A DNA stretch of 64,000 nucleotides, from NCBI RefSeq assembly GCF_007115105.1, contig NZ_SULJ01000006.1:498-64497 (forward strand), given 5' to 3'. The notes beneath the pieces are model-generated. The model did not search any database. It saw only the letters and a program-made list of their open reading frames with translations, and was not told the DNA's origin. The stretch comes from Clostridium sp. HBUAS56010 (lineage in GTDB: Bacteria; Bacillota; Clostridia; Lachnospirales; Lachnospiraceae). This document shows positions 1 to 64,000 of the stretch, piece by piece. Within the stretch, counting starts at the first letter, position 1; each line of letters begins with the position of its first letter. The position numbers and the translations under genes are program-made.

Positions 1-277
1 ATGAAATCATCTTCTTTCAATTCCATTCCGGTAAAAGAATTAACGGAGCAGGTCAACCGTGATTTCCAGACAACCATTCAGTATCAATTTGATTGTTTGG
101 CAAGAAAGGTCATGATTCGTACACAAAGCAACTGCCGCGGTACTTCCGGAAGAAAAGCGGAACATTCTTCTAATGTTTTACTTTCTGGAAATGTCCGACG
201 CTGAGCTTCACGCAGCATTGCTGGCTATACTAGCAATCAACATACTTCTATCTATCACAGAAAAGTGGAATAAATAA
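1..277 (+). pseudogene. Decayed remnant of an integrative-element RNA polymerase sigma-like factor
   Basis: The first 42 or so codons, from the ATG at position 1, read SFNSIPVKELTEQVNRDFQT and then YQFDCLARKV, which I recognise as the N-terminus of the small sigma-70-like proteins carried by Tn916-type and related conjugative elements. The frame then breaks. The conserved LPEEKRNILLMFYFLEMSDAE segment continues in frame 2 (about 143-205), and a helix-turn-helix-like stretch (SNQHTSIYHRK) returns in frame 1 after a stop at 202-204, ending at 271-273. The middle of the usual protein is missing. The gene is therefore deleted and frameshifted and cannot make a normal product. It lies 75 bp from the guaA stop codon, a known integration site for mobile islands. 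The identification rests on family memory, not a search. Confidence 0.65.
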
Positions 278-301
278 TGCAATCGTGATGCAATAAAAAA
301 G

Positions 302-342
302 AAAAAAGCCGCTAGACCCTTGTGTTTACGGGCTTTGCGGCT
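302..342 (-). terminator. Intrinsic terminator of guaA
   Basis: On the minus strand AGCCGC (342-337) pairs with GCGGCT (312-307), with further partial pairing inside, followed by a run of six T. It lies 10 nt beyond the guaA stop codon. Confidence 0.8.
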
Positions 343-351
343 CTGCTTCAA

Positions 352-1893
352 CTATTCAAACTCAATAGTAGCCGGCGGTTTCCCAGTGCAATCATACAGC
401 ACCCGGTTCACACCTTTTACTTCATTTACAATTCTTCTTGTCACAATTCCAAGTACTTCCCAAGGCAGTTCTGCTGATTCTGCAGTCATGAAATCAGAGG
501 TGAGTACTGCACGAAGTGCAATGGCATAATCATAAGTTCTCTCATCTCCCATGCATCCTACAGAACGCATGTTGGTAAGGGCTGCAAAATACTGACCAAG
601 TTCCTTATCAACTCCAGCTTTCGCAATCTCTTCTCTGTAAATTGCATCTGCTTCCTGAACAATCCTTACCTTCTCAGGGGTAACTGCTCCTATAATACGG
701 ACACCAAGTCCTGGACCAGGGAATGGCTGACGGTATACAAGATACTCAGGAATATCCAGTTCCAGACCAGCCCTTCGCACTTCATCTTTGAAGAGAAGTC
801 TCAAAGGCTCAATAATCTCTTTAAAGTCTACATGCTCTGGAAGACCTCCAACGTTGTGGTGGGATTTAATCACTGCTGACTTTCCAAGACCGGACTCAAT
901 GACGTCCGGATAAATGGTTCCCTGAACAAAAAAGTCCACTTTGCCAATCTTCTTCGCTTCATCCTCAAATACACGAATAAACTCTTCTCCAATGATCTTA
1001 CGCTTTTTCTCAGGATCTTCCACCCCTTCCAGCTTATCATAAAAACGCTGCTGGGCATTGACCCGGATAAAGTTTAAGTCATATGGACCCTCAGGTCCAA
1101 AGACCGCTTCCACTTCATCGCCTTCATTCTTGCGCAGAAGACCATGATCAACAAATACACAGGTAAGCTGTTTTCCTACTGCTCTTGCCAGCATAACGGC
1201 AGCAACAGAGGAATCCACACCGCCAGAAAGTGCACAGAGAACTTTTCCTGATCCTACTTTTTCTCTGATTGCCTGAATGGAGGTTTCCACGAAGGAATCC
1301 ATCTTCCAGTCACCAGAACACTGGCAAACATTGTACACAAAATTGGAAAGCATTCTGGTACCTTCCTGAGTGTGCATTACTTCCGGATGGAACTGCACTG
1401 CATAAAGTCCACGTTCTTCACATTCCATGCCAGCAACCGGGCATACTGGAGTGTGAGCGGTAACACGAAAACCCTCTGGTGCTTTCTCTATATAATCCGT
1501 ATGACTCATCCAACAAATGGTCTTGGAACTTACATTCTCTAAAATTCTGCTGTCTGGTTCTACATCCACTTCCGTCTTTCCATACTCACTGACTGGGGCT
1601 GTGGAAACCTTTCCGCCCAGCATGTGTGCCATTAACTGGGAACCATAACAGATACCCAGAATCGGGATGCCCATTTCAAAGATCTCTTTCTCACAGCGAG
1701 GGGACTCTTCCTTATAAGCACTGTTTGGACCACCAGTAAAAATGATTCCCTTCGGATTCATTTCTTTAATCTTGTCCAGGGACAATGTATGAGGATGAAC
1801 CTCACAGTAAACATTGCATTCTCTGACCCTTCTGGCAATTAGCTGGTTATATTGTCCGCCAAAATCCAGAACGATAATCATTTCTCTTTTCAC
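352..1893 (-). CDS. guaA: GMP synthase (glutamine-hydrolysing)
   Basis: Converts XMP to GMP using glutamine and ATP, the last step of guanine nucleotide synthesis, in the cytosol. The N-terminal class I glutamine amidotransferase domain shows the nucleophile motif GICYGSQL and the HPE motif (VQFHPEV). It is followed by the ATP pyrophosphatase domain with the P-loop LSGGVDSS and by the C-terminal dimerisation domain ending PPATIEFE. At 513 residues it has the normal length. I chose the GTG at 1893 ([13 protein letters not shown]) because AGGAGG sits 7 nt upstream; a longer reading from 1923 has no such site. It is a single gene with its own promoter and terminator. Its 3' end is a recognised attachment site for integrative elements, and the sigma-factor remnant beside it fits that. 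Confidence 0.97.
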
Positions 1894-1940
1894 GGGTATT
1901 CCTCCTAATTTCATCTTCAACAAATAACGCTTTGGGTTAC

Positions 1941-1969
1941 ATTATATTCTACTTCCATGGGCTTGACAA
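1941..1969 (-). promoter_or_regulatory. Sigma-A promoter of guaA
   Basis: TTGTCA, 17-nt spacer, TATAAT on the minus strand. Transcription should begin near 1935, leaving a leader of only about 40 nt, too short for a purine riboswitch. Confidence 0.75.
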
Positions 1970-2101
1970 GTATTTTCTTGTTTTCAGTCGAAAGATGTAA
2001 AAAACAATACTGATTATTGTGTATTTCCATCAGATGAACATAGAATAGAAAGGGAACACAACGGAACCATCATTGTAGAAAACTTACGGAACTGGATTTA
2101 C

Positions 2102-4927
2102 TCACTCCAGATATTTCTTCACATAATAACCGGTATAAGAATCAGCACAAGCCGCCACTTCTTCCGGTGTCCCCTGTGCAATTACTGTTCCACCCTTATC
2201 TCCGCCTTCCGGACCAATATCTATAATATAATCTGCTGTTTTAATAACCTCTAAATTGTGTTCAATAACGACCACCGTGTTCCCGCCGTCAGACAGTTTT
2301 CTTAGAATCTCTACCAGCTTGTGGACATCCGCAAAATGAAGTCCTGTCGTTGGTTCATCCAGAATGTAAATGGTCTTACCAGTTCCACGTTTACTTAATT
2401 CTGTTGCAAGTTTGATTCTCTGTGCCTCTCCGCCAGAAAGCTCTGTGGAAGGCTGTCCCAACTTAACATAGGAAAGCCCAACTTCATTTAAAGTGGATAT
2501 CTTCCTTGCAATGGAAGGTACATTTTCAAAGAACTTCACTGCTTCTTCCACGGTCATGTCCAATACATCGTAAATACTCTTTCCTTTGTATTTTACATCC
2601 AATGTCTCACGGTTATACCGTTTGCCTGCACAGACTTCACAGGGAACATATACGTCGGGCAAAAAGTGCATCTCGATCTTAATGATACCATCTCCGCTGC
2701 ATGCCTCACACCGCCCGCCTTTCACATTAAAACTAAAACGTCCCTTTGAATATCCTTTCGCCTTTGCATCGGAAGTTGAAGCGAATAAGTCCCTGATTAA
2801 ATCAAATACGCCCGTATATGTAGCCGGATTTGACCTGGGAGTACGCCCAATAGGGGACTGGTCAATCGCAATGATCTTATCAAGCTGTTCCACGCCCTCC
2901 AGAGATTTATGTTTTCCTGGGACAGTTCTGGCACGGTTTAATTTCTTAGCCAGGGATTTGTAGAGAATCTCGTTAACCAGAGAACTCTTTCCTGAACCAG
3001 ACACTCCAGTCACACAAGTCATAACGCCTAAAGGAAATTCCACATCAATGTTTTTTAAGTTATTCTCGGCTGCTCCCTTTACTGTGATGAATCCAGTAGG
3101 CTTTCTGCGTTCCTTCGGAACTGGTATCTTAATACGCCCGCTTAAATAAGCACCTGTCACAGATTTCTTATTCTTCATGATCTGCTTTGCATTACCGACT
3201 GCAACTACATTACCGCCGTGTTCTCCTGCTCCAGGTCCTATATCTACAATATAGTCTGCTGCCATCATGGTATCTTCATCATGTTCCACCACAATTACAC
3301 TGTTGCCAAGATCCCGAAGGTGCAGAAGGGTCTTTAACAGCTTGTCATTATCCCTCTGGTGAAGACCAATACTGGGTTCATCCAGAATATAAGCTACTCC
3401 CACCAGTCCGGAGCCAATCTGCGTGGCAAGACGGATTCTCTGTGCTTCTCCTCCTGAGAGAGTTCCGGTTGCGCGGCTTAATGTCAGATAATCAAGACCT
3501 ACATCTATCAGAAAAGAAATTCTGGCACGAATCTCTTTTAATATCAGATCGCCAATGGCATGCTGCATAGGAGTTAGTTCCAGCTGGTCCATAAATTCAC
3601 GGGAACGGACAATGGACATATTGGTGGCCTCATAAATGTTCTTACCACCTACCGTTACTGACAAAGACTCCTTTTTCAGCCTCATTCCACCGCAGGCCGG
3701 GCAAGGAGTTATTCTCATGAATGTCTCATACTCTGCCTTTGAAGATTCTGAATAGGTCTCCCGGTATCTTCGTGCAACGTTCTGAATCAGACCTTCAAAT
3801 GCCACATCATAGATTCCTTCTCCCCGCTGTCCTTTATAATAAACCTTCACTTCTTTTCCATTGGTTCCGTGGATGAGAACATCGTGAATCTCTTTGGAAT
3901 AGTCCTGAAAAGGCGTGTCAAGCTGAAAATCATAGGCCTTGGCGAGAGCTTCCAAAACTGCTCTTGTATAACTGCCCTTATCCGTACAGGACTGCCAGCC
4001 TAATACAACAATAGCTCCCTCATCAATGCTAAGACTTTTATCCGGAATCATCAGATCCTCGTCGAACTCCATCTTATAGCCCAGTCCAAAACAATCAGGA
4101 CAGGCACCGAAAGGGTTATTAAAGGAAAAACTTCTTGGCTCCACTTCATCAATGCTGATTCCGCAGTCCGGGCATGAAAAACTCTGGCTGAAATTAATCG
4201 GCTTACCGTCGATGACATCAACTACCATTAACCCGTCCGCAAGTTCCATAACAGTCTCAATAGAATCGGTCAGACGCTTTTCAATTCCTTCCCTTATGGC
4301 AAGACGGTCTACTACCACTTCAATATTATGCTTAATGTTCTTATCCAGTTTAATCTCTTCAGAAAGTTCATAAATACTGCCGTCAATACGGATTCTGACA
4401 TATCCGCTTCTCCTTGCATTCTCTAAAACTTTTGCATGTTCGCCTTTTCTTCCTCTTACCACAGGAGCAAGAAGCTGGATCTTGGTCCGCTCAGGCAGTG
4501 CCATAATCTGATCTACCATCTGATCTACCGTTTGTTTACGGATTTCTCTTCCGCACTTAGGACAATGGGGAATTCCGATTCTGGCATAGAGCAGCCTCAT
4601 GTAATCATAAATTTCCGTTACGGTTCCTACTGTGGAACGGGGGTTGCGGTTGGTAGACTTCTGATCAATGGATATAGCAGGAGACAGTCCTTCAATATTC
4701 TCCACATCCGGCTTCTCCATCTGTCCCAGGAACTGCCGGGCATAGGAAGAAAGGGACTCCATATAGCGTCTCTGCCCTTCTGCATAAATCGTATCAAAAG
4801 CCAGAGATGATTTTCCCGAACCACTCAGACCAGTTAAAACAACAAGTTCATTCCTTGGAATATCCACGGAAACGTTCTTTAGGTTGTGCTCATTGGCACC
4901 TCTTATCTTAATATACTGTTTTGCCAT
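2102..4927 (-). CDS. uvrA: Excinuclease ABC subunit A
   Basis: Damage-recognition ATPase of nucleotide excision repair, which loads UvrB on lesions. It has two ABC modules: Walker [15 protein letters not shown] near residue 33 and [14 protein letters not shown] near residue 640, each with an [12 protein letters not shown] or [12 protein letters not shown] signature, and zinc-binding CPxC / CxxC clusters ([24 protein letters not shown]). At 941 residues it is full length. The start at 4927 ([10 protein letters not shown]) has an AGGAGT site; the in-frame ATG ten codons earlier does not. The gene stands alone here, since uvrB is not adjacent. A LexA-type box overlapping the -35 hexamer indicates SOS induction. 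Confidence 0.97.
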
Positions 4928-5016
4928 AATGTACTCCTGTAATAAATTGACAGCCATACCGCTGCTTCAAAACACACTTCTATTATCTATCTGGTGAAAA
5001 AATATTTGATTCTTCG

Positions 5017-5045
5017 ATTATATCACATAATAATTTCATTTGCAA
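5017..5045 (-). promoter_or_regulatory. Sigma-A promoter of uvrA
   Basis: TTGCAA (5045-5040), 17-nt spacer, TATAAT (5022-5017) on the minus strand, about 90 nt upstream of the uvrA start. Confidence 0.75.
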
Positions 5046-5056
5046 ACATTTGTTCG
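5043..5056 (-). promoter_or_regulatory. LexA (DinR-type) SOS box of uvrA
   Basis: CGAACAAATGTTTG matches the Firmicute LexA pattern CGAAC-N4-GTTCG at all positions but one. It overlaps the -35 element by 3 nt, so bound LexA would block RNA polymerase. Presence in front of a known SOS gene supports the call. Confidence 0.8.
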
Positions 5057-6132
5057 ATTGTTCTTTTGTACAAATTTTTTTCTAAAAACCCCTCTCCCTT
5101 AATCTTTTTTACTCAAAATGCTGCTGAAAGACCAGAGGAACAAAAAAGAACAACAGGTCTATTATATAACAGATTTTAAATAGAAGTAATACTGAAATCT
5201 CATCCAATCGCAACAAAAATTTACGATTAATTCTCCTCTATTTCCTGGACGTGTCGGAGTACTTCCTGTTTCAACAGGCTCGTTACATTTTGTGTAAGAT
5301 TTGTTCCGGCTGAAAGGGGGGTAGTGGGTAGTGAGCTGCACGAACTAAATTTGATGCAACTATACTGCAAACTGGGTCGTATAAATGGAAGCAATGAGTT
5401 TTCAGACATATCATAAAATTCTGTTACCAATTATAATGACTCTTCAACAGAAACGGAAGCAGGATAATAATGATGTGGAACATGAGAAAATGGTTTTTAA
5501 AACTACCTGTTTCAAAAAATAAACAGATTTCTTAAAAATTATGTATAGAAGAAGATCAGCATAACCGAATTAGAAGTAAATACACAAAAAATCAAGAATA
5601 CCGATTGTGGCATCAAATCTTCAGACGAGCTTTAATCAATAACTAAATTATTATGTTTTTACTGTTTTCATAATATTTAAGTAACTATTAACAAGCTTAA
5701 AAAACATTCTTATCCCCCTATCTGCTATAAATATCTTTATTTTAAAACCGCTTCCTGGTATGTATCTTGAAAACCATTGCATCATTTTCATCTGAAACAA
5801 ATTTTTCCCAAAATGTATAGCACCTCTTGAAGCAGATGGTTTTCAAATCTTCCCTAATAAAAGCACAAATCCATGAGATTCAGAGATTTTAGACAATAAA
5901 TTATAACAGAAACATTTGCTTTATAATTAACACCCGCCTATCAGTAACATAGTGAATTTAATATTATTAGAGGCTGTGACAAAATGAATCTGAAATAACC
6001 GTTTATACAAACATATGATACAGATAACATGATGATACACTTTGAGACAGGACGTTAAACTGACTTGATTCTTGGCAAATTATTCTTATAATATCTTGCC
6101 CTACATTCTGGAGCGTGCAGAGATTTAAACAC
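5057..6132. other. Gene-poor AT-rich interval
   Basis: About 1.1 kb with no open reading frame that has both a plausible ribosome binding site and a recognisable product. Short frames exist (for example 5430-5227 on the minus strand, 67 codons) but look like chance. A spaced inverted repeat pairs TTGAAAACCAT (about 5768) with ATGGTTTTCAA (about 5838). A GAGGCTGTGACAAAATG-like string near 5970 resembles terminal repeats of some insertion sequences, but no partner or transposase was found. I read this as decayed sequence. Confidence 0.5.
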
Positions 6133-6184
6133 AAAAAATCCTCCTAAAGTGGATTTGGTTATTTACCGCATCTACTTTAGGAGA
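6133..6184 (-). terminator. Intrinsic terminator downstream of the jet operon
   Basis: On the minus strand a 10-bp stem (CTCCTAAAGT complement, arms 6141-6150 and 6174-6183, with further pairing inside) is followed by a run of T (6138-6133). It should end transcripts from the small flavin-fold gene and jetABC. Confidence 0.75.
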
Positions 6185-6201
6185 ATCCTATTACCTCCTA
6201 A

Positions 6202-6235
6202 ATGCCTTGATACAGGTGCACCTGCATCAAGGCAT
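6202..6235. repeat. 34-nt near-perfect palindrome
   Basis: ATGCCTTGAT, A, CAGGTG then CACCTG, C, ATCAAGGCAT: 16 of 17 pairs match and there is no loop. It lies between the stop codon of the 6264 gene and the terminator, with no T-run of its own. It could be a protein-binding site, a resolved recombination site or an RNA-stabilising hairpin. I cannot decide between these. Confidence 0.8.
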
Positions 6236-6263
6236 ACTTGTATTAGGTAGCTTTTGGGAACTT

Positions 6264-6686
6264 TTATTCTATGGGAAAACTTTCCGACTTAAAATTGGAA
6301 TAAAACCTCCCTGCACTTGCCGTAAACTTTAAGACACAATAATCCGGGTCTGTAACACCTTTGGAGTAGTATTGTGTGTCACCTTCCTGCCAGATCATTT
6401 CTTTAATTGCAGCATCCTCCAGCACTTCCACCATACCGATTAGCATTACTCCTCTAAAAAACCTTTTATCACAGAAATAGATACATGCTTTCGGATTCGA
6501 GCGATACTGCAATACTCTCATAGAAGAAACATTTGTTGAAAAATAAAAGGTTCGAATCCCCTCCCTCTTTCTCGGAGGAAGCATCGCCTTTGTATTAGGA
6601 AATCCATCTTCATCTACAGAACTAATAAAAGAAACACGCTGATTATCAATCAGATTTCCTATGGTTTTCTCCTTATCTCTTAACAC
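6264..6686 (-). CDS. Pyridoxamine 5'-phosphate oxidase-fold (flavin-binding split-barrel) protein
   Basis: A 140-residue protein of the PNPOx-like / general stress protein 26 superfamily. The pattern VSFISSVDEDGFPNTKAM, then FYFSTNVSSMRVLQYRSNPKACIYF and later GMVEVLED, is typical of FMN- or F420-binding split barrels that act as small oxidoreductases or flavin reservoirs; the substrate is unknown. I place the start at the GTG at 6686, because AGGAGG (6700-6695) lies 8 nt upstream; a GTG at 6695 would overlap the binding site. It begins 12 nt after the jetC stop codon, so it is probably cotranscribed with jetABC and occupies the place where jetD would be expected. There is no sequence reason to think it does the JetD job. 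Confidence 0.8.
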   Translation of the reverse strand: MLRDKEKTIGNLIDNQRVSFISSVDEDGFPNTKAMLPPRKREGIRTFYFSTNVSSMRVLQYRSNPKACIYFCDKRFFRGVMLIGMVEVLEDAAIKEMIWQEGDTQYYSKGVTDPDYCVLKFTASAGRFYSNFKSESFPIE

Positions 6687-6698
6687 TCCTGTCACCTC

Positions 6699-9600
6699 CT
6701 ACTCTTCTTCATCAAGATCTTTCATCAGCTCAGGAAAACTTTCCCGTTCAAATTCCTGAATGGATATGGACTTTTTATTGGGATTTGCAAAAACAAAAGT
6801 CTTATCAACGTTTTCCACATAATTCTGGATTTTATCATTGGTTGCACTGATGATTGCCTGGAATCCCAACCCGCGGATCAGTTCAATACAGCTTGCTACT
6901 TTCTCTGCATCCATCTTGGAGAATGCCTCATCGAGCACCACCAGGCGTATGGTTGGATTCCTCTGTACTTTCGGGGATAAATTAATCCGGTATGCCTGGG
7001 CAAAGCTTGCTAAAAGGGCGACATAGAGAGGATTCTGTCCCTCGCCTCCGGAATTCTTCTTAAGCATTTTGCTTAACCGGATTTTAATAACCTCATCATC
7101 ATTCTGAATGATCTGCTGCATATCAAAAGACAGATAGGTACGATAATCTGCATACCGATCCATATTGCGCTTTGCCTCTTCCATCTGCTCTGGAGTTGCA
7201 TTATCCGGAGGAATAAAAATATGAATTAAGTCGTTAATAACCTCTCCATACTGATTCTCATGTTCCATGGTAAACAAATTCATCTGATCATGATCTCCAT
7301 CCGTAAGATGGGATGGATTCACGTCCAGAGAATCATCCATGAACATGTCAAAATATCTTCCGTCCGGACCTTTGTTTTTTCCAATCACAAACTGGTATTT
7401 ATCCTTTCCAAAATCCAGCCGGCTGATGATCCGGTTCAGCTCATCTCTTCTTTGCAATGCATCTTTAATTGCACTCCTTATCTTAAACATAAAATCATCT
7501 TTAAAATGCAGAACGGCTGATTTTGCCTGCTCCGCTGCCCTTATTTTATATTCCTCCAGATTTGTGCACTCCATAATTTCAAGTAATCGGTCATATTCCT
7601 CATTCTCCTTTGCAGTCAGGGAACAGTTTCTATTGGGATACCGTCTGGCATACTCTCCTCTGGCAGACATCAGCACTTGAAAAGCTTCTTCTCTGGATTC
7701 CTCTTTTTCTTTTACCGCAGAAAAAAATTGGTCCTTTAACCTGTCATACCGGAGTGTTTCTGAAGTCTCGAACCAGGCTCTTCCTTCCTCTTCCAGATCG
7801 TCACAAACCTCCAGAGATTTTGTCTTCCATGCCAGTTCCTCCTCAATCTGTAAAATCTCCCTTTCAAATCCTTTGATTCTGCTGGTGCATTCAAACATCT
7901 GACGTTCCACAATCCTCTGCTTCTCTCGCTTCTCCTCGCAAACCTTTAAAACAGCATCTCGTTCTTTTTCCCATTCACTGACGTTCTGTGCCTTGATCTG
8001 CTCCAGTTTTTGTTCCAGCCTTCTTTTTTCCTTTTCCTTCATTTTTAAGGAAGAGATATCCTGCTGCCACTCCAGATAGACCAAAACGTCCTCCCCAAGT
8101 GCCTCCATGGAAAGAATTCTTTCGCATTCTTTTACCGTTGTCTCAGGTTCCTTTTTTTCCTCTTCCATTGAGACAAGACTCTTTTCCAGAAGACGGATTC
8201 TTCTGCGCACACTGTCCTTTCCAATATAGGCATACTTTGTATAATGGTCGGGATTCATATGCTGCAGACGAAAATTGTGATAAAGCATACATTCTGGAGT
8301 TACACCAACTTTACTGTTTCTCAATTCCATAACATTCTGGCATTTGACAACACGGCCAAAAAGAAGATCAATATAAGGCTTTAAATAGGATTCTCCTGCA
8401 ATCACTTCCTCTGCCAGTGAATGTTCAACGGTTTTGCTGGTGGTGTCAGAGGCCTTTTCTGTATCCAGAACTGTAACGTTATAATATTCATTCCGATCCA
8501 GTTCTTCATATATTAGTAAAGCGGTCTTTGCATAAGCCGGAGGAACTACCAGAGAAAGCTTATTATTACCCAGATAACCTTCTACTGCATTTCTCCAGGT
8601 GTCATCCCTGATATCCAATAAATCAGCTAATACATGAACCTCCACTGCTTTTTTCGTCTCTTCCAGCAGCCGCTTTTGTATGATTGATCTGGCACGCTCC
8701 AAGTATTTGGGATAGGCTTTATTACCAGCCTTTAATTGAAGCAATTCTTCGTTGGTCTGACGCTCTTTTTTCCGGATATCCCGAAGAATTCCCTCTGCTT
8801 CTTTTTTTGCATCTTCCATTTCTTTTTGCATTTCAGCAATCAAACGTTTTAACCGGAGTATTCCCTCTTCATCCACTTCCTTTTTTTCAAAAGCTTCAAT
8901 ATCCCAAATGGTCTGATTGGAGGTGGTCTCTTCTTCAATCCATTCTAACAGTCTTTTAGCGGTCTGAGTCCACTTGTCTGCACTTTTCTGTAAATGAATG
9001 ACCAGTTCCTGTGTGGAGTCAAGCTGATTCTTTAAATCCTCATATCCGGTGGAAGAAATTCTCCTTAGTAATTCCTCCCCCTGACCTGTCAGCTCCTGAA
9101 TCTGAACCTCCAAATCCGACTTTTCTTTTTCCTGACGGCTTAAATCCTTCTTTGCCAGAAATACCTTATCAGCCAATGCCTTTATTCTGGTCTGAAGGTC
9201 TAACATCTCCGCTTTCTGGAAAAAATACTGATTCTTTCTGATTTCTTCTTCTAACTCCTGAATCACAGCATACTTTTGGGAAATATCCTTTAAAATACCG
9301 ATCTCAACAGAGGTATCTTCAATCTTCTTCCGCATTCGCCCGTACTGCATTACGCTTTCCTGCATGTCCTCAATATGAATATCCTGCTCCATACAGATAT
9401 ATTCCCTGACAAAATCTTCCAGTCTGATATTCATTCGGAACGGGATGGCACGTTTGAATAAAAGAGGGAATTTTTCAGAATCCAGACCTCCCAGATACAC
9501 ATCGTAAAGTTGTCTGCGGAATCTTTCATTATGGGAAGTTGCAAAATAATCTTCTTTCCCATAAAAAGTCTGGAGATAGGACATGACCTCTTCTATTGCC

Positions 9601-10061
9601 ATGGCTCTTTTCTCTGTCCGGTATTCATTCTCCCACAAAGGACCTTTATGCCAGAAAAACTTTCTGGAAATCTGATTGGTGGAAGTCTCCACATCAAAGA
9701 CAACACCCACACACTGGCAATCCTCTGTATCCGTCCGTTTTAATTCCAGAACAATGGTAGTAGAAAAGTTCTGATTTCTCAAATAGGCAAATTCATTATT
9801 CTCCCCGATGTTTACCATTCCACGAAGGTATTCAATCAGATTCCGGTCTGAATCATCTGCTGCCGCTTTATTAAAAAAACCTCTTCCGTCTGTATTGGCA
9901 TAAAGAAGAATCTGCATGGCGTCAATCACCGTTGATTTTCCACTGCCGGAATGTCCGGTGAAAAAATTGATCTCCTGGTGAAAAGACAATGTTTTCCGGT
10001 TAATATAATGCCAGTTGTTCAGAAGTATCCTGGAAAGAGCTTCAAATCTCTGGTTCGTCAT
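6699..10061 (-). CDS. jetC: MukB/JetC-like SMC ATPase of a Wadjet/MksBEF-type system
   Basis: A 1120-residue SMC-like protein. The N-terminus carries Walker A GHSGSGKST near residue 40. Long heptad-rich coiled-coil segments flank a central globular part (about 470-620). The C-terminal head has the ABC signature NSGGEGQ and the Walker B IRLVVLDEAFSKMD. This is the SbcC/MukB-like architecture of JetC, the loop-extruding ATPase that with JetA and JetB restricts plasmid or phage DNA in Wadjet, or helps chromosome organisation in MksBEF systems. The ATG at 10061 is preferred because AAGGAG lies 9 nt upstream; two earlier in-frame ATGs overlap that site. It overlaps jetB by 20 nt, indicating coupled translation. 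Which of the two roles applies here cannot be read from the sequence. Confidence 0.88.
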   Translation of the reverse strand: MTNQRFEALSRILLNNWHYINRKTLSFHQEINFFTGHSGSGKSTVIDAMQILLYANTDGRGFFNKAAADDSDRNLIEYLRGMVNIGENNEFAYLRNQNFSTTIVLELKRTDTEDCQCVGVVFDVETSTNQISRKFFWHKGPLWENEYRTEKRAMAIEEVMSYLQTFYGKEDYFATSHNERFRRQLYDVYLGGLDSEKFPLLFKRAIPFRMNIRLEDFVREYICMEQDIHIEDMQESVMQYGRMRKKIEDTSVEIGILKDISQKYAVIQELEEEIRKNQYFFQKAEMLDLQTRIKALADKVFLAKKDLSRQEKEKSDLEVQIQELTGQGEELLRRISSTGYEDLKNQLDSTQELVIHLQKSADKWTQTAKRLLEWIEEETTSNQTIWDIEAFEKKEVDEEGILRLKRLIAEMQKEMEDAKKEAEGILRDIRKKERQTNEELLQLKAGNKAYPKYLERARSIIQKRLLEETKKAVEVHVLADLLDIRDDTWRNAVEGYLGNNKLSLVVPPAYAKTALLIYEELDRNEYYNVTVLDTEKASDTTSKTVEHSLAEEVIAGESYLKPYIDLLFGRVVKCQNVMELRNSKVGVTPECMLYHNFRLQHMNPDHYTKYAYIGKDSVRRRIRLLEKSLVSMEEEKKEPETTVKECERILSMEALGEDVLVYLEWQQDISSLKMKEKEKRRLEQKLEQIKAQNVSEWEKERDAVLKVCEEKREKQRIVERQMFECTSRIKGFEREILQIEEELAWKTKSLEVCDDLEEEGRAWFETSETLRYDRLKDQFFSAVKEKEESREEAFQVLMSARGEYARRYPNRNCSLTAKENEEYDRLLEIMECTNLEEYKIRAAEQAKSAVLHFKDDFMFKIRSAIKDALQRRDELNRIISRLDFGKDKYQFVIGKNKGPDGRYFDMFMDDSLDVNPSHLTDGDHDQMNLFTMEHENQYGEVINDLIHIFIPPDNATPEQMEEAKRNMDRYADYRTYLSFDMQQIIQNDDEVIKIRLSKMLKKNSGGEGQNPLYVALLASFAQAYRINLSPKVQRNPTIRLVVLDEAFSKMDAEKVASCIELIRGLGFQAIISATNDKIQNYVENVDKTFVFANPNKKSISIQEFERESFPELMKDLDEEE

Positions 10062-10692
10062 CGCTGTCATCTCCTTCTTCAAATGATTCTAACAGACCTC
10101 TGGCATCATCACCGAACAGCACCACATTAATGCAGGGGTAGATGATGAACCGGCTGTCTCCTTCCAGATCTTCCAGAAGATCCAGAGGTTCAATAACCTG
10201 GTATTTTTTTAACAAACCGATGGTACGCCGTATTTCTGTAAGGGCAGGCTGCTTTTTAAATAAACGGTAACTGCCAAGCTTCTCATGAATGTCACTTAAG
10301 GTGGTATACACATTCACGCTGGTCGATGCTTCTGCCATCCGTTCATCATAGATCAGTTTTAAAACCAGGAGGTAGAGAGTTGTCAGTTTAGGAAGTCTTT
10401 CTCCCATTGTAGTCTCTCCCTGAATGTAAATAAGCCCGAGCTGACTGTTTTCCAAAACCCTAATGCCGATTACGGCAAAATATCCGCGGATAAATTCCAG
10501 ATGTTTATTGCAGAATTTAAATTCCTGGTTATAGATGAAACGCCCGGAACGTTTGTCATATTTGTGTTCTAACATAAAAGTCTGTCCCAGAAGACGCTTT
10601 ATGCTTTCTGTTACTTCTTTCTTTTCTTCCTGATTTAAGGCTTCAAAATAGGGAATCTGTCCCATGGCGCCAGCCGTTTCCTCATAAGTCAT
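10042..10692 (-). CDS. jetB: MukE/JetB-like subunit (DUF4194 type)
   Basis: A 216-residue soluble protein matching the DUF4194 / MksE / JetB group in size, in position between jetA and jetC, and in character: tandem winged-helix-like segments, with LPKLTTLYLLVLKLIYDERM in the middle and ALTEIRRTIGLLKKYQVIE near the C-terminus, then an acidic tail (EEGDDSDDEPE). In the complex it bridges the kleisin JetA and the JetC heads. The start ATG at 10692 shares one base with the jetA stop (TGATG) and has AGGAGG 8 nt upstream, so the two are translationally coupled. The family call is from context plus sequence feel; a profile search would settle it. Confidence 0.8.
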   Translation of the reverse strand: MTYEETAGAMGQIPYFEALNQEEKKEVTESIKRLLGQTFMLEHKYDKRSGRFIYNQEFKFCNKHLEFIRGYFAVIGIRVLENSQLGLIYIQGETTMGERLPKLTTLYLLVLKLIYDERMAEASTSVNVYTTLSDIHEKLGSYRLFKKQPALTEIRRTIGLLKKYQVIEPLDLLEDLEGDSRFIIYPCINVVLFGDDARGLLESFEEGDDSDDEPEI

Positions 10693-12050
10693 CAATCATT
10701 CCTCCTTACAAATACCAGCCTGGGATAGCGGTATCTTCCATTATCTATCACTTCCGGTTCCATCTCTTCCACCTGATAAAGGCTTTTCTGTCTGGTGGAG
10801 TAATCATAAGCCAGAATCAATTTTTCAAATTCCTCGGGAGAGTTTACCGTGTGTTCTGTTACTGTCATACGGCCTTGTTCGAAATGGGATGTAATATAGT
10901 TCTCAATCTCTCTTTTACTGTATCGGTTTTTTAAACGGTTCAGATTTAAAACCTCCTCGGTACTCAGTTCCCTGGATTCTTCATCTGCCATCAGATGTTC
11001 TTTAAATACAGATCTTGGTTTTCTTTTTTTATAAAGTGCCTGTTCCGATAGAACGGAAACCTGTGACAGATTCATCCGGTTTCCCATCTCCTTAATCGCC
11101 TCATCCTGATCCTTGGCGGCTGAAAGATGATTCAACAGACGAATCACAAGCCCTTTCATATTATCTTCCTGATTCAGAAGATAGTTAAGTCTTGTCACCG
11201 TTGCCCGAATGTACCTGGAATGTTCCCGGTCCATATTGGCAATCCTGTGCTCAATGTCATCAAATCCTCTTTCAATCTGATCCAGTTTCTCAATAATCTG
11301 GGCAGTTGCCATCTTATTCCCGCTGCGTCTGCTCATCTGTTCCAGCCACTCTGTGTCATCCCTCATACCCGCAAGCCAGCCCTTAATATCATTTTTATAC
11401 AGATAAAAGTTATCAGAGGTCTTTAAAATATGGTATTTCTTCTTGACAATCTCCTCTACATAGCCTTCCAGATGCTCTTTTAAAAGTTCCCCATACGCCT
11501 TTTGTTCCAGCAGACTGGAAAAAAACTTATCCATATTATGAAGCATATCCTGCAGCGTCTTATTCAGTTTCTTGGTGTTGACATAGGCTGTATTCAACAG
11601 ACTGACTCCCGCTCTTTTATCGTTCTGCAAAGAAAACAGAATGGCATACACATTCTGGATATAAATCTGGGTCTCATCCTCTTCATCATTGGTAAGTTTA
11701 AAAAACGCTTCAATCATGACTGCTGCATAATCAGGAATTACAATATGCACTGCCATGGAAGCATAATCATCCACTTTTCGAAGCCACCCGGACCTTAACA
11801 GCCAGTTCAACACCCGGTTTGCAGGCGGTTCCATCTCGTCCTCTTCCTCTTCCAGATCGTCATTCCAGATTACAAACCTTTTCTGGTTAAAATAATCTTC
11901 CAGCACCTGAAGACAGACTTCCCGGCTCAAAAAATAGTTGCTGTATTCATATTCCTCATTAATTCTCAACAAAGCTTCTATGTAAGTAGACCGGTTAATG
12001 GAACGGAACAACCCCCAGAACCGGTCTGGTATTTCATTCATCAATATCAT
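10692..12050 (-). CDS. jetA: Kleisin-like JetA/MukF subunit (DUF5716-like JetA family)
   Basis: First gene of the operon, 452 residues. The N-terminal IPDRFWGLFRSINRSTYIEAL and the long helical middle are what I associate with the JetA family protein of Clostridia, the kleisin of the Wadjet-like complex. The N-terminal half should be a winged-helix dimerisation region, and the C-terminal part should contact JetC. A GAGGAAG site lies 10 nt before the ATG at 12050, and a second ATG at 12041 is also possible. A promoter sits at 12188-12216, and a short upstream reading frame (12084-12034) ends inside the start region. The three jet genes overlap one another, so they almost surely form one complex. 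Confidence 0.8.
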   Translation of the reverse strand: MILMNEIPDRFWGLFRSINRSTYIEALLRINEEYEYSNYFLSREVCLQVLEDYFNQKRFVIWNDDLEEEEDEMEPPANRVLNWLLRSGWLRKVDDYASMAVHIVIPDYAAVMIEAFFKLTNDEEDETQIYIQNVYAILFSLQNDKRAGVSLLNTAYVNTKKLNKTLQDMLHNMDKFFSSLLEQKAYGELLKEHLEGYVEEIVKKKYHILKTSDNFYLYKNDIKGWLAGMRDDTEWLEQMSRRSGNKMATAQIIEKLDQIERGFDDIEHRIANMDREHSRYIRATVTRLNYLLNQEDNMKGLVIRLLNHLSAAKDQDEAIKEMGNRMNLSQVSVLSEQALYKKRKPRSVFKEHLMADEESRELSTEEVLNLNRLKNRYSKREIENYITSHFEQGRMTVTEHTVNSPEEFEKLILAYDYSTRQKSLYQVEEMEPEVIDNGRYRYPRLVFVRRND

Positions 12051-12084
12051 TTGTCTTTCGCTTCCTCTCTCCTCTTTCTGCCAT
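12034..12084 (-). CDS. Possible 16-codon leader ORF ahead of jetA
   Basis: ATG at 12084 preceded by AAAGGA and an 8-nt spacer opens a frame reading MAERGERKRKTNDIDE, ending at the TGA at 12036-12034. It is in a different frame from jetA and terminates across the second candidate jetA ATG (12041). It could couple translation into jetA or be fortuitous. It is too short for family assignment. Confidence 0.3.
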   Translation of the reverse strand: MAERGERKRKTNDIDE

Positions 12085-12187
12085 AAGAAAATCCTTTCGG
12101 ATACACCAGATGTTCCGTAGAAATAGACAAAAAGAAACGGCTATCATCATTCATGACGCCGCTGTAATCTAAAGGCTTCTCCTGCTA

Positions 12188-12216
12188 TTATACCAAAGAT
12201 GTCCATTTCTTACAAT
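12188..12216 (-). promoter_or_regulatory. Sigma-A promoter of jetABC
   Basis: TTGTAA, 17-nt spacer, TATAAT on the minus strand. The start would be near 12181, giving a leader of about 130 nt before jetA. It is separated from ftsH by the ftsH terminator. Confidence 0.7.
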
Positions 12217-12219
12217 AGA

Positions 12220-12254
12220 AAAACCGCTTCAGGCATCTATCCTTCAGCGGTTTT
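12220..12254 (-). terminator. Intrinsic terminator of ftsH
   Basis: Arms AAAACCGCT and AGCGGTTTT form the stem, and the minus-strand transcript ends in UUUU after it. It begins 10 nt beyond the ftsH stop codon. Confidence 0.8.
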
Positions 12255-12263
12255 AAACCAATG

Positions 12264-14237
12264 TTAATCTTTAACATTCCCAAGTCCCAGATCAATCTCT
12301 TTTGCTTCTGTTCTTTCTTCTGACCAGTCGGAAAGGATGTCCCCGTTCTTGAATTCTGCTTCTTCTCCAGAAGTTTTATCTTCCTTCTCTGGCTCCGGAA
12401 TTCCTTTTGCTTCACGGAATATCTTCATGAATTCCTTGCCTGTAATCGTCTCTCGTTCAATGAGGAATTCAGCAATCTTATCCATAACATCCCGATTCTC
12501 TTTGAGAAGGCTCTTTGCTTCTTCATATGCTTCCTTGAGCATTCTCATAACTTCGTCATCCACCTGGGATGATGTGGCTTCCGCACAGTTCATCACTGTC
12601 CGTCCGCTTAAGTACTGGTCTTCCTTGGCTGCCAGACCTATAAGACCAAACTTCTCTGACATACCGTACTGGGTAATCATGGCGCGGGCTACCTTGGTCG
12701 CCTGTTCAATGTCATTGGCTGCACCTGTGGTTATGGAATCGAATACGATCTCCTCTGCCGCCCGTCCTGCCAGATATCCAACCAGCATGGCATGAAGTTC
12801 CTTCTTGGAGTTTAAAAACTTCTCTTCTTCCGGAACGTGCATGACATACCCCAACGCTCCCATGGTTCTTGGAACAATGGTGATCTTCTGGACTGGTTCT
12901 GCATCCTTTTGAAGAGCGCTGACTAAAGCATGCCCCACCTCGTGATAAGATACAATACGCCGTTCTTCTTTGTTAAGCACACGATCCTTCTTCTCTTTAC
13001 CAACCAGCACTACTTCCACTGCTTCGAACAGATCCTTCTGAGATACTGCATGGCGTCCGTTCTTCACCGCTAAAATAGCACCTTCATTAATCATATTGGC
13101 AAGATCCGAACCAACTGCACCGGAGGTTGCAAGGGCAATGGCATCCAGATCAACGCTTTCATCAAGAAGAACGTCTTTGGAATGAACTTTTAAAATATCC
13201 ACACGTCCTTTTAAATCCGGTTTATCGACAATGATTCTCCGGTCAAAACGGCCTGGACGAAGAAGTGCCGGATCAAGAATCTCCGGACGGTTGGTTGCCG
13301 CAAGAACTAAAAGTCCTTTGGAGGAATCAAATCCATCCATCTCGGAAAGCAGCTGGTTTAAAGTCTGTTCTCTTTCGTCATTGCCGCCGCCAAACTTTGA
13401 ATCACGGCTCTTACCAATGGCATCCACTTCATCTATAAAGATAATACAGGGTGCTGATTCCTGTGCCTGCTTAAACAGATCACGGACACGGGATGCACCG
13501 ACTCCTACAAACATCTCTACAAAATCAGAACCGGACAAAGAATAAAATGGAACATGGGCTTCACCGGCAACTGCTTTTGCCAAAAGTGTTTTACCTGTTC
13601 CTGGAGGTCCTACTAAAAGGGCACCTTTTGGAAGTTTTGCACCGATCTTCGTATATCTGCCGGGATTATGAAGGAAATCAACAATCTCTGTCAGCGATTC
13701 CTTTGCCTCATCTTCTCCGGCTACATCTTTAAATGTAATTCCCGTCTCCTTCTGTACATAGACCTTTGCATTGCTTTTCCCGACTCCCATTAATCCACCG
13801 CCGCCACCGACCCGGCGCATCATGAAATTCAGCAAAAACCCCATAGCTGCAAACAGAATCAAGTAACTGAAAATGGTCTGGATAAAAAAATTACTGTCAC
13901 GGCGGGTTCTCACTGTCTCAACGCCTGCATCATGGAGACGCTGTACAAGAGTCAAATCATTGTCCATCCGCACTGTATAATAGGAAACTCCCGGCTTATA
14001 ACCCTCCCAGGTCTTCTTCGGGGTGATTGTAATCTTTGTATCTTCCACATGGACTGATACAACCTGCCCGTTATCCACCATATTCATAAAGGTGTCATAA
14101 CTCAGCTCTTTATTGGTCCTTGTTGTAATCGCATTGTGCAAGTAAGAGATTCCTGCTACCGCAATCAGAAACGCAAAGATCCATATGCCGATTGCCTGAG
14201 CATTCTTCGGCATCTTATTTTGATTCTTGTTATCCAT
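12264..14237 (-). CDS. ftsH: ATP-dependent zinc metalloprotease FtsH
   Basis: Membrane-anchored AAA+ protease that degrades misfolded membrane and regulatory proteins. Membrane segments lie at about residues 16-35 and 117-139, flanking an extracellular domain. The AAA module follows, with Walker A GPPGTGKT, Walker B IIFIDEVDAIG and the second region of homology TNRPEILDPALLRPGRFDRR. The protease domain has the zinc motif HEVGH, where HEAGH is commoner; both satisfy HExxH. At 657 residues it is normal, with an acidic low-complexity tail (EPEKEDKTSGEEAEF). It has its own promoter and terminator, whereas in many Firmicutes it follows tilS-hpt, which are not seen here. Confidence 0.97.
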   Translation of the reverse strand: MDNKNQNKMPKNAQAIGIWIFAFLIAVAGISYLHNAITTRTNKELSYDTFMNMVDNGQVVSVHVEDTKITITPKKTWEGYKPGVSYYTVRMDNDLTLVQRLHDAGVETVRTRRDSNFFIQTIFSYLILFAAMGFLLNFMMRRVGGGGGLMGVGKSNAKVYVQKETGITFKDVAGEDEAKESLTEIVDFLHNPGRYTKIGAKLPKGALLVGPPGTGKTLLAKAVAGEAHVPFYSLSGSDFVEMFVGVGASRVRDLFKQAQESAPCIIFIDEVDAIGKSRDSKFGGGNDEREQTLNQLLSEMDGFDSSKGLLVLAATNRPEILDPALLRPGRFDRRIIVDKPDLKGRVDILKVHSKDVLLDESVDLDAIALATSGAVGSDLANMINEGAILAVKNGRHAVSQKDLFEAVEVVLVGKEKKDRVLNKEERRIVSYHEVGHALVSALQKDAEPVQKITIVPRTMGALGYVMHVPEEEKFLNSKKELHAMLVGYLAGRAAEEIVFDSITTGAANDIEQATKVARAMITQYGMSEKFGLIGLAAKEDQYLSGRTVMNCAEATSSQVDDEVMRMLKEAYEEAKSLLKENRDVMDKIAEFLIERETITGKEFMKIFREAKGIPEPEKEDKTSGEEAEFKNGDILSDWSEERTEAKEIDLGLGNVKD

Positions 14238-14288
14238 CTGTGTAAAGTCTCCAATCCGGATAGTTTCTACCCATTCTATATCTCTATC

Positions 14289-14317
14289 ATTATAGTGTCA
14301 GTCTCTCCATAAATCAA
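14289..14317 (-). promoter_or_regulatory. Sigma-A promoter of ftsH
   Basis: TTGATT, 17-nt spacer, TATAAT on the minus strand, about 50 nt before the ftsH start. Confidence 0.7.
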
Positions 14318-14376
14318 GAAAAGAATTATAAAATCCTTATAAACAGCCGGACTGGTTTAATTTCTCAGTAATGGTT

Positions 14377-15357
14377 TTACCGGTCTTCCCGGAAATATGG
14401 CTGACCCAGACTTTCCGGTGGCTGGTGCTCTCTTTTTTTCCTTAAACTGGAAATAATTAATACGATTATGGTAACAACATAAGGCAATGCCTTAAATAAT
14501 TCCTGTGACCCACGGCTTAAGCCGGGAATGTATAAATAAAGAATATACAACCCGCCAAACAGCAGAGAACCCCAGATGGCTCCCACTGGTTTCCAGAGTG
14601 CAAATATAACCAGGGCAATTGCCAGCCAGCCTCTGTCACCAAAACCATTATTTGTCCAGGTTCCTCCCGAGTATTCCATAACGAAGTACAGTCCGCCCAG
14701 TCCGCTTAATCCACCGCCAACGCATGTGGCTAAATATTTATATGCAGTTACAGGAATGCCAGCCGCATCTGCTGTTGCAGGGCTTTCCCCTACTGCTCTC
14801 AAATTAAGTCCCTTTCTCGTTCTATTTAAGAAAAAGCCAAGTGCTATGGCAAGAATGATTCCAAGGTAAGTCAAAAATCCATAAGAAAATAATGCCTGTC
14901 CCAAAGCTCCCAGTCTGGAAAGACCTGGAATAGGTCTTTTAAATGCTTCTCCTGTGACAGCAACGGAAATCTGTCCCACTCCGCCTGCCAGTTTTGATAA
15001 GGAACCTCCGAAGAAGTTGCCGAATCCAACACCAAAGGTCGTCAGCGCAAGCCCGGTAACGTTCTGGTTTGCCTTTAAGGTTATGGTCAGAATGCTGTAA
15101 ATCAGACCTCCGAATGCGGCGCAGAGAAAGGCACAGAGAAAGGATATTAAAACTCCTGCAAATCCATTTGGCGCTGCTGCAGAATTTTCATATAAAAATG
15201 CACCAATCAGTCCTGCAATGCCGCCCATATACATCATACCCGGAATTCCCAAATTTAAATTACCGGATTTTTCCGTCAGGATTTCTCCAAGCGCACCGTA
15301 TAAGATGCCAATTCCCTGACCAATGACTTTCTGAATAAATATAACCAAAAATTCCAT
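14377..15357 (-). CDS. nupQ: Nucleoside ABC transporter permease (NupQ/BmpC-like)
   Basis: Integral membrane protein of 326 residues with about 8-10 hydrophobic helices. The conserved GALGEILTEKSGNLNLGIPGMM near the N-terminus and LRAVGESPATADAAGIPV in the cytoplasmic loop are typical of the second permease of BMP-type (guanosine/nucleoside) importers in the branched-chain permease superfamily. It is the last gene of the four-gene set bmpA-nupO-nupP-nupQ, starting 14 nt after nupP with GAGGAG upstream. Which nucleoside is carried cannot be told from sequence. Confidence 0.9.
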   Translation of the reverse strand: MEFLVIFIQKVIGQGIGILYGALGEILTEKSGNLNLGIPGMMYMGGIAGLIGAFLYENSAAAPNGFAGVLISFLCAFLCAAFGGLIYSILTITLKANQNVTGLALTTFGVGFGNFFGGSLSKLAGGVGQISVAVTGEAFKRPIPGLSRLGALGQALFSYGFLTYLGIILAIALGFFLNRTRKGLNLRAVGESPATADAAGIPVTAYKYLATCVGGGLSGLGGLYFVMEYSGGTWTNNGFGDRGWLAIALVIFALWKPVGAIWGSLLFGGLYILYLYIPGLSRGSQELFKALPYVVTIIVLIISSLRKKREHQPPESLGQPYFREDR

Positions 15358-15371
15358 GGTGGTTCTCCTCT

Positions 15372-16472
15372 CTATTCTGCAGTAGACCGTTTGCCGACCC
15401 GGAATCTGACCTTATAATCAATAAAGAATTCACAACCCAGAATGAAAAACAGAATGATTCCTGTGATGACATCAGAAGCATTTTCATTCAAATTAAACTG
15501 GGATGCGATCTGCCCCGCACCTTTTTGCATAAACACAAGGAAAAAGGAGACTAAAATCATGGCAAATGGATTAAATTTACTGAGCCAGGATACGATAATT
15601 GCTGTGAAACCGCGTCCTCCTGCAGTGCTGGTTGAAATCGTATGGCTGGCACCGCTTACAATAATAAACCCGGCAATTCCGCATAAGGCACCTGACAGGG
15701 CAACGGTCCTCATAATTACTTTTTTCACATTGATTCCGGCGTAACGTGCTGTATTGCCGCTCTCTCCCACTACAGAAATCTCGTATCCCTGTTTGCTGCT
15801 TTTTAAGTAGAAAAACATGGCAATTGCCAATCCCAACACAATTACCAAATTCCAGCCGTATTCCAGACCAAACAGTTTTGGAAGCCAGCCGCCTTTGGTT
15901 GCGGAGTTAATGGTTCCCACTGAATTGGAACCTTTGGGATTTTCCCAAAAAATGATTCCAAAGGTAATCACCTGCATGGCAACATAATTCATCATCAAGG
16001 TAAACAACGTCTCATTGGTATCCCAGTATGCCTTGAAAAATGCAGGAATAAATGCCCATATCATGGCTGCAGCAGCACTTCCCAAAAACATGAGGGGAAA
16101 CAAAATGAGCGGAGGAAGGGTATTTCCAAAATAAATCATCATGGCTGCAGAAGTCACTCCTCCGATGAGTACCTGTCCTTCTGCTCCGATATTCCAGAAT
16201 CTCATTTTAAATGCAGGGGTAATTCCTACTGCAATACAAAGAAGAACCAGGGTATCCCGGACTGTCATCCAGATTCTACGCCTGGTGCCAATGGCACCTT
16301 CTACAATCCCTTTATAAACTTCCAGGGGATTTAATCCCGTCAGTGCTACGATTACTCCTGCACAGACCACCAGAGACAGAAATACCCCCAAAAGGCGGAT
16401 GACCCATGCGTTCGCCGGTTTTATGGATTCCCGCTTTGCCACCTGGAAAAGCGGTTCTTTTCCCTTTCTCAT
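15372..16472 (-). CDS. nupP: Nucleoside ABC transporter permease (NupP-like)
   Basis: Membrane protein of 366 residues, partner of the next gene. Hydrophobic helices begin at about residue 24 and the loop motif VVGESGNTARYAGINVKKV contacts the ATPase. FWNIGAEGQVLIGG is characteristic of the first permease of BMP-type importers. The ATG at 16472 overlaps the ATPase stop codon (ATGA) and has AGGAGG 9 nt upstream; a reading that begins 31 codons earlier gives a basic, non-membrane extension lying inside the ATPase gene and is not credible. Confidence 0.9.
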   Translation of the reverse strand: MRKGKEPLFQVAKRESIKPANAWVIRLLGVFLSLVVCAGVIVALTGLNPLEVYKGIVEGAIGTRRRIWMTVRDTLVLLCIAVGITPAFKMRFWNIGAEGQVLIGGVTSAAMMIYFGNTLPPLILFPLMFLGSAAAAMIWAFIPAFFKAYWDTNETLFTLMMNYVAMQVITFGIIFWENPKGSNSVGTINSATKGGWLPKLFGLEYGWNLVIVLGLAIAMFFYLKSSKQGYEISVVGESGNTARYAGINVKKVIMRTVALSGALCGIAGFIIVSGASHTISTSTAGGRGFTAIIVSWLSKFNPFAMILVSFFLVFMQKGAGQIASQFNLNENASDVITGIILFFILGCEFFIDYKVRFRVGKRSTAE

Positions 16473-17998
16473 TCCTGCTTTCCTCCTGTTTTCATCATCA
16501 GTTTTCCGATTTCTTCTTTTGTAGCTGTTCTTCCGTCCACAATGCCGCTGATGGTTCCGCCGCACATGACAAGAATGCGGTCACATAATTCCATCAGCAC
16601 ATCCAGATCTTCTCCTACACAGATTACAGCGGTTCCCCGTTTCTTCTGCTCATTGAGAAGATTGTAAATGGTATGGGAGGAATGGATGTCCAGCCCCCGG
16701 ACCGGATATGCTACCAGAAGAACGGCAGGAGCCGATGCAATCTCACGTCCCACCAGCACCTTCTGTACATTTCCACCGGAGAGTTTTCTTACTGGAATGG
16801 CAGTTCCTGGTGTGGCAATTCCCAACTCCTGAATCAGCTTCTCCGCAAGCTGTTTTGGCGATCTTCTGTCTGCAAAGAAAGAACGTCCCCGTTTATAACT
16901 TCTCAGCATAATATTATCTGTTAAATCCATGGTTCCCACAAGTCCCATTCCAAGACGGTCCTCCGGTACAAAGGACAGGCGGACTCCCGCTTTTGCAATG
17001 TCCGTGGCACTCATCTCCGTCAGTTCCCGTTCTCCCCCTTCGGGTGGGTAATAAACGGCAGAACCAGAAGCGGCAGGCATTAAACCTGCAATGGCTTCCA
17101 GCAGTTCTCTCTGTCCGCTTCCAGCCACACCAGCAATTCCAAGAATCTCTCCGCCGTTGGCAGTAAATTCTGCATGATCAAGCGTTTTTACTCCTTCATT
17201 GCTGATGCAGGTAAGCCCTTTTACATCCAGACGTTTCACTGGTGAAACCGGATCAGGGCGTTCGATGTTTAAGGCAACTTTCTTTCCCACCATCATCTCT
17301 GTCAGAGATTCTTCGGTTGCATCTCTGGTATCAATGGTCCCGATATATTCCCCTTTCCGAAGAACGGACACACGGTCGGACAGAGACAGGACTTCCTGAA
17401 GCTTATGTGTGATGATGATGATGGAATGGCCTGCTTTGCGCATGTTCCGCAAAACGGTAAATAAACGGTCCGCTTCCTGAGGAGTTAAAACAGCCGTAGG
17501 CTCGTCTAAGATCAGAATATCCACACCCCGGTATAAAAGCTTTACGATCTCAACGGTCTGCTTTTGGGAAACGGACATGGAATAAATCTTCTGGTCCGGA
17601 TCTAAGTCAAATCCATACCGGTCTGTCAATTCCTTTATTTTCTCCGTAACAGCCTTTCGGTCAAGCAGCTCTTTCCCAGGCAATCCAAGAATAATATTCT
17701 CGGCTGCTGTAAACACATCCACCAGTTTAAAATGCTGATGAATCATACCAATTCCAAGATCAAAGGAATCTTTGGGAGAGCGTATGGACACCTCTTTTCC
17801 ATTCACGCTAATCTGTCCTTCATCAGGGAAATAAATTCCTGAGATCATATTCATAAGCGTGGTCTTTCCACTTCCGTTTTCACCCAGAATCGAAAGAATC
17901 TCTCCCTTTTTCACAGAAAGGCAGACCTTGTCATTGGCAATGACGTTGCCAAAGTGTTTGGTAATATTTTTCAGTTCAATGGCGTAATTTTCGTTCAC
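16469..17998 (-). CDS. nupO: Nucleoside ABC transporter ATP-binding protein (tandem ABC domains)
   Basis: A double ABC ATPase of about 509 residues, as in ribose/nucleoside importers. The first domain has Walker A GENGSGKTT, the unusual signature YSMSVSQKQ and Walker B ILILDEPTA. The second has a degenerate Walker A (GVAGSGQRE) with an intact LSGGNVQK signature. Loss of one competent site is normal for this family. I prefer the GTG at 17998 because GGAGG lies 8 nt upstream; an ATG at 18013 is also possible, but its site is only 4-5 nt away. A terminator-like hairpin separates it from bmpA, so it should be expressed below the binding protein. Confidence 0.9.
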   Translation of the reverse strand: MNENYAIELKNITKHFGNVIANDKVCLSVKKGEILSILGENGSGKTTLMNMISGIYFPDEGQISVNGKEVSIRSPKDSFDLGIGMIHQHFKLVDVFTAAENIILGLPGKELLDRKAVTEKIKELTDRYGFDLDPDQKIYSMSVSQKQTVEIVKLLYRGVDILILDEPTAVLTPQEADRLFTVLRNMRKAGHSIIIITHKLQEVLSLSDRVSVLRKGEYIGTIDTRDATEESLTEMMVGKKVALNIERPDPVSPVKRLDVKGLTCISNEGVKTLDHAEFTANGGEILGIAGVAGSGQRELLEAIAGLMPAASGSAVYYPPEGGERELTEMSATDIAKAGVRLSFVPEDRLGMGLVGTMDLTDNIMLRSYKRGRSFFADRRSPKQLAEKLIQELGIATPGTAIPVRKLSGGNVQKVLVGREIASAPAVLLVAYPVRGLDIHSSHTIYNLLNEQKKRGTAVICVGEDLDVLMELCDRILVMCGGTISGIVDGRTATKEEIGKLMMKTGGKQE

Positions 17999-18047
17999 CG
18001 GGGTAACCTCCATTTTTTCCTGTGTTTTCCATCCATATTATAATAGG

Positions 18048-18081
18048 AAAAAGCGGGGCCAGAATTCCTGGCGCCGCTTTT
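18048..18081 (-). terminator. Intra-operon terminator between bmpA and nupO
   Basis: On the minus strand AAAAGCGG..CCAG pairs with CTGG..CCGCTTTT around a short loop and ends in a T-run. As nupOPQ lie downstream without an obvious strong promoter, it probably permits partial read-through and sets the binding-protein to permease ratio. Confidence 0.75.
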
Positions 18082-18108
18082 CAGTCTGACTCATCTCCGT
18101 CTGAGCAT

Positions 18109-19368
18109 TTATTTGTCAATGGTTGTAATACCATCAATCAAAATATCAAATGCCGGTGCAGAACCGTATTCAGACTCATGGAAATATCCATCAGAGACAT
18201 ATTCCACATCACTTCCATCTTTTTTATAGGTTTCCAGCTTCTTGCCGTCTACGGTAAAAGTAGAGGTATCAAATACATGAAGGGTTCCTGCTGTTATAGC
18301 TTCTTCCACTTCTGCTACCTTTTCCTCGGTTCCTGGAACGACTACATTTTTATTCAGTTCTGTAATAGAAACTGCCCCGTCTTTGTAACCCTGACACCAG
18401 TCCGTGTCAATGGCAGTTCCATCAATCACACTCTGAACAGCGTAGGTTACATAAGGTGCCCAGTTGATGGAGGCAGATGTAAGTGCTGTCTTAGGTGCAG
18501 TTGCAATCATGGAAATATTATAGCCTACATCAGGAACACCGGCTGCCTCACAGGCAACAGGAGCGCCTGTTGTATCTGCATGCTGGCTGATCAGTACACA
18601 GCCATTGGAAATCAGCGCATCAGCGGCTTCCTTTTCCAGATCAAAACTTCCCCAGCTATTGGTAAACTTCACTTCCATGGTTGCCTGAGGGCATACAGAA
18701 CGAACGCCCAGGAAAAAGGAAGTATAACCGCTGATTACCTCAGCGTAAGGATAAGCTCCCACATATCCGATCTTTACGGCATCTTCTTTTACTTTGCCTT
18801 CTTCGATCATCTGATTTAACTTAAGACCGGCTACCACACCGGAAACATAACGGGATTCATATACATTGGTAAAATAATTGTGCATGTTACTCAGACCGCT
18901 TGATTTTGCCTGAAAACCAGTTGCATGACAAAACTGTACATCAGGATATTCTTTGGCAGCCTCTATTATATAAGATTCATATCCAAAGCTGTTGGCAAAG
19001 ATAATGTTACATCCCTGGTCTGCCAGATCCATAGCTGCATCTTTTGCTGTTTCATCTTCTGGTACATTCCACTTTACAATGACCTGATCATCAGAAAGTC
19101 CAAGAGCTTTCTTCATCTCCAGGGCACCATTGTAATGGGCAGCAGTATAACTTTCGTTCTCATCTCCGATGTAGATAAAGCCTGCCTTGATATTCTCTTT
19201 GGCAATGGGACCGTTTGGTTCACCGGCTTTTGCATTTTCGGATTCTGTTGCCTGATTCTCTGTTTTTTGTGTACCTGTAGCGGATGGGGAACCGGATTTA
19301 CCGCAGGCGGTTAATGACAGGGCCATAATGCCTGCCAAAGCCAGACCAACCAACTTCTTTGTTTTCAT
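18109..19368 (-). CDS. bmpA: BMP-family nucleoside-binding lipoprotein
   Basis: Surface lipoprotein of 419 residues that captures purine nucleosides for the NupOPQ importer. The signal peptide ends at the lipobox LTAC (Cys22), followed by a Ser/Thr/Glu-rich linker. The Bmp domain then starts at AGFIYIGDENESYTAAHYNG, with GCNIIFANSFGYESYI, HATGFQAKSSGLSNMHNYF and QHADTTGAPVACE, all typical of the PnrA/BmpA fold. It is the first gene of the operon, with a good AGGAGG site, behind a promoter and a structured leader of about 110 nt. Confidence 0.93.
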   Translation of the reverse strand: MKTKKLVGLALAGIMALSLTACGKSGSPSATGTQKTENQATESENAKAGEPNGPIAKENIKAGFIYIGDENESYTAAHYNGALEMKKALGLSDDQVIVKWNVPEDETAKDAAMDLADQGCNIIFANSFGYESYIIEAAKEYPDVQFCHATGFQAKSSGLSNMHNYFTNVYESRYVSGVVAGLKLNQMIEEGKVKEDAVKIGYVGAYPYAEVISGYTSFFLGVRSVCPQATMEVKFTNSWGSFDLEKEAADALISNGCVLISQHADTTGAPVACEAAGVPDVGYNISMIATAPKTALTSASINWAPYVTYAVQSVIDGTAIDTDWCQGYKDGAVSITELNKNVVVPGTEEKVAEVEEAITAGTLHVFDTSTFTVDGKKLETYKKDGSDVEYVSDGYFHESEYGSAPAFDILIDGITTIDK

Positions 19369-19396
19369 AACCTAATCCTCCTCGAACATGGGCATC

Positions 19397-19454
19397 AGTT
19401 GATTTTAAAATGCGCCAGATACTGCCTCTGGCATACCTGACGCAATTGTCAACT
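19397..19454 (-). ncRNA. Structured 5' leader of the bmpA-nup operon (candidate cis-regulatory RNA)
   Basis: In the minus-strand transcript AGUUGA (19454-19449) pairs with UCAACU (19402-19397), GCGUCAG with CUGGCGC (19443-19437 / 19418-19412), and an inner UGCC-AGA-GGCA hairpin caps it. This gives three stacked stems separated by internal loops. It starts about 23 nt after the predicted transcription start and ends about 28 nt before the bmpA ATG. I could not match it to the purine (guanine/adenine) riboswitch consensus or another class I know. It may be a regulator or simply a stability hairpin. Confidence 0.5.
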
Positions 19455-19483
19455 TTTTATGAATGATAAAAATTACACTACTC

Positions 19484-19511
19484 AGTATAACATTCTTTTA
19501 ATGCTTGTCAA
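19484..19511 (-). promoter_or_regulatory. Sigma-A promoter of bmpA-nupOPQ
   Basis: Perfect TTGACA, 16-nt spacer, TATACT on the minus strand. The rest of the interval 19512-19675 holds nothing I recognise. Confidence 0.75.
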
Positions 19512-19675
19512 TACGAATTATGTCATTTTTCCTGGTATTTTAGCAGCCCATTAGCCCCTTTAATCAGTGTTCATAAGCGTTGATTATAGCAGGATATATG
19601 ACAGCGCCATTCTCCCCTTATTGTCTGACTTATTTTTAATTAATATACATATATCTGCCTTTTGTAAATCTTGTT

Positions 19676-22039
19676 TTATCTTGCTCCTGCATGGGCAGGT
19701 GCAAGAGGTGTCAGCGTGAGAAGACCATGTCTGTCAATAGATCCATCCTCCCGCCGTTGCGGTTCCCGTTTTGTATCCAGACTTTCAAACATATTTTTAC
19801 GGATGACCTCTCCCCGGCTGTTGGCAGATTTACCGCCCTGGTACAGGTAGTTGCTCTCTGTATAAATCTGACCGGCTTCCTGTCCGTTTAAATCAATCTT
19901 TTCTTCCACATTGAGATATTTATCCCTAAATGAGATGATTCCTTCTGCCTTAAATCCTGTTTTGGTTCCCTTATTGCCATATAGTGCAACGTTGGCACCT
20001 TCATTGTTATAGGATATGGAATTGTATACTTCAATATCCGGGCAGGAGTTGGAATCAATTCCCTTGGCTTTGTTTTCATAAGAAATACTGTTTTTTAACA
20101 CATGATGTCCGGATAATCCGGAACCGCCCATCTTAAAACCGTTTCCATTACCGGCATCAATGACTTTGCCGTCCCGGATAATGTATCCGTTTTTATATGC
20201 CACACAGTTTTCAATGGTAACAGCACCAATGGTTCCGCTTCCTACCTTTGCAAAGAAATCCCAGCCGTCATCGGCATTATAACTGGCAATACAGCCATCA
20301 AACACATTGCCTTCCCCGCAAGTCAGCTTTGCCGCAAATCCATCGGCATCTTCCATGGCTGCATCAGAATTGTTGTAAGAATTACAGTTCTTAATTAAAT
20401 TATAAGAAGGCCATTTTTCAAAAGATTCCGCTGAGGTTCCGCTGATCTGGATTCCAGTATTTCCATTGTGATGGGAATTCACCAGTTCAACGATATTATG
20501 ACTGCCTGCAACCTGTAAACCTGCTTTTAAATCCCTTGTTCTGGTGATGTCAATATTTTTCAGATGCCAGTAATTTCCCCATAACTGAACGCCGGTTCCC
20601 TGTTCCTGGAAATCAAATACAGCACGTCCCTGTTTTGCAGGATCGGTTTCTAATGTAATCATATTGTCAGCGGTTCCGTTAATTCCACGCTCTATAATCA
20701 GCTCTCCTAAGGAATAAGTTCCAGGCGCAAGGTAGATCTTTTGTCCAGGTTTTGCATACTTTACAACTTCTGAAATGGACAGAGGTTCTTCACTGGTTCC
20801 TTTTCCTTCTGCAGTTCCCTCTGGAGATACATAAATAACATCATCAGGGTAAGACTTGTAAATAACCGTTTTTTCTACTGCTTTTGTGGTATAGGAACTG
20901 AGTTTTGTAAAAGCAGCCGGCTCATAAGAACCAGAAGGAGTAAAGATCATGGTAACCTTATTCTCTCCGTTATTAAGATATAAAGGCTGAACCACCTCTT
21001 CTCCTGCCTTTACCTTTCTGGAAGGCATGGACAGCTTATTGAGCTTTGGTGTCACCCAGCCATCTGCATTTGCCTTAAATACGGTCTCATAGGTGCCTGT
21101 TGCAGAGCTGGAAGCGGAAGTGATCTGGTAGTCCGGTTCCACATAAGTAATTGGATGAGCCATTGCCGGAGGATCGGTCTTTTTATCTGTCACTGTAAAT
21201 TCTATATTGGAAAATGTAGCATTACAGCCTCTTGCCACGGCAAATCCCACATAAATATGATCTTTGTCAATCTGACATAAAGGGTCCGGCATGCCGTCAA
21301 AATAATAAACCTGTTCCACATTCTCTCCTTTTTTGTTGATGTAGGAAACGTGGTATCCGGTATTGGTTCTTTTTAATGCCATTGTATAGGTTTCTCCTGC
21401 CTTCACCAGCCTTGATGGATCAAGGGCGCCATCCTGGACTGTAAAACTTTTTCTTGCAGGCGCTTTATCCGTGGAAGCAATTCCTGTGAAAAAACGATAC
21501 CCCAACCCGTCTTTTAAGGTTTTTGTATCGCCCTCCTGGGTATTATAATTTAGTTTGGTGCCTATGGCTGCCATGGAATTGGTATAAAAAGCTTTGTTGC
21601 TTACTTTATCTTCTCCAATGCTGTCTCTTGCCAATAAAGCAAATCCCTCCTGACCATCTGGAGATGGATTGATATAATTTATGGTTACATCTGCTTTTAA
21701 GGAGAAATTCTCTTTTTTAGGATCAATGGTTGTATAATAATAGGATATTCCATCGTAACCATCGGTGGATACGAATTTCCCCCCCTTTTTATCAATACTG
21801 CCATCTTCCCTGATGGAGCAGGAAGTAAGATCAACCCCTGTTTCAATGGAACTTCCTTCCTTCATGGTATTAATACTTTTGTTCGTCGAGGTTCCGAAGA
21901 AAGTAAAGTTCCACTCTTTTTTATTCCCCTCCGCCGTGGGTTCCGGTGCTGACGCCCAGGCAGAGCTATTCGTTGCTGCAAGTGTTACCCCACACAAACA
22001 GCATAGAGCCAGGACTTTTTTTAAACTGTGTTTTCTCAT
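19676..22039 (-). CDS. Secreted PL9-like pectate lyase (right-handed parallel beta-helix)
   Basis: A 787-residue exported enzyme. Residues 1-30 are a Sec signal peptide ending near WASA. Residues of about 45-280 form a beta-sandwich-like region, possibly carbohydrate binding, and about 400-760 a right-handed beta-helix. The helix contains YWHLKNIDITRTRDLKAGL, AMEDADGFAAKL and YNADDGWDFFAK; these Asp- and Lys-rich motifs correspond to the calcium-binding aspartates and catalytic lysine region of family 9 pectate lyases, which cleave polygalacturonate by beta-elimination. There is no LPxTG or SLH anchor, so the enzyme is probably released. A perfect cre box lies downstream of the promoter. The family call is by motif recognition; true substrate range is unknown. 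Confidence 0.82.
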   Translation of the reverse strand: MRKHSLKKVLALCCLCGVTLAATNSSAWASAPEPTAEGNKKEWNFTFFGTSTNKSINTMKEGSSIETGVDLTSCSIREDGSIDKKGGKFVSTDGYDGISYYYTTIDPKKENFSLKADVTINYINPSPDGQEGFALLARDSIGEDKVSNKAFYTNSMAAIGTKLNYNTQEGDTKTLKDGLGYRFFTGIASTDKAPARKSFTVQDGALDPSRLVKAGETYTMALKRTNTGYHVSYINKKGENVEQVYYFDGMPDPLCQIDKDHIYVGFAVARGCNATFSNIEFTVTDKKTDPPAMAHPITYVEPDYQITSASSSATGTYETVFKANADGWVTPKLNKLSMPSRKVKAGEEVVQPLYLNNGENKVTMIFTPSGSYEPAAFTKLSSYTTKAVEKTVIYKSYPDDVIYVSPEGTAEGKGTSEEPLSISEVVKYAKPGQKIYLAPGTYSLGELIIERGINGTADNMITLETDPAKQGRAVFDFQEQGTGVQLWGNYWHLKNIDITRTRDLKAGLQVAGSHNIVELVNSHHNGNTGIQISGTSAESFEKWPSYNLIKNCNSYNNSDAAMEDADGFAAKLTCGEGNVFDGCIASYNADDGWDFFAKVGSGTIGAVTIENCVAYKNGYIIRDGKVIDAGNGNGFKMGGSGLSGHHVLKNSISYENKAKGIDSNSCPDIEVYNSISYNNEGANVALYGNKGTKTGFKAEGIISFRDKYLNVEEKIDLNGQEAGQIYTESNYLYQGGKSANSRGEVIRKNMFESLDTKREPQRREDGSIDRHGLLTLTPLAPAHAGAR

Positions 22040-22091
22040 TTTAATCCCCCTTTTTTAATTATATAGGTAATTTTTTTTGTTGATACATTGA

Positions 22092-22105
22092 TGTAAGCGC
22101 TTACA
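22092..22105. promoter_or_regulatory. Catabolite-responsive element (CcpA box)
   Basis: TGTAAGCGCTTACA is a perfect 14-nt palindrome and a full match to the cre consensus TGWAANCGNTNWCA. It lies about 10-25 nt downstream of the predicted start of the pectate lyase transcript, a road-block position. Confidence 0.8.
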
Positions 22106-22121
22106 TTGTGCAACATATCCT

Positions 22122-22150
22122 ATTTTAGCACATTTAATTGGGTTTTTCAA
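22122..22150 (-). promoter_or_regulatory. Sigma-A promoter of the pectate lyase gene
   Basis: TTGAAA, 17-nt spacer, TAAAAT on the minus strand, just upstream of the cre box. Confidence 0.65.
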
Positions 22151-22279
22151 TACAATATACCTAACACATTTCTATTTATTGTGTTTTTATCTGTTTTTAT
22201 TATCTTATTTAAAGGTAAAGTATAATTTTTGCACAAAATCTTTTCTAGACTTTACTATCTTAGTTTTTTTTTTTAATAC

Positions 22280-22308
22280 TGGATTTTTCTTTTATTTAGA
22301 TGTATAAT
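22280..22308 (+). promoter_or_regulatory. Probable promoter of pyrG
   Basis: TATAAT at 22303-22308 with a weak TGGATT 17 nt upstream. No GGG initiation tract or leader terminator is visible, so the reiterative-transcription attenuation known for Bacillus pyrG is not supported here. Confidence 0.45.
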
Positions 22309-22361
22309 ACTTTTTTTGAAAACATCCCCATACCATCACCACAGAAGGAGGTTACACTGTT

Positions 22362-23963
22362 ATGTCAGTGAAATACGTATTTGTCACCGGAGGCGTCGTA
22401 TCCGGACTTGGCAAAGGTATTACCGCAGCATCGCTTGGACGGCTGTTGAAAGCCAGAGGCTACAAAGTCACCATGCAAAAATTCGATCCCTATATCAATA
22501 TTGATCCAGGTACCATGAACCCGGTTCAGCATGGAGAAGTTTTCGTCACGGAAGATGGAGTAGAAACAGACCTTGACCTTGGTCACTACGAGCGTTTTAT
22601 TGATGAAAATCTGACCCAGAATTCTAACGTTACAACCGGTAAGGTTTATTGGACCGTATTAACCCGTGAACGGCGGGGAGATTTCGGGGGAGGCACCGTA
22701 CAGGTTATCCCTCATATTACAGACGAAATAAAGAGCCGTTTTCACTGCAACCACAACTCCTCTGAAACAGAGATTGCTATTATAGAGGTAGGCGGAACAG
22801 TGGGCGACATAGAAAGCCAGCCTTTTTTAGAAGCAATCCGCCAATTCCAACATGAAGTAGGCCACGAAAATGCCATTCTCATTCACGTGACCCTGGTTCC
22901 ATATCTAAAAGTTTCCGGAGAACTGAAAACCAAACCAACCCAGTCCAGTGTAAAAGATCTCCAGGGAATGGGAATCCAGCCCGACATCATTGTATGCCGT
23001 TCCGAACTGCCCCTTGATGACGGAATCAGAAGCAAAATCGCACAATTCTGCAATGTCCCCAAATCGAATGTAATCCAGAACCTGGATGTGGAAGTCTTAT
23101 ACGAGCTTCCATTAGTAATGGAAGAAGAACATCTGGCACAGGTTGCCTGTGAACGTTTAAAACTGCCATGCCCCGAGCCGGATTTAACCGAGTGGTGTGC
23201 CATGATTAACAACTGGAAACATCCAGAAAAAGAAGTAACCATTGCTTTAGTAGGAAAATACATCCAGCTTCATGACGCTTACATCTCTGTGGTCGAAGCA
23301 TTGAAACACGGCGGCGTACACAACCGGACAAGCGTAAACATTAAATGGATCGACTCCGAACTGGTTACCGACAGCAATGCAGAAGAATATTTCCATGATG
23401 TAAACGGAATTCTTGTTCCAGGCGGCTTTGGAAGCCGTGGAATTGAAGGAAAGATCTCTTCCATTCGATTTGCCCGTGAACATAACATTCCTTTCCTTGG
23501 CATATGCCTTGGCATGCAGATGGCAATCGTGGAATTCGCCCGCCATGTGGCTGGATTTTCTGATGCCCATACCGTGGAGCTTGATGAGAACACCACCCAT
23601 CCGGTGATTCATCTGATGCCGGACCAGAACGATGTGGAAGATATCGGCGGCACTTTAAGGCTTGGCTCCTATCCCTGTATTCTTGACAAAACTTCCAAAT
23701 CCTATGAAGTCTATGGGCAGGAACTGATTCATGAACGGCACAGACATCGTTATGAAGTGAATAACGACTTTAGAGAAGATCTGGTAAAGGCAGGAATGAA
23801 GCTTTCCGGCATCTCTCCTGACGGACGGATTGTGGAGATGGTGGAGATTCCAACCCATCCTTGGTTCATTGCCACTCAGGCTCATCCGGAATTTAAATCA
23901 AGACCAAACAGACCTCACCCACTGTTCCGGGATTTTATCCGGGCGGCTGCAGAAAACAAATAA
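22362..23963 (+). CDS. pyrG: CTP synthase
   Basis: Makes CTP from UTP using glutamine and ATP. The N-terminal amidoligase domain begins [21 protein letters not shown] and holds [17 protein letters not shown]. The C-terminal class I glutaminase has GGFGSRG, the nucleophile LGICLGMQ and the TQAHPEF motif. At 533 residues it is the usual length. An AAGGAGG site lies 9 nt before the ATG. It is monocistronic, ended by a strong terminator and followed by the liv operon. Confidence 0.98.
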
Positions 23964-23980
23964 TATCCATACATTGAACG

Positions 23981-24022
23981 AAGGAGTTCAGGTTTCGGTA
24001 AAAAGAACCTGGCTCCTTTTTT
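23981..24022 (+). terminator. Intrinsic terminator of pyrG
   Basis: AAGGAG-tt-CAGGTT pairs with AACCTG-g-CTCCTT followed by TTTTTTA, 17 nt after the stop codon. Confidence 0.85.
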
Positions 24023-24074
24023 ATTGCATACTGCAGATGTTTCCTTTCATTTATTAATTTATTTCAATTTTTTC

Positions 24075-24102
24075 TTGCACTTTTTTCATCTTCTGCTATA
24101 AT
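24075..24102 (+). promoter_or_regulatory. Sigma-A promoter of livKHMGF
   Basis: TTGCAC, 16-nt spacer, TATAAT. The leader to the livK ATG is about 65 nt and shows no T-box or riboswitch. Confidence 0.7.
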
Positions 24103-24173
24103 ATAATGCAACGTGTGTCCACAGGAAAGACAGTTGTATTTGTTGGAGATACATATAAAGGAGGATATAGTTT

Positions 24174-25355
24174 ATGAAATTAAAAAAGGTATTTGCGCTC
24201 ACTCTTGCAGCTTGTCTGAGTGCCAGTCTTATTGTGGGATGCAGCAATTCAGGCTCTGGTACAGCATCAGAAAAAGGTGAGAAAATTATCAGGATTGGTG
24301 TCTTTGAACCAACCACCGGTGAAAATGGCGGAGGCGGTTTTCAGGAAGTTTTAGGTATACGGTATGCTAATAAGGTTCATCCAACTGTTAAGATCGGCGA
24401 GGAAGAATACACCGTTAAATTAGTGGAAGTAGATAACAAATCAGATAAGACAGAGGCAGTCAATGCTGCTCAGAAGCTTGTAAGCCAAAAAGTTTCTGTT
24501 GTTCTTGGCAGTTATGGTTCCGGAGTTTCCATTGCAGCGGGACAGATCTTTGCAGATGCCAAGATTCCTGCCATCGGTGCTTCCTGTACCAACCCTCAGG
24601 TAACCCAGGGCAATGACTATTACTTCCGTGTGTGCTTCCTGGATCCATTTCAGGGAACTGTAATGGCTAACTATGCCAATGACAACGGTGCAAAGAAAGC
24701 AGCCATTATCACCCAGCTTGGAGATGACTATTCCTCCGGTCTTGGTTCTTTCTTTAAGACTTCCTTTACAAAATTAGGGGGAAGCGTTGTCAGCGAAGAA
24801 CAGTTCCAGACGAACCAGACAGATTTTAAAGCAATCCTTACTAATATTAAAGCTCAGAATCCTGACATCATTTTTGCACCATCTTCCATCACCACAGCAC
24901 CGCTTATCATCAAGCAGGCACGTGAACTTGGAATTACTGCAACCATTGCTGCCGGAGATACCTGGGAAAACTCAACCATCATAGAAAACGCAGGTGCTTC
25001 TGCAGAAGGAATTGTCCTCTCCACCTTCTTTGATGAAGCTGCACCAGCGAACGATGAAGCTGCTTCCTTTGTTTCCGGATTCAAAACATATTTGAAAGAA
25101 GAGAAACAGGCTGAAATTATCCCGGCAGTTTCTGCCCTTAGCTATGACGCTTACTTAAGTGCCTTGAAAGCAATCGAAACAGCAGGTTCCACAGATGGAG
25201 CCGCTATCAAAGACGCATTAAAGGGTGTTACCATTGAAGGTGTAACCGGCTCCATCTCTTTTGATGAAAACGGGGATGCAAAAAAGGATATGGCATTTAT
25301 AAAGACAGTCGAGGATGGAAAATTTAAATTCTTAACAACTACAACTGTAAAATAA
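24174..25355 (+). CDS. livK: Branched-chain amino acid ABC transporter binding lipoprotein
   Basis: A 393-residue lipoprotein with signal peptide and lipobox IVGC (Cys23). The mature part starts IRIGVFEPTTGENGGGG and carries AAQKLVSQKVSVVLGSYGSG and IPAIGASCTNPQVTQGNDYYFRVCF, the pattern of periplasmic-binding-like LivJ/LivK proteins. It should capture leucine, isoleucine or valine at the membrane surface; related amide substrates cannot be excluded. AAAGGAGG lies upstream of the ATG. It is first in a five-gene operon and is followed by a hairpin that should reduce downstream expression. Confidence 0.93.
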   Translation: MKLKKVFALTLAACLSASLIVGCSNSGSGTASEKGEKIIRIGVFEPTTGENGGGGFQEVLGIRYANKVHPTVKIGEEEYTVKLVEVDNKSDKTEAVNAAQKLVSQKVSVVLGSYGSGVSIAAGQIFADAKIPAIGASCTNPQVTQGNDYYFRVCFLDPFQGTVMANYANDNGAKKAAIITQLGDDYSSGLGSFFKTSFTKLGGSVVSEEQFQTNQTDFKAILTNIKAQNPDIIFAPSSITTAPLIIKQARELGITATIAAGDTWENSTIIENAGASAEGIVLSTFFDEAAPANDEAASFVSGFKTYLKEEKQAEIIPAVSALSYDAYLSALKAIETAGSTDGAAIKDALKGVTIEGVTGSISFDENGDAKKDMAFIKTVEDGKFKFLTTTTVK

Positions 25356-25388
25356 TCGGGTTAGCAGCAACATATAATATCACTGGAT

Positions 25389-25436
25389 GAGTGGGGCGAT
25401 TTACCTTCCCCACTTCTTCCATTTTTAACAGGAACT
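25389..25436 (+). terminator. Intra-operon terminator between livK and livH
   Basis: AGTGGGG (25390-25396) pairs with CCCCACT (25408-25414), followed by ttcttccattttt. No separate promoter is obvious before livH, so partial read-through is likely. Confidence 0.65.
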
Positions 25437-25474
25437 TTTATCACATACCTTACAGATAGGAGGCTTTACGCCAC

Positions 25475-26356
25475 ATGAGTTTTTCAACCTTTTTACAGCA
25501 GTGCCTGACTGGTATTTCCTTAGGCGGTGCTTACGCGCTCATAGCCATTGGCTATACTCTGGTTTACGGCATTCTTCGTCTTATTAATTTCGCCCACGGC
25601 GATATTTTTATGATGGCTGGTTACTTTATGATCTTTGCGATGGCAAGTTTCCCATGGTACATCTCCATTCCCCTGGTTTTAATTATAACCGTTGTTCTGG
25701 GCGTATCCATTGAGCGAATCGCTTACCGCCCTCTCCGTACAGCTCCCAGAATGTCTGTTATGATCTCTGCCATTGGTGTCTCTTACCTGCTGCAGAACCT
25801 GGCTACATATCTGTTTACAGCTTTGCCAAAGGGCTATCCAGAACTTCCGGTTTTAAAAAAGATCTATCAGATCGGCGGACTTTCTGCTTCATTTGTCACT
25901 TTTTTAACACCAGTTCTTACTTTGATCATTGTATATGTACTGATCACACTGATTAATAAAACAAAGATCGGTATGGCAATGCGTGCAGTTTCAAAAGATT
26001 ATGACACCGCTTCCTTAATGGGAATTAAGATCAACCGCATTATCACTTTTACCTTTGCTGTAGGTTCTCTGCTGGCTGCTGTAGGATCTATTTTGTACTT
26101 CACAGACCGTATGACTGTTTTTCCCTTCTCTGGCTCTCTGCCGGGATTAAAATGCTTTGTGGCTGCTGTATTTGGCGGAATCGGAAGCATACCAGGTGCC
26201 GTCATCGGCGGTTTTATCCTGGGACTTGGGGAAACGGCTCTGGTCGCTATGGGGTATTCTACCTTTAGCGATGCGTTTACCTTTATTCTGTTAATTGTTA
26301 TTCTTCTGATCAAACCTACGGGATTGTTCGGTGAGAAAACAACCGATAAAGTGTGA
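25475..26356 (+). CDS. livH: Branched-chain amino acid ABC transporter permease LivH
   Basis: A 293-residue integral membrane protein with about eight helices. The N-terminal GISLGGAYALIAIGYTLVYGILRLINFAHGD is the hallmark of LivH. The coupling loop MRAVSKDYDTASLMGIKINRII and the late motif VAAVFGGIGSIPGAVIGG follow. It pairs with LivM to form the channel. An AGGAGG site precedes the ATG, and 10 nt separate it from livM. Confidence 0.95.
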   Translation: MSFSTFLQQCLTGISLGGAYALIAIGYTLVYGILRLINFAHGDIFMMAGYFMIFAMASFPWYISIPLVLIITVVLGVSIERIAYRPLRTAPRMSVMISAIGVSYLLQNLATYLFTALPKGYPELPVLKKIYQIGGLSASFVTFLTPVLTLIIVYVLITLINKTKIGMAMRAVSKDYDTASLMGIKINRIITFTFAVGSLLAAVGSILYFTDRMTVFPFSGSLPGLKCFVAAVFGGIGSIPGAVIGGFILGLGETALVAMGYSTFSDAFTFILLIVILLIKPTGLFGEKTTDKV

Positions 26357-26366
26357 GGTGTCTTTT

Positions 26367-27470
26367 ATGAAGAAAAAAGCAGTATCCAAAAACAAACTTT
26401 ATACTCTGATTGCCCTTTTATTCCTCATCGGCATTCTGGGTATTTTACAGGCGAACAGCGGGAAATACAGCTATCAGATTTCCATTCTGGAAAGAAGTGC
26501 CATCTATGCGGTAGTTGCTGTTTCCATGAACCTTCTTACGGGATTTACCGGGCTGTTTTCCTTAGGTCAGGCAGGATTTATGGCAATTGGTGCCTATACT
26601 GTCGCCATCTTAACCATACCGGTTGATGACCGGGCAAGCGTTTACTATGTGCAGGGAATCGCACCTGGTCTTGCTTCCCTGCAATGTCCATTCTGGGTTG
26701 CCCTTATTATTGCAGGATTGATTTCAGCCGCCATTGCCGCACTGATTGGTATTCCGGTGCTCCGGTTAAAAAGTGATTACCTTGCCATTGCAACCCTTGG
26801 TTTTTCCGAGATTATCCGGGCTGTCATTGCAGCTCCCCAGCTGGATAAGATCACAAATGGTTCCTACGGTCTTAAAAATATTCCAGGCTTTCCAAACATT
26901 TTTGTTGCCTTTGGTTTATGTGCCCTCTGCATTCTTTTGATGGTTCTGCTGATTAATTCCTCTTATGGGCGGGCTTTTAAAGCTCTTCGGGAAGATGAGG
27001 TTGCAGCACAGGCAATGGGACTTAATTTATTCCGTTACAAAGAACTGGCATTTGTCATTTCCTCTTTCTTTACAGGAGTGGGCGGAGGTCTTCTGGCAAT
27101 CTTTATGCGTTCCATTGATTCCAAAACCTTTTCCATTAACCTGACCTATGATATTTTGCTTATTGTTGTTCTTGGAGGAATCGGCAGCATAACAGGAAGC
27201 GTTATCGGAGCCTTTTTAGTAACAGCAGGAAGAGAATGGCTGCGTTTCTTTGATAATCCATTAATCATTGGAGGCGTTGATATTCCATTATTCCGTTCTG
27301 GTTTCCGTATGGTCATCTTCTCCATTCTTCTTATGGCAGTGGTACTCTTCTACCGCAGAGGTATTATGGGAAGCAATGAATTTTCATGGGAAGGACTTGG
27401 ACGGCTGATCCGCAGCATTCCAGACCGGCTTAAGAAACGAGGAAAGCAGAAGGGAGAAAACGTATCATGA
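26367..27470 (+). CDS. livM: Branched-chain amino acid ABC transporter permease LivM
   Basis: A 367-residue membrane protein, the second channel subunit. It contains MNLLTGFTGLFSLGQAGFMAIGAY, FKALREDEVAAQAMGLN (the ATPase-contact loop) and VLGGIGSITGSVIGA, all conserved in LivM. The ATG at 26367 (MKKKAVSKNK) has a GAGGTG site and does not overlap livH; a start 12 codons earlier would lie inside livH. Its stop codon overlaps the livG start by 4 nt. Confidence 0.95.
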   Translation: MKKKAVSKNKLYTLIALLFLIGILGILQANSGKYSYQISILERSAIYAVVAVSMNLLTGFTGLFSLGQAGFMAIGAYTVAILTIPVDDRASVYYVQGIAPGLASLQCPFWVALIIAGLISAAIAALIGIPVLRLKSDYLAIATLGFSEIIRAVIAAPQLDKITNGSYGLKNIPGFPNIFVAFGLCALCILLMVLLINSSYGRAFKALREDEVAAQAMGLNLFRYKELAFVISSFFTGVGGGLLAIFMRSIDSKTFSINLTYDILLIVVLGGIGSITGSVIGAFLVTAGREWLRFFDNPLIIGGVDIPLFRSGFRMVIFSILLMAVVLFYRRGIMGSNEFSWEGLGRLIRSIPDRLKKRGKQKGENVS

Positions 27471-28333
27471 CAACAGATGTTAAAAACCGGGCAAACGTCC
27501 TTCACATGCAGGATGTTACCATGCAGTTTGGTGGTGTTGTGGCTGTCAATGGTCTGACCCTTGATGTAAATGAAGGGGAAATCGTTGCCCTGATCGGACC
27601 CAACGGTGCTGGAAAAACTACTGCATTTAACTGTGTTACCGGTATCTACGAACCAACCTTTGGGCAGGTAGACTTTATGGGTGAAACCATTCTCTCCAAC
27701 ACTCCGAAAGGAAAGATGCAGAAGATGTATCTGGGAGAAATTCCTGCAAGACCAATTCCAGTAATCCGCAATTCTCCCGACAAAATCACACAAAAGGGAG
27801 TTGCCCGTACCTTTCAGAACATCCGGCTTTTTGGAGAGTTGACCGTTTTTGATAATGTTCTGATTGCAAAACATATGAGAGCAAAACAGAACGTATTGTC
27901 TGCCACTCTTCGTTTAAACTACAAGGAAGAACAGCGGATGAGGGCAGAAACCAATGCGCTTTTAGAAGAACAGAACCTGCTTCATTTAAAGGATGAAATC
28001 GCATCTTCTCTTCCTTATGGCTTACAGAGAAGACTGGAGATTGCCAGAGCGCTTGCTACAGAACCAAAGTTTCTGCTTCTGGATGAACCGGCTGCGGGAA
28101 TGAATCCTCAGGAAACCCAGGAACTGACCGATTTCATCAAACAGATCCGGGATTCCTACCATCTCACTGTATTTATGATTGAGCATCATATGGATCTGGT
28201 TATGCAGATCTCGGACCGCATCTATGTACTGGATTTCGGAAAGCTGATTGCCCAGGGAACACCAGACGAGATTCAGAATAATGAACGGGTAATTGAAGCA
28301 TATCTGGGGGTGAGCGACGATGCTGAAGATTGA
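27467..28333 (+). CDS. livG: Branched-chain amino acid ABC transporter ATPase LivG
   Basis: A 288-residue ABC ATPase with Walker A GPNGAGKTT, the Q-loop in ARTFQNIRLF, and Walker B FLLLDEPAAGMNP. The signature is degenerate (SLPYGLQRRL), as in other LivG proteins. An insertion of about 30 residues (PKGKMQKMYLGEIPARP region) lies between Walker A and the Q-loop compared with enterobacterial LivG; this makes the protein longer but leaves the motifs intact. It starts on the livM stop (ATGA) and overlaps livF by 14 nt. Confidence 0.95.
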   Translation: MTTDVKNRANVLHMQDVTMQFGGVVAVNGLTLDVNEGEIVALIGPNGAGKTTAFNCVTGIYEPTFGQVDFMGETILSNTPKGKMQKMYLGEIPARPIPVIRNSPDKITQKGVARTFQNIRLFGELTVFDNVLIAKHMRAKQNVLSATLRLNYKEEQRMRAETNALLEEQNLLHLKDEIASSLPYGLQRRLEIARALATEPKFLLLDEPAAGMNPQETQELTDFIKQIRDSYHLTVFMIEHHMDLVMQISDRIYVLDFGKLIAQGTPDEIQNNERVIEAYLGVSDDAED

Positions 28334-29030
28334 TAATTTAAGAGTGAATTACGGCGGTATTGAGGCTGTTAAGGGAATCTCTTTTGAGGTTCCGGATAAA
28401 AGTATTGTAACCTTAATCGGTGCCAACGGTGCAGGAAAAAGTACTACTCTGCGTTCTATCGTTGGGCTTGTAAAACCTTCTGCCGGAAGCAGTATTACCT
28501 TGGACGGGGAAGAGTTAATTGGAGTGGACACCACGGAAATCGTTGCCAAAGGAATCGCCCTGGTTCCAGAAGGACGTCATGTATTTCCAGATATGACCGT
28601 AATTGAGAATATTAAAATCGGTGCTTATTTAAGAAAAGACAGCCTGGAGGAAGATATCAACTGGGTCTACTCTCTTTTTCCACGGTTAAAGGAACGAAGC
28701 TGGCAGCTTTCCGGTACACTTTCCGGTGGAGAACAGCAGATGCTTGCTGTTGCAAGGGCATTGATGAGCCATCCAAGAATTCTAATGATGGATGAGCCTT
28801 CTCTTGGGCTTGCACCGCTGATTGTAAAGGATTTGTTCTCTATTATACGGGAGATTAATAAAAAGGGCGTTACGGTCCTGTTAATCGAACAGAATGCAAA
28901 TATGGCACTCCACACAGCCGATATTGGATATGTGCTGGAAACTGGACGGGTTATCATGTCTGGAGCTGGAAAAGAGCTTCTGGCTGATGAATCTGTGAAA
29001 GCAGCTTATCTTGGAAAAAAGAAAAACTAA
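28320..29030 (+). CDS. livF: Branched-chain amino acid ABC transporter ATPase LivF
   Basis: A 236-residue ABC ATPase with Walker A GANGAGKST, signature TLSGGEQQMLA and Walker B ILMMDEPSLGLAP. VPEGRHVFPDMTV is the LivF fingerprint. It is the last gene of the operon, within the livG 3' end, and is followed by a strong terminator shared with the opposing gene. Confidence 0.96.
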   Translation: MLKIDNLRVNYGGIEAVKGISFEVPDKSIVTLIGANGAGKSTTLRSIVGLVKPSAGSSITLDGEELIGVDTTEIVAKGIALVPEGRHVFPDMTVIENIKIGAYLRKDSLEEDINWVYSLFPRLKERSWQLSGTLSGGEQQMLAVARALMSHPRILMMDEPSLGLAPLIVKDLFSIIREINKKGVTVLLIEQNANMALHTADIGYVLETGRVIMSGAGKELLADESVKAAYLGKKKN

Positions 29031-29040
29031 ATGATAAAAG

Positions 29041-29098
29041 CAAAAAAGCCCTGGAAGAAAATTGGTATCTAATCAATTTTCTTCCAGGGCTTTTCTTT
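29041..29098. terminator. Bidirectional terminator between livF and the NlpC/P60 gene
   Basis: A perfect 19-bp stem (arms 29046-29064 and 29074-29092) with a 9-nt loop has T-runs on both strands. It serves the two converging transcripts. Confidence 0.9.
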
Positions 29099-29114
29099 CC
29101 GCCAGGTTCCTCTT

Positions 29115-30158
29115 CTATGGAATCACCCGGCGGATGGTCACTGGTTTTCTGTAATTCCAGGTGGATATCTTGACTCCGCTTCTTCTGTTGGCAGCATGGA
29201 CAATCTGACCTTTCCCAATATACATGGCTACATGGTCAATCTCGCGGCCGCTGGAATAAAACAGCAGATCTCCCGGTTCCATACTAGAGGCTGGAATTGC
29301 CTCACCTTCTCCTGCCTGCTGCCTGGAAGTCCGATCCAGACGGACGCCTGCTCCATGTTCCATGACATACTGAACAAAGCCGGAACAATCCGCTCCTGTA
29401 TTCGGGTCAGTTCCTCCCCACCGGTAAGGTTTTCCTACAAACTTTACTGCATAATTTACAACCTGGGTTCGTATGTCATCATTTTTGACTGCCTCTGGTA
29501 TGGTATATGCAATGGTCGCATATTCCGGTACAAACGCATAGGCAGCCTGTCCCTGATACTCAATCTTTGCCCAGCCGTCCTTTGCGGAAATGTACCGGTA
29601 GGTTTCTCCTTCATGAATTCTTCCTACAATTTCAGAATCCGTACCTGGCTGCCGGCGGACCCGGAGGGTATCGGTATCTACCCTGAGCATAAGCCGCATA
29701 TCGTAATATGCCATGGCTCTTGCTTCTTTTCCGGTCGCTAAATATTTTCCATACACATAACCGGTTACCTGACCTGATTTTATTTTATACCAGCCATTTT
29801 CTTCCGACAGCACACTGGCTCCGGCATGGCTTTTCAGTTTCCCTACAATTTCCGCGCTATTCTTTGGTTCTTTTCTGATATTCAGAGAATCTTCCACGGT
29901 TGCTACTCCAAGATTTTTAAATATTGTGTGGAAAGTCCCATATCTCATTTTCTCCTGCGTAAGACTGGCCCCAGTCTGTTCTGACTTCTGTTTTACGGAT
30001 TCCTGATACTCATCCATATAGACTTCCATACCGGCTACCGGAGTACCGGCAGTCACAGTCGTCGTCTTCCCTGCGGCCTGCACATCTGCTGCTCCTATCC
30101 ATACGGCACTGCCGCATAAAAGGACGAAGCCCAGCATTTTCCATGCTTTATCAGTCAT
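29115..30158 (-). CDS. Secreted NlpC/P60 peptidoglycan hydrolase with two SH3b domains
   Basis: A 347-residue exported protein. It has a signal peptide of about 30 residues, then two SH3b cell-wall-binding domains (SLNIRKEPKNSAEIVGKL near residue 90 and TLRVRRQPGTDSEIVGRI near 165). The C-terminal NlpC/P60 domain has the catalytic Cys in TGADCSGFVQYV, the His in EIDHVAMYIG and a third polar residue in HAANRR. It should cut stem-peptide bonds (gamma-D-Glu-diamino acid type) in cell wall turnover. ATG at 30158 has AAGGAA 7 nt upstream; earlier starts lack one. It follows ribF in the same direction, with no terminator in between on this strand, so read-through is likely. Confidence 0.93.
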   Translation of the reverse strand: MTDKAWKMLGFVLLCGSAVWIGAADVQAAGKTTTVTAGTPVAGMEVYMDEYQESVKQKSEQTGASLTQEKMRYGTFHTIFKNLGVATVEDSLNIRKEPKNSAEIVGKLKSHAGASVLSEENGWYKIKSGQVTGYVYGKYLATGKEARAMAYYDMRLMLRVDTDTLRVRRQPGTDSEIVGRIHEGETYRYISAKDGWAKIEYQGQAAYAFVPEYATIAYTIPEAVKNDDIRTQVVNYAVKFVGKPYRWGGTDPNTGADCSGFVQYVMEHGAGVRLDRTSRQQAGEGEAIPASSMEPGDLLFYSSGREIDHVAMYIGKGQIVHAANRRSGVKISTWNYRKPVTIRRVIP

Positions 30159-30229
30159 ATGCACGTTCCTTCGCAAGTTATTAATTGTGAACCTGGCGGA
30201 TCTACCGCCTTTTTCTTATATTTCGGTTC

Positions 30230-31168
30230 TTACTGCTCTGACAGTTGTTCCAGATACTGTTTTCCGTAATCCCTGTCTTTTTCTATTTGCACTTTTAACT
30301 GCTCCAATCCGTCAAATTTCCGTTCCGGACGGATGAAGTGCAATAGCTGTACTTCTATATTCTTTCCATAAATATCCTTATTTATACCATAAATGTAAGT
30401 TTCTATTCCTACAGGGGAATCTCCTTTTACCGTTGGCTTCTTCCCCAGGTTCGTAACCCCTCCATAATATGTGCCGTCAATATAAACTCTGGAGACGTAT
30501 ACCCCGAATGCAGGCAGATGTTTTTCCGGTTCGGGTATGATGTTGGCTGTGGGAAATCCCAGAACAGGCCCTCCTAAGTGGTTGCCGTGAACAACAACGC
30601 CATGAATAGCATACGCTTCTCCCAGAAGCTCATTTGCCTTTTCCATGTTCCCGGCATCCAGCAGTTCCCTAATATAGGTACTGCTGATATCCCTGTGATC
30701 ATCCCTCTTTTTGGGTATCACAATCAGCTCATACCCATAACGGTCTTTCCACTGATATAAATGCTCTGCTTTTCCAGCGCCCTTATAGCCAAACGTACAG
30801 TCTGTTCCTACCACAATGGTTTTTGCATTCATCTGCCGGATCAATATATTTCTGACAAACTCCTCTGGCTCCATACGAGCCGTCTCATCTGTAAATGGGT
30901 ATTCCACCAGATAATCAATTCCAATCTTCTCCAGATTGTTTTTTCTTTCCAGATTGGTAGTTATGACTCTCTGGGGACCGTTTGTTCCCAGAGAAAGAGG
31001 AGCCGTATCAAAGGTAAAAACCGCAATCTTATATCCTTTTTCTTTCTTTACTTCCGCCATCTTCTTTAACAGTTTCTGATGACCGATATGCCGTCCGTCA
31101 AATTTTCCTAACGTTACTACTGCCGGTTCTTCTATGTGAAATTCTCTGGTTCCGGTTATATACTCCAT
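30230..31168 (-). CDS. ribF: Bifunctional riboflavin kinase / FAD synthetase
   Basis: Converts riboflavin to FMN and then FAD. The N-terminal nucleotidyltransferase part has GKFDGRHIGHQKLL and the ISSTYIRELL motif. The C-terminal flavokinase part has GNHLGGPVLGFPTANI and the GGVTNLGKKPTV stretch. At 312 residues it has the family length. It is last in the rimP-truB operon, 2 nt after truB, the usual Firmicute order. Confidence 0.96.
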   Translation of the reverse strand: MEYITGTREFHIEEPAVVTLGKFDGRHIGHQKLLKKMAEVKKEKGYKIAVFTFDTAPLSLGTNGPQRVITTNLERKNNLEKIGIDYLVEYPFTDETARMEPEEFVRNILIRQMNAKTIVVGTDCTFGYKGAGKAEHLYQWKDRYGYELIVIPKKRDDHRDISSTYIRELLDAGNMEKANELLGEAYAIHGVVVHGNHLGGPVLGFPTANIIPEPEKHLPAFGVYVSRVYIDGTYYGGVTNLGKKPTVKGDSPVGIETYIYGINKDIYGKNIEVQLLHFIRPERKFDGLEQLKVQIEKDRDYGKQYLEQLSEQ

Positions 31169-31170
31169 CT

Positions 31171-32073
31171 TTAATTTCCTCCCAGAAATACCTTTTGAGG
31201 CTTTAGTAAGTCCCGTTCTTTTCCCGGCTCATAAATTCCTATAAACTGTCTTAAGCTGTCATAAACTCTCACCGGACCCTGTTCCATCTCATAATCGCCC
31301 AATGCCTGATGCCTGTAAATAGGATTTCCATTATGAACCAGCTTATCATAACTCTCATCCATAACCAATAGGGGATACTCTTCAAACACCTTGTCCACCG
31401 CAAGAATGTGTTCTTCCAGTTCCCCTCTATCCCGAAGCTCTTCAATCTGAGAGAGAGTCAGACTTTCTTCCAGAGAGAAGTTGGAAACGCGGGTCCGGAC
31501 AAGTGATTCCATACACCCTCCGCATCCTAATTTCCTTCCTATATCATAACAAAGTGTCCGGATGTAAGTTCCCTTGGAACAGGTTACCGTCATGGTAACC
31601 CTGGGGAGTTCTATCCGGTTCACTTGAATTTCCAATATTTCCACTGGTCTTGCTTTTCGTTCGATTTCTTTTCCTTCTCTTGCTAATTCATATAACTTTT
31701 TTCCGCCTACTTTCAAAGCGGAATACATGGGCGGTATCTGATCGTAGGGACCTAAAAAGCTGACAACCGCTTCCTGTACCTCTGCCTCGCTTACTTCTAC
31801 TGCATATTCTTCCAAAATCCTGCCGGTCACATCCTGGGTATCGGTTTCTCTGCCTAAGAGCATAACGGCTTCATAGGTTTTGGTTTTGTCAGTCAGCATA
31901 TCACAAAGCTTGGTTGCCTTTCCCAGACAGACAGGAAGCACTCCCTCTGCCATCGGGTCCAGGGTTCCTGTATGCCCTATCTTTTTCTGCTTTAAAATAC
32001 CTCTCATTTTCGCTACGACGTCATGAGAGGTAAAACCTTGTTCCTTATAAACATTGATAATGCCGTCTGCCAT
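31171..32073 (-). CDS. truB: tRNA pseudouridine(55) synthase
   Basis: Makes pseudouridine 55 in the T-loop of tRNAs. It contains GIINVYKEQGFTSHDVV, the catalytic Asp in KIGHTGTLDPMAEGVL, and CSKGTYIRTLCYDIG. It has 300 residues. It sits 11 nt downstream of nrnA and 2 nt upstream of ribF. Confidence 0.97.
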   Translation of the reverse strand: MADGIINVYKEQGFTSHDVVAKMRGILKQKKIGHTGTLDPMAEGVLPVCLGKATKLCDMLTDKTKTYEAVMLLGRETDTQDVTGRILEEYAVEVSEAEVQEAVVSFLGPYDQIPPMYSALKVGGKKLYELAREGKEIERKARPVEILEIQVNRIELPRVTMTVTCSKGTYIRTLCYDIGRKLGCGGCMESLVRTRVSNFSLEESLTLSQIEELRDRGELEEHILAVDKVFEEYPLLVMDESYDKLVHNGNPIYRHQALGDYEMEQGPVRVYDSLRQFIGIYEPGKERDLLKPQKVFLGGN

Positions 32074-32084
32074 TGCCTGATCTC

Positions 32085-33035
32085 CTAATTAAGCTGTTTT
32101 ACAATCTGATCGGACAGATTGTTGATTACATCATGAACATTTCCTGCCATCGTGCAGCCAGCAGCCTTTTTATGTCCGCCGCCGCCAAAATAGACAGCAA
32201 TCCTGCTCACATCAAGATCTGTAGTGGAACGCAGGCTTACTTTGTATTCCCGACAAGCTGTTTCATACATGAATATGGCACATTCCACTCCCTGGGTAAT
32301 CCGGAGCTGGTCAATGATTCCATCCATATCTCCGCTGGAAACTCCATAAAAATCCATATCCTTTTTCCCGATTACGCTGAAAATACAGCGGCCATCATGA
32401 AACGCAATACTCTCCAGCAGCGCTCTTCCAAGAATCTGGTTCTGAATGTAAGTCTTTCGGTAAAAACTATCATCTATAATCCTGGAAAAGTCGATTCCCT
32501 TTTCCATCATTTTTCCTGCAATCTCCATGGTTCTTCTGGAGGTACAGTCATATTTAAATACGCCGGTATCGTGAATGATTCCCGTGTAAATACATTCCGC
32601 CACATCTTTACTGATCTTTTCTTCTTCCAATAAACCAAACAGCACTTCGCAGGTGGAACTGGATTCCACTTCCACAAAATTCTCCTGTGCATATTTAAGA
32701 TTGGTAATATGGTGATCCACACAAACACTCTTTTTTGCAGCTTTTAAGTATCTGACTGCTTCCCCAAGCCGAAGGGTATCACTGCAGTCAAGGCAGATAC
32801 ACAGATCATATGTCCTGTCTTTTGAAAAATCACTGACAATGCGTTCAAAATTCTTTAAGTACGCAAATTTCTCCGAAGGAGTCTCTAAATATACCACTGC
32901 CTCCACATCGGGATAGTTCTCATTTAAATAGTTGTAAACCGCCAGACAGGAACCAATGCAGTCCCCGTCCGGGCGGATATGGCCGATAATAGCCGTATTC
33001 TTTACATCTTTAAGGATTGTATCAAGGGTACTCAA
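32085..33035 (-). CDS. nrnA: DHH-family oligoribonuclease / pAp phosphatase
   Basis: A 316-residue DHH/DHHA1 phosphoesterase that degrades nanoRNAs and 3',5'-pAp. The metal motifs are IGHIRPDGDCIGS, CLDCSD and VDHHITN, and the DHHA1 substrate loop is FGGGGHKKAAGC. Its place between rbfA and truB is the normal one for NrnA in Firmicutes. Confidence 0.95.
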   Translation of the reverse strand: MSTLDTILKDVKNTAIIGHIRPDGDCIGSCLAVYNYLNENYPDVEAVVYLETPSEKFAYLKNFERIVSDFSKDRTYDLCICLDCSDTLRLGEAVRYLKAAKKSVCVDHHITNLKYAQENFVEVESSSTCEVLFGLLEEEKISKDVAECIYTGIIHDTGVFKYDCTSRRTMEIAGKMMEKGIDFSRIIDDSFYRKTYIQNQILGRALLESIAFHDGRCIFSVIGKKDMDFYGVSSGDMDGIIDQLRITQGVECAIFMYETACREYKVSLRSTTDLDVSRIAVYFGGGGHKKAAGCTMAGNVHDVINNLSDQIVKQLN

Positions 33036-33047
33036 GGTTGCACCTCC

Positions 33048-33410
33048 TTAATCTTTGATGTCTTTTGTAACCTCGTCAATAAGCTTTGACATGTTAACGC
33101 CATACTCAATGGACTGATCCAGAATAAATTTAATCTCCGGTGTATTGCGCAGATTGATTCTTCTTGCCAGTTCCCGGCGAATATATCCTTCTGCACTTTT
33201 AAGACCTTCAATCGTTGCTTTTCCTGCCTCTTCATTTCCTAAAATACTGACATAAGCTTTGCAGAATTTTAAATCTGGAGTGACTTCAACGGATACAACG
33301 GTTGTCATCGGGTGGATTCTCGGATCCTTAATTCCCAAACGGATAATCTCACTTAATTCTCTCTGAACTTCCATATTGATTCTTGTATTCTTTATACTGT
33401 TTTTACGCAT
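33048..33410 (-). CDS. rbfA: Ribosome-binding factor A
   Basis: A 120-residue KH-like factor for 30S maturation and cold adaptation. It begins RINMEVQRELSEIIR and contains SILGNEEAGKATIEGL and RRELARRINLRNTPEIKF, all standard. The ATG at 33410 has AAAGGA upstream. It lies between infB and nrnA. Confidence 0.95.
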   Translation of the reverse strand: MRKNSIKNTRINMEVQRELSEIIRLGIKDPRIHPMTTVVSVEVTPDLKFCKAYVSILGNEEAGKATIEGLKSAEGYIRRELARRINLRNTPEIKFILDQSIEYGVNMSKLIDEVTKDIKD

Positions 33411-33495
33411 ATTATTCCTTTCGCACTTCTGACGCATATTCAAAAAGATCAGCCCGCATATACGGGCTCATCTCTTTAAATTCCACGAGGAGTTC

Positions 33496-36400
33496 TTAGC
33501 GGGGAACTTCTACCATGGCAAATGCTTCAATCATATCGTCTTCCTGAATATCGTTAAATTTCTCGAATACAAGACCACATTCATAACCGGTTGAAACTTC
33601 CTTTACATCATCTTTAAATCTCTTTAAGGAAGCCAGCGGTCCTTCGTAAACTTTCTCTCCTGCTCTTGTGATGCGTACGCTGCAGCCTCTGGTGAACTTT
33701 CCATCCATTACATAAGAACCGGCAATTGTACCTACACCGGATGCCTTGAATGTCTGGCGGACAATCGCATGACCGATGATCTGTTCTTCGAAGATCGGAT
33801 CAAGCATTCCCTTCATGGCTGATTCCACATCTGCAATTGCCTGATAGATTACCTTGTAGAGTCTCATATCAACTTTTTCCCGGTCCGCAATGGATTTTGC
33901 CGTCACATCTGGTCTTACGTTAAAACCGATGATAATTGCATTGGATGCGGAAGCCAGGGATACATCAGATTCATTGATGGCACCTACACCACCATGAATC
34001 ACTTTAACCATAACTTCTTCATTGGAAAGCTTAACAAGACTCTGTTTTACTGCTTCTACAGATCCCTGTACATCAGCCTTCACAATAATCGGCAGTTCTT
34101 TTATATTGCCTGCTTTGATCTGGCTGAATAAATCATCCAATGATAACTTAGCTTTTGTATCTTCCAGTAATTTATTCTTTCCTTCGGAAATAAATGTCTC
34201 AGCAAAAGTTCTTGCTTCCTTTTCATTCTCTGTTCCAACTAAAACTTCTCCTGCATTGGGAACATCGTTTAAGCCTAAAATTTCTACCGGAGTCGATGGA
34301 CCAGCTTCTTTCACTCTGCGGCCCTTATCATCCATCATGGCACGCACTTTACCATAACAGGAACCAGCAGCGACAGTATCACCTACATGAAGAGTACCCT
34401 TCTGTACCAGAACGGTAGCAACAGGACCTTTTCCCTTGTCAAGCTCTGCCTCAATGATCAGACCTCTTGCAGTACGGTTTGGATTGGCTTTTAACTCTTT
34501 TACTTCTGCTGTAAGAAGAACCATCTCTAAAAGCTCTTTGATTCCTTCTTTTGTATGAGCAGATACCGGAACAAAGATGGTGCTCCCGCCCCAATCTTCT
34601 GCAATCAGTTCATGCTCAGATAATTCCTGTTTTGCACGTTCTATATTGGCACTTGGTTTGTCAATCTTATTGATTGCAACAATGATTTCAACTCCTGCTG
34701 CTTTGGCATGATTAATTGCCTCAATGGTCTGAGGCATAACACCATCATCAGCAGCAACCACTAATATTGCTATATCAGTAGACTGAGCGCCTCTCATACG
34801 CATAGCGGTAAACGCTTCATGTCCTGGAGTATCTAAAAATGTGATCTTCTGTCCGTTAACTTCTACTGTATACGCACCGATATGCTGTGTGATACCACCA
34901 GCTTCTCTGGAAGTTACACTGGTCTGACGGATCGCATCAAGAAGAGAAGTTTTACCATGATCGACATGCCCCATAACGCAGACAACCGGCGGTCTGGAAA
35001 CCATATCCTTCTCATCTTCCTCTTCCTCTTTTAACAACTCTTCAATTACATCTATTTTAATTTCCTTTTCGCACAGAACTTCGTATTCCATTGCAATTTC
35101 TTCTGCCTGCTCAAATGTAATATCAGAGTTCAGTGTAACAACTTTTCCCTGTAAAAACAGTTTTTTTACAATTGCAGAAGGCTGCAGTTTCATGCTTTCT
35201 GCCAGCTCCTTGATTGTTAAAACCTCTGGAATCGTAATTGTTTTGATCTCTTCTACCTTCGCTTCTTTATGAACCGGAGGATGAATTCCTGCCTTTAAGC
35301 CTTTGCCTGCTGTCTTGCCTTTTGTATCTTCATCTTTATCTCTCTTATCAAATCTGCCGTTCTTGTAAGAGTTCTTTACGCCTCTGTTGCTGGTAGGCTT
35401 TGCCTGGATTGGTGTATCAAAATTCTTTGGTGCACCATCTCTGCCGGTACGAGGACCACCCTGACCCTGTGGTCTTCCTCCACGGTTATCACGGTTGCCC
35501 TGATAGCCGCCCTGCCCCTGCGGTCTTCCGTCACGGTTACCCTGATAGCCGCCCTGACCCTGTGGTCTGTTGCCCTGGTAACCGCCCTGACCCTGTGGCC
35601 GGTTGCCCTGGTAACCGCCCTGGCCCTGCGGTCTGTTTCCCTGGTAACCACCCTGGCCCTGCGGTCTGTTTCCCTGGTAACCACCCTGGCCCTGTGGTCT
35701 GTTTCCCTGGTAACCACCCTGGCCCTGCGGTCTGTTTCCCTGGTAACCACCCTGACCCTGTGGCCGGTTGCCCTGGTAACCACCCTGGCCCTGTGGTCTG
35801 TTTCCCTGGTAGCCACCCTGGCCTTGTGGTCTGTTTCCCTGATAACCGCCCTGACCCTGTGGCCGGTTGCCCTGGTAGCCGCCCTGGCCTTGTGGTCTGT
35901 TTCCCTGATAACCGCCCTGACCCTGTGGTCTTCCATCACGGTTGCCCTGATAACCCTGACCCTGCGGTCTTCCGTCACGGTTGCCCTGATAACCCTGACC
36001 CTGCGGTCTTCCGTCACGGTTGCCCTGATAGCCCTGACCCTGCGGTCTGTTTCCCTGATAGCCCTGACCCTGTGGTCGGTTGCCCTGGTAACCCTGACTC
36101 TGCGGTCTGTTTCCCTGATAGCCCTGACCTTCCGGTCTTGCTGTTTCAGAACCAGGCGCATGCTGTACACTTCCGGTTTCTCCCGTAGCAGGTGAGGCGG
36201 ACTGCTCTCTTACCTGTGGATTCCTTGCAGAATAATCTCTTTGTGATGGGTTGGAATTCTGAGCTGGTCTTGTATTTCCTCTTTGTCCCTGAGGTTTCAT
36301 CTGTGCATTCTGTGGACGGAATACTGCTGCGATTTTCTTCTTTGGAGCATCTGGATCTTCTCCAGCCTGTGCCTCAGAATGTCCCGCAGAGTTACTCTTA

Positions 36401-36552
36401 TTATACCCGCCAATTTCCTTTTTTACAATTGATGCCTGCTCTTCCGAAATATTAGAAGAACTTTTTAAATTTATACTATGCTTTTCCAAAATATCCAGGA
36501 TCTCCTTACTACTGTCTTTTCCAAGTTCCTTTGCCAGATCATATACTCTCAT
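33496..36552 (-). CDS. infB: Translation initiation factor IF-2 with an expanded repeat linker
   Basis: GTPase that places initiator tRNA on the ribosome. It has an IF2_N domain at residues 1-55 ([19 protein letters not shown]). A long disordered linker follows, in which residues of about 137-365 are 19 copies of YQGNR-type repeats. A second IF2_N is near 420-480, then come the G domain ([28 protein letters not shown]) and domains II-IV. At 1018 residues it is longer than most. The ATG at 36552 has GGAGG 5 nt upstream; an ATG four codons earlier would swallow that site. It overlaps ylxQ by 14 nt. Confidence 0.97.
35457..36140 (-). repeat. 33-bp in-frame tandem repeat tract in infB
   Basis: I count 19 copies of the YQGN core. 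The thirteen nearest the C-terminus have GGYQGN and the six nearest the N-terminus GYQGN. The basic unit is 11 codons ([11 protein letters not shown]), with RDGRPQGQ variants at both ends. The unit is a multiple of three, so all other frames also stay open; the long overlapping frames here are by-products. Confidence 0.95.
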
Positions 36553-36937
36553 GTTTTCCTCCATTCTGTGCGCACTCTACAGCACATGCGGTTAGAGGTG
36601 AAGGTTCTTTTTTACACTCACTACCAACCATTGTATTCATTAGTTTCATGACTGCCTTAGCAAATCCATTATCCACGATAACAAGAGATGCCCTCATCTC
36701 TTTTCCCATGGCGCGGCCCAGTTCATTCTTACTTGCAAAGAAGTAGATAGGAATCTGATAATAAGTACACATGTTAGTAAACATCTTTTTCGTATTTTCT
36801 GAGGCTTCCTCTGAAACAATTACTAATGATGCTTTTCCTGTTTTTACAGATTTTTCTGTCATGAATTCCCCGCTGGCAGTTTTTCCTGCTTTGGTTGCCA
36901 GACCAATCAGATTCAGGATCTTTTGTCTGTTATCCAA
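36539..36937 (-). CDS. ylxQ: L7Ae-like RNA-binding protein YlxQ
   Basis: A protein of about 132 residues with the L7Ae/L30e/Gadd45 fold: [19 protein letters not shown] near the start, [14 protein letters not shown] and the [22 protein letters not shown] motif. It probably binds kink-turn RNA; no precise role is established. The TTG at 36937 is favoured because AAGGAG, within the end of rnpM, lies 9 nt upstream; an ATG at 36967 would lie deeper in rnpM with no site. It is coupled to rnpM and infB by overlaps. Confidence 0.88.
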
Positions 36938-37199
36938 ACTGTTCCATCTCCTTTTCCAATGATTCATATACTTCTTTCGGAATCGCCATCTTAAAGGAGC
37001 GCTCCAAACCCTTATTCTTCACTGCCTTCTTAAAACATTCCATAGAAGGACAAAGATAAGCCCCACGCCCGTTCTTACGTCCTGTTGCATCAAGAATAAT
37101 CTCATCTTCCGAGGTTTTCAGCACACGAATCATCTCTTTTTTATTTTTCATCTCACCACAGCCGATACACTGTCTGAGGGGTATTTTTTTTGTACTCAC
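36930..37199 (-). CDS. rnpM: RNase P modulator RnpM (YlxR family)
   Basis: An 89-residue nucleic-acid-binding protein of the YlxR family, reported to bind RNase P RNA. It has RQCIGCGEMKNKKEM at the N-terminus and the conserved GRKNGRGAYLCPSMEC. It starts at a GTG, 23 nt after nusA, in the standard nusA-rnpM-ylxQ-infB order. Confidence 0.92.
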   Translation of the reverse strand: MSTKKIPLRQCIGCGEMKNKKEMIRVLKTSEDEIILDATGRKNGRGAYLCPSMECFKKAVKNKGLERSFKMAIPKEVYESLEKEMEQFG

Positions 37200-37222
37200 G
37201 CTTCCATCACTTCCTGTTTTCT

Positions 37223-38413
37223 TTATTCCTGGTAATCGCCGTTCTGGCTGTTGTCCTGATACTCTACCGGGTAGTCTGATGTCTCCCCGTCACCGCCTTC
37301 CTTATAGTCACTGCCAACTTCTTCATATGGTGCACCAGGGTCCTGATACTCCAGTCCCAGTTCTTCAAAAAGTCCCAGTTCTCTTGCCTGTGTTTCGCTC
37401 TTAATGTCAATCTTAAATCCAGTCAGTCTTGCTGCAAGTCTGGCGTTCTGGCCTTCCTTACCAATCGCAAGAGATAACTGATAATCCGGTACAATCACCT
37501 GCGCTTCTTTTGATTCCTCATCCGCAACCACACAGATCACTTTTGCAGGGCTTAAGGCATTCTCAATCAGATACGCCGGATTCTCATCCCAGTTAATGAT
37601 ATCAATCTTCTCGCCTCTTAATTCATTGACAATGGAATTCACTCTGGCACCATTTAATCCGACACATGCACCCACCGGATCAACATTGGCTTCATTGGAT
37701 TTCACTGCAATCTTGGTTCTGGAACCTGCTTCTCTTGCAATCGCTTTGATCTCTACGGTTCCGTCCTTTACTTCTGCAACCTCTGATTCAAACAGACGTT
37801 TCACAAGGTCCGGATGGGTTCTGGAAACAGAAATTCTTGGTCCTTTTGGTGTATCCTTTACTTCCAAAACAAGAACCTTGATTCGTTCTGTGGCTTTAAA
37901 TACTTCGCTCTTAACCATCTCGGTTTCATTTAAAATGGCATCGACTTTTCCCAGGTTAATGCTTACATTTTTGCCTAAATATCTCTGCACAATTCCAGTA
38001 ACCACTTCTCTTTCCTGGCAATACCAGTCATTATAAAGAGATTTTCTGCCTTCTTCCCGGATCTTCTGCAAGATTACGTTCTTGGCATTCTGTGTTGCAA
38101 TTCTTCCGAACTTTTTTGAATCAATCTGGCAGCGGATCACATCGCCTAAATCATACTTGGGATCTGCCATCTTTGCATCTGCAAGGCTAATCTGCAGCAG
38201 AGGATCTTCAACTGTTTCAACCACTTCTTTTTCTGCAAAAACATGAAAATCACAGGTATCATGATTGATGGTAACCTTAACATTATCCGCTTTCCCGAAG
38301 TGATTCTTGCACGCTGTCAGGAGAGAATTCTCAATTGCTTCCAGCAGGGTTTCCTTACTGATGTTATTCTCCTTTTCCAGAATATTCAGTGCTTCTAACA
38401 GTTCCTTATTCAT
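37223..38413 (-). CDS. nusA: Transcription termination/antitermination factor NusA
   Basis: Binds RNA polymerase and modulates pausing and termination. It has the N-terminal polymerase-binding domain ([15 protein letters not shown]), an S1 domain (about 135-200), and two KH domains including [19 protein letters not shown] and [21 protein letters not shown]. The Tyr-, Glu- and Asp-rich tail after residue 350 replaces the acidic repeats of enterobacteria, as usual in Firmicutes. It has 396 residues and follows rimP. Confidence 0.97.
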
Positions 38414-38442
38414 TTTTTTATCCTCCTAATATCTCTTACTGT

Positions 38443-38910
38443 TTAGAAATCAAAGGCCAGCCGGATTAATGCGATTGCCGGACGGTCAAACACGAGTTCT
38501 GTTCCATCTTCCTGGGTGATTGTCACATGCTCTTTATTATATGATACAAGTGTACCTGTAAAATCTTTTTGCTTATTCATTGGGCTGTATAATCTGATAT
38601 CGACCTCTTGCCCAATGCTTCTGTCAAAATCTTTATCTTTTTTTAAGGGTCTTCCAAGTCCTGGAGAACTTACTTCCAAAATATAGCTGTCTTCAATAAA
38701 GTCTTTTTCATCAAGCCATTCTCCCAGACGGCGGCTGACAATCTCACAATCATCAACGGTAATTCCGCCTTCTTTGTCAATGTATGCCCGTAAATACCAG
38801 TTTCCTGCTTCCTTAACATATTCCACATCAACCAGTTCAAAGTTATTCTCTTTCATCAGAGGCATCAAAAAGCTTTCTGTCTTTGACTCATATTCTTCTC
38901 TTTTTGCCAT
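38443..38910 (-). CDS. rimP: Ribosome maturation factor RimP
   Basis: A 155-residue 30S assembly factor. FELVDVEYVKEAGNWYLRAYIDKEGGITVDDCE and ILEVSSPGLGRPLKKDKDF are the family fingerprints. The ATG at 38910 has AGGTGG 7 nt upstream. It is the first gene of the long operon running through ribF, behind a promoter and a leader hairpin. Confidence 0.95.
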   Translation of the reverse strand: MAKREEYESKTESFLMPLMKENNFELVDVEYVKEAGNWYLRAYIDKEGGITVDDCEIVSRRLGEWLDEKDFIEDSYILEVSSPGLGRPLKKDKDFDRSIGQEVDIRLYSPMNKQKDFTGTLVSYNKEHVTITQEDGTELVFDRPAIALIRLAFDF

Positions 38911-38938
38911 GATCAACCCACCTTTCCAAACAAATTGA

Positions 38939-38962
38939 AAGAGTGGACTTTCGCCCACTCTT
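38939..38962 (-). ncRNA. Leader hairpin upstream of rimP
   Basis: The transcript folds into a 10-bp stem, AAGAGUGGGC with GUCCACUCUU, closed by a GAAA tetraloop. It lies about 30 nt before the rimP ATG and about 24 nt after the predicted start site. It resembles leader elements of ribosome-biogenesis operons, perhaps a binding site for an operon product or a weak attenuator (followed by UUCAAUUUG). Confidence 0.55.
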
Positions 38963-38992
38963 CATCAGTCATACTGTCTTGTTATCCTAAAT

Positions 38993-39021
38993 AGTATAGC
39001 ACCAATTATTTCTTAATGCAA
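38993..39021 (-). promoter_or_regulatory. Sigma-A promoter of the rimP-ribF operon
   Basis: TTGCAT, 17-nt spacer, TATACT on the minus strand, inside the gap after queF. Confidence 0.7.
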
Positions 39022-39037
39022 GGGGTTTTTCTATCTT

Positions 39038-39535
39038 TTACCTGTTGTCAACTTTCTCCGGATAGAGATCGTGATTGGACAACCTGGTAAAAGCCACATT
39101 TTCCCATGGTGTTCCTGGTCTGCCGTAATTGCAGTAAGGATCAATGGAGATTCCGCCTCTTGGAGTGAATTTCCCCCATACTTCTATGTATTTGGGATTC
39201 ATCAGCTCAATTAAATCATCCATGATGATATTGACACAGTCTTCATGAAAATCCCCATGATTGCGGAAACTGAACAGATAAAGCTTTAATGATTTGCTTT
39301 CCACCATCTTTTCCCCGGGAACATAGGAAATAATGATATTTGCAAAATCAGGCTGTCCGGTCATGGGACACAGACTGGTAAATTCGGGGCAATTAAATTT
39401 GACAAAATAATCCCGGTCCGGATGTTTGTTGGAAAACGCCTCTAAAATCTCTGGTGCATAATCCATGGCATATCTGGTGTTCTGATTTCCTAAGAGAGTG
39501 ATCTCTTTTTCTTCGTTCCTGTCTCTTCCTGTCAT
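39038..39535 (-). CDS. queF: NADPH-dependent 7-cyano-7-deazaguanine reductase
   Basis: Reduces preQ0 to preQ1, the last step before insertion into tRNA. It is a 165-residue single-domain (YkvM-type) enzyme with the catalytic Cys in [14 protein letters not shown] and the [20 protein letters not shown] motif. The start ATG at 39535 overlaps the queC stop (TGATG) with AAAGGAG upstream. It is the last gene of the preQ1 operon. Confidence 0.96.
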
Positions 39536-40230
39536 CACGCTTCTCCTTTTATGGCTGCTGCCGGATCCATGATTTCGTTCTTTTCAAATGCTGCTGCCCG
39601 GTCAATACAGGTTCCGCAGACTCCGCAAGGCTCTTCCCCGCCTTCGTAACAGCTCCAGGTCAGTTCATAGGGTACATGCAGCTCCAGTCCTTTTTTTACT
39701 ACATCGGCTTTTGTTGCCAAGACAAATGGAGCCTCCAGCCTGACCAGGTTTCCGCTTCCTATATAAACTGCCTGATTCATGGCATCCTGAAATTCACTGC
39801 TGCAATCGGGATAGGCATTGCCAGCCGCATCATCACCATGAGCGCCGTAATAAACCACGCTGCAGCCTTTTGACAGAGCAATGCTTGCTGCCGTTGATAA
39901 GAACAAGCCATTCCGGAAAGGTACATAAGTAGAAACAGGACCGGTCTGGTCTGAATCAATCTGTTCTGAATAGGATTTGTGAGGGATCTCCTTTTTAGAA
40001 TGTTCCAAAAGGGAACAGTCGCTATAGGAAAATATCTTTGACAAATCCATGGATATCCATTCCACCTGGTAATGCTCTGCTATTTTCTTTGCTGCTTCTA
40101 ATTCCTTTGTATGTTTCTGTCCATAAGATAAGGAAAGAGCACATACCTGTTCCTTTCCATATAAAGAGACAGCCATACCAAGACAGGTTGTGCTGTCAAT
40201 TCCACCGCTGAATAATACCAATGCTTTCAT
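39535..40230 (-). CDS. queC: 7-cyano-7-deazaguanine synthase
   Basis: ATP-dependent conversion of carboxy-deazaguanine to preQ0. It has the PP-loop [31 protein letters not shown], and a zinc site at the C-terminus ([15 protein letters not shown]). It has 231 residues and is cotranscribed between folE and queF. Confidence 0.97.
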
Positions 40231-40247
40231 TTTTTTCTCCGTTTCTT

Positions 40248-40823
40248 CTATATTATATGTGCGTAAAGCTCCGGTTCTGTCTGAAATCTTCCTCTGAGGG
40301 TACGGGTATGGGTTCTGGCAGAAGAATTCCTGATCCCCCTGGCGCTCATGCAGCTATGACTCGCTTCAATGAATACCGCCACATCCGGTGAACCGGTCAC
40401 CTCTTCCATGATTTCTGCAATATCCGCACCAATTCTCTCCTGTAACTGAAGACGCTTGGATACCATATCTGCAATCCTTGCCACCTTACTGAGACCGATT
40501 ACCTTTCCTTTTGGCAGATAGGCGACGGACACCTTCATATCGTACATCAATGCCATATGGTGTTCACAATAACTGAATACCTCTATATCTTTGATGTAAA
40601 CCACATCATTACCATTCTTGCCATTGAAACTGTCCTCTTCAAATACAGAAGAAAACATCCGGGCAATATCATGATTGGTATAATTCATTCCCTCAAAGAC
40701 CTCTTCATACATGCGGGCTACCCGAAGCGGGGTATCTTTCAGTCCTTCCCGTTCCGGATCTTCTCCTAATGCCGCCAAAAGTCCTTTAACATGCTTTTTT
40801 ACCGCTTCTGTATCAATTGCCAT
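40248..40823 (-). CDS. folE: GTP cyclohydrolase I
   Basis: Opens GTP to dihydroneopterin triphosphate, the common precursor of folate and queuosine. Zinc and catalytic residues lie in [13 protein letters not shown] and [22 protein letters not shown] and [12 protein letters not shown] are conserved. It has 191 residues. Being inside the que operon, this copy is probably dedicated to preQ1 supply. Confidence 0.97.
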
Positions 40824-40838
40824 TTCCTGCTTCCTTTC

Positions 40839-41507
40839 TTAAACACCCCTTGCTTCCGGTTCCCAGATGATCTTATGAAGCTGTAACTGCAAATTTACAC
40901 CGTTCATCCGTTTTTCTTTCATGTATTCTACGACTTCTTTCAAATCCAGTTTTCCAAATACTGTGCTGATATAAACCCGGCAGTGATCCGTCAGTCGGCG
41001 GATTCCGATGATCTCTCCGGCTTTCTCCAGATCTTTTCTGCTTCCTGCAACAAACTTCACGGTATCCTGATCTGTGAGAAGTTCAAAATTGGATAAACAC
41101 ATCTGTTGTTCCATCCCACTGTCCGGCAGTTTATAGTCCATGGTAAGGGAAGGGGCGTTGGAAATGGTTTTCACCTTGGAAATGTCCATGCTCCCATTGG
41201 TTTCAATCTCCACTGACAGACTTCTATCTCTGGATAACCGTTCCAGAAGAATGAAAATCTCCGGCTGGCAAAGAGGTTCTCCTCCAGTCAGGGTTACATT
41301 TTTATATCCGGTCTCTTTAATGGCATGATAGATCTGCTCTTCCGTCATAGCCATACTGGCTGCCGAAGATTCATTTGCCCATGCCGTATCACAGTAGCTG
41401 CAGCGTAAGTTACAGCCTTTAAACCGGACAAACACTGCCAACTGACCAGCAAAAGGTCCTTCCCCATTAATGCTTTCAAAGATTTCAACCACCTCATAAT
41501 TCGCCAT
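40839..41507 (-). CDS. queE: 7-carboxy-7-deazaguanine synthase (radical SAM)
   Basis: Radical SAM ring-contraction enzyme making CDG from carboxy-tetrahydropterin. It has the iron-sulphur motif CNLRCSYC in RFKGCNLRCSYCDTAW, and VTLTGGEPLCQ. It has 222 residues. The ATG at 41507 (MANYEVVEIF) has AGGAGG 6 nt upstream and overlaps the end of queD by 14 nt; earlier in-frame starts lie inside queD. Confidence 0.96.
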   Translation of the reverse strand: MANYEVVEIFESINGEGPFAGQLAVFVRFKGCNLRCSYCDTAWANESSAASMAMTEEQIYHAIKETGYKNVTLTGGEPLCQPEIFILLERLSRDRSLSVEIETNGSMDISKVKTISNAPSLTMDYKLPDSGMEQQMCLSNFELLTDQDTVKFVAGSRKDLEKAGEIIGIRRLTDHCRVYISTVFGKLDLKEVVEYMKEKRMNGVNLQLQLHKIIWEPEARGV

Positions 41508-41931
41508 GAGCGTCCTCCTCATAAGAAGCACAGTTATCCGGTGTTTCATAGACAGATGCCCTTGCTACCTGATATCCTTTTTCTTTCATACGTTCATAAA
41601 AATAACGGGAAAATGATTCTGCTGTGGGTCGGAAATTCACTTCAATAAAACGGAAACCGCCTTCTTTAAGAGCTTCCATGGCTGTCTGCTTTAAACTGCC
41701 CGCTTCCAGAATCAGCGCATGGTCAAAAAAGTCCGTTTCTTCTTTTATGTCCTTTTTTAACTGGGAAAAGTCTACCACCATCCCTTTTAACTGCCCTTCG
41801 GTCCTAAGCTCCCTGCTTTTAATCTCAATGACCACCCGCCACCGGTGACCATGAATATTTCTGCATTTTCCATCATAGTTTGCCAAAAAATGGGCGGAGT
41901 CAAAGCTCTGCTCCGATTTTAAATAATACAT
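41494..41931 (-). CDS. queD: 6-carboxytetrahydropterin synthase
   Basis: A 145-residue T-fold enzyme that converts dihydroneopterin triphosphate to carboxy-tetrahydropterin. Zinc ligands come from FDSAHFL and NIHGHRWRV; MVVDFSQLKK and DHALIL are also conserved. The ATG at 41931 (MYYLKSEQSF) has AAGGAA upstream; a longer reading would run back into the leader terminator. First gene of queD-queE-folE-queC-queF. Confidence 0.96.
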   Translation of the reverse strand: MYYLKSEQSFDSAHFLANYDGKCRNIHGHRWRVVIEIKSRELRTEGQLKGMVVDFSQLKKDIKEETDFFDHALILEAGSLKQTAMEALKEGGFRFIEVNFRPTAESFSRYFYERMKEKGYQVARASVYETPDNCASYEEDAHGEL

Positions 41932-41972
41932 GATTCTCTTTCCTTTCCTCAAACATGGTTTGGGGCTGACGT

Positions 41973-42004
41973 AAAAAAAAGCAGGCATCCCATTGTGCCT
42001 GCTT
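41973..42004 (-). terminator. Leader terminator of the preQ1 operon
   Basis: AAGCAGGC and GCCTGCTT form a strong stem with a 10-nt loop, followed by a run of eight T on the minus strand. It lies upstream of the queD start, so it must be a conditional terminator. Confidence 0.85.
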
Positions 42005-42065
42005 CATCTATCTTTATAGAAGATTATCAAAATAATTATGGTTATCTTTGTAAGATATATAAATT

Positions 42066-42112
42066 CAGCCCTGGTTTTGTTTATAGACAGGATGGTACAA
42101 ACGAACTGTCTT
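42066..42112 (-). promoter_or_regulatory. Candidate preQ1 class I riboswitch aptamer
   Basis: The leader RNA has a P1 stem GACAG / CUGUC enclosing UUCGUUUGUACCAUC, then an A-rich tail UAUAAACAAAACC. The loop GUUU can pair with AAAC of the tail to form the expected pseudoknot. This layout, starting about 14 nt after the predicted transcription start and followed by a terminator ahead of queD, fits a preQ1-I switch. The match to consensus is by eye. The gap of about 60 nt to the terminator is longer than usual. Confidence 0.5.
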
Positions 42113-42132
42113 TTTCTTTCATTTTCTTTGGA

Positions 42133-42162
42133 ATTATAGCACTTTTTTCAGCTTCCTGTCAA
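42133..42162 (-). promoter_or_regulatory. Sigma-A promoter of the preQ1 operon
   Basis: Perfect TTGACA, 18-nt spacer, TATAAT on the minus strand. Confidence 0.75.
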
Positions 42163-42266
42163 GCCTGTTCCTTTTTTCTTCTCCCCTGTCCGTTTCTCTT
42201 CACACTCCATGTTTGTATACATATTATAACATTATACCAGATTATTTTTAAGTATAAGGAGGACCC

Positions 42267-43031
42267 ATGAAACCAAAACTGGAAGTTCGGGGGCTGAGTT
42301 ATTCCTATCATTCTCTTGACGGTGAAACCCTGGCCCTTTCTGATATATCATTTACTGCTGATAATGGGGAATTCCTTGCAATCGTCGGACCATCCGGCTG
42401 TGGAAAATCAACTCTTCTTTCCCTGCTCAGCGGATTGCTTACCCCTGACAAAGGAGAAATCTATATCAATGGCGTTCCCCGGGCAGAATCCGGTGTAAAT
42501 ATTGGCTATATGCTGCAGAAAGATCACCTGTTTGAATGGAGAACCATTCTGGGTAATGCCCATCTGGGACTTGAAATCCAACGAAAGAAAAACAGCAATT
42601 CCATTGAAAAAGTTCAAAACATGCTTAAAACCTATGGACTTGAAAATTTTGAAAATGCAAAACCTTCTGAACTGTCAGGAGGTATGCGGCAGCGTGCCGC
42701 ACTGGTCCGTACATTAGCCTTGGAACCGGACCTTCTTTTATTAGATGAACCATTTTCCGCTCTGGATTATCAGACCCGTATATCGGTTTGTGATGACATC
42801 AGTTCAATTATAAAAAGCACACATAAAACCGCAATTCTGATCACTCATGACTTATCAGAGGCAATCAGCGTTGCAGACCGGGTGATTGTGCTTACAAAAA
42901 GACCTGGAAGATTAAAAGCGATTATTCCCATTTCCTTTGGCGAAGAAGATATCAGTCCTTTGCACCGGAGAAATATGCCGGAATTTTCAGTTTATTTTAA
43001 CCAGGTATGGAAGGAGCTGCAAAAAACATGA
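42267..43031 (+). CDS. SsuB/TauB-like ABC transporter ATPase
   Basis: A 254-residue ABC ATPase of the nitrate/sulfonate/taurine (and thiamine-precursor) importer group. It has Walker A GPSGCGKST, Q-loop GYMLQKDHLFEWRTI, signature LSGGMRQRAAL and Walker B LLLLDEPFSALDYQT. YMLQKDHLFEWRTILGNA is typical of this subfamily. AAGGAGG lies before the ATG. It forms a two-gene unit with the next permease, with no binding protein on either side, so the substrate is unknown. Confidence 0.88.
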   Translation: MKPKLEVRGLSYSYHSLDGETLALSDISFTADNGEFLAIVGPSGCGKSTLLSLLSGLLTPDKGEIYINGVPRAESGVNIGYMLQKDHLFEWRTILGNAHLGLEIQRKKNSNSIEKVQNMLKTYGLENFENAKPSELSGGMRQRAALVRTLALEPDLLLLDEPFSALDYQTRISVCDDISSIIKSTHKTAILITHDLSEAISVADRVIVLTKRPGRLKAIIPISFGEEDISPLHRRNMPEFSVYFNQVWKELQKT

Positions 43032-43822
43032 GTGAACATCCTTCATTGGCACAACAGGAATTTATAGAAAAAGAAAAGCTCCACCGTCGCAATGTGCAGA
43101 TATGGCGGAGTATGCTTTTAGTACTTTTGCTGGCTCTGTGGGAATTGTGCGCAAGACTTGGAATCATCAATGATTTTATTTTCAGTTCGCCTTCCCGCGT
43201 GACTATCTGCTTCTGGAAAATGCTGGTGGATAAAAGTATCTTTTTACACACAGGCATTACGATTATGGAAACACTGATCAGTTTTCTGCTGGTCATTACC
43301 CTTGGTCTTATGATCTCTGTTCTGCTCTGGGCAAGCCGCAGCGCTTCCGAAGTTCTGGAACCTTATCTTGTTATGTTAAACAGCCTTCCAAAATCAGCTC
43401 TGGCACCTATCCTGATTGTGTGGCTTGGAAATAATATTAAGACAATTATTGTGGCTGCTATCTCTGTGGCTGTGTTTGGATGTATTATGACAATTCATAC
43501 CGGATTTACCCAGACTGACCCGGATAAGATTAAACTGATTTACTCTCTTGGCGGGAAAAAGAAAGATGTATTGCTTAAAGTACTGCTTCCCGGCTCAGTT
43601 CCCCTGATTATCAGCAATATGAAAGTCAATATCGGACTTTGTCTGGTGGGCGTTATCATCGGAGAATTTTTAGCAGCAAATAAGGGACTGGGATATCTGA
43701 TTATCTATGGAAGCCAGGTGTTCCAGATGGACCTGGTAGTAACATCAATTGTAATCCTCTGCATCGTATCGGCAATCTTGTATCAGGGCATTTCCCTGTT
43801 GGAAAAGAATATCAGGTTTTAA
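43028..43822 (+). CDS. SsuC/TauC-like ABC transporter permease
   Basis: A 264-residue membrane protein with about six helices of the binding-protein-dependent transport superfamily. LNSLPKSALAPILIVWLGNN and the loop YSLGGKKKDVLLKVLLPGSVP are the EAA-type coupling motif of SsuC-like permeases. The ATG at 43028 overlaps the ATPase stop codon (ATGA). The binding protein must be encoded elsewhere or be shared. Confidence 0.88.
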   Translation: MSEHPSLAQQEFIEKEKLHRRNVQIWRSMLLVLLLALWELCARLGIINDFIFSSPSRVTICFWKMLVDKSIFLHTGITIMETLISFLLVITLGLMISVLLWASRSASEVLEPYLVMLNSLPKSALAPILIVWLGNNIKTIIVAAISVAVFGCIMTIHTGFTQTDPDKIKLIYSLGGKKKDVLLKVLLPGSVPLIISNMKVNIGLCLVGVIIGEFLAANKGLGYLIIYGSQVFQMDLVVTSIVILCIVSAILYQGISLLEKNIRF

Positions 43823-43880
43823 TTTCACCTGATAAAAAAGGAATAAACGATACCCCTTACCCCAAGGATTTTTTGTACAA

Positions 43881-43922
43881 AAATGACATACCTTTAAATT
43901 TTTATTTAAAGGTATGTCATTT
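43881..43922. repeat. Perfect 19-bp inverted repeat between converging genes
   Basis: AAATGACATACCTTTAAAT, four T, then its exact reverse complement. It lies about 60 nt after the permease stop and about 105 nt beyond the fucI stop. It probably acts as an A/T-rich hairpin terminator for both, although neither side has a long T-run. Confidence 0.75.
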
Positions 43923-44027
43923 CCCTTGATCAGCCCCATATGATGTATGATTTCCTGGTGCCAATCCTTTTTTTATTAACGCTTTCAAGCATAAAAGCTT
44001 TTAAATAAAATATATAAATCAAAACAC

Positions 44028-45821
44028 TTAATATAGGGGACCAAAGGTCTCGCATGCACGGTAATCAGCGGCTTCCTGATCCATCCCAAATGCATTCCAT
44101 ACGGCTGGACGGAACACTTCTTCCGGGTCCACGTTATGCATTGCCACCGGTATCCGCAGCATGGAACACAGGGTGATAATATCGGCACCTATGTGCCCGT
44201 AGCTAATTGCCCCATGGTTGGCTCCCCATTGGTTCATGACCCCATAGGCAGACCCAAACGGTCCCTGTGTGCTATTACAGCGCGGTACAAACCAGGTGCA
44301 GGGCCAGGTATAATCCGTTCGTTTCCAAAGCTGGTCGGAAACCTCCCCCGGAAGCTTAATGGTCCATCCTTCTGCAATCTGCACCACAGGACCAAGTCCC
44401 TTGATCAGATTCAGACGAATCATGGTAACAGGCATGGAAGTATCGGTGAGAAATCTGGAAGAATATCCTCCTCCTCTGAAGTATCCGTTGTCCGCCGGGC
44501 ACCACTGGGTTGCTTTAAGCATTGCCTCCTGATCCTCTTCTGTCACATCCCACCACGGTTTCATAACGGAATTTCCCTGTTTGTCCAAAGATGCCCCGCT
44601 GGCATCCAGACAGGCTGCACCGGAATTGATCAGATGAATAAAACCGCCGGCCTTTTTTGCTTCTCCGGTAAGCTCATAACCGGTTGCCTTTTTGACCGCA
44701 TCTTCTGACCAGAAGGTTCTGACATCCGCAAATAACTGTGCCCGGTTTGTTAACAGCTTCATGATCAGCATACTGATGCCGTTTAGCACGTCATTTTCCG
44801 TTGCCACTATGTAAGGTTCCCGTTTTCCGTTCCAGTCAAAGGAGGTATTGCACAGTGCTTCGGCAAAATCAGCATTGGGATAATGGTCGGTCCACTGCCT
44901 CTGCCCTTGAAACCCGGAAGCAATGGCATTATGACCCATGGCTTCTTCCGGGAAGCTCTGCTTTAACTGTTCATTGCCATTCATCAGATCCTTAATAATC
45001 AGCATCATTTTGACCGTGAATTTCCAGTCCTCATCCTTTTGACTGCGGCTCTTTTGAATATGGGGTGGATTCTTGTCAAACCCTTCTGTGATTCGGCTGC
45101 TGACCCATTCCATGGCGGTCTCATATTCCTGTTTATCATAGATTTCTTCCTCGATCCGGCGTAAAACCTCCACTTCGTCTACAGACTCCAGCCGCATTCC
45201 CAGATAATCCTCCAGAAAATCACAGTCCACAATGGAACCTCCGATTCCCATACAGACAGCCCCTATCTGAAGATAACTTTTTCCCTTCATGGTTGCCACA
45301 GCAACGGCTGCACGGGCAAATCGTAACAGCTTTTCTTTTACTTCCTCCGGGATGTTCTTATCGTCTGCTTCCTGAATGTCATAGCCATAGATTCCAAAGG
45401 CGGGCAGACCTTTCTGAGCGTGAGTAGCCAGCACGCTTGCCAGATAAACAGCTCCCGGCCTTTCCGTTCCGTTAAATCCCCACACCGCTTTTAAGGTGTC
45501 TTTTTCCATATCCATGGTCTCCGCCCCATAGCACCAGCAAGGAGTTACGGTCAGCGTAATTCTGACTCCCCCACGGCGGAACTGTTCCGCACAGGCCGCG
45601 GCCTCCCGCACACCCCCAATGGTAGTATCTGCTATGATTACGGATACTTTTTCTCCATTGGCATAGAACAAATTCTCTTCCAGAAGATTTTTTGCAGCCA
45701 ATGCCATTCCCATGGTCTGTTCTTCCAGGGAACCTCTCACATCCAAGGGACCTCTTCTGCCATCAATGACCGGACGAATGCCGATGACCGGATAGGTTTC
45801 CATATATCGGTTTTCTGCCAT
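44028..45821 (-). CDS. fucI: L-fucose isomerase
   Basis: Converts L-fucose to L-fuculose, and often D-arabinose to D-ribulose. Conserved blocks run throughout its 597 residues: [54 protein letters not shown], the metal-site region [30 protein letters not shown] and NWGANH-like [18 protein letters not shown]. It is the last gene of the glycan cluster, 71 nt after the GH106-like gene. Fuculokinase and fuculose-phosphate aldolase are not in the window. Confidence 0.95.
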
Positions 45822-45892
45822 TTCAATTCTTCCCTTCTCGTTTTCTTTTTGCTAACTTATTTATTTACTTTTTTTGCTTATGATTCAAATAA

Positions 45893-48800
45893 TCAAATCC
45901 GGCTTCTTTCCTGCTTTTTCATGATCTGAATACTGGGTCTTTTGTTCAGCCCATAAAACACGGTCTGATAAGACTCCTCATACTCCTTTTCAGCCGGAGA
46001 AAAACAGGCATCATTTGTAGTGACCGGGTGTTTTTCTTTTATATGGAAGGGGCCAAGCATGTTTCTTGGACTTCCGGTCAGTTCAATTTCGATCTCATTT
46101 TCTCCCAGATGAATGAATTCGGTTATAGGAACCGGTTCGCCATAGATCCAGGGGATATTTATAGAACTGCCATTTACCAAAACTCTGACGCACACTGCAG
46201 TTGGATCCATCAGAAGAAGAATCTGATCCCCTTTTCCATGCCAGAAGAAATGGTACTGATAGGAAACACTTCCGCTATAGTGAAACAGTCCCTGCCTGCA
46301 CCAGTCTCCCACAGCCAGAGCTTTTACCGGTTTTCCCAGCCTGCGCATGGGGGACACGGAAAAATCACCGGACAGATAGATATTTTCCAGCTCCATGTCA
46401 TTTCGGTAGGCGCAGAAAAGCTGGATTTCATTGTATCCCTGCTTCACTTTGGGAACGGGAACCGTATGAAAGGAACGGTCTAAGTACCAGTCCTTTTTGC
46501 TCTGATCCAGCAAAGCCCCATTTATGTAAATCTCAAACTCTTTTGCCCGCTCCACAACAAGCTGGCACCCTTTTACCGGACAATCGGAATCAAATCCAAA
46601 TATCAGCTCCAGTTTTTTGCCATCCGCTTTATGAGGGGTGTTTATCCACCGATATCTCTGCTCCATTCCATTTCTGCTGATGGATCTCATGCCAAGGTCT
46701 TTCCTTATTTTCTCCTGGGCCTGCCACACTTCCATGAGATTGGATAAGGGGTCATTCTCAAGATGATAACGGCACATATCCAGCGTTAAGACATTGGGAC
46801 CGGATAAAATGATCTGGCATTGTTTTGGAAGGTCAATCACATTAGACCGGGTCAGGACCGGATCCTTCACATAGGTTTCTATCTGGTTTTTATCAATGAG
46901 ATAAAGTCTGGAATCACAAGGAGAATAATCTGCTGTCAGTAATGATTTTCCTTCTATCTGACGGATTCCTGACACTTTGTTACACTCCCCGGTCAGAAGA
47001 TTCATTTCCTTCCAAAGCCCTTCTCCATTCATGCTGATCCGAATGGAATGAGGCTGTTCCCGATCCGTATTGACCACAAAAAGAATATACCCCCATTCCG
47101 TTCTCCGAAGCTGGTATAATATCTTTTCATCCGGATTACCGTCAGGGTCTGTGATACCAACGGTCCTATATGGTTCTAATTGTTGGAGTAATTTCTCTTT
47201 TTTATTAAGCTGCACCAATTGAGAATGATTCAAAAACCGTTCTCTGATTTCTTTCTTTTGCTCCGATCCATCGGTCAGAAATGGCTGATTTCCCACAAGA
47301 AAGACAGTTTTTCCTTCCTCCATCCACTGAATCAGTATCTGATATGTAGATTCCATCAAGGTATCCACGGGAGGGATCACTACCGCATCATAACCTGCAT
47401 TACCTATAAAAAAACGCCCTTCTTCCACACGTCCGTAGTCCTTTATCAGCATTTCATCACCCAGGTCACAGTCAAAATGCTGCTCCAGCAGATAACGAAG
47501 GAACTCCTGAAACCGATCTCCATACTGGTTTAGCTTCGGAACATCCCGTTCCTCACGCCTTACCGGATTTCCATAAGGATTGACCCCCAGCAGAGACCAG
47601 ACCGTGGACGCAGGGTGAAGAAGCAGGACCTTTCTTACCGGCACACCTTCTTCCAAAGCGGTCCCCAGCCTTGCAAAGTAATCCTCCACCCCCTTATTTT
47701 GCTTCCACCAGGTGGTATTGTAATGAAATGACGGGGGATAATCTCGTTTCCTGCAGCCTCTGAGAGAATAAAGGGCCAGGTGCTGGCACCTTCTTGTGAC
47801 ACCTAATACATACTGCCAGTCTCCCATCCATTTCTGTCCCTCAAAGGTAAAGTCCCAGCCCGTGCAGCCATACATTTCCGAAAGAACAAATGGTTTTCCC
47901 AGTTGACTCGCAACACTGGTGCACTGCTTGACGGTCAGAAACTCCTGAATCTGTTCACAAAGCATATCAATGCCTGGCACATGCTGATATTGATAATGAG
48001 GCATTACCCCGCCGTTGACTCTGGCGCAAAGCCCCATCTTGTCTTCCTGGAGAAAATGCCCGGTAAACAGAAGATGATTCTCTTCACACCAGTTTCCTAT
48101 GCGCTTAAAATAAGTCTCACCAAACCGCATGGTAAGGGTATACCAGTAATCATGCCGTATTTTCCGGCTGTTTGTTCCGTGAAAATACAGTTCCGGCAGA
48201 AACTCTAAAAAGTCATATCCTGTTTTTTCCGTAAAATAGGCTGCAAATCCAAAGGTCCAGGGAATCCAGCCTTTCTTTTCTCCAAAATACGCGTGCCGGT
48301 CATGAAGGCTGGGCTCATCCGTAAAGATGCCGGGCACCGTACGTCCAAATTCTGAGCCTGCAAGCGCTTTGTATGTTTCGTGGGTTTTCCGTATAAATGC
48401 ATCCACGCAGTCCGGATTTAAATTGTCCGGGGGAGCCTCATGATTAAACCACTGGCTTGCTGCCGACACCTCCAGCCGGACCGCCAGAAGTATTTCTCCC
48501 GACTCTGTGTGACAATGGTGGTTCAAATCCATTCTCCGGTATGAGGTTATCTCCATATCATGAATCACAGCGGCATACAATGCGGTCAGGCCTGTTTTCC
48601 CATCCGGTCCGGCACTGGAATCCATGCTTGTATCTTCCTTTAGAATCTGGTTTAACTGTTCCCGCTCCAGGATCTCCAGGGTCAGACCTTTGCACCGATA
48701 GGCATCTCCCATGGCAGTCACCCTGCCCCCAGCCATTCCCGAAGGCCATCGGTCTTCATCATAAAGCCAGGCTTGCATTCCAAGCTTTTCCGCCTCTTTT

Positions 48801-49018
48801 ATGGCAGTCTCAATGGATTGTTTCCATTCTTCCCCCATATATTCAGTTTCCAGCCCCTCTCTGGAATGCATAAAAAAGCCGCCGGCTCCTGCTTCCTTCA
48901 TGGAATGGATCTGCCGGATGATTTCTTCCCGGTCAAGTTTCTCATTCCAGGCCCAAAAAGGCAGGGAGCGGTGAGACATCTCCGGATTTTTCAGTCTCTC
49001 CATAAACTTATTATCCAT
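45893..49018 (-). CDS. GH106-like glycoside hydrolase (alpha-L-rhamnosidase family type)
   Basis: A large 1041-residue enzyme without a signal peptide, so probably cytosolic. The N-terminus shows RSLPFWAWNEKLDREEIIRQI, AGAGGFFMHSREGLETEYMG and AWLYDEDRWPSGMAGG, the (beta/alpha)8 opening I associate with GH106-type proteins. TDEPSLHDRHAYFG probably holds an acidic catalytic residue. A beta-sandwich-like C-terminal third (about 790-1010) could be a galactose-binding-like domain. The family was founded on alpha-L-rhamnosidases, but this clade is poorly characterised and the sugar may differ. It lies 3 nt after the BNR gene and upstream of fucI. Confidence 0.75.
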   Translation of the reverse strand: MDNKFMERLKNPEMSHRSLPFWAWNEKLDREEIIRQIHSMKEAGAGGFFMHSREGLETEYMGEEWKQSIETAIKEAEKLGMQAWLYDEDRWPSGMAGGRVTAMGDAYRCKGLTLEILEREQLNQILKEDTSMDSSAGPDGKTGLTALYAAVIHDMEITSYRRMDLNHHCHTESGEILLAVRLEVSAASQWFNHEAPPDNLNPDCVDAFIRKTHETYKALAGSEFGRTVPGIFTDEPSLHDRHAYFGEKKGWIPWTFGFAAYFTEKTGYDFLEFLPELYFHGTNSRKIRHDYWYTLTMRFGETYFKRIGNWCEENHLLFTGHFLQEDKMGLCARVNGGVMPHYQYQHVPGIDMLCEQIQEFLTVKQCTSVASQLGKPFVLSEMYGCTGWDFTFEGQKWMGDWQYVLGVTRRCQHLALYSLRGCRKRDYPPSFHYNTTWWKQNKGVEDYFARLGTALEEGVPVRKVLLLHPASTVWSLLGVNPYGNPVRREERDVPKLNQYGDRFQEFLRYLLEQHFDCDLGDEMLIKDYGRVEEGRFFIGNAGYDAVVIPPVDTLMESTYQILIQWMEEGKTVFLVGNQPFLTDGSEQKKEIRERFLNHSQLVQLNKKEKLLQQLEPYRTVGITDPDGNPDEKILYQLRRTEWGYILFVVNTDREQPHSIRISMNGEGLWKEMNLLTGECNKVSGIRQIEGKSLLTADYSPCDSRLYLIDKNQIETYVKDPVLTRSNVIDLPKQCQIILSGPNVLTLDMCRYHLENDPLSNLMEVWQAQEKIRKDLGMRSISRNGMEQRYRWINTPHKADGKKLELIFGFDSDCPVKGCQLVVERAKEFEIYINGALLDQSKKDWYLDRSFHTVPVPKVKQGYNEIQLFCAYRNDMELENIYLSGDFSVSPMRRLGKPVKALAVGDWCRQGLFHYSGSVSYQYHFFWHGKGDQILLLMDPTAVCVRVLVNGSSINIPWIYGEPVPITEFIHLGENEIEIELTGSPRNMLGPFHIKEKHPVTTNDACFSPAEKEYEESYQTVFYGLNKRPSIQIMKKQERSRI

Positions 49019-49021
49019 TAT

Positions 49022-50047
49022 TTAATCCTCAATGGTGAACGAACAGTATACGATCCTCTCCCTGTTCCAGGTATAAGTGATTTTCACCTCATTATGGCTG
49101 TTGCAGACAATGGCCGGATAACAGTAATTGCCCCGTTTCTCCTCCAGAACCTTGATGATGGAAAAGTTCTCTCCGTTGTCCAAGGAAATGGCCACCACCA
49201 GAGGCGTTCTAGGTCCTTTATAGTAACCCGGCAGATTTTCCCTGGGATTATAGACAAGGAGCAGTCTTCCGTCTGCCATCCGGTCTAAATCAATGCCGCT
49301 ATTATTGTTTGGAAGTCCCGTATCATAAGCCGTACACCAGGTTCTTCCTCCGTCTTTGGAATCACTTCGAAAGATTTTGGAGCTGGTGCTGCGAAGAAGC
49401 ATATGTACCTCTCCCTTTTCGTCTTCCCAAAGGGCAGGCTGAATGACACCTTTTCCGTAAATGTCCCGTTTGTCATAAGGTCTGTCAACCATCTGAATGT
49501 CAAAGCAAGATCGTTTTAATGGCACCAGCCCACTCTTTTCCCAGGTTTTACAGTCATCTTCCGAACGGTCTGTAAAAGAATCCCATACGGAACCTTCCAA
49601 AGATGCCGGGGCAAGCACGGCTCCATCGGATAAGCGGATGGGCTTATTTTTCACCGGTCCGCGGCCTCCCACATCGGAAGACACCAGCTCTTCTGGCTGT
49701 GTAAAGCTTTCTCCCTCGTCAGCACTTTCCACATACCAGGTCTGCCATTCGGAAATGGTGGCACCCACCTTGTAAAACAGGATGATCGTTCCGTCCTCTT
49801 TCCGGAATAACACCGGATTCCACATGGCAACGCCTCTTACATCTGCCACATTCCTGGGCTGTTCCCACACTCCCCTGATTCTTCTGGAGATCCATATGGC
49901 AACATCAGATCCTTTCTCCCAGCTTCCGCCGAACCAGGAAGCCAGAACAGCCCCATCCTTTAATTCCAAAACAGTGGAGGCATGGGAACTGTTAAAATCC
50001 CTGTCTTCGTCCATAATAAATTCCTGCGTAAAATCTTTAATTTTCAT
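49022..50047 (-). CDS. BNR-repeat sialidase-like enzyme (six-bladed propeller)
   Basis: A 341-residue protein without a signal peptide. SSHASTVLELKDGAVLASWFGGSWEKGSDVAIWISRR, MWNPVLFRKEDGTIILFYKVG, GGRGPVKNKPIRLSDGAVLAP and Asp-box-like SKDGGRTW and SLDNGENF motifs mark the BNR_2 sialidase superfamily. It could be an exo-alpha-sialidase, but the same fold also includes other exo-enzymes and lyases. Its place between the sugar importer and the GH106-like gene implies action on an imported oligosaccharide in the cytosol. Confidence 0.78.
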   Translation of the reverse strand: MKIKDFTQEFIMDEDRDFNSSHASTVLELKDGAVLASWFGGSWEKGSDVAIWISRRIRGVWEQPRNVADVRGVAMWNPVLFRKEDGTIILFYKVGATISEWQTWYVESADEGESFTQPEELVSSDVGGRGPVKNKPIRLSDGAVLAPASLEGSVWDSFTDRSEDDCKTWEKSGLVPLKRSCFDIQMVDRPYDKRDIYGKGVIQPALWEDEKGEVHMLLRSTSSKIFRSDSKDGGRTWCTAYDTGLPNNNSGIDLDRMADGRLLLVYNPRENLPGYYKGPRTPLVVAISLDNGENFSIIKVLEEKRGNYCYPAIVCNSHNEVKITYTWNRERIVYCSFTIED

Positions 50048-50070
50048 TCTTCTGCTCCCTTTTGTTCGAT

Positions 50071-50101
50071 TAAAAGGGGCAGCCTCAGATGCGGCTGCCC
50101 C
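50071..50101 (-). terminator. Intra-operon terminator after the sugar-binding protein gene
   Basis: GGGGCAGCC pairs with GGCTGCCCC around an 8-nt loop, followed by TTTT on the minus strand. It separates the transporter genes from the three enzyme genes and should reduce, not abolish, their expression. Confidence 0.8.
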
Positions 50102-50124
50102 TCCAGTTCTGGCTCATCAGCCTG

Positions 50125-51783
50125 TTATTTCTGCTCAAGAGCTCTCTGATCCGCTTCGTTGTATATTTTCTCAAGTTCTCTCACTCCCATGGATTCCTGC
50201 TGGGCAATTACCTTATCCCAATCCTCAATGGGTGCTTCTCCCATAATGTACTTATTAAACTCCTGTTCCAGCATTGTGTTAAGATCCACTAAAATATCAT
50301 TGACCGTTTCCGTCTCCTCTTTTGTCAGAGGCGGATTGATATGAGGCTGTTCATAGGCCTCATCATTATTGATGATATCCCAGTATTTTTCCGCAAGATC
50401 ATCCCAGCTTCCGGTCAGCTTCTGGATTTCAAACCAGGTTTTGGTGTTGCATGCCCACAGGCTCCAGTCCAGCTTTGTAATTCCAAGATCCGCGTAAACG
50501 GCATAATAATCCGATGGCTGTGCATCCTGAAACTGCATCACATAATCCTTTATAAATTCTGGTTCTCCCTGCTCATTGTACTCAAATGATTTTCCTTCCA
50601 CGCCGTAGTTGGTGATATCTGAGCCTTCCTTCGAATACATCCAGTCAATAAATTTGATGATTTCCTTTTTATTTTTTGCTTTTGCATTCAGGGCATAAAA
50701 ACGTCCGGGAAGCTCTGCGGCGTATGCCATGGCCCGTTTCTGACCGAAGCTGTTTTCAGGAATCGGAATAATCTGCATGGCTGCTTCCTGGTTTCCGTCA
50801 ATCTTTTTCAAAGCCTTTGTATAGTTCTGTCCAAATCCGCTGTTATCCAGGAAGAAAAATGATTTTCCGCTGGAAAGCTTTGATTCCATCTGCTCTGCTG
50901 TACTGGTTGCAAAATCAGGATCCAGGACCCCGGATTCATAGGCTTTATTTAAATAGGTGAGAACTTCTTTGAAATTCTCTGATGCAGGTCCGAACACATA
51001 CGTTCCGCCCTCCAGATCATAATCGTAGTAAAGTCCGTTGCCATCATAACCGGATCCAAGCATATAGGCGGTGGTCTTTAACAGATTGGCGGTTCCTTTT
51101 CTGGTGGTCCAGGGTACGCTGTCCGGATATATTTCCTTTAATTTCTTTAGCACCTCAAGAAGCTCATCAAAGGTTTGGGGCGTCTCCAAATTGTTGCTTT
51201 TCAGCAGATCTTCCCGAATGACCGGGCCCGGGCCGTTGGCGGATTCTCCTCTGGCAACCACCGGGAATACATAAAGCTCACCGTCTACCAGATACTTCTT
51301 CATCTCCGGATACTGCTGCCAGAACTTATATAAGTTTGGCATATCTGTTTCATTGACATACTGGGACAGAGGTTCAAAAATTCCAGAGCCTGAATAGGTA
51401 ACCACATCGTCCATGCCCTGAAGATAAACGATATCCGGGAAATTATTGGTTCCCAAAAGAATGTTCTTTTTATCCTTGTAGCTGCTGGAAGGAACGATCT
51501 GCAGATTCAGCTTTACGTTTGTTTTCTTCGTAATTTCCTCATGAGCCGGAGCATCATTTTTTAAGGGCTGGCTGGGACTGTCCATCAGCATAATGCTGAC
51601 CTCGATCTGCTTATCGGAAACCCAGGACGGATGGTCCTTGCTATTTGCAGAGCTCTCTGTGCCGTTTTCCTTTGATGTTTTGCCTTCTCCCCCTGTACCG
51701 GCTGCGCAGCCGCTTACCCCTGTAGCTGCAACGGTCATTGCAACAAATGCTGCAACTAATTTTGTTGAAAACCTCTTTTTCAT
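50125..51783 (-). CDS. Extracellular oligosaccharide-binding lipoprotein (LplA type)
   Basis: A 552-residue solute-binding lipoprotein with signal peptide and lipobox VSGC (Cys26), then a Ser/Glu/Lys-rich linker. The mature domain begins VSIMLMDSPSQPLKNDAPAHEEI and includes NFPDIVYLQGMDDV, as in the large binding proteins that accompany LplB/YtcP permeases and take up plant- or host-derived oligosaccharides. It follows the two permease genes. No sugar can be assigned. Confidence 0.9.
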   Translation of the reverse strand: MKKRFSTKLVAAFVAMTVAATGVSGCAAGTGGEGKTSKENGTESSANSKDHPSWVSDKQIEVSIMLMDSPSQPLKNDAPAHEEITKKTNVKLNLQIVPSSSYKDKKNILLGTNNFPDIVYLQGMDDVVTYSGSGIFEPLSQYVNETDMPNLYKFWQQYPEMKKYLVDGELYVFPVVARGESANGPGPVIREDLLKSNNLETPQTFDELLEVLKKLKEIYPDSVPWTTRKGTANLLKTTAYMLGSGYDGNGLYYDYDLEGGTYVFGPASENFKEVLTYLNKAYESGVLDPDFATSTAEQMESKLSSGKSFFFLDNSGFGQNYTKALKKIDGNQEAAMQIIPIPENSFGQKRAMAYAAELPGRFYALNAKAKNKKEIIKFIDWMYSKEGSDITNYGVEGKSFEYNEQGEPEFIKDYVMQFQDAQPSDYYAVYADLGITKLDWSLWACNTKTWFEIQKLTGSWDDLAEKYWDIINNDEAYEQPHINPPLTKEETETVNDILVDLNTMLEQEFNKYIMGEAPIEDWDKVIAQQESMGVRELEKIYNEADQRALEQK

Positions 51784-51818
51784 ATTACCTCTCCTTTATA
51801 TTTTATTTCCTATAGCTT

Positions 51819-52712
51819 TTAACCTTTTACTGCTCCTACCATAACTCCTTTTGTAAAGTACTTCTGAAGGAGAGGGTAGACCATTAAAATCGGTATGACA
51901 GAAATTATAATGACGGCATATTTATAGTTAGTCGCTACGACATTCATATTTCCCGCAATATCCGCAGATAAATCCCCCTGAATGACGATATCTCTCATAA
52001 TGACCTGAACCGGATATTTTGCCTGGTCATTCAAATAGATCATGGCCGGGAAATAACTGTTCCAGTGCTGCACTGCGTAAAAGAGGGTCATAGTTGCCAT
52101 AATCGGTTTCGATAGAGGCAGAATGATCTTTAAGAGAATCTGAATATCGTTGGCTCCATCCAGATAAGCGGATTCCATCAAGGACTCTGGAATTGAGGAA
52201 AAGGAGGTTCTCATAACGATCATGTTGTATGTACTGATGGCAGGCGGCAGCACAATGGCCCACATGGTATTAAGCAGGTGAAGCTGATTGATCACCAGAT
52301 AAGTTGGAATCAGTCCTCCGTTGATAAACATGGTAACTGTAATAAGTACTGTAATAGGACCTCTTCCATATAGATCCTTTCTCGAAAGAGGATAGGCACA
52401 TAAGGAGGTGCAGACCAGGTTGATCAAGGTACCTGAAATCGCATACAAAAACGTATTTTTATATCCCGACCATATGGCCTTATTTCCAAACACCACTTTA
52501 TAAGCTTCAAAATTAATGCCCTTTGGAAGGAACGATACCAGTCCCTGATTGATGTACTGGGAGGAACTGATGGATACAATAAACACATAAAACATTGGGT
52601 AAAACATGATAATTCCGATTACTGCCAGCAGAATTCCATTCACCACATCAAACGCCCTGCTTCCGATTCCCTGTGGCTTTCTGCTTTTCACTTTCAATTT
52701 TAGTTTACTCAT
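51819..52712 (-). CDS. Carbohydrate ABC transporter permease (YtcP/LplC type)
   Basis: A 297-residue membrane protein with six helices. FYPMFYVFIVSISSSQYINQGLVSFLPKGINFEAYKVV-type opening and the coupling loop PESLMESAYLDGANDIQILLKIILPLSKP are diagnostic; GGLIPTYLV is typical of the YtcP branch. The start at 52712 (MSKLKLKVKS) has GAGGAG 7 nt upstream; starts further up lie in the partner permease end. The ATPase is not encoded here, so a shared MsmX-like ATPase is expected. Confidence 0.92.
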   Translation of the reverse strand: MSKLKLKVKSRKPQGIGSRAFDVVNGILLAVIGIIMFYPMFYVFIVSISSSQYINQGLVSFLPKGINFEAYKVVFGNKAIWSGYKNTFLYAISGTLINLVCTSLCAYPLSRKDLYGRGPITVLITVTMFINGGLIPTYLVINQLHLLNTMWAIVLPPAISTYNMIVMRTSFSSIPESLMESAYLDGANDIQILLKIILPLSKPIMATMTLFYAVQHWNSYFPAMIYLNDQAKYPVQVIMRDIVIQGDLSADIAGNMNVVATNYKYAVIIISVIPILMVYPLLQKYFTKGVMVGAVKG

Positions 52713-52729
52713 ATCAACTCTCCTCAGCA

Positions 52730-53671
52730 TCACCACAGGCTGGTATCACTTAATTTCTTTGATACCTTATTTGAAATTACCAGTAACAGAACTCCTACCA
52801 CGGACTGAAACAGTCCCACAGCCGTTGCATAGCTGAAATCATTATTTAAAATACCTCTCCGGTATACATAGGTAGAGATAATATCTGCTGTCTCATAAGT
52901 GGAACCGTTGTAAAGAAGGAGGATCTTCTCATATCCAAGGGTCATCAGCTTTCCTAACTGCATAATCAGCATAATAGAAATGGTGGGTGTAATGGACGGC
53001 AGGGTCACATTCTTTATCCTCTGCCACCGGTTTGCGCCATCAATCATGGCAGCTTCTAAAATCTCCTGATCCACACTTGTTAAAGAAGCCAGATAGATAA
53101 TAGAAGTCCAGCCGCAGGTCTGCCAGATCCCCGAAGCAGTAAAAATAGTCCGGAAGTAACTGGGGATCATTAAGAACTGAACCTTATCAAATCCCAATGC
53201 ACTGACAAACTGATTGATCACTCCGTCAAGAGACAGGAAATTGACCACCATACCGCAGACAACTACGGTTGAGATGAAATGAGGCAGGTAACTGACGGTC
53301 TGTATGAGCCGTTTGTATCTGACATGGGACACCTCGTTTAACATGATTGCAAGTATGATTGGAATGGGAAATCCCCATAGCAAACCGTAGATGTTTAACA
53401 ACAAAGTATTGCGCACCAGTTTCCAGAAGTAAGGGTCTGTTAAGAATTTTCCAAACCACTTACCTCCCACCCAGGGACTCCCCCACACGCCCTTACCGAT
53501 GTTGTAATCCTTAAATGCAATCAGTACCCCGTAAAGAGGCATGTAATGAAAACAAAAATAATAGACAAGCGGAATTAACAGCAGTACATATAAATACCTG
53601 CATCTTTTCATCTGCTTTATTCTTCTGCCGCGGTTTCCCCCCTGTTTTTTTGCTGCATATAGTTTTGCCAC
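52730..53671 (-). CDS. Carbohydrate ABC transporter permease (LplB type)
   Basis: A 313-residue membrane protein with six helices, partner of the previous permease. MPLYGVLIAFKDYNIGKGVWGSPWVG and the coupling loop DQEILEAAMIDGANRWQRIKNVTLPSITP are standard for LplB. It starts at a GTG with GGAGG 7 nt upstream. The N-terminal 25 residues are strongly basic. Confidence 0.92.
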   Translation of the reverse strand: MAKLYAAKKQGGNRGRRIKQMKRCRYLYVLLLIPLVYYFCFHYMPLYGVLIAFKDYNIGKGVWGSPWVGGKWFGKFLTDPYFWKLVRNTLLLNIYGLLWGFPIPIILAIMLNEVSHVRYKRLIQTVSYLPHFISTVVVCGMVVNFLSLDGVINQFVSALGFDKVQFLMIPSYFRTIFTASGIWQTCGWTSIIYLASLTSVDQEILEAAMIDGANRWQRIKNVTLPSITPTISIMLIMQLGKLMTLGYEKILLLYNGSTYETADIISTYVYRRGILNNDFSYATAVGLFQSVVGVLLLVISNKVSKKLSDTSLW

Positions 53672-53686
53672 TAATCTGTCCTCCCT

Positions 53687-54646
53687 CTATTGCCGGCAGG
53701 GATCCTGCTGTGCCGGAATCTGATCTGCCTCCAGATATTTCTGCTCATATCTTCTGGTTATGGATTCAAGCATATGCACCTCTGCCTTATATGTATTGGT
53801 TAAAAGTTCATGGTCTTTGGTCCGGCTTATGGTAGACATGCCAAGCCGTTCAAATTCCTGTAAGTAATACTTGGCATTGACCGGATAGCACTGCCGTTCA
53901 ATGAAGGAGGCCAGGGTTAAAAACTCTTGAAGCATGGCAACCTTATCGCCTTCTTCCCTGCTGTGATCACAGAGGTAGGTATAGAGCCTGGGGTGAAAAT
54001 TTGCCATTACTCCGCTGTAACCAGCGGCACCAAGCTGCAATGATTCCAAAAGAGTTGTGGTATTTGCGTTATAGAGTTTTAATTTTGATCCTTTTACCGC
54101 TTCCAGCCGTTCCTTGATCCGTTCAATATCACAGCACGTATCCTTGATGAAATAAAACCGGCCCGTCTCAACACACTTTTTCATATTTTCCAGGGAGAGA
54201 AGACGTTTGTATGGATAAGGGCACTCATAAAATCCCAGTGGAATCTCTGAATCAATTCCCTCCATCAGCCGATTGCAGTTGTTCAGCCATATTTCATCAT
54301 CCTCATCCTCCGCTGCAAGGCGGTTCGTGATCAAAATAAGAGCATCAATTCCTGTCTTCGCCATCTCATTCAGCTCATGGATCTGTTCCTCTAAGCTGTC
54401 AGACACATGGCCCGAAGCAATGACCGGAACTCTTCCTCCTGCCGCTTTTACTACCGCCTTTGCCACCTGAATCCGTTCTTCCAAATCCAGGAAAAACATC
54501 TCACTGGACTGGCAGACCGCAAACAAACCATTGACCCCATTTTCTATGTACCAGTTCACCAGCCCGCTTAACGCCTCATCATCAACCTTACCTGCCTCGT
54601 TATAGGGCGTAAGCATCACCGGCCATACTCCTCCTGGAAAATTCAT
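53687..54646 (-). CDS. DapA/NanA-family aldolase or lyase
   Basis: A 319-residue (beta/alpha)8 enzyme of the dihydrodipicolinate synthase / N-acetylneuraminate lyase family. It has GGVWPVMLTPYNEAGKVD at the start, GLFAVCQSSEMFFLD in place of the usual GTTGE loop, the Tyr in GFYECPYP and the Schiff-base Lys in FYFIKDTCCD. The unusual QSSE loop argues against a true DapA and favours a sugar 2-keto acid substrate. It is the first gene of the glycan operon, right behind an IclR-type operator. The product could cleave sialic acid or a 2-keto-3-deoxy sugar acid; I cannot tell which. Confidence 0.85.
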   Translation of the reverse strand: MNFPGGVWPVMLTPYNEAGKVDDEALSGLVNWYIENGVNGLFAVCQSSEMFFLDLEERIQVAKAVVKAAGGRVPVIASGHVSDSLEEQIHELNEMAKTGIDALILITNRLAAEDEDDEIWLNNCNRLMEGIDSEIPLGFYECPYPYKRLLSLENMKKCVETGRFYFIKDTCCDIERIKERLEAVKGSKLKLYNANTTTLLESLQLGAAGYSGVMANFHPRLYTYLCDHSREEGDKVAMLQEFLTLASFIERQCYPVNAKYYLQEFERLGMSTISRTKDHELLTNTYKAEVHMLESITRRYEQKYLEADQIPAQQDPCRQ

Positions 54647-54665
54647 ATTCTGCTCCCTTTCTTTT

Positions 54666-54682
54666 GTTCATTATTAATGAAC
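54666..54682. promoter_or_regulatory. Palindromic operator of the glycan operon (probable IclR site)
   Basis: GTTCATTATTAATGAAC: 8-bp arms around one central base, perfect. It is centred about 30 nt downstream of the predicted transcription start. A 15/17 match occurs at the start of the iclR-type gene, and a half-site (TTCATTATTATTG) follows at about 54687-54699. Confidence 0.65.
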
Positions 54683-54709
54683 TATATTCATTATTATTGT
54701 CTTGATTGT

Positions 54710-54738
54710 ATTATAATATAAAACAGATGCACTGTCTA
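54710..54738 (-). promoter_or_regulatory. Sigma-A promoter of the glycan operon
   Basis: TAGACA, 17-nt spacer, TATAAT on the minus strand. Confidence 0.65.
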
Positions 54739-54815
54739 TTTATGAAGTATAAAAAATACAAGAGTTTTTTTGTGTATTTTGCACAATATTTTTAAAGTCT
54801 CTCTATAAAATGATA

Positions 54816-54850
54816 ACAAAAAAGCCTACGGGGTTTTTATACCGTAGACT
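54816..54850 (-). terminator. Intrinsic terminator of the iclR-type gene
   Basis: AGTCTACGG pairs with CCGTAGGCT (one mismatch) and is followed by TTTTTTG on the minus strand. Confidence 0.8.
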
Positions 54851-54861
54851 CCTTTTTCTGC

Positions 54862-55626
54862 TTATAATTGATTTTTAACCTGCTTTGCCATATTCTGAAG
54901 GCTGGCAGCCAGGCGTTTGATCCGGTCTGCATTGAATCTGGGAGATGGTCCGGAGATGCTGTATGCACCGATCACTGCCCCTTCCTTGTTGCGAATGGGC
55001 ACTGCAACACACTTGACTCCATATTCATGTTCCATATTATCAATGGAAAACCCGCGCTGCCTGATTTGATCCAATTCCTTCCTTAACTTCTCACCGTCAG
55101 TAATGGTATTATGGGTGAAAGGCTCCATTCCCCCTTCCTCTACCCTTTTTATTACCTCCTCATGGGCAAATGCAAGAATCGCCTTGCCAATTCCCGTACA
55201 GTAAGAAGGTGCAGTCACTCCAGTCATATTCCGTCCGCCAGTAGATGCCGTCGGGAATGCGGCATCAATATAAACCACATCAAGATCACTCATAACCGCC
55301 AGATAAACGCATTCCTCCTCCTGATCTGCAATCTTCTGCATAAAAGGTTTCATTACCTGACGAATGTCGTTGTTCTGATAGAATTGATTGCTCAGTTCCA
55401 AAACCCGGACTCCCAGGCGGTATTTGTTTGTTTTCTTATTTCTCTCCACAATTCCGCAGGTCTCAAAGGTGGACAGGATGTTGTGTATGGAGCTTTTTAA
55501 CATTCCGCTTTTTTGGGCAAGCTCTGTGACCCCCAGCTCGTCTACTTCCCTTGTAAAATAAAAAAGGACCTGCATTGCCTTATAAAGGGATTTTACTTTT
55601 ACACCTTCCGGTAAATTCTCGTTCAT
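54862..55626 (-). CDS. IclR-family transcriptional regulator
   Basis: A protein of about 254 residues with an N-terminal winged helix (VTELAQKSGMLKSSIHNILSTFETCGIVERN) and a C-terminal IclR effector domain (SYCTGIGKAILAF, RGFSIDNMEHEYGVKCVAVPIRN, GAYSISGPSPRF). Such regulators sense sugar acids or aromatic acids. It is transcribed toward the glycan operon but separated from it by a terminator and that operon's promoter. I use the ATG at 55626, which has a weak AAAGAG site; an ATG at 55641 lies inside the palindrome 55636-55652 and has none. The shared palindrome suggests it controls itself and the operon. Confidence 0.88.
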   Translation of the reverse strand: MNENLPEGVKVKSLYKAMQVLFYFTREVDELGVTELAQKSGMLKSSIHNILSTFETCGIVERNKKTNKYRLGVRVLELSNQFYQNNDIRQVMKPFMQKIADQEEECVYLAVMSDLDVVYIDAAFPTASTGGRNMTGVTAPSYCTGIGKAILAFAHEEVIKRVEEGGMEPFTHNTITDGEKLRKELDQIRQRGFSIDNMEHEYGVKCVAVPIRNKEGAVIGAYSISGPSPRFNADRIKRLAASLQNMAKQVKNQL

Positions 55627-55635
55627 GCTCATCTC

Positions 55636-55652
55636 TTTCATTATTAATAAAC
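55636..55652. promoter_or_regulatory. Operator at the iclR-type gene start
   Basis: TTTCATTATTAATAAAC matches the operator at 54666-54682 at 15 of 17 positions. Probable autoregulation. Confidence 0.55.
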
Positions 55653-55793
55653 AGCTTTCATATTTTTTCTTTTAGCTTATTTTATATAATAAATGATAAT
55701 TTTTCAATCCCTTTTCCTATTAATCTGTGAAATTTTTGAATTTCCCTTATTATCTTCCTGATAAACCTCAATCAATAAAACAAAACGTCTCTA

Positions 55794-56810
55794 TTACTTT
55801 TTCACAACACTACCGTCTGGATAACGGGCAAATCGTCCTGTCTCTCTTTCATGAACCGGCTCATCATCATTCCATGGCCAGCCGCCAAACCGGGTATTCT
55901 GATAATCTTCATATGCCTCTCGTATCTCTTGTTCAGAATTCATGACAAATGGTCCATATTGTGCCACTGGCTCAAGAACTGGTTCTCCTTCTAATAACAG
56001 AACATAACTGGTTTGATCTCCATTTACCACAGTAATCTCCTCTTCTCCGGAAAGCCTGATTCGGGAGGATGGATCAATGGTTTTACCATCTATCGTAATA
56101 GAACTGCTTCCCTGATAGAAATACAGGTTCCGGTTTAAGGTTTTAGAGCCTGCCTGAATGTAAAATTCTGCCTCAGGTTCCAGTTCCACAAGCTGGATTC
56201 CCACATGGTTTTCTTCCTTTGCTGCCCATGAATCTTTTGTCGGCTCCAGGCTTTTTTTATCTTCATATTTGCCTGCAATTAACCGTATGGTTGCTGTCTT
56301 TCCTTTTTCATTGGTATTTTTTATCACTGGAATTTCTTCTGCCCATAACATCTTATAATCCGGGTCTGTGAATTTACTTTTTGCAGGTAAATTCAGCCAG
56401 ATCTGGAATAATTCCAGGGGATTTTCCTTATCCTGATGAACCAGCGGGAACATCTCTACATGCTGACATCCCGATCCGGTTGTCAGCCACTGGACATCTC
56501 CATTTCCATAACGCCCTTCTGCTCCCTTGGAATCAAAATGGTCAACAATTCCTTCCAATACAACGGTAACCGTCTCAAAACCACGGTGAGGGTGAACCGG
56601 AAATCCAGGAACCTTCTCTCCATGATACATACTAAAACCATCTTTTCCGGAAAAATCATTCCCCATCCTTCTTCCTGCTAAAGAGACTGCAGGCCCTTGA
56701 ACCTCATTGCCTGCCGGAAATTGGTCGTGATGGTGCATACATGCCAGAAACGGACTGTCCATTCCCCATTGAAATCCTATTTTTTCAATTAATTTAATTT
56801 TTTTACTCAT
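55794..56810 (-). CDS. Pirin family protein
   Basis: A 338-residue bicupin. The N-terminal cupin holds FPVHPHRGFETVTVVLEGIVDHFDSKG (metal-binding His) and LTTGSGCQHVEMFP. The C-terminal cupin includes YFYQGSSSITIDG and the tail GGWPWNDDEPVHER. Some pirins have quercetin 2,3-dioxygenase activity; the role here is unknown. It overlaps the marR-type gene by 4 nt (ATGA), so the pair is one operon responding to the MarR signal. Confidence 0.92.
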   Translation of the reverse strand: MSKKIKLIEKIGFQWGMDSPFLACMHHHDQFPAGNEVQGPAVSLAGRRMGNDFSGKDGFSMYHGEKVPGFPVHPHRGFETVTVVLEGIVDHFDSKGAEGRYGNGDVQWLTTGSGCQHVEMFPLVHQDKENPLELFQIWLNLPAKSKFTDPDYKMLWAEEIPVIKNTNEKGKTATIRLIAGKYEDKKSLEPTKDSWAAKEENHVGIQLVELEPEAEFYIQAGSKTLNRNLYFYQGSSSITIDGKTIDPSSRIRLSGEEEITVVNGDQTSYVLLLEGEPVLEPVAQYGPFVMNSEQEIREAYEDYQNTRFGGWPWNDDEPVHERETGRFARYPDGSVVKK

Positions 56811-57265
56811 ACTAATTCACTCCTTGTCTTGATTTTTTTTAACAGATGCAGTAACATTTCTTTTTCCTCTTCATAAAGTCCGGTAAAGCTCTCTGCTAAA
56901 TCTTCTACATGCCTGGGAAATATCTCTTCGATTTTTTCTCTGCCCTTATCGGTAATCGCAATAATGCAGGATCTTTTATCATTGGGATTCGGCTGCCTTT
57001 CTATCATGGCATCTTTTTCTAAATTATTAATTACCACCGTCATATTCCCGGAGGTAGAAAGAATACTGGCAATAATCTCGCTAATTGTCAAATCACCTTT
57101 ATGGTACAATGCCTCCAGCACAGCAAATTGCGCAGAAGTAAGACCTCCCTGGTTAAAGATCGCACCTGCTCTTCTATGAAGTCCCTGAGTTGTCCTGCTT
57201 AGTCCAATAAATGCTTTTAAATTAAGATCATTTTCTTTTCCATAAGATATTGTGTTTTTCTTCAT
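56807..57265 (-). CDS. MarR-family transcriptional regulator
   Basis: A 152-residue winged-helix regulator: LTSAQFAVLEALYHKGDLTISEIIASILSTSGNMTVVINNLEKDAMIERQPNPNDKRS, where DKRS is the conserved wing motif. A perfect 20-nt palindrome fills the spacer of its own promoter, so it most likely represses itself and pirin. A ligand is not predictable; no Cys redox sensor pair is evident. Confidence 0.93.
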   Translation of the reverse strand: MKKNTISYGKENDLNLKAFIGLSRTTQGLHRRAGAIFNQGGLTSAQFAVLEALYHKGDLTISEIIASILSTSGNMTVVINNLEKDAMIERQPNPNDKRSCIIAITDKGREKIEEIFPRHVEDLAESFTGLYEEEKEMLLHLLKKIKTRSELV

Positions 57266-57271
57266 GATTTT

Positions 57272-57300
57272 AATATATCACTAATTAGTGATATTGTCAA
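57272..57300 (-). promoter_or_regulatory. marR-pirin promoter with a palindromic operator in its spacer
   Basis: TTGACA (57300-57295), 17-nt spacer, TATATT (57277-57272). The sequence ATATCACTAATTAGTGATAT (57275-57294) is a perfect palindrome occupying the spacer and part of the -10, ideal for MarR repression. Confidence 0.8.
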
Positions 57301-57340
57301 CTGCACTGTCATTGAAATTTAAGACAGTCCCGCTTTCCAT

Positions 57341-57709
57341 TTATTTTCCGGAGTCTATATCTTTTAATCGTTTCAACCATTTTGCAATAGAACCACTTAA
57401 AAAAAAATCCAGCAATACCCCTTCACAAAACCTCTCAGCCCGAATAGCTCCTACGATAAGAGCCATGATACACGGGGCATCTAATAACCGGACTTCTACA
57501 TCCTTTATGGAATCCATTTCCAAATTAATTCCATTTTTATTCAAAATATCTCCATAGCGTTTTAATTCCATCTCTTTATTTTCATCTATAAAAGCATATA
57601 AATCATGAATAAAAGTTCTGACTAAATTGGTGTAATTAACAAACGGCATCTGAATCGGATTTTCTGCCGTACCATCATGTTCTGTATCAATTACCCAACT
57701 GCCATACAA
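57341..57709 (-). pseudogene. DUF6508-like gene, probably 5'-truncated
   Basis: The 122-codon frame contains YGSWVIDTEHDGTAENPIQMPFVNY, AFIDENKEMELKRYGDILNKNGI and APCIMALIVGAIRAERFCEGVLLDFF, which I recognise as DUF6508. The first possible codon is a TTG immediately before YGSW, at the foot of the P-type ATPase terminator hairpin, with a TGA seven codons upstream in frame. No ribosome binding site or separate promoter is seen. Family members as I recall them have an extra N-terminal helix. It may be a truncated remnant or a short variant; function is unknown. Confidence 0.55.
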
Positions 57710-57712
57710 ACA

Positions 57713-57746
57713 AGGAGCTGCTTTTCAATTAAGAATAGCAGCTCCT
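57713..57746 (-). terminator. Terminator-like hairpin after the P-type ATPase gene
   Basis: AGGAGCTGCT and AGCAGCTCCT pair perfectly around a 14-nt loop. The T-run on the minus strand is interrupted (TTGTTTG). Confidence 0.65.
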
Positions 57747-57776
57747 CATAAATCATAGAATTATTTTATTTTTCTT

Positions 57777-60476
57777 TTAACTGCACTTCGATACAAACAT
57801 ATCTTTTTTTCTTCTGCGTTTCTCGTAAATCCGATATGCTTTATCAACTTCCGTAATCAGTAAAATGATTAATCCGGTAGCAAATGCAATCCCCCATTCC
57901 CGAAGGGTAAGGGCTTCTGTCTGAAATGCCTGCTGCATAAATGGAATATAAGTAAACGCCGCCTGGAGCAAAAGCATGATTCCGATAATGAGAAATGCTT
58001 TCGGGTTGGTAAACAGGGCATCCGATAGTGCTGGTTTTGAAGTACGGATATTAAACAGATAAAAAATCTTGCTGATAACAATGACATTAACCATCATTGT
58101 ACTTGCCGTCTTCTGATCTAACCCGGCACGAATCAGCCAGTCTTGTGACACTAAACTTATCACCGCTATCAAAACGGATACATAAGCCATCTGAATGATA
58201 TCATGGCGGTTCATTAATCCGCTTCCTGTCTTTCTGGGAGCACGCTTCATAATTCCTGGTTCTGCCGGTTCAAAAATAAATGCAAACTGGATCGTAATTG
58301 CAGAAACCATGTTGATCCACAAAAGCTGTGTTGCCTGAAGCGGCATGTCTCTTTGCATCAAAAGGGTAAATGCAACAATCAGACCTTCTGCAAACGAGGT
58401 AGGCAGTAAGAATAAAATACTCTTTTTAATGTTGTCATATATGCGCCTGCCTTCTTTTATGGCAACAGACATGGTCGCAAAGTTGTCATCGGTTAAAATC
58501 ATATCGGCAGAATCTTTTGCAACATCCGTACCTTTCATTCCCATGGCAACTCCAATATCAGCTCTCTTTAAAGCGGGAGCATCGTTTACCCCATCTCCTG
58601 TCATTGCCGTTACCTTTTCACTTGCCTGCAGCGCTTTTACAATCTCTAACTTATTCTTTGGTGTTGCTCTTGCAAATACCTGGTGAGTAAGAGCCGTTTC
58701 CTTTTTATCCTCTTCCGTCAGTTTATCCCATTGGGGACCTGTAATAACTTTAATATGGTCCGCAAGACCTAACTTCTGTCCAATGATCCTGGCTGTTATA
58801 GGGTGGTCGCCGGTTATCATCTTTACTTCCACACCGGCTCTTCTCATCTCTTTCAGGGACTCAATTACCTCTTCCCTTGGCGGGTCAATAATTCCTGTTA
58901 ATCCAAGGAAACACATTCCCTCATGAAGCAGGGTATGGCTGACCTCCTGGACATCAGAAGAGACTTCTTTGTACCCAACAGCAACAACCCTTTTTCCCTG
59001 TTCGGATAAAAGCTTAACCCGCTGATTCCATATATTTATATCAAAAGAACTATCGTATGCCTGAGCCATTGGAAATAGTTTATCCGGTGACCCTTTGATA
59101 AATACTTTCCTTTTACCGTTCTGATCCTCTACTAATTTTGCTATATAGCGGTAATCAGAGTCAAAGGGCAGTATATCTATTTCCTGGTAATGAGGTTCTG
59201 AATCAACCGGAAAAACTTTGTGGTAAAGCGTTAAAAATGATCCATCGGTTGGCTCTCCGCTTATGTTCCATTTTCCATTTTCCTCAATTAACTGTGTATC
59301 ATTTGCCTCATAACCGGCTTCCAGAAATAATTGGAGCTCCGGTGATAGTTCTGCTGGTTTATTGTTTTCTGTTATTTCTCCTTTTGGTTCATATCCGGTT
59401 CCGCTTACCTTGTAGACATGATCGCTAATCATAAGGTTTTTTACGGTCATTTCATTCTTTGTCAACGTACCTGTTTTGTCTGTTGCGATGACGTCTACGG
59501 AACCAAGTGTTTCAATTGCGGGCAGGGATTTGACGATGGTATGTTTTTTCTTCGCCATATCATTGACACCCATTGCAAGAATTACCGAAGTCGTAGCAGG
59601 CAGACCTTCCGGCATGGAACCCACAATCATGGTTACAACGGCTAAGGAAAGCACAGGCAATGAGTAAATCTGAAAGATCATTCCCAGAGCAAACAATAGA
59701 ATGGACGCAATAATTACTACGATGGATACACCTTTGCCAAGGTTATCAATTTCTTTCATCAGAGGAGTTTTTCTTTCCACAACGTTATTTACTTCCGTTG
59801 ATATCTTACCGATCTCTGTATGTTCACCCGTTGCAACAACGACTGCAACTCCACTTCCGCTGGTTATAGAGGTGGAAGCAAAAGCTATATTCTTCTGCTC
59901 TGCCAATGCTACATCTTCGTCCAATATGGTTTCGTTTGTTTTCTCTACGGAATCAGACTCTCCTGTTAATGCAGATTCCTGAATCTTTAAATTATCGCAA
60001 TCCACAATACGCAGATCTGCCGGAACGTTATCTCCTGCTTCCAAAAAGACCACGTCTCCAACGACGAGCTTTTCAGCAGAAATATCTTTCCGGATGCCAT
60101 CCCGGTATACGGTGGCTTTGACCGAAAGCATGGCTTTGATCTTCTCCAGTGCATCGGATGCATTGGCCTCCTGATAGTAACCGATCAGGGCATTGGCGAT
60201 AATGACCAGTCCGATTATAATTGCATCGGAATGATGTCCCATTATGATGGTCAGCATTGCGGCTACAATCAGAATATAGATAATCATGTTGTTAAATTGC
60301 TTTACAAACAGCTTCCATTTCTGCACCTTCTGACCTTTTAATTCATTTGGTCCAAATTCAATCAGTCTCTTTGCCGCCTCTTCTTCACTTAATCCCTGTT
60401 CAAAATCCTGTTCTAGATAATTCCCTGTTAATTCTTCTAAACTTATTCGATAATGTTCTTTTTTCTGTTGTTCCAT
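57777..60476 (-). CDS. Cation-translocating P-type ATPase (P2 type)
   Basis: An 899-residue membrane pump. The actuator motif is TGESDSVEKT, the phosphorylation site is ATDKTGTLTKNEM (about residue 333), and the hinge is MTGDGVNDAPALKRADIGVAMG. It has an N-terminal cation-ATPase domain and a C-terminal six-helix region. TM4 has SMPEGLPATTSVI, as in Ca2+ and related pumps. TM6 reads LLWINMVSAITIQFAFIFEP, lacking the Asp found in the SERCA-type LLWVNLVTDG. Ion choice is therefore uncertain: Ca2+, Mg2+ or a monovalent ion. Upstream are a short acidic leader ORF and a terminator-like hairpin, implying attenuation. AGGAG precedes the ATG. Confidence 0.9.
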   Translation of the reverse strand: MEQQKKEHYRISLEELTGNYLEQDFEQGLSEEEAAKRLIEFGPNELKGQKVQKWKLFVKQFNNMIIYILIVAAMLTIIMGHHSDAIIIGLVIIANALIGYYQEANASDALEKIKAMLSVKATVYRDGIRKDISAEKLVVGDVVFLEAGDNVPADLRIVDCDNLKIQESALTGESDSVEKTNETILDEDVALAEQKNIAFASTSITSGSGVAVVVATGEHTEIGKISTEVNNVVERKTPLMKEIDNLGKGVSIVVIIASILLFALGMIFQIYSLPVLSLAVVTMIVGSMPEGLPATTSVILAMGVNDMAKKKHTIVKSLPAIETLGSVDVIATDKTGTLTKNEMTVKNLMISDHVYKVSGTGYEPKGEITENNKPAELSPELQLFLEAGYEANDTQLIEENGKWNISGEPTDGSFLTLYHKVFPVDSEPHYQEIDILPFDSDYRYIAKLVEDQNGKRKVFIKGSPDKLFPMAQAYDSSFDINIWNQRVKLLSEQGKRVVAVGYKEVSSDVQEVSHTLLHEGMCFLGLTGIIDPPREEVIESLKEMRRAGVEVKMITGDHPITARIIGQKLGLADHIKVITGPQWDKLTEEDKKETALTHQVFARATPKNKLEIVKALQASEKVTAMTGDGVNDAPALKRADIGVAMGMKGTDVAKDSADMILTDDNFATMSVAIKEGRRIYDNIKKSILFLLPTSFAEGLIVAFTLLMQRDMPLQATQLLWINMVSAITIQFAFIFEPAEPGIMKRAPRKTGSGLMNRHDIIQMAYVSVLIAVISLVSQDWLIRAGLDQKTASTMMVNVIVISKIFYLFNIRTSKPALSDALFTNPKAFLIIGIMLLLQAAFTYIPFMQQAFQTEALTLREWGIAFATGLIILLITEVDKAYRIYEKRRRKKDMFVSKCS

Positions 60477-60502
60477 TGTTTTCTCCTATTATTTTTAAGT
60501 AC

Positions 60503-60534
60503 GCAAAAATAGCACCTTGTTAAAAACAACGTGC
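60503..60534 (-). terminator. Attenuator-like terminator ahead of the P-type ATPase
   Basis: In the transcript GCAC-G-UUGUU pairs with AACAA-G-GUGC (one G/G mismatch, UUU loop), followed by UAUUUUUG. It starts 14 nt after the stop codon of the short upstream ORF and ends about 27 nt before the ATPase start. Confidence 0.6.
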
Positions 60535-60548
60535 ATCACAAAAATTAC

Positions 60549-60626
60549 TTATTCAATTTGGGGAAAACAATGAAACGTATTTAATGAGTACGTATGTATA
60601 TGCGTATCATCCGAATCATCAGACAT
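60549..60626 (-). CDS. 25-codon leader peptide of the P-type ATPase
   Basis: AAAAGGAGGTG lies 6-8 nt before the ATG at 60626, a stronger ribosome binding site than that of most genes here. The peptide begins MSDDSDDTHIHTYS and later contains HC and a Pro, then stops at 60551-60549. Four Asp within the first seven residues, three His and one Cys suggest either a cation-binding peptide or a destabilising nascent chain, like the acidic leader peptides of Mg2+ transporters. It has no hydrophobic segment, so an independent membrane role is unlikely. A terminator-like hairpin follows at once. No homologue is known to me. Confidence 0.55.
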   Translation of the reverse strand: MSDDSDDTHIHTYSLNTFHCFPQIE

Positions 60627-60642
60627 CAATTACACCTCCTTT

Positions 60643-60680
60643 TCTGATGTTAATTTATCAGATTTTTCGACATAATTCAA
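60643..60680 (-). promoter_or_regulatory. Possible promoter and hairpin upstream of the leader peptide
   Basis: TTGAAT (60680-60675), 17-nt spacer, TAAATT (60657-60652) is a fair sigma-A promoter. TCTGAT (60662-60657) and ATCAGA (60648-60643) can also pair; if a promoter further upstream is used, that hairpin lies in the RNA. ATCAGA could instead pair with TCTGAT in codons 2-3 of the leader, looping out the ribosome binding site. The rest of the interval to 60936 is AT-rich, with nothing else recognised. Confidence 0.4.
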
Positions 60681-60936
60681 GTGAAGAATTATTATTTTAT
60701 ACTTTTTTTAGAATTATAAACTTTTTTTATGCTGATAATGACATTTTTTCTCTGTTTATCCGTCTTTTAATTATTTGTTACCAGCCTCAAAATCCATTTC
60801 CTACTTCCATATCTATACAACTTTTCTCAACTAGCCCTTTTTCCTAAAAAAAGCCCGAAACACACACACCTTCTACACATAACAATTATATATAGTTGGA
60901 AGGCTTACCAAAGTTTAACGAAAGGATACCATCATA

Positions 60937-62349
60937 ATGATTTTAGACCTAACCAGCAAAAAACCATTATATAACCAGATATATCAGCAGATCAGACAGG
61001 ATATTCTTACCGGTGTTATGAAGCAGGGGAGCAGGCTCAAATCAAGCCGGGCTCTTTCTTCGGAACTGGGAATCAGCAGGAATACGGTTGATCTTGCCTA
61101 TGATCACTTATTTGCAGAAGGCTTCATCACAAGCGTGCCGAGAAAAGGCTATTATGTAGAAATACCTGATATGCTCCCTGTACCAGACAAGGGCACTTTT
61201 AAGGAAACCTGCTGCTGTTCCAATAAAGAATCTCATCATGATGACAAAATTTTATATGACTTTCAATCGGATAAACTGCTCATAACAGAATTTCCCTGTC
61301 ATCAATGGAAAAAACTGCTTTTAAGATGCATCCATGAACATTCTGAAGAATCAGAAGAAGCTTCCGTATTTGGCAGTCTGGGGCTTCAGACGGAAATCAG
61401 GCGGTTTTTACATCTATACAGCAATGTGGAATGCAGTACCGAACAGATTTTAATAACAACAGGGAGGCAGCATTGTCTGGAGCTGGCATGCCGGCTGATT
61501 AAAACCGTGGATTCCAGACCATACATCGCCTTGGAAGATCCTGGCTTTGATCAGTCCCGAATTACCCTTCAAAACAATGGATGTCAGATCTTCCCCATGA
61601 AACTGGATTCCCTTGGGCCACTGATTCCTTCCATAGAGAAAACAGCCATTGGGGCAGCATATGTTACACCATCCCATGAATTTCCAACAGGCATTGGGAT
61701 GTCTCTGTCCAGACGCAAGGAATTCTCCCGTTGGGCTGACACAGCCAGTACCTATCTCATTGAGGATGAATCCAACTGCTTTTTTCACCACAATTTAAAA
61801 CCTTTTCCGCCTCTCCATCACTTAAACCCGGAAAGGACCTTTTATCTGGGTGGTTTTTCTGATCTTTTATACCCATGTGTGGATGTGGCCTTTCTGGTGG
61901 TTCCTGCTTCCCTTGTTACTGCCATGCACAGGCTGATTGACCAGCATACTCCATTTGTGCCTTACCTTTCCCAAAAACCACTGGAACTGTTTTTAAAGGA
62001 AGGCCACTGGGATGCCCATATCCGGAGAGTGAGAAAAATGAAAAAAGAAAAATGCAGACTTCTGATTCATGCTTTAAAGCATCGGTTCGGGCATCAGATT
62101 CATATCTCCGATTTTCAATCCGGGATGTACATTCTGATTCAGGCAAAATGGCACATCACGGAAGAAGAACTGGTAACACAGGCTTATGAAGCAGGAATCC
62201 TGGTATGCCCTGTATCCAAATCCTGGTATGAGCCCGAACCGTGCCAATCCCCGTCTCTGCTTCTTCATTACAGCCACATCTCTTTCGAAGACATTGCACC
62301 TTGTGTGGACCGGCTCTATGAAACGTGGTCTGCTGGACTGGAACCATAA
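60937..62349 (+). CDS. MocR/PdxR-like GntR regulator with a degenerate aminotransferase domain
   Basis: A 470-residue fusion: an N-terminal GntR winged helix (KPLYNQIYQQIRQDILTG, SSRALSSELGISRNTVDLAYDHL) and a C-terminal class I aminotransferase-like domain. In MocR proteins PLP binds a Lys in an FSK motif; here the stretch is YLGGFSDLLYPCVDVAFLVVP, with Asp309 at the Lys position and no Arg in the following phosphate-binding segment. The other PLP region reads YLIEDESNCFF instead of the usual EDDYDSEF. The effector is therefore unlikely to be covalently bound PLP. GAAAGGA lies before the ATG. The target is unknown; the neighbouring ATPase and iron genes are candidates. Confidence 0.85.
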   Translation: MILDLTSKKPLYNQIYQQIRQDILTGVMKQGSRLKSSRALSSELGISRNTVDLAYDHLFAEGFITSVPRKGYYVEIPDMLPVPDKGTFKETCCCSNKESHHDDKILYDFQSDKLLITEFPCHQWKKLLLRCIHEHSEESEEASVFGSLGLQTEIRRFLHLYSNVECSTEQILITTGRQHCLELACRLIKTVDSRPYIALEDPGFDQSRITLQNNGCQIFPMKLDSLGPLIPSIEKTAIGAAYVTPSHEFPTGIGMSLSRRKEFSRWADTASTYLIEDESNCFFHHNLKPFPPLHHLNPERTFYLGGFSDLLYPCVDVAFLVVPASLVTAMHRLIDQHTPFVPYLSQKPLELFLKEGHWDAHIRRVRKMKKEKCRLLIHALKHRFGHQIHISDFQSGMYILIQAKWHITEEELVTQAYEAGILVCPVSKSWYEPEPCQSPSLLLHYSHISFEDIAPCVDRLYETWSAGLEP

Positions 62350-62425
62350 GAGAGGGCGACTCTGGCTCTTTTCTCCTTTTGGAAAGGCCGATAATATAAA
62401 AGAAAAAAGCAAAAAGGGGGATATT

Positions 62426-62644
62426 ATGCTTTTGTCACTGGCACCCATTGGGGAGTTAATTCAAATCAGCGGAATCTGGGCGGAGGAAGAATACACTGCC
62501 CTCTTAAAGGAAGCTGGGATCGTAGTAAATGCAAGGGTACGCATTCTGTTTAAACCCTCAAAAGAAATATTTGTTATCGGAAGCAATGGAAGGCGTATCA
62601 TGATTGATGAATTTCTGGCAAGAAAAATTATTGTGCACTGTTAA
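62426..62644 (+). CDS. FeoA-like small protein
   Basis: A 72-residue SH3-like protein: LSLAPIGELIQISGIWAEEEYTALLKEAGIVVNARVRILF and a hydrophobic, basic end with FLARKIIV, matching the FeoA/DtxR-C domain pattern. FeoA proteins assist the FeoB ferrous transporter; feoB is not in the window, although an FTR1 permease follows. AAAGGGGG lies 5 nt before the ATG at 62426. A possible weak hairpin (about 62347-62378) separates it from the regulator gene. Confidence 0.7.
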   Translation: MLLSLAPIGELIQISGIWAEEEYTALLKEAGIVVNARVRILFKPSKEIFVIGSNGRRIMIDEFLARKIIVHC

Positions 62645-62705
62645 ATCTCTTTTTTATGCTTGTCTGGCACCATGAGTATTTTCAAATCTGGCACTTGTCT
62701 GTTTA

Positions 62706-62721
62706 GTTAGTTTGAACTAAC
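62706..62721. promoter_or_regulatory. Palindromic operator before the FTR1 permease (possible iron box)
   Basis: GTTAGTTTGAACTAAC: perfect 7-bp arms around TG. With flanks TTTA and ATGA it resembles DtxR/IdeR-type boxes (TTAGGTTAG-CTAACCTAA). It falls between TTGTCT (62695-62700 region) and TAACAT, a plausible weak promoter, so binding would block transcription. Confidence 0.55.
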
Positions 62722-62790
62722 ATGAATGCGGTATATAGATTTTACGGCTTACAGCCGGTATACCTAAACTTTAAGAAAGGAGGAAATAAA

Positions 62791-63996
62791 GTGCGCAGAT
62801 TATTATCCATACTTATGTTTGTACTTGTTCTTTTCAGTACATTTCCAACTGCCGCCTATGCAGAATCCGCCCATGACACATGGAACGATGTGGTCGATGA
62901 CATGGAAGCCATTCTATTGGAATCTTATGATCTTTATACAGCAGGATCTCCCAAAGAGGCGAAAGCCAAAGTAGACGTGGCATATTTCTCTTACTATGAG
63001 AAACTGGGATTTGAAAAGACAGTTATGGCACATATATCCGGCAACCGGGCTGCTACCGTAGAATATCAGTTCAGCTTTGCAAAAAAAGCAATCAACGGAG
63101 ACAAAAGCAACGAAGAAGTAAAAGCTTCCCTTGATGAACTGACCAAACTGTTACGGGAAGATGCAAACCAGTTAGATGGAAAGCAGGAAAGTGCACTGGG
63201 TGTCTTTCTTGGTTCTCTTTTAATTATTACCAGAGAAGGCTTTGAAGCGATTATTATTGTGGGTGCAATTATCGCATATCTGGTCAAGTCCGGTCATAAG
63301 GACAAAACAAAAGCCGTCTACGGCGGTTCTGTCATCGCTCTGGGAGCAAGTGTTATTATGGCTTTTATTTTAAATGCTCTTTCTGGGGTGAACGGAGCCA
63401 ATCAGGAGATTACAGAAGGTGTGACCATGCTGATTGCCGTTGCCGTACTTTTTTATGTCAGCAACTGGATGGTCTCCAAATCAGAAGCTCAGGCATGGAC
63501 TCATTACATTGAAGGCAAAGTACAAAGTTCCATTACAAAGGGAAGTCTCTTTTCACTTGCTTTTGCTGCATTCCTGGCTGTTTTCAGAGAAGGGGCTGAA
63601 ACCATTCTCTTTTACAAAGCTTTGCTTGCAGGAACCCAGAGTTATTATAACATGGTCTGGCTGGGACTTGGAGTCGGATGCATCATTCTGGTTGTGATCT
63701 ATCTGTTGATCCGCTTTATGAGCATTAAACTGCCGTTAAAGCCGTTTTTCCTCGGCACCAGCATTCTGCTGTTTGTAATGTCCATATCTTTTATCGGTTC
63801 AGCCGTAAAAGAATTGCAGGAAGGCAACCTTGTGGGCGTAACACCGGTACCTGGAGTTACCTCCATCAGCATCCTTGGAATCTATCCAACCCTGGAAACC
63901 TTAATTCCACAGGTAATTCTGCTGATTCTGACACTTATTACATTTGTAATCCAGATCCGCAAAACAAAACGATCTAAAATAATCCATTCCAAGTGA
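62791..63996 (+). CDS. FTR1/EfeU-family high-affinity iron permease
   Basis: A 401-residue membrane protein that imports ferric or ferrous iron. A signal peptide (RRLLSILMFVLVLFSTFPTAAYA) is followed by an extracytoplasmic helical domain (about 25-130) and seven or so membrane helices with the two iron motifs REGFEAII (about residue 147) and REGAETILF (about 266). I use the GTG at 62791 because AAGGAGG lies 7 nt upstream and a clean signal peptide follows; an ATG at 62722 sits at the edge of the operator. EfeO/EfeB-like partners, if present, would lie beyond the window end. Confidence 0.9.
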   Translation: MRRLLSILMFVLVLFSTFPTAAYAESAHDTWNDVVDDMEAILLESYDLYTAGSPKEAKAKVDVAYFSYYEKLGFEKTVMAHISGNRAATVEYQFSFAKKAINGDKSNEEVKASLDELTKLLREDANQLDGKQESALGVFLGSLLIITREGFEAIIIVGAIIAYLVKSGHKDKTKAVYGGSVIALGASVIMAFILNALSGVNGANQEITEGVTMLIAVAVLFYVSNWMVSKSEAQAWTHYIEGKVQSSITKGSLFSLAFAAFLAVFREGAETILFYKALLAGTQSYYNMVWLGLGVGCIILVVIYLLIRFMSIKLPLKPFFLGTSILLFVMSISFIGSAVKELQEGNLVGVTPVPGVTSISILGIYPTLETLIPQVILLILTLITFVIQIRKTKRSKIIHSK

Positions 63997-64000
63997 GAAT

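Follow-up and report, generated by a model that had tools for sequence, protein, structure and literature searches.

In both E. coli and Salmonella, nascent peptides that begin with acidic residues destabilise the ribosome or make it pause, as described in excerpts of two reports (PMC11282234, PMC8092293). The nearest known system to the locus described here is mgtQ of Salmonella mgtCBRU, as far as the excerpts of PMC8092293 extend. In these excerpts, mgtQ is an intergenic ORF of eight amino acids that works through competing stems, and acidic destabilisation raises expression. Both loci have a short acidic ORF with a strong Shine–Dalgarno (SD) sequence and a P-type ATPase whose ribosome-binding site (RBS) is sequestered in a stem-loop and freed by leader translation (PMC8092293, same excerpts), which for our locus is a prediction. 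Unlike mgtQ, our ORF provides the anti-RBS strand by its own 3' end, closes with a Glu-stop motif at the peptide C-terminus and is followed by an intrinsic terminator; furthermore, the two systems differ in pump class, belong to unrelated hosts and apparently have opposite polarity.

An acidic and proline-containing opening before a cation ATPase is shared with E. coli MgtL-mgtA (EPDP in MgtL, DPD in several of the relatives analysed here; excerpts of PMC11282234). The latter is described in the same excerpts with a Rho-dependent terminator and low-Mg2+ induction, whereas our locus combines an intrinsic terminator with a predicted RBS lock, and the two are not known to be related. In ermC and ermB, ribosome stalling on the leader uncovers a downstream SD that is otherwise occluded, which resembles the stall predicted here; in the sections of PMC5118997 dealing with them, stalling is macrolide-induced, the gene encodes a methyltransferase and no ion pump is involved. 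As in Erm-type leaders, computation finds here a short ORF with its own SD and a target RBS sequestered by the leader RNA. In trp-type transcription attenuators, an intrinsic terminator comes after the leader ORF. Our locus shares this terminator position, but it has no supported antiterminator and no codon run tied to a pathway. Within the open-licence PMC literature, we found neither a leader peptide on such an ATPase nor a Gram-positive counterpart of MgtL or MgtQ, which is weak evidence given that most subscription papers lie outside this scope.

Organization of the leader locus

The analysed window is a 64,000-nucleotide stretch of the Clostridium sp. HBUAS56010 genome (contig NZ_SULJ01000006.1). 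An earlier sequence-only reading had proposed a peptide-based attenuator ahead of a P-type ATPase gene within positions 60503..60680. On re-reading the sequence, the SD, the 25-codon ORF, its TAA, 14 nt of spacing to the hairpin, the U-run and then the ATPase all lie on the minus strand as first stated. The elements of the locus are as follows.

60652..60680, minus strand: promoter-like element recognised by eye (-35 TTGAAT at 60680-60675, 17 nt, -10 TAAATT at 60657-60652, with TGA before the -10)
60643-60633, minus strand: leader SD AAAAGGAGGTG, from the sequence; an SD-like sequence also occurs in relatives
60549..60626, minus strand: leader ORF of 25 sense codons, MSDDSDDTHIHTYSLNTFHCFPQIE plus TAA (ATG at 60626, TAA at 60551-60549), with an acidic N-terminus, the C-terminus FPQIE and family-wide constraint at the peptide level
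60560..60575, minus strand: anti-RBS strand Z within the leader ORF (TTTCATTGTTTTC, C, CC), from pairing and fold computations
60546..60551, minus strand: 5' side of the middle helix, UAAGUA (the stop codon plus the 3 nt behind it), from the fold, with family support (z -3.4)
60512..60534, minus strand: intrinsic-terminator hairpin GCACGTTG..CAAGGTGC, -9.3 kcal/mol, from shuffle and partner-swap tests
60504..60511, minus strand: U-run TATTTTTG, from the hairpin/U-run scan
60496..60501, minus strand: 3' side of the middle helix, UACUUA, 3' of the U-run, from the fold
60471..60487, minus strand: ATPase RBS and start (AGGAGAAAACAATGGAA), sequestered according to computed pairing, opening energy and fold
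57777..60476, minus strand: P-type ATPase of 899 aa, the ORF starting at 60476; nearest solved structures LMCA1 and SPCA1

From the promoter-like element, transcription is predicted to start near 60645, and many of the 36 leaders described below carry, as judged by eye, similar elements at an equal distance. The leader is a real, conserved, tiny unannotated gene ahead of the pump. In the incomplete gene table of NZ_CP015884.1, no CDS is entered at the leader position. The Rfam search gave no gathering-score match at the leader region, and the sub-threshold matches were weak only.

Conservation of the leader peptide

For the pump and its relatives, we tabulated 36 leaders (e.g., MSSDSSDGEQKMYFALPYFLIE, MDPDAGETSLIKQKIPYFQKE, MSEELDDDERLFYVEIPYFQIE and MSEDDDGAHRQLNWPYFRRE), chosen for having a short ORF with its own SD; their translation is predicted. 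Their length varies from 17 to 39 residues with both ends conserved: the N-terminus is acidic, and most peptides end with [Y/F][F/Y]-x-[I/K/R]-Glu-stop. Specifically, the last five residues in the 32 non-duplicate leaders are Tyr (24) or Phe (4), Phe (24) or Tyr (4), Leu (16) or Gln (13), Ile (18), Lys (8) or Arg (5), and Glu (29), with L060, L072 and L077 retained though they lack the terminal Glu. At the other end, Asp occupies position 4 in 28 of these 32 peptides, and 27 have at least three Asp or Glu at residues 2–9, compared with 3% of 146 ORFs of at least 150 aa, a baseline that takes the first Met as the start and possibly includes chance ORFs. The same 32 leaders stop at TAG (23) or TAA (9), and none of the 36 uses TGA, whereas the long ORFs of these loci use TAA (63), TAG (20) and TGA (11). 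TAG and TAA are the stops read by RF1.

For leaders that differ pairwise by few bases, identity at the amino-acid level exceeded that expected for randomly placed changes at the C-terminus (3.63 vs 2.97; 324 pairs; 0/300 simulations) as well as at the N-terminus (4.48 vs 3.61; 91 pairs; 0/300 simulations). This comparison covered 32 of the 36 leaders with pairs that are not independent, and the shared descent of the leaders makes the simulation counts inexact as probabilities. Peptide-level conservation among relatives of the pump, on which the sequence-only reading had staked its proposal, is therefore found at both ends. A single leader-peptide query matched 12 genomes out of 105, in all 12 directly 5' of this ATPase; MDPD-type leaders were not reached by this query. 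The earlier likening of the acidic peptide before the pump to MgtL also stands. Both the peptide ends and the hairpin recur in relatives.

Predicted sequestration of the ATPase ribosome-binding site

The final 36 nt of the leader ORF can base-pair with the RBS and AUG of the ATPase. In HBUAS56010, TTTCATTGTTTTC plus CC (60575-60560) lies opposite GG plus GAAAACAATGGAA (60486-60471), giving 13+2 bp at -17.3 kcal/mol. A 116-nt stretch of this locus folds at -33.8 vs -18.0 for shuffled sequences (z -5.1; 0/200 as good), and the transcript from the predicted start gives z -3.0, with 1/200 shuffles as good. The predicted fold nests three helices with the U-run bulged out. Its middle helix, formed between the stop-codon region and the segment 3' of the U-run (UAAGUA with UACUUA in HBUAS56010), obtained z -3.4 in 21 representatives out of the 32 leaders with a hairpin.

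The RBS pairing, its composition controls, the codon choice and the effect of a bound ribosome were assessed on 25 representatives of the 36 leaders, with 11 near-duplicates taken out. The ORF 3' ends pair with their own RBSs at an average of -13.67 vs -10.10 kcal/mol for permuted partners (z -6.4; 0/100,000). The own partner ranked first in only 8 of the 25, the HBUAS56010 RBS being the first of 25 for its leader. In a scan, the strongest signal came from 20-nt pieces beginning 30 and 24 nt ahead of the ORF end, and control tests, on sets of 21 or 27 of the 32 leaders with a hairpin, were null when the paired region was the ORF start, the ATPase codons, the leader SD or the promoter. Reversed-sequence controls gave z -2.3 and -2.6 vs -6.5 for the real partners; because these controls are mildly positive, shared composition accounts for part of the partner signal. 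Seven of the 25 leaders (L075, L076, L078, L084, L085, L090 and L149) pair no better with their own RBS than with a shuffled one (a fraction of 0.2 or more of the shuffles being at least as good). Codon choice favours RBS pairing beyond the demand of the peptide in 22 of the 25 (mean z -1.22), seven of them falling below 0.05; the HBUAS56010 leader stands at 0.063 in this test, and in L078, L085 and L095 synonymous recodings equal or beat the native pairing more than half the time.

A ribosome on the leader stop codon was modelled as a block on the RNA reaching from 20 nt ahead of the stop to 10 nt past it, an assumed footprint. In this model, the cost of opening the segment from SD to AUG drops from 15.3 to 3.2 kcal/mol at the HBUAS56010 locus and from 6.3 to 3.3 kcal/mol on average, and 20 of the 25 representatives gain 1 kcal/mol or more, whereas L013, L075, L142, L143 and L149 do not. 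With the ribosome placed on the acidic codons, the mean opening cost is 6.7 kcal/mol and that of HBUAS56010 is 16.3 kcal/mol, with easing in 5 of the 25. The earlier proposal of a leader-peptide attenuator is thus retained with its gate relocated: the best-supported one is base-pairing between the ATPase RBS and the 3' end of the leader's own ORF, and it lies partly outside the interval first proposed.

An additional gate suggested in the sequence-only reading was a pairing of ATCAGA with either of two TCTGAT copies, which could control the RBS. The copies are present as written (TCTGAT at 60662-60657 and 60623-60618, ATCAGA at 60648-60643). The first copy overlaps the promoter-like sequence; since the transcription start is predicted near 60645, this TCTGAT and a part of ATCAGA are probably outside the transcript. 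A 7-bp version forms in one fold with 25 nt of extra upstream bases, and the pairing is absent from the fold begun at the predicted start. The leader-SD regions of relatives showed no matched pairing to the pump RBS or ORF end, and this switch was rejected.

Terminator hairpin

The hairpin with a U-run between leader and pump, another element of the sequence-only reading, is kept in relatives. It was found in 32 of the 36 leaders (with an atypical form in L060) and begins 0–14 nt past their stop codons. In HBUAS56010, 1/100 dinucleotide shuffles of the post-stop region match its hairpin and U-run score. Shuffle and pairing tests on 27 non-redundant leaders of the 32 with a hairpin gave a score of -10 or better for hairpin plus U-run in 25, compared with 2% of shuffles, and the matching strands of the inner stem scored -3.82 vs -1.08 after partner swapping (0/20,000). 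At the terminator base (60512-60534, minus strand), a G.G mismatch and similar sequence are kept in many relatives, and the inner stem varies freely.

A terminator this frequent, far above shuffles and starting near the edge of a ribosome on the stop, could make the locus mainly a transcription attenuator, in which ribosome pausing on the leader stop would interfere with the hairpin and the RBS pairing would be secondary. Such an arrangement is argued against by the four leaders in which the scan returned no hairpin, as RBS pairing is strong in two of them (L073 and L089; it is weak in L084 and L090), and by the spacing in HBUAS56010. The sequence-only reading had the ribosome at the stop codon covering the start of the hairpin; because the hairpin begins 14 nt downstream, beyond the assumed 10-nt footprint, it would barely be touched. 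An antiterminator is likewise unsupported: partner-swap tests on the 27 leaders gave p 0.07 for the ORF vs the 3' arm and p 0.81 for the ORF vs the 5' arm, and a mutually exclusive pairing of the ORF with the terminator arms was rejected. On balance, we consider a mainly transcriptional mechanism unlikely.

Proposed mechanism of attenuation

The reading that best fits these computations is translational attenuation by a leader peptide, with an intrinsic terminator also built into the leader, which we regard as likely. As the leader RNA is predicted to hide the pump start, the pump is probably made only once a ribosome has translated the leader to its end. While the 3' half of the leader is free of ribosomes, the pump start would be locked and many transcripts would end at the U-run, keeping the pump off. 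A ribosome reaching and lingering at [Y/F][F/Y]-x-[I/K/R]-Glu-stop would strip the RBS free and turn the pump on. The conserved C-terminus and the stop choice suggest that ribosomes stall at the leader end, and the motif may slow release at an RF1-read stop. When a stabilising cation is scarce, the acidic N-terminus would make ribosomes drop off and the pump would stay off. If acidic destabilisation holds here, the sign of the output is apparently opposite to that of MgtL and MgtQ; with the pump off when the cation is scarce, the polarity would therefore be sensible for an exporter.

More tentatively, and with considerable doubt, we suggest that the peptide is a two-part nascent-chain sensor. 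Its acidic start would cause drop-off at low cation, and its aromatic..Glu-stop end (TAG or TAA only) would hold the ribosome, unlocking the pump start and passing the terminator; this would be MgtL/MgtQ chemistry with the opposite sign, separately evolved in Gram-positives.

Under a polarity like that of MgtQ, ribosomes lost at the acidic codons would leave the leader SD as the pairing partner of the ORF 3' end and free the pump RBS, so that low Mg2+ means on. Such pairing can form in several leader-only folds, and mgtQ itself uses competing stems (excerpts of PMC8092293); nevertheless, the partner tests give p 0.84 for the leader SD vs the ORF 3' end and p 0.72 for the ORF halves, an invariant pairing being invisible to such a test. 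The modelled pump start also stays closed on average with a ribosome at the acidic codons, and the HBUAS56010 fold favours the RBS lock, so we consider this polarity very unlikely. A trans-acting small protein as the product of the ORF, targeting for instance the pump, with incidental RNA features, would agree with selection at the amino-acid level but is hardly credible given the length range of 17–39 residues, the RBS complementarity with codon tuning and the terminator between the leader and pump genes.

If the translational attenuator is correct, nascent-chain chemistry, stop-codon choice and RNA pairing would jointly control an ion pump in a compact, easily tested case, whose leader-pump unit occurs in genomes and on E. 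faecalis plasmids. It would also help in tracing the substrate of pumps that form a group without a usual ion-binding Asp.

The pump and its phylogenetic distribution

The best solved-structure matches of the pump are the Listeria Ca2+ pump LMCA1 and SPCA1. It scores below the NCBIfam cut-offs of TIGR01522 (PMR1; 572.2 vs 798.3) and TIGR01116 (SERCA; 497.1 vs 703.4), and it is not a Mg2+-type ATPase by TIGR01524 (334.6 bits vs a cut-off of 610.75). The helix-6 Asp of LMCA1 and SPCA1 has a role in ion binding. In the alignment, Ala replaces this Asp in the helix-6 motif of our pump; the motif was found in 52 of 54 tree rows, with Ala in 52/52 (MVSAI in 47). Because the Asp is replaced across the orthologue group, the transported ion may be unusual. 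The pump gene adjoins a divergent PdxR-type MocR regulator (60937-62349, plus strand), and a FeoA-domain ORF (62186-62644, plus strand) and an FTR1/EfeU-like iron permease (62722-63996, plus strand) lie nearby.

All genome samples were drawn from larger groups or capped, and the counts hold among the sampled genomes. Within the host's family, Lachnospiraceae, the pump occurs in 1 of 299 genomes at E<=1e-220, that of HBUAS56010 itself. Conservation in related Lachnospiraceae, which the sequence-only reading had envisaged, is thus absent (0/298 other genomes), whereas it holds for pump relatives around Enterococcus. The phylum sample contains eight matching genomes of 398, HBUAS56010 included; only one other is close (66%) and the rest are 41–47% identical. 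Around the E. alishanensis genome (G099; L012), the pump was found in at least 72 of 395 genomes of the order at E<=1e-240 and in at least 24 of 105 genomes of the family at E<=1e-300. In the order of Amphibacillus marinus, 2 of 348 genomes match at E<=1e-260, A. marinus itself included. At least six records of E. faecalis plasmids encode the pump with 66–67% identity; the E. faecalis plasmids that carry leader and pump in L149-L151 are of conjugative or mobilizable type.

We placed 54 pumps in a maximum-likelihood tree, where the HBUAS56010 pump belongs to a 16-row clade (support 96/93) with a leader in 16/16, and the other 15 rows came from searches around G099. Horizontal acquisition of the pump appears to be the simplest reading. 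A DNA search with the HBUAS56010 leader matched 9 of 99 genomes, one being its own and the other eight giving only 31–68-base pieces; it found no plasmid match.

Of the 49 rows of the ingroup, 35 are labelled as having the leader, which L150 also has though unlabelled; L148 has a truncated pump, its leader (found in L106) being interrupted by a stop; four (L080-L083) have a different short ORF, and in eight (L015, L086, L091-L094, L096 and L097) the leader was not found. Among 40 further stretches, many from more distant pumps, an intact leader occurs in L137 only and a decayed one in L106; L120-L136 of these were covered by an automatic ORF scan only, and L107 and L134 were left out. In genome G849 (L106 and L148), the pump gene is truncated and the leader has an internal stop, both appearing to decay together.

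Two other upstream arrangements were observed. L116, L117 and L118 lack a leader peptide and have a conserved structured 5' region (CTTGCGGGAGTAGCG..ACGGCCAACCTTAA..AGACGCAAAG) that looks riboswitch-like by eye; the by-eye idea of a yybP-ykoY-like Mn2+ riboswitch was dropped, as no Rfam match was obtained, RF00080 included. In a sister group, L080-L083 and L098, the stretch of about 130 nt upstream of the ATPase contains an SD-like GGAGTG, a possible CTG-initiated ORF (LKTNLIYFLHRIRS in L082), a hairpin and seven T.
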